Source: Candidatus Yonathbacteria bacterium (lineage in GTDB: Bacteria > Patescibacteriota > Minisyncoccia > Phycocordibacterales > UBA1550). From it: 32,844 nucleotides of DNA. This document shows, one piece after another, positions 1-32,844 of the stretch (positions are counted from its first letter, which is position 1; each line of letters begins with the position of its first letter). The DNA lies in the NCBI GenBank assembly GCA_016215205.1, contig JACRKU010000015.1:1-32844 (forward strand). Direction: 5' to 3'. A program made the translations under genes and the position numbers. The notes beneath the pieces are model-generated. The model was given only the letters and a program-made list of their open reading frames with translations. It was not told where the DNA came from and made no database searches.

Positions 1-1
1 C

Positions 2-424
2 GGCATAGACGATCCGTTGGGGAGCGTGTACGGATTTTTGGGCTGGGAGTCTCTGCCGTCTATTCCGGAACTCGGCGAGACGCCGAACTATTCAAAGATC
101 ACGCTCAAAACTTTGGCGAATCTTTTTGTCGCGCTCTACGATGCGAAGTATATCAGCATAGAGCATTCAAATAAAATTTTTGGTTATCTGGCGAATACGC
201 CGTTTAACGATAAGGTTGATGCCGGCGTGCCGGATGATGTCGTAGTGGCGCACAAGATCGGTGTCGCTGCGGCGGTAGAGACTTTTTCCGACTGCGGCAT
301 CGTTTACGCGCCGAATCGGAATTATCTGCTGTGTTTGGGCGCGAGCGGAGGTGATGAAAAAACCGCCGCGAAATTCATGGCGGAAGTCTCCGCCGCGGCC
401 TATAAGTATGTGATCAATAATTAG
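2..424 (+). CDS. Serine hydrolase / class A beta-lactamase-like protein, C-terminal part (5' truncated by window edge)
   Basis: Reading frame is open from base 2 (GIDDPLGSVYGF...) to TAG at 424; the VVAHKIG...DCGIVYAPNRNYLLCL pattern resembles the KTG region of class A beta-lactamase-like folds. Confidence 0.65.
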   Translation, partial: GIDDPLGSVYGFLGWESLPSIPELGETPNYSKITLKTLANLFVALYDAKYISIEHSNKIFGYLANTPFNDKVDAGVPDDVVVAHKIGVAAAVETFSDCGIVYAPNRNYLLCLGASGGDEKTAAKFMAEVSAAAYKYVINN

Positions 425-433
425 AGAGGGGAA

Positions 434-461
434 GTAGAACCTAGAATCTGGAAAGTAGACC
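434..461 (+). repeat. 7-nt periodic AGAA repeat, block 1
   Basis: gtagaac|ctagaat|ctggaaa|gtagacc. Confidence 0.65.
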
Positions 462-485
462 TGCCAGCAACTCACTTAATTACCC

Positions 486-523
486 CTTTCGCAATAATGA
501 GCGATAGCTCATTATTGCGAAAG
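486..523. repeat. Perfect 17-bp inverted repeat with GATA loop (C-TTTCGCAATAATGAGC-GATA-GCTCATTATTGCGAAA-G)
   Basis: Direct reading of both arms; further partial CCC/GGG pairing outside. Confidence 0.9.
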
Positions 524-573
524 TTAGGGGAACGCTCTACTATATACTATATGTAGTGGATGACAGGTGGGAA

Positions 574-608
574 GTAGAAAGTAGAATGAAGAAAATAGAA
601 GCATGAAA
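574..608 (+). repeat. 7-nt periodic AGAA repeat, block 2
   Basis: gtagaaa|gtagaat|gaagaaa|atagaag|catgaaa. Confidence 0.65.
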
Positions 609-657
609 AATCGGCTTGAAAATTGACGAGCGATGTTTATTTTGCTAACGTACAGAT

Positions 658-900
658 ATGACAACAGCTCAAATTAACAACATTTTGAATAAAGGAATAA
701 AAACGCAAAAGATCGGCAAAATGCCCGTTGTGGTTTTGCCTCTGCAGGTATTGGAGACCATGCGTGAGCGGTTTAGTATGCTTGAGGAGTATTACCAAAT
801 GAGCACTTCTAAAAATTACAAACAAAAAATCGCCCGCGCGCGTGCTTCAAAAAAAGAAATTTCAGCAAAAGATTTATATAAAAAACTTGTACTCGCCTAA
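658..900 (+). CDS. Putative Phd/YefM-like antitoxin (orphan)
   Basis: 80 aa; KMPVVVLPLQVLETMRERFSMLEEYYQ...KIARARASKKEISAKDLYKKL resembles the C-terminal half of Phd/YefM antitoxins. Confidence 0.45.
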   Translation: MTTAQINNILNKGIKTQKIGKMPVVVLPLQVLETMRERFSMLEEYYQMSTSKNYKQKIARARASKKEISAKDLYKKLVLA

Positions 901-947
901 ATAATGAAGTACGATTAATAATATTATGGAGTAGAAATAATAAATAT

Positions 948-1166
948 ATGCGCAAAATTGATTTAAAAAATGTAGTTTGGAAAGAGGGCAAATATTATGT
1001 TGCTCAATGTCTGAACGTAGATGTTTCCAGCTTTGGTAAAACCAAAAAAGATGCGTTATCCGCTTTAGATGAAGCGTTAGAATTATATTTTGAAGATATA
1101 AAGATTCCGAAAGTGACGAAAATTGAAAAGCCGGAACTTGTCAAAATGTCAGTTTGTTATGCCTAA
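948..1166 (+). CDS. hicB: HicB family antitoxin
   Basis: WKEGKYYVAQCLNVDVSSFGKTKKDALSALDEALELYFED is typical of HicB; overlaps the downstream HicA by 8 bp (ATGCCTAA). Confidence 0.85.
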   Translation: MRKIDLKNVVWKEGKYYVAQCLNVDVSSFGKTKKDALSALDEALELYFEDIKIPKVTKIEKPELVKMSVCYA

Positions 1167-1377
1167 AAGTTATTCATCCACAGAAATCATTAAAGTTCTC
1201 CAGAAAAATGGCTTTAATTATATTTCACAAAAAGGTAGTCACGCCAAGTGGAGAAAAATTGGAAGTTCAACATTAACCGTAATTGTCCCAGCTGGGAAAA
1301 AAGAAATTCCTTTTGGAACCTTTAAATCAATTTTACGCCAAGCTAATTTGGTCGAAGATAATTTTAGGCGAAAATAA
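1159..1377 (+). CDS. hicA: HicA family mRNA interferase toxin
   Basis: MPKSYSSTEIIKVLQKNGFNYISQKGSHAKWRK... with HicA GSH motif; ATG at 1159 overlaps the hicB stop. Confidence 0.85.
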   Translation: MPKSYSSTEIIKVLQKNGFNYISQKGSHAKWRKIGSSTLTVIVPAGKKEIPFGTFKSILRQANLVEDNFRRK

Positions 1378-1396
1378 GTCAAATTTCTTTCTTAAT

Positions 1397-2122
1397 ATGC
1401 AACCACAAATCGTCGTACCGGATTATAAAGGGATTCATAACCAAAATCCTACAGAAACAAATGCTCGGCTTGAGAAATCAAAGTCGTATCGCGACCTGTC
1501 TACTATTATCATCTGTCCCACGCGCGGAGTCGTGCCGGCAAAGGTGGTACAATCGTGGATGGGGCTTATGCGCCCGATGAATCAAAAAGTCATTGGCCCG
1601 CTTTTTGCCATTGGTATGGAGGTGGGGGAGGCGTACAACAGTATGATAGAAATGATTCTGCAAAACCCAGAACTTTCCAAATGGAAATACATTTTAACCA
1701 TTGAGGAAGACAATATGCCGCCACCGGATGGACTTTTGAAACTCTATGAGCACATGAATGAATACGATGTTATCGGCGGTCTCTACTGGACAAAGGGCGA
1801 GGGCGGACAGCCGATGATCTATGGCGACCCGAAAGTTGCCCCTGTTAATTTCATTCCTCAGATGCCACTTGTGGACGGCATACAGCCGGCAAATGGTCTC
1901 GGTATGGGGTTCAATTTGTTTAAGCTTGATATGTTTAAGGACGAGAAGATACAGAGGCCGTGGTTCAAGACGGTTCAAGAATTTTCGCCACAAAAGGGCG
2001 CTAAAATGTATACGCAGGATTTGTACTTTTATGAAAATGCGCTCAAGGCGGGGTACAAGTTTGCGTGCGACACGCGCGTGAAAGTCGGGCACTATGATTT
2101 TGCGAATGACATTGTGTGGTAA
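1397..2122 (+). CDS. Glycosyltransferase-like protein (GT2-like, possibly phage-associated)
   Basis: Likely start MQPQIVVPDYKG at 1397; STIIICPTRGVV...YILTIEEDNMPPPDGLLKLYEHMNEYDVIGGLYW is GT-A-like. Confidence 0.55.
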   Translation: MQPQIVVPDYKGIHNQNPTETNARLEKSKSYRDLSTIIICPTRGVVPAKVVQSWMGLMRPMNQKVIGPLFAIGMEVGEAYNSMIEMILQNPELSKWKYILTIEEDNMPPPDGLLKLYEHMNEYDVIGGLYWTKGEGGQPMIYGDPKVAPVNFIPQMPLVDGIQPANGLGMGFNLFKLDMFKDEKIQRPWFKTVQEFSPQKGAKMYTQDLYFYENALKAGYKFACDTRVKVGHYDFANDIVW

Positions 2123-2151
2123 ACTGGCAATGAACGTGATAATATAAAAGT

Positions 2152-2373
2152 ATGAATACTGCCACTAAACAGACAATTAACTTACCCAAGGCAAGCGTTG
2201 GACGTCTTTTGGACGCCATGCGTTTTTTTGAGTTGGCGCAGGATGAAATTGAAGATTTTTTGGTCAGTAATAATAAAACCATCATTGCTAAAATTAAAAA
2301 AGCACACGGAGAACACCTGAAGGGTGAATCAAAGGACTTTCAGAATTTGCTAAAGAAATATGTATATAACTAG
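2152..2373 (+). CDS. Hypothetical small protein, putative antitoxin upstream of the RelE-like gene
   Basis: 73-aa ORF directly upstream of a RelE-like frame; position suggests antitoxin. Confidence 0.4.
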   Translation: MNTATKQTINLPKASVGRLLDAMRFFELAQDEIEDFLVSNNKTIIAKIKKAHGEHLKGESKDFQNLLKKYVYN

Positions 2374-2450
2374 ATACAATATACATTGCGCTCGTTCGGG
2401 AATCTCAGCAAAGACGCGGAGGGTCCTTGCTGGGTTCCACTCTCTCGCTT

Positions 2451-2716
2451 ATGTATAGAATTGTGTATACTAGGGTTTTTGAGAAAGATATTAGCAAGCT
2501 TGATACTGCGATCGCGAAAAGGATTATTCTTAAAATATCAGAGTTAAGTTCCGGTTCGTACAATTTTCAATTCCTTAAATATTCGCCGAAAGGCACAGAA
2601 AAACTTTGCAAATTAAGAGTAGGTGACTGGCGAATATTATTTCGGCAGATCATAAAGGGGAAATGATAGTTCTTTATGCCGTTGAACATAGAAATAAAAT
2701 TTATAAAAATTTATGA
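2451..2716 (+). pseudogene. RelE/ParE family toxin, frameshifted near its 3' end
   Basis: MYRIVYTRVFEKDISKLDTAIAKRI...LCKLRVGDWRILFRQ is RelE-like; frame stops at 2666, but the next frame gives DHKGEMIVLYAVEHRNKIYKNL* (to 2716), the expected RelE C-terminus. Confidence 0.65.
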
Positions 2717-3222
2717 AATTAGATTTAGCATGCGGGCAAAATAAGCAACAAGGATTTAAAGGGGTGGACATCGCGCCGGGGCCGGGCGTGGACTTTGTGG
2801 TTGATCTTGAACAGTACCCATGGAAAGAGTTTCAGGATGATTCCATTGAGGAGTTTTACGCGAGCCACTATGTGGAGCATGTGGGCGACCTATTGAAGTT
2901 TATGGATGAGATATGGCGTGTTGCCATAGACGGCGCCAAAGTCACTTTTATCGCGCCCTATTACACGTCTATCAGGTGCTGGCAGGACCCTACGCACAAA
3001 CGCGCCATTTCCGAGGCGACCTGGATGTATTTTAATCGCGAGTGGCGCAAGGCAAACAAGCTGGACCACTACCCGGTAGAATGCAATTTTGAAGTGACAA
3101 ATATGGTCATTTTTTTCAACCCGCCGTGGGACAAAAAGTCAGAGGAGGCGCGACAGTTTGCTCAGCAGCACTATTTCAATGTAGTATCCGATATTATGGT
3201 GGAATTGAAAGCGGTGAAGTGA
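2713..3222 (+). CDS. SAM-dependent methyltransferase-like protein
   Basis: MKLDLACGQNKQQGFKGVDIAPGPGVDFVVDLEQYPW...ASHYVEHVGDLLKFMDEIWRV matches class I methyltransferase motif I and acidic loop patterns. Confidence 0.65.
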   Translation: MKLDLACGQNKQQGFKGVDIAPGPGVDFVVDLEQYPWKEFQDDSIEEFYASHYVEHVGDLLKFMDEIWRVAIDGAKVTFIAPYYTSIRCWQDPTHKRAISEATWMYFNREWRKANKLDHYPVECNFEVTNMVIFFNPPWDKKSEEARQFAQQHYFNVVSDIMVELKAVK

Positions 3223-3234
3223 TAGAATGATATT

Positions 3235-3816
3235 ATGGTCACAGAAGAAAAAGAAGATGTTGTGAAGGGTGCTGGATGGCGCGGGTATCTTCGCAAGGCA
3301 GAGATTGCCGCGGTTGTGTTCCTCCTTATTATCATTGCGATCGTCGCCCTGTTTCGGGGTAGCACGCCGATAACGGTGACTTCTGAAAAGTACAAAATTA
3401 CCGGGTCGTTTTCTGGCAATGCGTCCGCTTTAAAGCAGGTGGAAACGGAGCAGTTTGTCGTAACGGATATGGGGAAAGTGGAGGGCAGCGCAAAAGAAAA
3501 TATATCTACTGCCAATCCAAAGATTTTTGAATCACCGGAGAATTTTAAATCATTTACTTATGACGCAACCGTTGGAAAAAAGATTGCTATTGCCGGCACA
3601 TGCAAAGACACATATTACACACTCCTCATTTTTAAGAGTGGTGACGATTATCGCAAAGACCCGGCGCGGGCGTATTACAATACCGCATTTCCTTGCCCTG
3701 CGAGCGGTATTGTAACTCTTTCGGTGAATCTAAAGGATTTCAATCTTCCCTCCGGAAACTACTACCTATTCCTCGCTGATCAGGGAGAGAAGGGGAGTTG
3801 GTATAATCCAAGGTAG
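3235..3816 (+). CDS. Hypothetical membrane-anchored protein
   Basis: Single N-terminal TM (AAVVFLLIIIAIVALF) followed by an extracytoplasmic region. Confidence 0.5.
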   Translation: MVTEEKEDVVKGAGWRGYLRKAEIAAVVFLLIIIAIVALFRGSTPITVTSEKYKITGSFSGNASALKQVETEQFVVTDMGKVEGSAKENISTANPKIFESPENFKSFTYDATVGKKIAIAGTCKDTYYTLLIFKSGDDYRKDPARAYYNTAFPCPASGIVTLSVNLKDFNLPSGNYYLFLADQGEKGSWYNPR

Positions 3817-3820
3817 GGGG

Positions 3821-3848
3821 GTAGAATCTAGAAAATAGAATTTAAAAA
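3821..3848 (+). repeat. 7-nt periodic AGAA repeat, block 3
   Basis: gtagaat|ctagaaa|atagaat|ttaaaaa. Confidence 0.65.
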
Positions 3849-3867
3849 TAAATAACAATAATAAAAT

Positions 3868-4293
3868 ATGCAAACAAAAATAATTCTTATCCTTATTGTG
3901 TTGGTAACCGTCATATTTGGTGGAGCATTCTTTTTTGTAAAAGGCGGCCCAGCCTTTTTTCGTGGAGAAAAGGCGACATCGTGGTATGCGGTGCATTTGA
4001 GCAATGGACAGAATTATTTTGGCCATATCACAGAACTCTCCAGCGACAAGATTGTTGTTTCTGGCGCTTATTATTTAGAAAAGTATGAAATGGGGGACAG
4101 TACAGTCTCGCAAAGCAAAAATTTCTCTGTACAGCAGATGCCAAAGCAGGTGTATCAGCTTGTCAGGCAAGGCGATGACAAAAACACCATGACCGATAAC
4201 ACTATTTACATCAATCGTTCATCCGTTTTGTTTTGGGAAAAACTTTCCGCCGATTCGGAGGTGGTGAAATCCATTACAGGGGGAAGGAAGTAG
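3868..4293 (+). CDS. Hypothetical membrane-anchored protein
   Basis: N-terminal TM (IILILIVLVTVIFGGAFFFV), 141 aa. Confidence 0.5.
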   Translation: MQTKIILILIVLVTVIFGGAFFFVKGGPAFFRGEKATSWYAVHLSNGQNYFGHITELSSDKIVVSGAYYLEKYEMGDSTVSQSKNFSVQQMPKQVYQLVRQGDDKNTMTDNTIYINRSSVLFWEKLSADSEVVKSITGGRK

Positions 4294-4297
4294 CGGG

Positions 4298-4332
4298 GTA
4301 GAATCTATGGGCTATAAAATAGAACCATGAAA
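4298..4332 (+). repeat. 7-nt periodic AGAA repeat, block 4 (degenerate)
   Basis: gtagaat|ctatggg|ctataaa|atagaac|catgaaa. Confidence 0.55.
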
Positions 4333-5547
4333 AATAATAAGATTGTAATTGGAGTTCCAGTTTTACTTTCCATTCTATTTTCTATTTTCTATTTTCTTCC
4401 TTCCGCCCTTGCTTTTGAGGCTACATCCACGACTTTTGAGCTTCATGCGGGGGATACCGAAAGTACGGTCGCTTCCTCAACTTCTGCGACATTTAGGTTG
4501 CATAATGCAGGCGGACAAAATGCCACCGCATCTTCGTCCTTGACCACCAAGTCGATTTCCTCCGGGATTTTGTATTGGCTGTATGGATTTTTTACGCCAT
4601 CGTATGAACAAACCCACTATCGTTGGAGAAATGATGATGGTACCAATGAAACAGATGCGACCTTTCCTGTTAACGAAGACACACTCTACAATCAATTTCC
4701 CAAAAACACTGTAAAGCGTTTGAGGATTGAAATTTCAAACGAGGGGTGGACACGCGCCGGTACAGCCCCACAGCTTCGACTTGAAGTTGCGAGCACCACC
4801 ACATGCGCATCGGGTACATATGCGCCTGTCTTGACCGACTACTCTGGACAATGGCACTTGGCCACATCCACTATTATCTTGACGGACCCTGTAGCAACTT
4901 CCAATGTCAGCGGAGGGCTTACGGACAGCAATATTGACTTTGTCGCTGGCCAGGTTAAAACAACCGGAAATACTACCTCCGCGATTACGCTTACTTCGCA
5001 TGACTTTACTGAAGTGGAATTTGGGGTTATGGCTTCGAGCTCGGCTAATGACGGCGGCACTTATTGTTTTCGTTTGACGAACAATGGCTCGACGACAACT
5101 ATGGCTTATACCGAGTCAAAATACGCAAAAGCAGTTATTGGGAGCGGGCTTTCAGCAACAGGGGAGCTTTATTCTGCAGTGTTTGACACGACCGCGACAT
5201 CAACCCAAGGTCCGGCATATAATTCTATAATGTGGAATGGCACGGAAGGGGTGTCTACGGGGAAGATTCGTTTTCAGTTTGCGACATCAAATTCGTCGAG
5301 CGGTCCATGGACGTTTTATGGAAGCGCCGACAATGGAGCGACCTGCAATACGAGTGATTGGTATGACACGCTTACATCTGGAGCTGGCGGCGGTCCCGGC
5401 AAGCCGGTCGAGATTTGGTGTTCACCCTCACAACACAACAATCAGCGATACTTCCGCTATAGGATACAAATCTGTTCGGCTAATTGTTCGAGTTCCGGAA
5501 CCGCAAGTCCTGTAGTCAGCGGAGTGGTGGTGAACTGGGCGCCGTAG
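4327..5547 (+). CDS. Secreted surface protein of unknown function, in the pilin-like gene cluster
   Basis: Signal peptide KIVIGVPVLLSILFSIFYFLPSALA; Ser/Thr-rich secreted-type sequence; co-directional with prepilin-like genes. Confidence 0.6.
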   Translation: MKNNKIVIGVPVLLSILFSIFYFLPSALAFEATSTTFELHAGDTESTVASSTSATFRLHNAGGQNATASSSLTTKSISSGILYWLYGFFTPSYEQTHYRWRNDDGTNETDATFPVNEDTLYNQFPKNTVKRLRIEISNEGWTRAGTAPQLRLEVASTTTCASGTYAPVLTDYSGQWHLATSTIILTDPVATSNVSGGLTDSNIDFVAGQVKTTGNTTSAITLTSHDFTEVEFGVMASSSANDGGTYCFRLTNNGSTTTMAYTESKYAKAVIGSGLSATGELYSAVFDTTATSTQGPAYNSIMWNGTEGVSTGKIRFQFATSNSSSGPWTFYGSADNGATCNTSDWYDTLTSGAGGGPGKPVEIWCSPSQHNNQRYFRYRIQICSANCSSSGTASPVVSGVVVNWAP

Positions 5548-5550
5548 GGG

Positions 5551-5634
5551 ACAGAACCCAGAACCCAGAAGCCAGAAAGTAGAAATTAGAATATGGAATA
5601 TAGAATTCAAAATTTAAAATTTAAAATTAAGAAC
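5551..5634 (+). repeat. 7-nt periodic AGAA repeat, block 5 (longest, 12 units, enters prepilin CDS)
   Basis: acagaac|ccagaac|ccagaag|ccagaaa|gtagaaa|ttagaat|atggaat|atagaat|tcaaaat|ttaaaat|ttaaaat|taagaac. Confidence 0.8.
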
Positions 5635-6120
5635 TCAGGCATTAGTTTGCTGGAGCTTTTGCTCTACATTGCCATCCTGTCCGGACTTATGGTGGTTCTT
5701 TCGGACGCGTTCATTATGCTTTCAAAAGGGCGCGGACAGTCGGAGGCGCGAAGCGAAGTAAACAGCGCAATCCGTTTTTCTGCAGAGCTCATCAAGCAAG
5801 ATGTTAAAAATGCTTCGGCTATCTCGACTCCCGCTCTCGGCACTCCGGCAAGCACACTTAGTCTCACGGTGTCTGGAGTGTCTGTCGTGTATGATATGTT
5901 GGGCGGGGCGCTTCGTCGCACTGCAAACGGAGTGGTTGCGACAACGACAGGAAGCGCCGTTTCTGTGGATGTGCCGACTTTTACGCGCCTCGAGAACTAC
6001 AATACGGTTTTGGCCGCCACAACGACCGCGCTGCAAGTTGCGATGACGATGCGCTATAATTCTTCAAGTACTGATTGGGTGTATTCGGACAGTCTGCGCA
6101 CGACAATAACATTCAGATAG
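5593..6120 (+). CDS. Type IV prepilin-like protein (N-terminal methylation motif)
   Basis: KNSGISLLELLLYIAILSGLMVVLSDAF: class III prepilin leader with G|I-S-L-L-E. Confidence 0.8.
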   Translation: MEYRIQNLKFKIKNSGISLLELLLYIAILSGLMVVLSDAFIMLSKGRGQSEARSEVNSAIRFSAELIKQDVKNASAISTPALGTPASTLSLTVSGVSVVYDMLGGALRRTANGVVATTTGSAVSVDVPTFTRLENYNTVLAATTTALQVAMTMRYNSSSTDWVYSDSLRTTITFR

Positions 6121-6151
6121 AAAGTAGAATCCAGAATTTAGAAAATAGAAT
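6117..6151 (+). repeat. 7-nt periodic AGAA repeat, block 6
   Basis: atagaaa|gtagaat|ccagaat|ttagaaa|atagaat. Confidence 0.75.
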
Positions 6152-7700
6152 GAAATACAAAATTAAAAAATCAGTAAAAAATATCGAAAAACCTTTTCTA
6201 TTTTCCGTTTGCCATCGCCCGACTGCTCTTTTTGAGCGACAGGCAGTGGCGAGCAGGTTTAGATTCTATTTTCCATATTCTGCATCGCGCGGTGTCGCGA
6301 CTCTCCCCACCGTGATGGTCCTGGGGATTATGGCGCTACTTGTTGCGGTAAGTATTACGGCACTTTCCTTTACTGAACTTTTTATTTCGCAAGGCAGTGC
6401 GCAGTCGGCACGCGCTCATTTTTATGCCGAAGCGGGCGCGCGTGACGCGCTTATAAAAATTGCGCGCGACAAGACATATACTTGTACGACGACCGATTGC
6501 TATTCGATTGATTTCAGCACGAACGGATGCAGTTTATTAAATGACTGCGCCAAGGTTCAGGTAACTGGTTCTGACACATTGAAGACCATCACTTCGAAGG
6601 GGATTATGAAATCGAGCACCCGAACGCTTGTTGTGAATGTCACCCAGTCTTCTAGTGGCGAAATAATGAACGCCGCCAGCGGCGTTCTCTCCGCCCTTTC
6701 GCCATCCGCTACTTCTACTGGGGCGGCCCCCCGCGGTATCGTTATCTCAGCAGACGGTACATCGGTGTATGTAGGCAATTATAGCGCCGGCACTGTATCT
6801 ATGTACAGCCGAAACACTTCATCTGGTGCCCTTGCCCCACTTTCGCCTGCTACTGTCACGACGGCGTCAAACCCCCACAGTATTACCATTTCCGCCGATG
6901 GTACTTCGGTGTATGTGACAAACTGGACTTCCAGCACTGTATCTATGTACAGTCGCAACACCGGTACAGGAGCCCTTTCCACTAAAACTGATTATGCAAC
7001 AGGTGGAAACCCACGCGGTGTCGCCATAAGCGCCGATGGCGCTTCGGTATACACGGCAAACAGTGCTTCCACTACTGTATCTATGTACAGTCGCAACACC
7101 GGAACAGGAGCTTTGACACCTCTTGCTACTTCAACCATTGCCACCCAGTCAAATCCTTTCGCTATCGCCATTTCCGCTGATGGCACTTCGGTGTATGTTG
7201 CGAACGGCAACGCCGCCACTATTTCAATGTACAGTCGCAATACGGGCACCGGTGCTCTGACTGCTCTTGGAACCCCCACCATCGCAACTGGGGTAGCCCC
7301 TTACAGTATTACCATTTCTGTTGACGGCACATCGGTGTATGCGGCAAACTTTACTGACAATACAATCTCTCAATATAGCCGCAACACTGGCACTGGCGCT
7401 CTGACTTCGATCGGCACTGTCGCATCAGGGCTAGCCCCCCGTGGCGTCGCCATCTCTGCCGATGGCACTTCTGTGTACGCTACAAACTGGACAGACAGCA
7501 CTGTATCTATGTACAGTCGCAACACCGGAACAGGAGCTTTGACACCTCTTGCTACTTCAACCATTGCCACAGGGGCTGGTCCTTATGGTATTAGTATTTC
7601 CGCGGATGGGAATTCGGTGTATACGGCGAACAACTCCTCAAGCACTGTTTCTATGTATAGTCGCAGCAATGGCACCGTATGGATGGAAGTCGTCAATTAA
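6150..7700 (+). CDS. PilX-like/prepilin-type N-terminus fused to a seven-repeat YVTN-type beta-propeller
   Basis: RGVATLPTVMVLGIMALLVAVSITALSFTELFISQGSAQSARAHFYAEAGARDAL (PilX-like helix) followed by seven copies of a ~47-aa [IV]S[AV]DG.SVY..N......[TI][IV]S.YSR unit. Confidence 0.75.
   Translation: MKYKIKKSVKNIEKPFLFSVCHRPTALFERQAVASRFRFYFPYSASRGVATLPTVMVLGIMALLVAVSITALSFTELFISQGSAQSARAHFYAEAGARDALIKIARDKTYTCTTTDCYSIDFSTNGCSLLNDCAKVQVTGSDTLKTITSKGIMKSSTRTLVVNVTQSSSGEIMNAASGVLSALSPSATSTGAAPRGIVISADGTSVYVGNYSAGTVSMYSRNTSSGALAPLSPATVTTASNPHSITISADGTSVYVTNWTSSTVSMYSRNTGTGALSTKTDYATGGNPRGVAISADGASVYTANSASTTVSMYSRNTGTGALTPLATSTIATQSNPFAIAISADGTSVYVANGNAATISMYSRNTGTGALTALGTPTIATGVAPYSITISVDGTSVYAANFTDNTISQYSRNTGTGALTSIGTVASGLAPRGVAISADGTSVYATNWTDSTVSMYSRNTGTGALTPLATSTIATGAGPYGISISADGNSVYTANNSSSTVSMYSRSNGTVWMEVVN
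6211..6250. repeat. Imperfect palindromic element within the pilin/propeller ORF
   Basis: GCCATCGCCCGACTGCTC-TTTTT-GAGCGACAGGCAGTGGC; arms pair with a bulge and two mismatches. Confidence 0.55.
7074..7144 (+). repeat. 71-bp exact direct repeat, copy 1 (second copy at 7500-7570)
   Basis: actgtatctatgtacagtcgcaacaccggaacaggagctttgacacctcttgctacttcaaccattgccac is identical at both positions, 426 bp apart. Confidence 0.9.
7500..7570 (+). repeat. 71-bp exact direct repeat, copy 2
   Basis: Identical to 7074-7144. Confidence 0.9.
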
Positions 7701-7720
7701 TTCAAAGAAATCCCCTGTAC

Positions 7721-7757
7721 CACTTGGAGGCAAGGCCTCCAAGTAAGGCCTCCAAAT
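7721..7757. repeat. REP-like palindrome (ACTTGGAGGC-AAG-GCCTCCAAGT) plus a trailing half copy
   Basis: Same core as the four palindromes around the RAYT at 24.1-24.8 kb; lies between convergent genes. Confidence 0.85.
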
Positions 7758-7806
7758 AACTTTTTTGTTTTTGTTGTTGGGTGGTTGATAAGATTAAACA
7801 CCTCGC

Positions 7807-9042
7807 TTATTCGTAACGAAGGGCGTCTATCGGGCTTTTGCGCGCGGCTGTGCGCGCTGGATAAAGGCCAAAAATGAGCCCGATAGCGCCAGAAACGCCG
7901 AGACCGAGGATTGCGGCGGATACAGGGAAACTAAATGTCCAAGCGATACTGGTGAACTTTGTGATACCTGTTGCGATAGCCCAAGAAAAGAATGCGCCGA
8001 GTAGAATTCCTATAATACCGCCAAGCCCAGTCAAAATAACCGCCTCAAGAAGAAACTGCGTAAGAATGTTTTTATATGTCGCTCCAAGAGCTTTGCGAAG
8101 CCCTATTTCTTTTGTGCGTTCCGTCACGGAAACGAGCATTATGTTCATAATACCGATACCGCCGACGATGAGCGAGATTGCGGCAACAGCGGCGAGAAAG
8201 ATAGTGAGCACTGAAGTGATAGATGAAAGGCGGCCAGCAAGGTCCACTTGCGTGATGACAAAGAAATCATCTTTGTCAGGATCGGTGATATTATGCGATT
8301 CGCGAAGCGTGAGTTTGATTTCATCTGCGGCATCATTGATCTGCGCCTCACTCGCGGCTTCTGTGATGAAGCGGTTGAAATGTTTGATGCCCAAAACATA
8401 GTCTTGAGCGGTGGTGTACGGGATAATCGCCGCCTCGTCAAAGTTGAAGAAATCCTGTCCGCGCTCGGCAAAGACGCCAATGACGCGGAAATTATGATTT
8501 TTCATTTTGATTACCGAGCCAACGGCTTCATCGGCGCCGAAAAGCTCTGTCTTTACTTTGTTGCCAATCACCACATATTTTGCCCGCCCGCGTATGTCTT
8601 CTTCAGTGAAAAATGTTCCGCTTTTAAGTGGCATATCAAAAATCTTTTCCATGAGCGGGGATGCACCAAAGATAGTGAGGTTGAATGTGTCGCTTTGGTA
8701 AGAAGCGCCTGATGCTCCAAAAACGATTGGCATAACATATTTTACGCTTGGGGTATTTTCTCGGCGCAGAAGTAAATCTAAGTCACGTTTTTTTAGTGAA
8801 TCATTAAAAATTTGTCCCGCGTCTGATGGGCCTTTTGGCTCTCTTCCACCACCTACGATAATCGTACGAGTACCCATACCCTTTACTTGGTCGAGGATAA
8901 GCGCTTGAGCGCCTTGACCGAGCGACATCACGAGAATGATGGCGGTAACTCCGATAACAATACCTAAAATAGTCAAAAACGACCTTGCGCGGTTTTGTTC
9001 GAGTCCTCTGTATGCAGTTTTGATGCTGTGTTTGAAACGCAT
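7807..9042 (-). CDS. ABC transporter permease, MacB/FtsX family
   Basis: MRFKHSIKTAYRGLEQNRARSFLTILGIVIGVTAIILVMSLGQGAQ...GGIGIMNIMLVSVTERTKEIGLRKALGA. Start set at 9042 because the longer ORF overlaps the upstream gene. Confidence 0.9.
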   Translation of the reverse strand: MRFKHSIKTAYRGLEQNRARSFLTILGIVIGVTAIILVMSLGQGAQALILDQVKGMGTRTIIVGGGREPKGPSDAGQIFNDSLKKRDLDLLLRRENTPSVKYVMPIVFGASGASYQSDTFNLTIFGASPLMEKIFDMPLKSGTFFTEEDIRGRAKYVVIGNKVKTELFGADEAVGSVIKMKNHNFRVIGVFAERGQDFFNFDEAAIIPYTTAQDYVLGIKHFNRFITEAASEAQINDAADEIKLTLRESHNITDPDKDDFFVITQVDLAGRLSSITSVLTIFLAAVAAISLIVGGIGIMNIMLVSVTERTKEIGLRKALGATYKNILTQFLLEAVILTGLGGIIGILLGAFFSWAIATGITKFTSIAWTFSFPVSAAILGLGVSGAIGLIFGLYPARTAARKSPIDALRYE

Positions 9043-9046
9043 GGTG

Positions 9047-9775
9047 TTATTTCGTAAGAAGTCCGCCGTTTGTATGACGGCGTTCCGCAACTTTTGTGTC
9101 GCTTTCAATCAAGCCGTCTTTAATGCGAATGATACGTCGCGCGTGTTCGGCGGTGTAGGTCTCGTGGGTGATGAGAATAATAGTGTGCCCGTGTTTTTCG
9201 TTGAGGTCTTGAAGCGTTTGCATAATAGCGCCGCCGGATTTTGAGTCGAGGTTTCCCGTTGGCTCATCGGCAAAGATGACTTCCGGATTGCAAACCAATG
9301 CGCGCGCGATTGCGACACGCTGTTTTTCACCGCCCGAAAGGCGAGTAACATCGTACTTTGTTCGATGGGTGAGCCCGACAATTTCAACTGCATCTATTGT
9401 GCGTTTTTTCCACTCCGATTCCGGGACGTCGGAATAGTGGAGGGGGAGTAGCACATTGTCGTATACGCTTGCGTGAGGAAGAAGGTTGAAAGACTGAAAA
9501 ATAAAACCGAGTTTTTTGTTGCGAATGCGCGCGGTAGCGTCGCCATCGTATGTGCTTGCCTCCTGCCCTTCAAAACGATACGAACCGCTTGTGTAGCCGT
9601 CAAGGAACCCCATTACATGAAGAAGTGTTGATTTGCCGGAACCCGACGGGCCCATAATCGCGACGAATTCTCCGCGTTCAATGGAAAAGGAGACGCCGTG
9701 AAGGACAGGCGTTTCGACTTCGTCGTTCACATAAGTTTTTGTTAGTTTGCTTACTTCTATGAGTGGCATAGTCAT
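9047..9775 (-). CDS. ABC transporter ATP-binding protein, MacB/LolD-like
   Basis: Walker [10 protein letters not shown], signature [15 protein letters not shown], Walker [17 protein letters not shown]. Confidence 0.95.
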
Positions 9776-11280
9776 TAGTCCTTTGGCGCCATGATGATTG
9801 TAGCGCCGAGGGTTGCGCCGGAAAGAATTTCAATCGACCCATCGGAACCTTTTAGACCAACAGTGACCGATATATCGGTTGTCACGCCGTCTTTGTCGAT
9901 TGCGCGGATAAATTTATCCCCGTTTCGCGTTATGATTGCGCGCTCCGGAATGAATAGAACATTCGCGCGCGCAGAAGTGCTGATATCAATGTTCGCAGTC
10001 ATTCCGGATTTGATGCGAGGGTCATTCTCGGTAAAATGAAGAGTCGTTTTGTATGTTGGAACATTGTCGATGATTGTTTCCGCGGGGTCGATTTTAGTAA
10101 CGCTTGCGGGAAATAAAACATCCGACCCATACGCATCGAGCGTGATGCGCGCGCTGTCGCCTATTTTTATTTTTGCGATGTCCGCCTCGGGAACATACGC
10201 CTCGATTTCAAATGAAGTATCCGAGATAATTGAAAATACTGTTTTACCAATGGTGGCCCCTTCACCTTCTTTTATGTCGGATTTGGTAACGACGCCAGCG
10301 ATTGGCGCTATGATGCGGTACTTTGCAAGCTCGCCACGAGCAGAGAGAACTCGCGCTTCTTGCGCAGAAATAACTTCGCTCGCTGTGCCGGCTTCAAGAA
10401 GAGAAAGTTCGTCTTTAACTTTTGCGAGTGTGAGCGTCAAGGTCGCGAGAGATTGCTGTTTGGTGTTTACATTGGAAATTGCTGTGGTGATGTTGTTGCG
10501 CGCGGTAGCGATATTGGCGCGATATGTGTCGAGGGCTGTGTTGGTAATCGTACAATCAAGCGTGAGTGCGCGACTCATAATCTCAAGAAGAGAAGATACC
10601 CTTGCAAGATGCACGCTTTCTTTGCTGAGCGCCAGAGACAGATCTGTATTTGAAGGAAGCGAAGGGAGAAGTGCGGTTTCTGCGCGCCACGCGTCGAAAT
10701 CGAACTCGGTCGTCTGACGAGCTGATTCACCATTGCCGGCGAGCTGGCTGTCGCAGACAGAAAATGTGTATTTATAGGAGGACGTTTTATAACCAGAGAA
10801 CATTCCTGTTGTCTTGTTGTGGAGCGAGTCGTCGGCTTTTGCAAATGAGTCATTTAGAATATCGATAATGCCACCATATGCATTGTTGAGGTCTTGAGTG
10901 TACTTTGCAACCTCGGCTTTTTTTACGGCAAGCTCCTCGGGGCGCGAGCCGCGCTTGAGCTCCGCGAGCCGCGCCTCCGCTTCCAGAAGGCTTCCTTGCG
11001 CACCAGAAGATTCAATTTCGGCAAGGAGTTTGCCTGTTTCCGCATGTTCGCCAACACGCGCATATATGCCGGCCACGCGTCCGCTTTTTTCAAAACCAAG
11101 GTCGACAGTGTTTGTGGACTTGACGCGCCCGGTAACACTGACTTCCTGAATGACATTGCCGAGCTTTATTGTCACAGTGTTAGGGAGTTCGATTTTTTTA
11201 CCAGTGAAAATAAAAAATCCACCGATGATAATTATTATGCCGATGCCGACCAAGGTGAGTTGTTTTTTAGAGAGTTGCAT
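9775..11280 (-). CDS. Efflux transporter periplasmic adaptor-like subunit (HlyD/MacA family)
   Basis: N-terminal TM; NVIQEVSVTGRVKSTNTVDLGFEKSGRV...; second half IIAPIAGVVTKSDIKEGEGATIGKTVFSI. Confidence 0.85.
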   Translation of the reverse strand: MQLSKKQLTLVGIGIIIIIGGFFIFTGKKIELPNTVTIKLGNVIQEVSVTGRVKSTNTVDLGFEKSGRVAGIYARVGEHAETGKLLAEIESSGAQGSLLEAEARLAELKRGSRPEELAVKKAEVAKYTQDLNNAYGGIIDILNDSFAKADDSLHNKTTGMFSGYKTSSYKYTFSVCDSQLAGNGESARQTTEFDFDAWRAETALLPSLPSNTDLSLALSKESVHLARVSSLLEIMSRALTLDCTITNTALDTYRANIATARNNITTAISNVNTKQQSLATLTLTLAKVKDELSLLEAGTASEVISAQEARVLSARGELAKYRIIAPIAGVVTKSDIKEGEGATIGKTVFSIISDTSFEIEAYVPEADIAKIKIGDSARITLDAYGSDVLFPASVTKIDPAETIIDNVPTYKTTLHFTENDPRIKSGMTANIDISTSARANVLFIPERAIITRNGDKFIRAIDKDGVTTDISVTVGLKGSDGSIEILSGATLGATIIMAPKD

Positions 11281-11292
11281 ATGTTAATCGTA

Positions 11293-13806
11293 TCATACTT
11301 GCCGCTCGGCGGTAAGGCGATAGTAGAACATTTTTGCGAATTCGGTGGTAATAAAATAAAGGAGGACGATGCCGAGCACGAGGCCGAGAGATGATGCGGT
11401 CGGGCGCATAAAATGGAACAATGCGCCGCCAACGCTTGTAAACGGAATAATGATAGTTGCCGATGCGGCGAGAACGGAAAGAACTACAAGCGTGAGAGAA
11501 GGAGCTTTTGTTTGGAAGAAGAATTCTCGCGAGCGAATCGAGAAGAGGAAGAGAAGCTCGGTCAAAATGCTTTCGATAAACCAATGGGTCTGAAGGGCTT
11601 CGGGGCTTATCTTGTAGAATGACGCAAAAATCATAAAGTCAAAGACTGTTGAAACAATTCCGAGCACGGTGCCCATAGCGAGTAATTTGCGAACATTGTA
11701 TTGTTTGGGTTCGCGGAGGAGGGTTTGGTCATTGGTGTCGGTCGCTATGGCGATAGCGGGGAAGTCGGAGAGGAGATTGACGAGGAGAATTTGGAGAGGA
11801 AGCATTGGAAGAAAAGGAATAAAGAGGGAAGATATGGCGACTGAATAAAAATTGCCGAAGTTGGAAGAGAGCGAGCTTCGGATATATTTGATAGTATTTG
11901 CGAAAATTGAACGCCCTTCACGAATCCCTCCAATGACGACCGCGAGGCTTCGCTCAAGAAGAATAATGTCGGATACTTCGCGCGCGATGTCGGATGCGCT
12001 CGCGACGACGATGGCGACATTTGCGATTTTGAGCGCGGGGGCGTCGTTGATGCCTTCACCGAGAAAACCGACTTGATAGTTTTTTTGCAAGAGTTCAATT
12101 ATTTGATACTTTTCTTCCGGGAAAACGCGAGCGAACACGTTTGTGCGTTCAAGCGCTTCTCTGCGCGCTTCTTCTTTGAGCGCAAAAAATTCTCGCGCCG
12201 TGAGCACATCTTCGGGGTTTTTTACAAGCCCAACTTCGTACGCCACCGCACCCGCAACTTCTTTGCTGTCACCGGTTAGAATTTTTATTCTAACTCCGAG
12301 TTTTTCCGCGTCCTTGATTGCCGCCTTCGCGCTTTCTTTGATGGGGTCGATAAAAGAAACACATCCGATGAAAGTGAGACCTTCCTCGTTATAATTATTT
12401 CCAACAACTTTTTTGGAAGCGATTGCGAGCGTGCGTCGCCCTGCGCGTCCTTCTTCTGCCATCCATGCGAGCGTTCCTTCGCGTTCTTTGGGCGACAAAG
12501 TAGAGCTGTTGATTATTGACTCCGGTGCGCCGCGAACAATGAGGAGTGTTCCATCCGCGCCTTTGATGAGCGCACTGCTCTTTTTGTGCACAGGGTCAAA
12601 CGGAGTGTCATCTAGGTGCGTGTAAGTATCGAGCCGAGCTCGTTCCTCGCGCGACAAGGATTCCCAGAGCGCGATGTCAAAAGGGTCGGGGGTACCACCG
12701 CGTTCTTTTGTGGTGAGGTAGTTTCCGCCAAGCACACCGGCAAAAATAGTCGCCTTGCCATCCGAGCCGCAGGTTTGATGCACAGTGAGTTTGTTTTCGG
12801 TGAGCGTGCCGGTTTTGTCGCTGCAAAGTACATGGATACTGCCAAGGTCTTCGATTGCGGAGAGGCGCTTGACGACAACGCGGTTTTTGGCAAGATGCCG
12901 CGCTCCTCGTGATAGAGAAAAGGTCATAACGAGCGGGAGCGCTTCTGGAACCACGGATACTGCAAGAGCAATCGAGAAAACGGCGAGTGAAGCGATATCC
13001 GCCGAAAACCCCTTGAGAATGATGTTCATTATAAAGATGAATGCGAGGGTTGCGACAACGAGGTACAAAATGAAACGGCTGAATTTACCGAGCTCTTCCT
13101 CAAATTTGCTTATGCGCGTCATTTTTCCGGCAAGCTCCGCAATTCCGCCGATCATTGTGCGAGTGCCGATTGCAAAAACAATACCCGTTGCTTTCCCTGA
13201 AATGACGGTGGTTCCCGAGAAGCAAATATTTTTTGCTTCGTAAATTTCCATTTTATCGCCCGAGAGCGGTGCCTCCTCCTTGTCTACGGAAACGGATTCT
13301 CCCGTCAGAGGCTCTTCGTTTACCACGAGATTTACTTCTTCGATTATACGAAGGTCGGCAGGAACACCGTCGCCCGCTTCAAGGATAACGATGTCGCCCA
13401 AAACGAGTTCGCGGGCATCGACGCTTGTCACTCTCCCATCACGACGCACTTTTACGCGCGTCGCGATGTAGCGCTTGAGAAGTAAAACGGTTTGTTCGGA
13501 GCGGTATTCTTGATAAAATCCGAGCGTGGTATTGATTAGAATAAAGACGAGAATCATCACACCTTCGGTATTTTGCCCAAAAGAAAAAGAGATTGCGGCG
13601 GCGACAAGAAGAAGATAGATAAAAGATGATTTGAATTGTCGCAAAAAGATTTTCCAAGCATGAACGCGACTTTCTTCGAGTATGTTTTGCCCTCCTTTTT
13701 TGTGCCGACCTTCAATTTCCTCGGACGACAGCCCTCGCAGAGGGTCGACAGAAAATAATTTTGCGATTTTTGCCGTATTGCTTTGGGCGTAAGAAGAAAA
13801 GTCCAT
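11293..13806 (-). CDS. Cation-transporting P-type ATPase (Mg2+/Ca2+-type)
   Basis: EEPLTGESVSV, LCSDKTGTLTENKL, ILTGDSKEVAG, FLGEGINDAPALK; cation ATPase N- and C-terminal regions. Confidence 0.9.
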   Translation of the reverse strand: MDFSSYAQSNTAKIAKLFSVDPLRGLSSEEIEGRHKKGGQNILEESRVHAWKIFLRQFKSSFIYLLLVAAAISFSFGQNTEGVMILVFILINTTLGFYQEYRSEQTVLLLKRYIATRVKVRRDGRVTSVDARELVLGDIVILEAGDGVPADLRIIEEVNLVVNEEPLTGESVSVDKEEAPLSGDKMEIYEAKNICFSGTTVISGKATGIVFAIGTRTMIGGIAELAGKMTRISKFEEELGKFSRFILYLVVATLAFIFIMNIILKGFSADIASLAVFSIALAVSVVPEALPLVMTFSLSRGARHLAKNRVVVKRLSAIEDLGSIHVLCSDKTGTLTENKLTVHQTCGSDGKATIFAGVLGGNYLTTKERGGTPDPFDIALWESLSREERARLDTYTHLDDTPFDPVHKKSSALIKGADGTLLIVRGAPESIINSSTLSPKEREGTLAWMAEEGRAGRRTLAIASKKVVGNNYNEEGLTFIGCVSFIDPIKESAKAAIKDAEKLGVRIKILTGDSKEVAGAVAYEVGLVKNPEDVLTAREFFALKEEARREALERTNVFARVFPEEKYQIIELLQKNYQVGFLGEGINDAPALKIANVAIVVASASDIAREVSDIILLERSLAVVIGGIREGRSIFANTIKYIRSSLSSNFGNFYSVAISSLFIPFLPMLPLQILLVNLLSDFPAIAIATDTNDQTLLREPKQYNVRKLLAMGTVLGIVSTVFDFMIFASFYKISPEALQTHWFIESILTELLFLFSIRSREFFFQTKAPSLTLVVLSVLAASATIIIPFTSVGGALFHFMRPTASSLGLVLGIVLLYFITTEFAKMFYYRLTAERQV

Positions 13807-13813
13807 ATTTATA

Positions 13814-15691
13814 TTATAGCCCTTTTTTATTATAACGAAACAGCCGGAGTGAATTTGCTATAGGGATAAAGTCGGTGAGAAAATTGTACGCGGCGGCACC
13901 CGATGGACCGAAAATACCCGTGAATACGAAATAAAGTCCTACGGCATTGACCACGCCCCAAATGACAAAGTTTCCGCGCACAACATCGGAAACTTTTTTA
14001 GAAAACCAGCGCAGTTCGATGATTTTTTCAAAATCATCTTGCATGAGGACAATATCCGCCGATTCTATTGCGGCATCCGAGCCGATGCCGCCCATTGCAA
14101 TACCTACATCGGCGCGAGAGAGCACCGCGGCATCGTTTACTCCGTCTCCGACCATTGCCACGGTGCGCCCCGCCTTTCCGAGATAATCTTTAAGTACAAA
14201 AACCTTGTGTTCCGGAAGAAGTTTTGAATAGTATTTGTCGATACCGAGATGTTCCGCAATGTTTTTTGCCACTCCCTCATTGTCACCAGTGAGCATTACC
14301 ACTTCTTTAACACCGGTTTTTTTGAGAGTGTCAATACTGCCCACAATTCCTTCACGAATCTCGTCTGCGAGAGCGAACATTCCCACTGTTTTACCGTCTA
14401 AAGCAAGGAGTGTTACATTGTTCCCTTCAGATACGCTTCTCGCCGCCATTTTGTACACTTCGTCCCCAAGCTCGATGCCGCGCTCGCGTAAAAATTCAAG
14501 CGTACCGATGACCAGTTTTTTGTTGTCGGTATCGGTACCGACAATACCGCGACCTTCGACCTCTTGAAAATGTTCCGGCGGATTGCAAGCGCAGCCATTT
14601 TTTTTAGCATATTCTATTATAGCTTTTGAGACCGGATGATTTGACCGCGCGCAAATGATTCCCGACAATTCAAGCACTCGCTTTACGGTTGTTTCGCCAA
14701 ATGACTGCATCTCGGCAACTGACAGTTTTCCCAGCGTCAACGTTCCCGTTTTGTCGACAACGAGCGTGGTAATCTTTCCCGCTTGTTCCAAAAAATCCGC
14801 GCTTTTAATAATGATACCGCGCCGAGCCGCCGTGCCTATGGCGGCAATATACGCGAGAGGAACCGCGATGGCGATATCATCCGCGCATACCACAAGCACG
14901 ACCGCGAGCGTGAGCCGCGTATCTTTTGTCACAAAATAAAGAACAATCGCGCCGACGAGAGTAATTCCGATGTACCAACTCGAAAAACTTTCGGCGGATG
15001 TCCTCATACGGGTTTTTGCGTTGCTGGACGCTTCAACAAGATCTATCATCCGCTCGAATGTGGTTTCGGCGCCTATGCGTTCTGCGCGTATTATGATATT
15101 CCCGGAAACGACAAAGGTAGCGGAAAGTACCGGAGAATCAACTTCGCGAAGCACGGGTACGGATTCGCCGGTCAAAGATGCTTGGTTTACAGTCGCGGAA
15201 CCCCCAGACACGATTCCATCGACAGGTATTTGTTCGCCGAGATTTACAACCACAAAGTCGCCTACTCTCACTTCGGAGAGCGGGATTTCTTTTGTTTGCC
15301 CGCCTTGAATGACGCGCGCTCTCGACGGTTTTAACTTTACGAGGCTTTCGAGAGAAATTCGCATTCGGCGTTTTGTATAGAGGTCAAGGATGCGCGCCCC
15401 CACGAGCATGAGGTTTATAAAAAGCATCGAGCCCCATTCCGCGCTTGCAAACGAGCCGACGAGCGCAATCGTGGCGAGAAGGTCGACATTTATTTTTTTA
15501 TTGCGGAGAGAATAAAAAGCGCTCCGTGCTACGGGGACAAGACCGACAAGTCCCACAACAGCGAAAATTTCTCCGCGGAATTGTATTGGGAGCAGATTTC
15601 CGACATAGAGCGCGAATGTTATGAGCAAAAGAACAGCGAGCGCGGTTTCAAAACGGAGAGCTTTCTTAAAATCGAAGTGCCCATTGGTCAT
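13814..15691 (-). CDS. P1B-like (heavy-metal-type) P-type ATPase with atypical CADD motif
   Basis: LTGESVPV, VVDKTGTLTLGKL, NHPVSKAI (P1B HP motif), MLTGDNEGVA, MVGDGVNDAAVL; no N-terminal CxxC domain; CADD where CPx is expected. Confidence 0.85.
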   Translation of the reverse strand: MTNGHFDFKKALRFETALAVLLLITFALYVGNLLPIQFRGEIFAVVGLVGLVPVARSAFYSLRNKKINVDLLATIALVGSFASAEWGSMLFINLMLVGARILDLYTKRRMRISLESLVKLKPSRARVIQGGQTKEIPLSEVRVGDFVVVNLGEQIPVDGIVSGGSATVNQASLTGESVPVLREVDSPVLSATFVVSGNIIIRAERIGAETTFERMIDLVEASSNAKTRMRTSAESFSSWYIGITLVGAIVLYFVTKDTRLTLAVVLVVCADDIAIAVPLAYIAAIGTAARRGIIIKSADFLEQAGKITTLVVDKTGTLTLGKLSVAEMQSFGETTVKRVLELSGIICARSNHPVSKAIIEYAKKNGCACNPPEHFQEVEGRGIVGTDTDNKKLVIGTLEFLRERGIELGDEVYKMAARSVSEGNNVTLLALDGKTVGMFALADEIREGIVGSIDTLKKTGVKEVVMLTGDNEGVAKNIAEHLGIDKYYSKLLPEHKVFVLKDYLGKAGRTVAMVGDGVNDAAVLSRADVGIAMGGIGSDAAIESADIVLMQDDFEKIIELRWFSKKVSDVVRGNFVIWGVVNAVGLYFVFTGIFGPSGAAAYNFLTDFIPIANSLRLFRYNKKGL

Positions 15692-16962
15692 TTGGTTGTA
15701 ATTATACCATGCAGTGCCGCGTTTTCGCCCGCAACCTTGCCTGTCGTCCAGCAGATTTGCAGGCTGAAACCTCCGGAGGGGCGGTCAAAGTCGAGAATAT
15801 CGCCTGCGAGATAAAGATTTTCTATTTTTTGCGAACGCATTGTTTTGAAATCAATTTCTTCTAAAGCGACGCCACCCGACGAGACGATTGCTTTTTCCGG
15901 CGTGAGAAGCCCAATGGGTGTAAGCATTAAACTTTTAATGAGTTTTACTGTCGCCAGACGGGCAGTACGGGGAAGCTTGTTCACAAAAATTTCCGGGTCG
16001 CCGCCGGAAAGTTCTATGATGACCTTCGCGAGTCGGGGCGACACAAAACCCGCAAGCGCGTTGCCCCACTTTTTATTTTGCGCACTGGAAAGGTGCGCGC
16101 GGAGTTTTTCATCGAGGAGAGTTTGGTCCAGGTTTGGAAATAAATCCAGTTCAAGCGCTACAGAACTTTCTTTCATTGCTTCGCCGATAGTTTGACTCAT
16201 ATTAAGAATGAGTGGGCCCGAAAGTCCAAAATGTGTAAAAAGAATCTTTCCGATGCGTGCCTCCCCGCGCACGCGAGCGTCAATGAGCGTAATCTTCACA
16301 TTAGGGAGAGATAACCCCTGTAATTTGTGAGACCAATTCTCTTTTGTTTTTATAGGCACAAGCGCAACGCTTGGAGTGCTGATAGTGTGTCCAAGTTTTT
16401 TGAGCCATTTGAAGCCGTCGCCCGACGAGCCTGTTTCAGGACGCGCAGTGCCGCCGGTAGTGAACACAAATGTTTTTGCCGAGATGGTTGAGCTTTCGGT
16501 TTCCACATTCAAAATTTTGTTCTTTGATGATTTGATTTTGACTACAGGGGAGACGGCAAGGACCTTTACTCCGGAGCTTTTAAGCTCATTCACCAAAACA
16601 TTCCATACACTTTGAGCAGAGTTGCTTTGCGGGAATACACGATATTCCGCTTCGGTTTTTGTGGGCATTCCGCGCGATTCAAAAAAATCCATCGTATCGC
16701 GGGCGCTCCATTTTGAAAAAGGCGAGAGTAGAAACTTGCCTTTCTTCCCATATTTTTGCGCAAGCGCGCGATTGTCAAAAGTGGCATTTGTCACATTGCA
16801 TCTGCCGCCGCCCGTAATGAGGAGCTTTTTCCCGAGCGTTTTGTTTTTTTCGATAAGAATAACTTGCGCTCCCTCTTTTGAGGCAGTGATCGCCGCCATC
16901 ATCCCCGCAGGTCCGCCGCCGATAACAGCGACATCGAAAACGAGCTCTTTTTTCTTGTCCAT
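15688..16962 (-). CDS. NAD(P)/FAD-dependent oxidoreductase, BaiN/HI0933 (YhiN) family
   Basis: VAVIGGGPAGMMAAITASKEGAQVILIEKNKTLGKKLLITGGGRCNVTNA; C-terminal LYLAGDILDFDRPSGGFSLQICWTTGKVAGENA. Confidence 0.9.
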   Translation of the reverse strand: MDKKKELVFDVAVIGGGPAGMMAAITASKEGAQVILIEKNKTLGKKLLITGGGRCNVTNATFDNRALAQKYGKKGKFLLSPFSKWSARDTMDFFESRGMPTKTEAEYRVFPQSNSAQSVWNVLVNELKSSGVKVLAVSPVVKIKSSKNKILNVETESSTISAKTFVFTTGGTARPETGSSGDGFKWLKKLGHTISTPSVALVPIKTKENWSHKLQGLSLPNVKITLIDARVRGEARIGKILFTHFGLSGPLILNMSQTIGEAMKESSVALELDLFPNLDQTLLDEKLRAHLSSAQNKKWGNALAGFVSPRLAKVIIELSGGDPEIFVNKLPRTARLATVKLIKSLMLTPIGLLTPEKAIVSSGGVALEEIDFKTMRSQKIENLYLAGDILDFDRPSGGFSLQICWTTGKVAGENAALHGIITTK

Positions 16963-16964
16963 CT

Positions 16965-16992
16965 TTGCATTTTACACTATTTCTCGTATACT
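16965..16992 (+). promoter_or_regulatory. Candidate promoter for the SET-domain gene (TTGCAT-16 bp-TATACT)
   Basis: -35-like at 16965-16970 and -10-like at 16987-16992, about 15 bp upstream of ATG 17007, suggesting a very short leader. Confidence 0.4.
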
Positions 16993-17006
16993 ACCCATTG
17001 CGAATT

Positions 17007-17426
17007 ATGCCAATTCCAAAACTCGGTAATGTAAAATATAAAATAAAAAAATCGAGCGCGGGGCTAGGGCTCTTTGCCGTGCTCGCCATTCCTCGCGGTA
17101 CTTGGATTATCGAATATGTCGGCAAAGTATTGCGCGGCAAAGAAGTGACGGAGCATCCTGCCAATAAATATCTGTTTGAAACAAGCAGGACGCGCATGAT
17201 AGACGGAAGTCAGCGTTTAAATACCGCGCGGTATATCAACCACTCATGCAAGCCGAATTGCGAGGTGGAGATTTTTGGCGGACGCGTATTCATCAAAACG
17301 ATTAAGCGTATTGAGGCGGGCGACGAACTCACCTACGACTACGGCGAGGAATATACCGGCGAATATATAAAACCGTACGGTTGCCGCTGTGCGCCGTGCA
17401 AGAGCCCGCCCCGTGCGTCATTGTGA
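17007..17426 (+). CDS. SET domain-containing protein (putative protein lysine methyltransferase)
   Basis: SSAGLGLFAVLAIPRGTWIIEYVGKVL...ARYINHSCKPNCEV...AGDELTYDYGEEY with Cys-rich C-terminus GCRCAPCK. Confidence 0.9.
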   Translation: MPIPKLGNVKYKIKKSSAGLGLFAVLAIPRGTWIIEYVGKVLRGKEVTEHPANKYLFETSRTRMIDGSQRLNTARYINHSCKPNCEVEIFGGRVFIKTIKRIEAGDELTYDYGEEYTGEYIKPYGCRCAPCKSPPRASL

Positions 17427-17433
17427 CTTTGAA

Positions 17434-18675
17434 TTACGAAGTCTTTAAGTTTGTTTTTGTTGATACAAATATCGCCCACGCAATAGCGCACAAAAGCCCG
17501 GCAACGATAAGCGGCGATGAAGGTGATAACGCCGCGGCAACAAAACCGGAAAGTACGGGCGGAATCATTGAGGCGATTGCGTTCATACTGCTTGCGATAC
17601 CCATAATCTCGCCTTGAGCTTCTTTTGGTGCGCTCCTGCTCAATAGTCCGGAAATGTTTGACATAGTGAAACCGTTTGATATGGAAAAGAATGGCGTGAT
17701 GAGAAAAAGTTCCCATGGCGCGCCCGTGAGAGTTTGAAGCACGGCGAATATCGCGGTGCCGAGTATGCTCTTTCCAAGGATAGTCCGTTCGTTCCATCGA
17801 CTCGTTGCCCTGCGGATAAGAAATCCTTGTGTGATGGCAATCCACACCCCGACATACGCAAAATACAATCCGATTGACTTGCCGGTAAAACCAAAATGGT
17901 CAAATAGAAAGATTCCGGCAAAGGTGGTGTAAAAAGTAAATCCGGCATTGTAAAAAAATGATGTCAAAAAAAGCGGTCGCAGTGTCGGCATATTGTATGC
18001 GCGCACGATATTTTTTATCCCACGCATCCATTCAATCGGCCGTTTGGTGCGCGTGAAGTGAGTTTCTTTGAAAAAGCGCGCGACAAAAACAAGATTGATT
18101 ATTGCGAGTATTGAGGCAAACCAAAATGGCGTTGATGCGCCGAAATATGGTGATAATGTATGGTCGGAAAGAATGCCGCCGAGAAATGGTCCAACGATAA
18201 AACCAAGTCCGAACGCCGCGCCGATGAGTCCGAAATTTTTCGCGCGTTCGGCGGGCGGAGTAATGTCGGCGATGGTCGCTTGCGCAACAGGGATGATGGC
18301 AGTCATAAACCCATGGGCAAGTCGCGTCGCAAAAAGAAGCACAGTGCTTTTTATTGCGATACTCGTTCCCATCAATATCTGCGCGACGAGCGTTCCAGCG
18401 AGGGATATAAAAATTATTTTTTTGCGCCCGTGCTGGTCGGATAGTTCGCCGAGTATCGGCGCCGCGAAAAACTGTCCCAAGAAAAAAAGCCCCGTAAGGA
18501 GTCCGGTTAGGATATATCCTGTTTGCACGCTTACGCCGCCTCCGAGCATGAAAAATTGCGATGACGGATCGGCAAAAAGGGAAGGAAGTACCGGGATAAT
18601 AACTCCAAATCCAAGAAGGTCAAAGAATATGGTGATGAAAATTATAAAAAGCGGAGATTTTAGTTTTGCGCGCAT
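17434..18675 (-). CDS. MFS transporter, TetA-like
   Basis: About 12 TM segments; GELSDQHGRKKIIFISLAGT motif; TetA/multidrug-type layout. Confidence 0.9.
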   Translation of the reverse strand: MRAKLKSPLFIIFITIFFDLLGFGVIIPVLPSLFADPSSQFFMLGGGVSVQTGYILTGLLTGLFFLGQFFAAPILGELSDQHGRKKIIFISLAGTLVAQILMGTSIAIKSTVLLFATRLAHGFMTAIIPVAQATIADITPPAERAKNFGLIGAAFGLGFIVGPFLGGILSDHTLSPYFGASTPFWFASILAIINLVFVARFFKETHFTRTKRPIEWMRGIKNIVRAYNMPTLRPLFLTSFFYNAGFTFYTTFAGIFLFDHFGFTGKSIGLYFAYVGVWIAITQGFLIRRATSRWNERTILGKSILGTAIFAVLQTLTGAPWELFLITPFFSISNGFTMSNISGLLSRSAPKEAQGEIMGIASSMNAIASMIPPVLSGFVAAALSPSSPLIVAGLLCAIAWAIFVSTKTNLKTS

Positions 18676-18711
18676 AAGTGTTTTTTAGTATACAGTTTTT
18701 CCGCGCTATCT

Positions 18712-18763
18712 CCTAACTAAAACACCCAGCTCGTCTATAGACGAGCTGGGTGTTTTAGTTAGG
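18712..18763. terminator. Perfect 52-bp palindrome, probable (bidirectional) intrinsic terminator
   Basis: CCTAACTAAAACACCCAGCTCGTCTA followed by its exact reverse complement; directly downstream of the 18768-20450 minus-strand gene; TTTTAGTT after the GC-rich stem. Confidence 0.75.
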
Positions 18764-18767
18764 TTGT

Positions 18768-20450
18768 CTATTCTTTTGCTTTTTTGATTTCTTCTTTGAT
18801 ATATCCGCCCATTTTTTTCACATTTTCTCCAAGTTGTTGCGTGATGAATTCTTCATCCGCAGATGTCGGCGTGTCTTGCGCCCTTTTTAATTTTTCTATA
18901 TCGGTTTCTATTATTTTGAACACTTTTGCGGTATCGCTCTCTGCGACATCAATGCGGAGCGCCGTGCGTTTGCGTCGTCTTTCGTAGAACCAAAAACCCG
19001 TAACAAGCGCGCCTAGGAGGACAACAATGAGAGTGATTATCACATTTGTGTATTTCCCGGTAACCTTTATCTTTGCGGAATTGACAACAAATGAAAGCGC
19101 GCCGCGGGTGTCTCGATTTTGAATGCTTGCCACATAGCTTCCATTGCGGAGAGGATTGTCAAAAGTAAATTCCCAGTTGCCATGCGCGTCCACAGGCGCG
19201 ATTTTGCTCTCTATAAGCGCATCACCCTGTTTAAGAGAGAGAAGTATTTCGGTTGATGGCAATGCCGTACCTTTTGTGGTGATGTTTGTCGCTTCATCCG
19301 AAAATAGTTTTTCCGTCACAAAAGTGAATGTGGGGGCGGCAAGAGGAAGTATCTCGTGGTCGATATTATTTTCAATGCTGTTGCCGGCGGTGTCGGTCGC
19401 GCTGACGGTAATCTTATGTTTTCCCGGTCCTGTTGCGGCGAGCTTCCATGTTCCTTTGAAATTTTTGGCGGGAATTGTTACCCAGTTTTCATTATCCATT
19501 CTAATGCGGTACTCACGGACGCCCGACAGCGCATCTCCTGTATTGAAGGTAAAGATTGGCGTCGGGTTGTCATTTATTTCGCTTTCGCTCGGGGTGATTT
19601 CAAATGGAAGCGGAGCTTTGGTATCTACCGCAAGGCGGTAGTGGGCAGTGACGCCCCAGCCGATATTATTCTTGAATCGCACATGGAGATACCATGTACC
19701 GTCAGAAAGCGCTTGAAACATTTTGCTGTCAAAGAGCCCCTCGCTTTCCTCCGGAGCGTAGTTTGGTTGTTTGTTTAATGCAGTTGCAACACCTGAAACA
19801 TCGCGCGGAAGAACCCAATTTACCGCAAAAATGTTTGAAAGATTATACCAGAGGGTCTGGTCAGGATAAAAGGGAATCGTGAGAATCGGTTTTTCTGGCA
19901 GACCGCTCGCCGGCGCCGCTTCGCGCGTGATTTGTTTTGGAGCGGGGACAGCCGGCGTTGGCGTCTTTGCTTCAGGCGATATGGTGAAAACAGCGTTATT
20001 TGTTTTTGATAAAATGTTTGTTCCACTGCCGTCTGAAGCGGTAACGGCGGCGTCATTGATGGTGACTGGCGCAGAGCCGCTACCTTTGCTTATAAAAACG
20101 ATACGGAGAACCTGAAGCGATGCGCCCGATATGCCATAGGATGTAATTCCGCCGGTAAACGAAATTACTCCGTCTTCATTTGAGAAAGTCGGTTCATCAA
20201 GCCAAAAATTAAGCGTTGAATCGGTTTTGTCTACGGATTTTACAGCAAGCGTGTCCTTTGGGAAACGAATAGTTGCTTGGGCGGCATTTATTCCCGCGCC
20301 CTCGCTGTCAACCTTGAGGTCTACGGATATTTCTTTTCCCACGCCGTACTCGTTTGTCGCGGGAACAAAAAAGAGCGAAGCCGCTTCCGCGGTGTTTGCA
20401 AAAAGCGCTGACAACCCCAATACGATGAATAATTTAGCAATGCGTGTCAT
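18768..20450 (-). CDS. Membrane-anchored surface protein with N-terminal cohesin-like domain
   Basis: Signal peptide MTRIAKLFIVLGLSALFANTAEA; ASLFFVPATNEYGVGKEISVDLKVDSEGAGINAAQATIRFPKDTLAVKSVDK... resembles cohesin; Ig-like middle; C-terminal TM (VIITLIVVLLGALVTGFWFYERRRKR) and cytoplasmic tail. ATG at 20450. Confidence 0.75.
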   Translation of the reverse strand: MTRIAKLFIVLGLSALFANTAEAASLFFVPATNEYGVGKEISVDLKVDSEGAGINAAQATIRFPKDTLAVKSVDKTDSTLNFWLDEPTFSNEDGVISFTGGITSYGISGASLQVLRIVFISKGSGSAPVTINDAAVTASDGSGTNILSKTNNAVFTISPEAKTPTPAVPAPKQITREAAPASGLPEKPILTIPFYPDQTLWYNLSNIFAVNWVLPRDVSGVATALNKQPNYAPEESEGLFDSKMFQALSDGTWYLHVRFKNNIGWGVTAHYRLAVDTKAPLPFEITPSESEINDNPTPIFTFNTGDALSGVREYRIRMDNENWVTIPAKNFKGTWKLAATGPGKHKITVSATDTAGNSIENNIDHEILPLAAPTFTFVTEKLFSDEATNITTKGTALPSTEILLSLKQGDALIESKIAPVDAHGNWEFTFDNPLRNGSYVASIQNRDTRGALSFVVNSAKIKVTGKYTNVIITLIVVLLGALVTGFWFYERRRKRTALRIDVAESDTAKVFKIIETDIEKLKRAQDTPTSADEEFITQQLGENVKKMGGYIKEEIKKAKE

Positions 20451-20451
20451 G

Positions 20452-23400
20452 TTATTTCTTTTTAATTGTTTTAATGAATATACTAAAATCTCCAATATCA
20501 ACTTTTCCGTCGCCATTCAAATCGATGCTGGCTCTTTCCGCGGACTTTTTTCCGCTCCAGCGCGCGAGAAAGATGCTCCAGTCTTTGATATCAATCTTTC
20601 CGTCGCCGTTCAGGTCGGCTTTTACAACCGCAAGTTTTGATACGATAAATGTCCTTGTTGTTGAAAAGTCGCTTTCCTTTCCGCCGTCAAGATTTATTTG
20701 TTTTGCTCTTACTTTGTGTTGTCCAAAATCGAGCGCTCCCGTGGGCAAGTTGAACGAATATGCGCCTCCTCTGCCCGCAAGCGCTTCTTTAGACAGTATA
20801 TCATCTAAATAGATGCGAATGGTATGGGCGGGCGATGCATAACCAAAAACATTTAGGTTGCTCCCGCGAGAAACTTGCCCGTAGAGCATATCCACAGTGG
20901 GCGGAACGACGATATCTTTGAACACAGCATCCGTTTTATTGGCATCAACAAGAAAGAATTTTGTTTGCGAGGTTCTTCCGTCAGGGTCTTTTACGAGAAG
21001 ACCGAAACTGTGTATACCTTTTGGAAGGTCCGTGAATCTTATGTTAAAAGACCCGTCCGCTCTTGATATGTCTTGCTGGTTTGCAGTTGTCTCCGTGTCG
21101 AGTTCTTTTTGGACAATTGATATTTTTCCTCCGGGAAAAGCTTTCCCTGAAAAGGTGATGCTTGCGAGTATCGGTCCGGCTGTTACCGGTGTTTCCATTC
21201 CGGGGAGCGCTACGAATGTCGCTTCAATGGTGTGATTTGCTTGCACATTGGTAAATGTATACGAAGTCGATGTTGTGGCGGCAAAACTATCAATGAGGAG
21301 GCTCCCGATTTCGAAACCTGCGTTTGGTGTTATTGTGTACGTTTGCGAGTTTCCTTGAGTGACTACTGTTGACCCGCTTGGTTCCACTGTCCCGTTTGCT
21401 CCGGTGTACGCAATGATAGTGAATGAGCCCGGAGGAGGGGGAATATAGACGAATGTAGCGCTGATGGTGTGGTTCCCCTGCACATCCGAAAATGTGTAAG
21501 TGGTAGAAGTGGCAACTGGTCCGCCGTCAATGAGAAGCGTCTCGATATTATATCCCGAGCTCGGCGTTATTGCGTATGCTTGCGAGGCCCCTTGCGCGAC
21601 AGTCGTTGTTCCTGATGGCGTGACGGTGCCGCCAGTGCCAGAAGATGCGGTAATGGTGTAAGTGATTGCCGCGCAGATTGTTCCGCTCCATGTTGTCCCG
21701 CTCGTACAACTTCCCGTCGCGGTGACTTGCGCGAGTACGGTGCTTGAGTCTCTTGCTTGGACAGTGTTTGGTCCGTTTGTGATTGCGTAGGAGACATTTG
21801 TGCCAGATGCTGAAGTCGAGTATGTATTTATTGTAGTTGTATTGTAAAGATTGGGTGTGCTTGCATTACTAATGCTCCAAGTGAAAGGTATGAGGCAAGT
21901 GCTTGCTCCCGACAATATGGTGCAGGTTGAAGTGGAGGTAGTGAGAGTGGCGGAGGGAGCGCTTCCTACTGTCACGGTTACCGATTGCGTGCTTGAGTTT
22001 CCGCCTGCTCCGGTACAGTACAGAGTGTACGTTGTGGAAGTGGTTAAATTACCGGTACTCTCGCTCCCCGATGTTGCTTTCGCGCCGGCAAATGTTCCGC
22101 CTGTCGCGGTACAGCCCGTGGCATTTGTTGAGTTCCACGAGAGAGTGGTGGCAGTGTTGTAGGCAACATTTGTTGATGAAGCTGAAAGGGTAGCGGTGGG
22201 GACGGAAAGTGTCGTAAATGTTCCGTCAGATGAGTACCCCGTGCCGGTGGAATTCGTCGCATAGCCGCGGTAGTAATAAGGAGTTCCCGTGGTCAATCCT
22301 GTCACCGGCTGAGTGAAAATACCGCCTGTTGTACCTGATGATACACAGCTTGTTGGTGTTGCGGTGAGTCCGTAACAAATACCCCGCGCTGAAAGCACGG
22401 CGGAAACACCGAGAGAGGTTACATTTGCGCCCAGTGTTGCGGTCGAAGTGGAGATGGAAGTTGCGGTTGGAGAGGTGACGGTTGGGACGGCATTTCCCGC
22501 AGTCGGCATACCCGTCACCTGCTGTGTGGATGCATACGCGGTGTAGTTGCCATTCGTATCTTTTGCAAAAAATCTGTAGTAGTACGTTGTGTCGTTAGTA
22601 AGCCCCGTATCAACAAACGATGTTCCACTACTAATGTACCGCACTTGACATGCAGTGCCTCCACAACTGGAACCTACGATAGGAGTCGAACCCTCTGCGG
22701 GCGTACCACCTGTTCCGATGGTTGCCGTATCTCGCAAAACAACGACGTTGGAAAAATCCGTGCTCGTGGAGTTTGTCCAGCTTACGGTCAACTGAGTATC
22801 TCCGACCGTAGTACCTGCTCCGGTGGTTGGCGCGGGGGAGAGGTTATCAATAGTAATCGTTGCGCTTCCTGTGTCAGCGAGAACCTGAGAAGCATTCGTG
22901 CTGGTAAAGGCAGTCACTGTTCCCGTTGTCGCATAGCTTTCTCCCGTATTAGGTGACGGTTGGAGCGCATGTGTTTTTGGCGTGATGCGCACTTTGTAAG
23001 TTGTCGCGCTTGTGGTCACGGGAGCCGTGCAACCGGTAAAAGAAATGATATTGCTCGTCGGATTTATTACTGCTGAACATTTTGCGACGTTACTGTTGTC
23101 GGTCAGGTCGACTTGGGCGATGTTATTCCATGCGCCTGCCGGATTTAAGGTAACGGTTACCGCAGTCACAGTGTCGTTTCCTATGTTAGTTGCTAGAGTA
23201 AAGTAATCAAGGTCAATGATTCCAGACTCTGGCGCAACAGTTACACTAGGTGGGGCGGCACCATCGGCAAGCGTCGTAACAAGAGGCACTTGCTTAAATG
23301 CCGCGACGACCATTCCCCAATCATCCGGGCCGACCGTGTAGGTATGTGTCGTTGCTCCGGCAGTCGCCTGCAATTCGTACATCCTTAAGGAAGTGTATGC

Positions 23401-24000
23401 TCCGTGGTCGATACCCCACACTCCACCGTATTGGGTTTTGTTTCCGGTTACCCCGGTGAGACTGCCGTTGCCGTGCCCGACGATGCTTGTCACAAAATTG
23501 CCGCTTGTCGTCGTGGTCACCGATACTGAAGGATTCGCCGTTGTTCCCGTCGCGCCATTTACTACATCAAGCGCAGACGTGTATCCGCTTTGTGCTTTTG
23601 CGGTTGCGGTAAAAGCGTGAATCGTTCCTGTGTTAGTGTTTGGTATGGACACCGTATAAGCGGACCCTGTTGGCGGGTTCAGGAGATACCACATCTCGGT
23701 ATTTGTCTCGGTGGCGATTCTTGTGCCATCAGCTTGTGTCATCGCAACACCATTGTAGGTCGGCGCCCCGCCGGTTCTTGCGGTCGAACCGACGACAACA
23801 AGATTGAGAACGAGGACGGTCGTTCCCGCGCCACTGGTGTAGGCGAATGTCGCCGGATTTGCCGTTAGACTGCTGTTCTGTTGGCTTGTGTCCAATGTGT
23901 GCGCGGCAAGTACATTAAGGATTTGGAAAAATAAAAAGCCTCCCAATATAAAAATGATGGCAAAAAATTTTGTGAGAGGCTTCTTGAAAAATGACGGCAT
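20452..24000 (-). CDS. Large secreted multidomain surface protein with C-terminal type I dockerin
   Basis: 1182 aa, N-terminal hydrophobic signal; Fn3-like segments; two tandem GTV.PSG...TYT[IF]..VQ.NHTI.ATF repeats; C-terminus ADLNGDGKIDIKDWSIFLARW...IDLNGDGKVDIGDFSIFIKTIKKK. Confidence 0.85.
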   Translation of the reverse strand: MPSFFKKPLTKFFAIIFILGGFLFFQILNVLAAHTLDTSQQNSSLTANPATFAYTSGAGTTVLVLNLVVVGSTARTGGAPTYNGVAMTQADGTRIATETNTEMWYLLNPPTGSAYTVSIPNTNTGTIHAFTATAKAQSGYTSALDVVNGATGTTANPSVSVTTTTSGNFVTSIVGHGNGSLTGVTGNKTQYGGVWGIDHGAYTSLRMYELQATAGATTHTYTVGPDDWGMVVAAFKQVPLVTTLADGAAPPSVTVAPESGIIDLDYFTLATNIGNDTVTAVTVTLNPAGAWNNIAQVDLTDNSNVAKCSAVINPTSNIISFTGCTAPVTTSATTYKVRITPKTHALQPSPNTGESYATTGTVTAFTSTNASQVLADTGSATITIDNLSPAPTTGAGTTVGDTQLTVSWTNSTSTDFSNVVVLRDTATIGTGGTPAEGSTPIVGSSCGGTACQVRYISSGTSFVDTGLTNDTTYYYRFFAKDTNGNYTAYASTQQVTGMPTAGNAVPTVTSPTATSISTSTATLGANVTSLGVSAVLSARGICYGLTATPTSCVSSGTTGGIFTQPVTGLTTGTPYYYRGYATNSTGTGYSSDGTFTTLSVPTATLSASSTNVAYNTATTLSWNSTNATGCTATGGTFAGAKATSGSESTGNLTTSTTYTLYCTGAGGNSSTQSVTVTVGSAPSATLTTSTSTCTILSGASTCLIPFTWSISNASTPNLYNTTTINTYSTSASGTNVSYAITNGPNTVQARDSSTVLAQVTATGSCTSGTTWSGTICAAITYTITASSGTGGTVTPSGTTTVAQGASQAYAITPSSGYNIETLLIDGGPVATSTTYTFSDVQGNHTISATFVYIPPPPGSFTIIAYTGANGTVEPSGSTVVTQGNSQTYTITPNAGFEIGSLLIDSFAATTSTSYTFTNVQANHTIEATFVALPGMETPVTAGPILASITFSGKAFPGGKISIVQKELDTETTANQQDISRADGSFNIRFTDLPKGIHSFGLLVKDPDGRTSQTKFFLVDANKTDAVFKDIVVPPTVDMLYGQVSRGSNLNVFGYASPAHTIRIYLDDILSKEALAGRGGAYSFNLPTGALDFGQHKVRAKQINLDGGKESDFSTTRTFIVSKLAVVKADLNGDGKIDIKDWSIFLARWSGKKSAERASIDLNGDGKVDIGDFSIFIKTIKKK

Positions 24001-24073
24001 ATTTGTCTGTTTATTATACCTTGTATTGGCTATCAGTTACAAACAACAAAACCAAAAAAGTCATTTGGAGGTT

Positions 24074-24098
24074 CACTTGGAGGCCTTGCCTCCAAGTG
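24074..24098. repeat. REP-like palindrome upstream of RAYT (CACTTGGAGGC-CTT-GCCTCCAAGTG)
   Basis: Perfect 11-bp arms, 3-nt loop; 14 bp upstream of ATG 24113. Confidence 0.9.
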
Positions 24099-24112
24099 AT
24101 ACAATTGATTGT

Positions 24113-24775
24113 ATGTCAAAAAGAAAAATTGCGTTTGTAGAAGGGGAGTACTATCACATTTATAATAGAGGGGTTGATAAGCGGAATATTTTTTCAAATG
24201 AAGATGACGTAGATCGATTTCTCCGAAGTATGATTGAATTCAATGCTCTTGAGCCGATAGGGAGCATCTTTGAAAATTCTTTTAACGGGCAACTTGGAGG
24301 CAAGGCCTCCAAGTTGAGAGAGGAGGGGAAGTTGGTAGAGTTTGTTACGTATTGTTTGAACGCTAATCATTACCATTTTCTTCTGATGCAGACTGCAGAT
24401 CGAGGTATAGAAAAATTTATGCATCGTTTGTCTACTGGGTATACTGGATATTTTAATGAGAAGGAGAAAAGAAGCGGATCTCTTTTTCAGGGAAAGTTTA
24501 AGGCCGTACATGTAGACTCAAATGAATATCTTCTTCATATAAGCGCTTATGTGAATTTAAATGATAGAGTCCACCAACTTGGAGGCCTTGCCTCCAAGTT
24601 GGTGGAGAGTCGCTCGAGCTGGGGAGAGTATACAGAAAAAAGCAAAACGGCAGAGGGTATTTGCGATAAGGGCATTATCCTAGGGCAATTTCGAAATAAC
24701 GCTGAATATAAAAAGTTTGCCTTGTCGTCACTTGATGATATTTTGACGAGGCGCGAGGATCCAGAAGAAATATAA
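24113..24775 (+). CDS. REP-associated tyrosine transposase-like protein (RAYT, Y1/TnpA_REP family)
   Basis: EGEYYHIYNRGVDKRNIFSNEDDVDRFL...VTYCLNANHYHFLLMQ...FMHRLSTGYTGYFNEKEKRSGSLFQGKFKAV...LLHISAYVNLN; HxH-type motif in NHYHFLL. Confidence 0.9.
   Translation: MSKRKIAFVEGEYYHIYNRGVDKRNIFSNEDDVDRFLRSMIEFNALEPIGSIFENSFNGQLGGKASKLREEGKLVEFVTYCLNANHYHFLLMQTADRGIEKFMHRLSTGYTGYFNEKEKRSGSLFQGKFKAVHVDSNEYLLHISAYVNLNDRVHQLGGLASKLVESRSSWGEYTEKSKTAEGICDKGIILGQFRNNAEYKKFALSSLDDILTRREDPEEI
24290..24316. repeat. REP palindrome inside RAYT CDS, copy A (CAACTTGGAGGC-AAG-GCCTCCAAGTTG)
   Basis: 27 bp = 9 codons, encodes QLGGKASKL in frame. Confidence 0.9.
24570..24606. repeat. REP palindrome inside RAYT CDS, copy B (TCCACCAACTTGGAGGC-CTT-GCCTCCAAGTTGGTGGA)
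   Basis: 17-bp perfect arms; opposite loop orientation to copy A; core encodes QLGGLASKL. Confidence 0.9.
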
Positions 24776-24776
24776 T

Positions 24777-24803
24777 CCACTTGGAGGCAAGGCCTCCAAG
24801 TGG
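24777..24803. repeat. REP palindrome immediately downstream of RAYT stop (CCACTTGGAGGC-AAG-GCCTCCAAGTGG)
   Basis: Perfect 12-bp arms; begins 1 bp after the TAA codon. Confidence 0.9.
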
Positions 24804-24824
24804 TCGCTTCCAATATAGGTGGGT

Positions 24825-24857
24825 AAAAAAAAGAGGCGACAATGTCGCCCTCTTTTT
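24825..24857 (-). terminator. Intrinsic terminator for the response regulator gene
   Basis: AAAAAAGAGGCGAC-AAT-GTCGCCCTCTTTTT hairpin (one bulge) with A/T tracts. Confidence 0.7.
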
Positions 24858-24872
24858 GCTTAAAACCTTTTT

Positions 24873-25265
24873 CTACAGACCACCTTTCGTCGAGCCCTTG
24901 CCTTGCAGATACTCACGCACCTTTTCCATCACTTCTTGGATAGGGTGCTGGGACTTTACAAAGTAGTCATTCGCGCCGAGTTCAAGCGCGCGCTTGATTT
25001 CAGAGTCTTCGCCGAGGTTGGAAAGTATAACAACGGGAATGAGTCGGTACTCCGGATTTGAACGAATATCCTTTAGGACATCAAAACCGTTTTTCTTGGG
25101 GAGCAAGAGATCAAGAAGAACAAGGTTCGGCCTTTTCTTTTTCATCTCATCAAACACCGCCTCGCCGTCCATTGCGACAGACACACTGTGTCCCTCGAAA
25201 ACCAAGTTGTCCTTGAGTGCTCTTACCAAAAAATCTTCATCTTCAACAATTAATACATGGTTCAT
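24873..25265 (-). CDS. Response regulator, receiver domain only
   Basis: MNHVLIVEDEDFLVRALKDNLVFEGHSV...NLVLLDLLLPKKNGFDVLKDIR...PVVILSNLGED; REC fold. Confidence 0.9.
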   Translation of the reverse strand: MNHVLIVEDEDFLVRALKDNLVFEGHSVSVAMDGEAVFDEMKKKRPNLVLLDLLLPKKNGFDVLKDIRSNPEYRLIPVVILSNLGEDSEIKRALELGANDYFVKSQHPIQEVMEKVREYLQGKGSTKGGL

Positions 25266-25292
25266 ACTATAATATTTATATTATCCCCCTTA

Positions 25293-27047
25293 TTATACAC
25301 TAGTGCTATTTTGTGGCAAGCCTTCGATGGCATTGTACGGGATGTGCACATAAAATGTGGAACCCTTTCTTTCTTCTGATTCAAATGAAATGCGCGCGCC
25401 GATTTTCTCTGCGAGTGTTGCCACGATATAGAGTCCGAGTCCGGTGCCGCGCGTATCAAAAGTCTTTGCATTTGATGCGCGGTAGAAACGCTTGAAAATT
25501 TGCGCGCGCTCGTTTTTAGGGATTCCAATGCCGAAATCTTTTACCGCGAAGACAAGTTCGTTTGATTTTTTTTCGATACTCACAATAACTTCACCTCCTT
25601 TAGGCGAATAGTTGATTGCATTTGATATGAGATTTTCGAGAATATTTCGCAACATAATCCGATTGGTCTCAATAATATACTCTTCGTTTTTTTGCAGTCG
25701 AAGGATTATATGCTTGCTTTTCGCGACATCGCTTTGCGTCTCAAAAAGGACATCAAAAAGCATTGATGATGACACGCGTTCCTTTTTGGGTTGCGCGATA
25801 TCACTTTCTATGCGAAGCACGGAAAGCATGTCGTGTACGAGTGTGGTCATGCGCTCGTTTATTTTATAAATTTGGTCAAGGTATTCCTCTTGTTTTTTTG
25901 TGAGCGTTCCATTTACCCCTTTTTTCAGTGTTTCAATGAGCCACTTGGTACCGGAGAGCGGAGTACGAAGCTGATGCGAGGCGATGGAAAGGATGTCGCG
26001 TCGCGTTCTTTCAATTTCAGCTTCGCGCGTGGTGTCTCGGAAAACTGCGATAGCCCCAATGAGTTCATTGTCGAGAATGACGGGGTTGATTGTCCCCGCG
26101 ACAGGAACATATTTTCCGTCTTTGGCGATATATTGTTTAGCTATTGTTGGCGTCTCTTTGCCTGTAGCGAGCGCTACCGTGACTGAGCGTTTTTCTTGAG
26201 GGATTATTTCGTCATTTTCGTCAAGACCAATAATAATTTCAGTCATTTGTTTTCCGACAAGCTCCTCCTTTCTCCAACCGAGCATTTTTTCTGTCGAGGG
26301 GTTTACCTCAATAATCTTCCCTGTTTTATCGGTAGTAATCAGTCCTTCACCGATGCTTGCAAGGAAGGCGTCACTAGTTGCTTTTAACAATTCAATCTTT
26401 TTCAGGTACTCTCTTAGCTTTTTTTCTGCATTTTTTCTTTCCGTAATAACTACGCGTGTGGCGATATATTTTTTAGGTTTCCCGTCTGAACCCAAAACGG
26501 GAGCAATGATTGCATCAACCCAATAGTAGCCCCCATCTTTCGCGCGATTTTTTATTTCCCCGCGCCAGATTTTGCCACTTGAAATGGTCGCCCACATCTC
26601 GACAAACATTTCTTGTGGTTGATGCCCAGACTTTAGTATCCGATGGTTTTGTCCAAGGAGCTCTTCTTGTGAGTATTTTGATATGTCAATGAATTTTTGG
26701 TTTGCGTAAATGATGTCGCCCTTTTCGTCGGTAATAGAAACTATGATGCTGTTCTCAATAGCATCATAAATAGCGCGGCGCTCCACTTCAATTTCACTAG
26801 TATATTTCTCCACAACAACCCCTGCTTTTTCGAGTTCAATGATTTTTGATTGAAGCGGTCTGACTGTAAGAATATAAACTAATGGAGATACAATTGCAAT
26901 CAAAAAGAAGCTGTCAATAAAATCTATATAAGATATTTCGTGAAGAGAAAGATATCTCAAGCTAAACATAATAAATAGCTCTGTCGCGAATATTCCAAAT
27001 GTAAGATAGACAAATAATTTGTAGCTAGAGAAATCTTTTTTGCTCAT
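25293..27047 (-). CDS. PAS-domain sensor histidine kinase
   Basis: N-terminal TMs, two PAS domains, SIASHQLRTPLSGTKWLIE (HisKA), NLISNAINYSPKGGEV / DFGIGIPKNE / RGTGLGLYIV (HATPase). Confidence 0.92.
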   Translation of the reverse strand: MSKKDFSSYKLFVYLTFGIFATELFIMFSLRYLSLHEISYIDFIDSFFLIAIVSPLVYILTVRPLQSKIIELEKAGVVVEKYTSEIEVERRAIYDAIENSIIVSITDEKGDIIYANQKFIDISKYSQEELLGQNHRILKSGHQPQEMFVEMWATISSGKIWRGEIKNRAKDGGYYWVDAIIAPVLGSDGKPKKYIATRVVITERKNAEKKLREYLKKIELLKATSDAFLASIGEGLITTDKTGKIIEVNPSTEKMLGWRKEELVGKQMTEIIIGLDENDEIIPQEKRSVTVALATGKETPTIAKQYIAKDGKYVPVAGTINPVILDNELIGAIAVFRDTTREAEIERTRRDILSIASHQLRTPLSGTKWLIETLKKGVNGTLTKKQEEYLDQIYKINERMTTLVHDMLSVLRIESDIAQPKKERVSSSMLFDVLFETQSDVAKSKHIILRLQKNEEYIIETNRIMLRNILENLISNAINYSPKGGEVIVSIEKKSNELVFAVKDFGIGIPKNERAQIFKRFYRASNAKTFDTRGTGLGLYIVATLAEKIGARISFESEERKGSTFYVHIPYNAIEGLPQNSTSV

Positions 27048-27095
27048 ATGTAAATATTCTACTCCTAAAGATGAATAATTGAAACAGGAAAAAGC

Positions 27096-27136
27096 AAAAT
27101 CCCGCCGAGCACCAGAATGGTGCTCGGCGGGATTTT
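27096..27136. terminator. Intrinsic terminator of cold-shock gene
   Basis: AAAATCCCGCCGAGCACCA-GAA-TGGTGCTCGGCGGGATTTT, perfect arms. Confidence 0.85.
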
Positions 27137-27149
27137 ATGGAGAGCAGTA

Positions 27150-27347
27150 TTATGCGCGCTCTACGTTTACTGCAGACATTCCCTTTGGAGAATCCTCAGT
27201 TTCGAAAGTTACAGCATCACCCTCGCGGATGTCGTCAAATGCGACGCCTACGAGTGAGTTTGAATGGAAGAACAAGTCCTTCTGCATTCCTTCTGCGGTG
27301 ATAAAACCGAAACCCTTATCAGTAACCTTTTTTACAATACCTTTCAT
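27150..27347 (-). CDS. Cold-shock domain protein
   Basis: MKGIVKKVTDKGFGFITAEGMQKDLFFHSNSL: RNP1/RNP2-like motifs. Confidence 0.92.
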   Translation of the reverse strand: MKGIVKKVTDKGFGFITAEGMQKDLFFHSNSLVGVAFDDIREGDAVTFETEDSPKGMSAVNVERA

Positions 27348-27439
27348 AATTTTTTTATTTACTTTAACAAACCTAATTAATATACAAAATATAGATGATA
27401 GACTATGAGAAATGGTGTGACCTCTTCCTACAACCCCTA

Positions 27440-27844
27440 CTACTTTTGTAAGACAAACATAGCATATCCGTATAAAGAAGTCAACCCCGTTAAAAAAAAA
27501 GAAAATCGCCCAGTCTCTTTAGAGAGACTGGGCGATGGCTGACGAACATGTTCCGAAAATTCTCGCTCGAGTTTCTCTCGAGTATTGTCCGGGTTGTTTG
27601 TATAGATATGCAACCGTTGCACTGCTTGTGTTCCGCGAACAACGATTCTCCATCCTCCATGAATTGGAATAAATTTAATACCGAAACATCCGCCCTTTGA
27701 TCGTTTGATAATTCCAAGCGAGATTTTCTTTACTTCCGGAAATTTGTTGACGAGCTCCACAACCCTTTGCGCCGCTTCGGTAACCGTGGTGTGCCTGCAG
27801 AACTTTGCTCCGTGTATATGCCCTTTGCGTTTTCCGTTTGACAT
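27440..27844 (-). CDS. DUF2103-like putative metal-binding protein; 3' end runs through a terminator hairpin
   Basis: HGAKFCRHTTVTEAAQRVVELVNKFPEVKKISLGIIKRS...GGWRIVVRGTQAVQRLHIYTNNPDNTREKLEREF resembles DUF2103 by recall; not searched. Confidence 0.55.
   Translation of the reverse strand: MSNGKRKGHIHGAKFCRHTTVTEAAQRVVELVNKFPEVKKISLGIIKRSKGGCFGIKFIPIHGGWRIVVRGTQAVQRLHIYTNNPDNTREKLEREFSEHVRQPSPSLSKETGRFSFFLTGLTSLYGYAMFVLQK
27493..27536 (-). terminator. Intrinsic terminator hairpin inside the 3' part of ORF 27440-27844
   Basis: ATCGCCCAGTCTCT-TTAG-AGAGACTGGGCGAT (27505-27536), followed on the minus strand by TTTCTTTTTTTTT. Confidence 0.8.
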
Positions 27845-27919
27845 ACATAACCCTCTTTTTGCGATTGCCTGCCGGGAAGTATCCCAAAAAATTATCTTTT
27901 TGTCAAAAGTGTGTCACAT

Positions 27920-27948
27920 TTGACAATAACCTCAATTATCTATATGGT
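27920..27948 (+). promoter_or_regulatory. Sigma70-like promoter (TTGACA-17 bp-TATGGT)
   Basis: Consensus -35 and near-consensus -10 about 70 bp upstream of ATG 28018. Confidence 0.55.
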
Positions 27949-28017
27949 GTCGACAGACAGGGCAAAATGATTTTGCTTTGCACCGTACCTTAACATTTGG
28001 AACCACAGGAGAGAAGA

Positions 28018-28782
28018 ATGAGAAACATTCGTGTTGTATCGTTGGTTGTATTTGTCGTTCTGTTCGCCACCTCAAGCGCTTTTGCGGATCGTGTCGCCGT
28101 GTCAAGTGGTACCGTTATCCAAACTCAAAATGGCACTCGAACTTTGGCGTCAATCGAAGGTTTAACCACAGAGAACAGTCTGCGGCAAGGAGGGCGTATT
28201 GCCGAAATAGCGACAGGTGAAGTAACAGCAGGCGTTTCTGCTTTGCTTCAGGCGGACAAGGTTTTGGGCAAAGAAATAGCCGACTTCGAGACGAAAAAAG
28301 CAAACACGCAAGCATCTCTTGAAGGGCGATATGCTGATTTCAAGGGTCGTCAGGCGGTTCACAATGCAGAAGCTGGGCAGCAACATGCTGCAGCGGCTCA
28401 AAAATGTCCTGACCAAGCCTGCATGAATCGAATCAACTCGTGGCGAGATCGGATTGACGCCAGAAAAAAGTTGCTCGACGCGGAAGTAGCCGCATTATTC
28501 GCTGAAAGTGATTCTTTCGTAGCAAAGTCGAAGGCTGACGCCGATAACCTCAATGCAAGAGTCAGCGCGTTGAAAGCCAAGATGGGTTTGGCGTATAGCC
28601 AGCTCAAGATGCTCGTCGAGTATTCACGGCAGATAAACGAGAAACTCCGCGCGTATCCATCGGGACCTTGGCAGCCTGAAGGGAAGCATCCAGGATACAA
28701 TCCAAGCGGGAAGTATCCTGTATTGGACAAGGCAATGGAGCAGATTAAAGAACTAAGTAATCGCGGTTTTGATACAAAATAA
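28018..28782 (+). CDS. Secreted hypothetical protein, helical/coiled-coil-rich
   Basis: Signal peptide MRNIRVVSLVVFVVLFATSSAFA; strong SD (AGGAGAG) upstream; Ala/Lys/Asp-rich helical body. Confidence 0.65.
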   Translation: MRNIRVVSLVVFVVLFATSSAFADRVAVSSGTVIQTQNGTRTLASIEGLTTENSLRQGGRIAEIATGEVTAGVSALLQADKVLGKEIADFETKKANTQASLEGRYADFKGRQAVHNAEAGQQHAAAAQKCPDQACMNRINSWRDRIDARKKLLDAEVAALFAESDSFVAKSKADADNLNARVSALKAKMGLAYSQLKMLVEYSRQINEKLRAYPSGPWQPEGKHPGYNPSGKYPVLDKAMEQIKELSNRGFDTK

Positions 28783-28812
28783 GGATTTCTATGTGTCATT
28801 AAATCGTTTGCC

Positions 28813-28845
28813 AAAAGACCGCACAAATCGTGCGGTCTTTTTTTG
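28813..28845 (+). terminator. Intrinsic terminator
   Basis: AAAAGACCGCAC-AAATC-GTGCGGTCTTTTTTT. Confidence 0.85.
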
Positions 28846-28887
28846 TCTTGCTGAGGTTACTTTTACTGAATTTTCTTGAACAAACTC

Positions 28888-29664
28888 TTAGAGTGATAAT
28901 GTGATTTCGTTCGAATATATTCCGCATGACCCGCCAAGGTATTCGCAAGCTCTTGCGTAGTATGTTCCGGTGCCGTTGAATGCATCAAGTGTTGCACTGG
29001 ATGATCCTGTGTCCGATGTGTATAAGTATTTATCATCGTTCCGGGTTGGATATGTTGGGTGTGGATTCTTTGACCAAACGATTTTAAACCCCTCTTTTGA
29101 ATAGCCGACAGTTGACCATTTTGCCATATTTCCATTTACTTCAAGGGCGATAGAAGTAACTGTTCCCACACTGCCGACAGTTTCCTTTTTTTGATATTCA
29201 GTCTCAGCTTTTTTAATCTGAAAATCTTTTTGGCATTTAAGATTTTTTACTGATGCTCTCACTCCCGCATTGAGTTCTCCCGTTTGGTCGATACCTATGT
29301 CCTTTTGAAAGTTTTTGAGCGCGGCCCTTGTGAGTTTCCCAAAGTAACCCGTTGATTTATTTTTAAAATAACCTTTTTCTTTTAAGAAATTCTGAAGACC
29401 CATTACGTATTCTTTGAGCCCATCGTCTTCGCCATCGCCGATAGACAGATCAATACCAGCGAGAATGCACTGAACTTTATTTTTTCTGATTTCCTCGAGC
29501 TGATTTTGAAGTTTTGTTATCAATGCGACAAGATCTTCTTCTGAATAGCTTGAAATGTTTGAAACATAGTTTGTTGCTCCCTGTGTTTCGCTCATTGCAA
29601 AAGTAAAACCGGGGAACAAAAATACAGATAACACAATAAGATACGCAAAAATTTTTTTGATCAT
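28888..29664 (-). CDS. Secreted protein with peptidoglycan-binding-like domain
   Basis: Signal peptide; VMGLQNFLKEKGYFKNKSTGYFGKLTRAALKNFQKDIGIDQTGELNAGVRASV is PG_binding_1-like. Confidence 0.75.
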   Translation of the reverse strand: MIKKIFAYLIVLSVFLFPGFTFAMSETQGATNYVSNISSYSEEDLVALITKLQNQLEEIRKNKVQCILAGIDLSIGDGEDDGLKEYVMGLQNFLKEKGYFKNKSTGYFGKLTRAALKNFQKDIGIDQTGELNAGVRASVKNLKCQKDFQIKKAETEYQKKETVGSVGTVTSIALEVNGNMAKWSTVGYSKEGFKIVWSKNPHPTYPTRNDDKYLYTSDTGSSSATLDAFNGTGTYYARACEYLGGSCGIYSNEITLSL

Positions 29665-29838
29665 TTTTTATTTAATTGCTAATATTGTTAATACTTACAA
29701 TGTTGAAGACGGTCTATAAGATACAATTCTTACATACACACCACAATATCACTGATTATCTTTTTGTCACTAGATGAAAATAAGCCCGCCACACACACTC
29801 GCGCTTCGCGCGATCCCTATTTTGGGCTTCATACTGAC

Positions 29839-29913
29839 TGGCTCCGCGGGTAGGGATCGAACCTACGACCAAGCGATTAACAGTCGCTTGCTCTACCACT
29901 GAGCTACCGCGGA
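29839..29913 (-). tRNA. tRNA-Asn (anticodon GTT), CCA encoded
   Basis: TCCGCGGTAGCTCAGTGGTAGAGCAAGCGACTGTTAATCGCTTGGTCGTAGGTTCGATCCCTACCCGCGGAGCCA folds as a cloverleaf; anticodon loop CTGTTAA. Confidence 0.95.
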
Positions 29914-29949
29914 ATAATTTTATATAAACACTTTTTACCTTGGTGGCTC

Positions 29950-30008
29950 GTTCCCGCCTGTAAACAGTCGCTTGGCTAATTTCTATTGCCACTGAGCTAC
30001 CGCGGAAT
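29950..30008 (-). pseudogene. Degenerate tRNA-Asn-like fragment (5' acceptor/D-arm part plus foreign sequence)
   Basis: 20-bp exact match (ATTCCGCGGTAGCTCAGTGG) and 12-bp match (CAAGCGACTGTT) to the neighbouring tRNA; T-arm absent. Confidence 0.55.
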
Positions 30009-30142
30009 ATATATTGAGGTGTAGTACATCACTTATTTCGGCAATGGAGTACAATGTGCATAATAGCAAAACTTGAGGAAATTGCAAAATTTTGATAAGA
30101 TTGGAATTCATTAAACTAAATTTAAAAAATTACTGAATCACT

Positions 30143-31576
30143 ATGAAAAAGACAAAAATCGTAGCAACTATCGGCCCCGCATCCGAGAGCGAGGAAATTC
30201 TTACCAGTCTAATAAAAGCGGGAATGAATGTTTGCCGTTTGAATTTCTCTCACGGAAACCACGAAGAACATTTGGTTCGATTGAAAAATATCCGCGCTGT
30301 TGCTCTGAAACTTGGCACGCCAACCGCAATCTTGCAGGACTTGTCCGGTCCAAAAATCCGCATCGGAGATTTTTATCAGGAGCGTGTGATGCTTAGAAAG
30401 GGCGCTATCTTTACACTCACAACGAAAGCATGCGTAGGAGACGAGACCAAGGCGTTCGTAAACTACGCGGCGCTTCCAAAAGAAATCAAGAAAGGGGATT
30501 CAATTCTTCTTGATGACGGCAAAAAACACCTAGAGGTTATTTCCGTTTCGGGCGCTGAAATAAAATGCCGTATTATTGTCGGCGGCGAGACAAAAGGCCG
30601 CCGCGGCGTGAATCTCCCCGGTGTGTCACTCAAGATAAGCTGTCTCACGGCGAAAGACAAGAAAGATGTGATTTTTGGTATTGAAAATAAAGTTGACTAT
30701 GTCGCGCTTTCGTTTGTGCGCCGCGCGTCTGACATTCGCGAGCTTCGCGCGATTCTCACAAAAGCAAAATCGACTGCAAAAATTATCGCAAAAATTGAAA
30801 CTGAAGAAGCGATTCAAAATATCGATGCGATTATTGCCGAGACTGACGGTGTAATGGTAGCGCGTGGCGACCTTGCAGTGGAGGTTCCGGCGCAGGAAGT
30901 GCCGATTCTTCAAAAAATGATTATTGGAAAATGTAATGTTGCGGGCAAGCCGGTTATTGTGGCAACGCAAATGATGGAATCGATGATTAAGTCTCCCGTG
31001 CCTACGCGCGCGGAAGTCTCCGACGTGGCAAACTCAATCCTCGACGGAGCGGACGCAGTGATGCTTTCAGAAGAAAGCGCGCTTGGTGAATACCCCATTT
31101 TGGCAGTTGCCATGATGGCAAAGGTTGCTCTAACATCAGAAAAAAATTATCCGCATCGAGAAGCGCTTTATGGTGATATTCTCTTGCCAACTCATGACAC
31201 GAGCATGCATCGAAAAGATGTAGTGGATGCGGTGACTTTTTCTGTCGTGAGCACCGCGTCGGCTGTCGGCGCAAAAGCTATTATAGCGCTTTCGGAGTCT
31301 GGCCTTACTGCGCGAATGGTTTCGCGTTATCGTCCGGCACAGCCGGTGATTGCGATGAGCCCGAAGGATTATGTGGTGCGTCAACTCGAGCTTGTTTTCG
31401 GATGTTTTCCAGCGCGTATCAATAACCTTACAACGATTGCTGATGTGATGAAAGCCGTGCGCGCGTATGTGCAAGAGCACAAGATTGCAAAGAAGGGTGA
31501 CAAAGTTGTTGTGGCGGCAGGCGTGCCTTTCGGGCATATTGGAGGAACAAACATGGTAATGGTGGAGGTGATATAA
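30143..31576 (+). CDS. pyk: Pyruvate kinase
   Basis: KTKIVATIGPASESEEILTSLIKAGMNVCRLNFSHG...MVARGDLAVEVPAQEVPILQKMII...GKPVIVATQMMESMI. Confidence 0.97.
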   Translation: MKKTKIVATIGPASESEEILTSLIKAGMNVCRLNFSHGNHEEHLVRLKNIRAVALKLGTPTAILQDLSGPKIRIGDFYQERVMLRKGAIFTLTTKACVGDETKAFVNYAALPKEIKKGDSILLDDGKKHLEVISVSGAEIKCRIIVGGETKGRRGVNLPGVSLKISCLTAKDKKDVIFGIENKVDYVALSFVRRASDIRELRAILTKAKSTAKIIAKIETEEAIQNIDAIIAETDGVMVARGDLAVEVPAQEVPILQKMIIGKCNVAGKPVIVATQMMESMIKSPVPTRAEVSDVANSILDGADAVMLSEESALGEYPILAVAMMAKVALTSEKNYPHREALYGDILLPTHDTSMHRKDVVDAVTFSVVSTASAVGAKAIIALSESGLTARMVSRYRPAQPVIAMSPKDYVVRQLELVFGCFPARINNLTTIADVMKAVRAYVQEHKIAKKGDKVVVAAGVPFGHIGGTNMVMVEVI

Positions 31577-31617
31577 GTGGAACATTCGGGACAGGAAGAA
31601 CCAGGGAAATAATAAAT

Positions 31618-31845
31618 ATGTACATCAGAGTTCGCGTATCTGCGGGGGCTAAAAAGGAATCTTTGTCGCAGAGCACTAAAGATTCCTTTTTAGTGTCGGT
31701 AAAAGAGAAAGCGGAGCAAAATCTCGCCAATAAGCGAGTTCTGGAAATTATTGCTGAACACTTCGGGGTATCGCCCAAGCAGGTCCGCATCATTTCAGGG
31801 CATCATAGTCCCGGGAAAATCTTGTCTATACCAGACACGAAGTGA
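31618..31845 (+). CDS. DUF167 (YggU) family protein
   Basis: IRVRVSAGAKKES...VSVKEKAEQNLANKRVLEIIAEHFGVSPKQVRIISGHHSPGKIL. Confidence 0.85.
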   Translation: MYIRVRVSAGAKKESLSQSTKDSFLVSVKEKAEQNLANKRVLEIIAEHFGVSPKQVRIISGHHSPGKILSIPDTK

Positions 31846-31857
31846 TATACTGTGTGT

Positions 31858-32229
31858 ATGAAAATCAAAATAACGACAACAAATATCGATTTGACCAGCG
31901 CCATTGAAAGTTATGTAGATGAAAAAATGAAAAGTGTGGAAAAGTTTGCAATACCGCACCAGAGCGAGAATCCGATTATGGAGGTTGAAATCGGAAAGAC
32001 AACCAATCATCATCAGTCTGGCGATGTGTTTCGCGCAGAGGTGAATATGCGCGTGCGCGGCAAGCATTTCCGCGCGACATCGGAGGAGAGCGATTTGTAT
32101 GCGGCTATCGACGATGTGCGAAATGAGCTCGTGCGCGAACTTTCCTCACATAAAGACAAGGCACGCACGCTCGTTCGTCGCGGTGCCGGAATGATTAAAA
32201 ATATGCTTCGCTTTGGACGCGGAGAGTAG
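31858..32229 (+). CDS. Ribosome hibernation promoting factor / RaiA-like (short HPF)
   Basis: MKIKITTTNIDLTSAIESYVDEKMKSVEKF...MEVEIGKTTNHHQSGDVFRAEVNMRVRGKHFRATSEESDLYAAIDDVRNELVRELSSHKDK. Confidence 0.9.
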   Translation: MKIKITTTNIDLTSAIESYVDEKMKSVEKFAIPHQSENPIMEVEIGKTTNHHQSGDVFRAEVNMRVRGKHFRATSEESDLYAAIDDVRNELVRELSSHKDKARTLVRRGAGMIKNMLRFGRGE

Positions 32230-32244
32230 TTTCCAATAAACATT

Positions 32245-32844
32245 ATGAGCACAAAAAATATCATTTTTCTTTTAACCGCCGTTATTTTTATTGTCGGTAT
32301 CGTGTGGCTCGGCGGTGCCCAAAAAACACCAACCGCGCCGGCAATAACAGAAACTAAAACCACAGCAACCACCCCAGAAGTTAAGACAGGAATTAATTCA
32401 AAGAGACCTATGACCACAGTAACAATGACAACGAATAAAGGAGCAATCACACTCGAGCTTTTTGCAGACCTTAAGCCAAAAACTGCCGAGAATTTTACCA
32501 AGCTCGCAAAGGAGGGATTTTATAACGGCTCACGCTTTCATCGCGTCATCAAGGGATTTATGGTTCAAGGAGGCGACCCGCTTTCAAAGGACACAAACAA
32601 AATGAACGCGTGGGGAACTGGCGGTCCCGGATATCAGTTTGCAGATGAGCTCGCTACAGAAAACAAAAATGTTATTGGTACTATAGCAATGGCGAACTCC
32701 GGCCCTAATACAAACGGCAGTCAGTTTTTTATCAATACAGCAAACAATAATTTCCTTGATACGAAACATACGGTATTTGGTAAAGTGACCGCAGGGATGG
32801 ATGTGGTAGCGGCAATTGAGAATACCAAGACTGGCGCAAATGAC
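32245..32844 (+). CDS. Peptidyl-prolyl cis-trans isomerase, cyclophilin type, membrane-anchored/secreted (3' truncated by window edge)
   Basis: Open frame from ATG 32245 to window end: N-terminal TM, then MTTNKGAITLELFADLKPKTAENFTKLAKEGFYNGSRFHRVIKGFMVQGGDP...ANSGPNTNGSQFFINT. Confidence 0.92.
   Translation, partial: MSTKNIIFLLTAVIFIVGIVWLGGAQKTPTAPAITETKTTATTPEVKTGINSKRPMTTVTMTTNKGAITLELFADLKPKTAENFTKLAKEGFYNGSRFHRVIKGFMVQGGDPLSKDTNKMNAWGTGGPGYQFADELATENKNVIGTIAMANSGPNTNGSQFFINTANNNFLDTKHTVFGKVTAGMDVVAAIENTKTGAND

Follow-up and report, generated by a model that had tools for sequence, protein, structure and literature searches.

Hairpins inside a TnpA-REP-like transposase gene of Patescibacteria change together with the hairpins at its ends

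The window, the whole 32,844-nt stretch of Candidatus Yonathbacteria DNA analysed here, encodes a Y1/HUH transposase whose gene is flanked by two REP hairpins and contains two more, read in frame as codons. Comparison with related genes shows, at the level of sequence, that the internal sites are long-standing, their codon positions and register being shared across an order-wide family, and that the internal hairpins evolve in concert with the flanking ones. We favour, with a probability of roughly 60%, the reading that this is a REP-transposase element with four hairpins, in which two old internal sites are kept in concert by copying between sites.

The palindrome ACTTGGAGGC-NNN-GCCTCCAAGT is present in four exact copies at the locus, with cores at 24075-24097 (loop CTT), 24292-24314 (AAG), 24577-24599 (CTT) and 24779-24801 (AAG); none is expected by chance (100 shuffles, up to 3 mismatches allowed), which bears out the arrangement described in the initial annotation. 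Hairpin U lies upstream of the gene (24073-24099; predicted RNA fold -23.4 kcal/mol, z -6.5), and hairpin D (24777-24803) follows immediately downstream of the transposase stop codon. Internal hairpin A (24290-24316; 12-bp arms, -20.7 kcal/mol, z -4.7) occupies codons 60-68 and encodes QLGGKASKL, and internal hairpin C (24570-24606; 17-bp arms, -33 kcal/mol, z -8.3) contains a 27-mer (24575-24601) that forms codons 155-163 and encodes QLGGLASKL; the fold of the whole message has a z of -5.7. The two internal 27-mers are indeed codon-aligned and encode nearly the same nonapeptide from opposite loops. This orientation neutrality holds as for any palindrome, the reverse complement of which is itself except for the loop; divisibility of the length by three, to which it had been attributed, is not its cause and only keeps the downstream frame. 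Coding neutrality need not have evolved either, since any palindrome has it trivially; only the codon-centred register goes beyond this. Hairpins U and D are inverted in the window, and among relatives 43 flanking pairs are inverted and 48 have the same orientation. A putative promoter overlaps hairpin U on the plus strand (24077-24105; TTGGAG, 17 nt, TACAAT), read by eye and too weak for a consensus scan. In relatives, a TTGG box resembling a -35 element and contributed by the upstream REP most often stands 17 nt before a TATAAT-like box (33 of 99).

The coding sequence (24113-24775, plus strand) specifies 220 aa with the HUH residues H86 and H88 and the tyrosine Y146, all three invariant among 81 homologues. 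It matches Pfam Y1_Tnp (PF01797) at 29.8 bits, above the gathering cut-off of 23. AlphaFold predicted the protein with a mean pLDDT of 88.8, rising to about 95 in the core, and the palindrome-encoded peptides A and C form low-confidence loops (block means 61 and 65). A profile search of PDB sequences with the transposase returned no match; a fold search against all PDB entries did, and the best match to the model was 4ER8, the structure of a REP-associated tyrosine transposase (TnpA-REP) in complex with a REP hairpin. Together with the flanking REPs, these matches uphold the assignment to the REP-associated Y1 transposases. We nevertheless call the gene TnpA-REP-like rather than a canonical RAYT, because its score against the NCBIfam RAYT equivalog NF047646 (20.5 bits) is far under the 80-bit cut-off and because, counted by site class and strand, only 0-2 among 34-58 hairpins have a GT[AG]G tetranucleotide at the 5' foot. 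Nor was any other conserved guide tetranucleotide found at the hairpin feet across site classes, so that the known RAYT cleavage mechanism finds no sequence support here. By these sequence measures the locus is not a canonical RAYT/REP pair. Its nearest named relative, 82-83% identical in amino acids, comes from a Candidatus Yonathbacteria MAG (Patescibacteria). Next to the element, on the minus strand at 20452-24000 of the window, a secreted-looking protein of 1182 aa ends in two DLNGDGKID dockerin-like repeats.

Homologues place the internal hairpins at fixed sites. Among 119 internal hairpins from 93 loci, all but one fall at three sites, A (window residues ~57-70), B (residue 95, in one subgroup) and C (159-162), and in 109 of the 119 the centre of the palindrome coincides with the second base of a codon. 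At least one internal hairpin is present in 76 of 96 close relatives and none in the other 20, as judged by threshold-based calling that misses imperfect copies such as site A of L016. On a quick tree built with the hairpin columns removed, presence changed at least 27 times at A (47 when shuffled) and at least 23 times at C (36 when shuffled), and is thus clustered. Where a hairpin is present, loop A exceeds its hairpin-free counterparts by a mean of 3.4 aa (p=0.0002); the same comparison at loop C gave no gain in length. The nonapeptides are therefore not clean 9-aa extra loops. Homologues without a REP at a site carry unrelated residues there (L015, L014 at A, L011-L013 at C) rather than the similar aligned peptides that would have spoken against a REP origin. 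Insertion into tolerated loops, also proposed initially, fits the tolerance of the loops (pLDDT ~61-65 against ~95 in the core); a simple recent insertion does not fit codon positions and a register that are the same across an order-wide family, with a sequence that tracks each locus's own REP. For this reason we regard A and C not as two lucky insertions but as old resident sites, the sequence of which has been exchanged time and again in concert.

Sharing between each gene and its own flanks was assessed in a homologue set of 146 distinct genes, mostly from the same order, of which 143 had sufficient flanking sequence. The longest exact string common to the interior of the CDS and its own flanks averaged 17.9 nt, against 9.6 nt with permuted flanks (10,000 permutations, maximum 10.2), and strings of at least 15 nt were shared at 66% of the 143 loci compared with 0.56% of mismatched pairs. 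Two negative controls showed no such sharing: IS200-type TnpA loci of the phylum gave 9.2 nt with their own and 8.6 nt with other flanks (27 ORFs, of which two or three, L164 and L166 among them, are not transposases), and E. coli rayT, which has a REP at either side and none inside, had 9 nt in common with its flanks.

The palindrome itself varies widely among relatives (CTTGGAGGC, CTTGGACATC, TGGCGGTT, ATAGTAGACATC, GAGAGGTCC, GCAGCGCTTGG), and the copies at one locus vary together. Arm similarity within loci was 0.87 for A-C, 0.90 for A-U, 0.89 for C-U and 0.83 for A-D, and between loci 0.52 for A-A and 0.64 for C-C. Covariation and pair tests on hairpins that match the flanks are biased by that selection; the following counts come from phylogenetically independent sister pairs for which no flank match was required. 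Hairpins U and A both changed in 29 pairs, neither in 5 and only one in 4 (p=0.0006), and for U and C the corresponding numbers were 16, 7 and 2 (p=0.0001). Compared directly in the few pairs available (18), A and C gave p=0.41 in the table and a rank correlation of 0.56 (p=0.015). Individual loci illustrate the pattern. L149 and L154 encode proteins that are 77% identical in collinear coding sequences, and their palindromes are unrelated at all three of the sites U, A and C. L009 has one half-changed arm (TCAACC) in common between A and C, and in L117 the unpaired positions are identical in all four copies. In L048 a new type occupies U, A and D, and the copy at C looks like an older type in decay; L090 has one type at U, A and C and another at D, the latter being that of the genome's other listed copies. 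No copying event between near-identical strains was seen, since the relatives are MAGs that are mostly less than 80% identical. In many loci (for example L010, L086 and L115) the stems of hairpins C and U/D extend past the REP core into copy-specific complementary arms of up to 23-25 bp, which suggests hairpin-templated correction or nested palindromes.

A pattern search of the whole genome (611 kb, 29 contigs) recovered seven exact copies of the palindrome and one variant, eight in all, confirming that it occurs beyond the transposase locus. The fifth exact copy of the window is a solitary intergenic REP at 7720-7744 (core 7722-7744). It belongs to one of two solitary copies of the element's left end, each a REP with ~30 bp of flank, at C5:7716-7778 (minus strand) and C22:38273-38374; both share the left-end sequence at 24042-24072 of the window (plus strand), which includes the half-arm TTTGGAGG. 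The C22 copy reaches into the first transposase codons, as a MITE-like derivative. These two copies are consistent with past mobility of the element. Relatives carry up to 49 REP copies per genome, compared with 0 or 1 for a control pattern, and a scan of viral contigs gave one distant match. The window genome also has a second transposase of the same family (C3:7734-8174, L045), 43% identical and flanked by a different palindrome of its own; a search for an internal copy of that palindrome found none.

REPs also occur in frame in other genes. The uvrC gene of the window genome carries one at C25:3716-3742 (L007, L219), encoding HLEARPPSG in a hypervariable loop that in 11 congeners has unrelated residues of varying length. 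Relatives have in-frame REPs in eight genes identified by Pfam, namely a P-type ATPase, TGT, a glycosyltransferase, UvrC, MnmA, RNase HII, TsaD and a TP_methylase-domain protein (L193, L195, L202, L206, L207, L208, L212 and L218); six of the eight use register 1 (LExxxPS), which is not that of the transposase. Among 39 sampled REP copies in relatives, 17 lie inside ORFs of at least 150 aa, of which 7 are transposase genes and at least two, lacking any Pfam match, are possibly spurious. With two of its four copies inside the CDS, the locus itself departs from the description of REPs as largely extragenic. One congener uvrC (G001 C24:29300-29988; L232, L233) is split into two frames and lacks the segment around the REP loop, which may reflect a disrupted gene or an assembly error.

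Under the favoured reading, a REP hairpin would stand at each end of the element and a further two would be translated as part of exposed transposase loops, and the concert would reflect copying of hairpins between sites rather than independent point mutation. Point mutations arising independently would hardly make copies agree in entire arms, in half arms and in unpaired positions, and it is from this agreement that we infer copying. The most likely agent would be the HUH transposase working on hairpins in single-stranded form; repair templated by a hairpin is the alternative. More tentatively, two things may keep the hairpins in place: the loops would accept any palindrome centred on a codon, and the cognate enzyme, if bound to hairpins in its own gene, may limit its own expression. 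Such self-regulation would presuppose that the enzyme binds the internal hairpins in the gene or message, which is possible.

The main rival is repeated independent insertion, in which REPs enter coding genes generally and the tolerant transposase loops lose copies and gain the current REP afresh. In-frame REPs in uvrC, where congeners have unrelated residues, and in the eight genes of relatives speak for it, as do the repeated changes of presence at A and C and the greater length of loop A with a hairpin. Against it count the codon-centred register of nearly all internal hairpins, when most of those in other genes use register 1, the lack of a length difference at loop C, and the clustering of presence on the tree. 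As the whole explanation we think it rather unlikely, yet the turnover of presence means that some sites may be lost and then regained by insertion, and the data suggest that insertion contributes. A second rival, to which we give slightly more credence while still doubting it, is that the internal hairpins are under selection to remain recognisable to the cognate transposase, for self-regulation at the DNA or mRNA level, with point mutations following its changing specificity. The great stability of the message hairpins speaks for it, as do the overlap of a promoter-like site with the upstream REP and the site C stems that run past the REP core with matching changes in both arms (for example CACCAACTTGG / CACCGACTTGG). 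Wholesale replacement of the palindromes between 77%-identical proteins argues against it, the shared half-arm changes and unpaired positions point to copying instead, and a fifth of close relatives (20 of 96) have no internal hairpin by the criteria used. Selection for recognisable hairpins and copying can coexist. A third rival, in which the peptide matters and a conserved LGGxASKL motif gives rise to the palindrome incidentally, is highly improbable: LGG..SKL does occur at both window sites and in several relatives, but each change of REP brings an entirely different peptide (NSRHRMSTIN, NLRGPTSQI, LGHPMSKL, GGSTAT), sites without a REP carry unrelated residues, and of the 9,216 synonymous spellings of LGGKASK the one used is that of the REP. 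A bolder version of the favoured reading, which we regard as improbable, would make the gene the master copy of the enzyme's substrate, one that keeps itself up to date: REPs in the coding loops would be overwritten at each change of REP type, leaving enzyme and substrate inseparable, and the loops or message hairpins would feed back on recognition or dosage.

Intragenic REPs and Rickettsia palindromic elements (RPEs) are already known. For REPs in other bacteria, the parts of Di Nocera 2013 (PMC3733652) considered here name uvr and tRNA-modification genes as prominent hosts of in-frame palindromes, as in our set; those parts do not describe the RAYT gene itself as a host, nor concert with its flanks. 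As with RPEs, unrelated proteins of a bacterium with a reduced genome host the present palindromes in frame (uvrC here and eight genes in relatives), but the phylum is another one, and the palindromes match the termini of a transposase gene that has been identified, in which they occupy conserved sites. With RAYT/REP systems (TnpA-REP, REPtrons; E. coli rayT) the locus shares a Y1/HUH transposase of the 4ER8 fold, flanking REP hairpins, further copies in the genome and the pairing of each transposase with its own REP type. It differs in the two REPs that occupy fixed codons of its CDS (E. coli rayT has no internal copy), in the missing GT[AG]G tag (0-2 per site class) and in its low copy number. 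IS200/IS605 elements have a related catalytic domain and subterminal hairpins; the IS200-type TnpA genes of this phylum, however, are without internal copies of their own flanks. Among open-licence PMC papers we found no earlier report that RAYT genes contain REPs or that CPR bacteria carry such palindromes.

In the Patescibacteria, palindromes colonise housekeeping genes in frame, much as RPEs do in Rickettsia, and here a transposase gene with the same palindrome stands in the same genome. One stretch of DNA thus holds both the enzyme and its apparent substrate. Dozens of natural REP swaps are recorded at four positions of a single gene, two of them under coding constraint; they bear on how REP families change sequence and yet stay matched to their transposase, and should allow the effects of copying and of selection to be separated.
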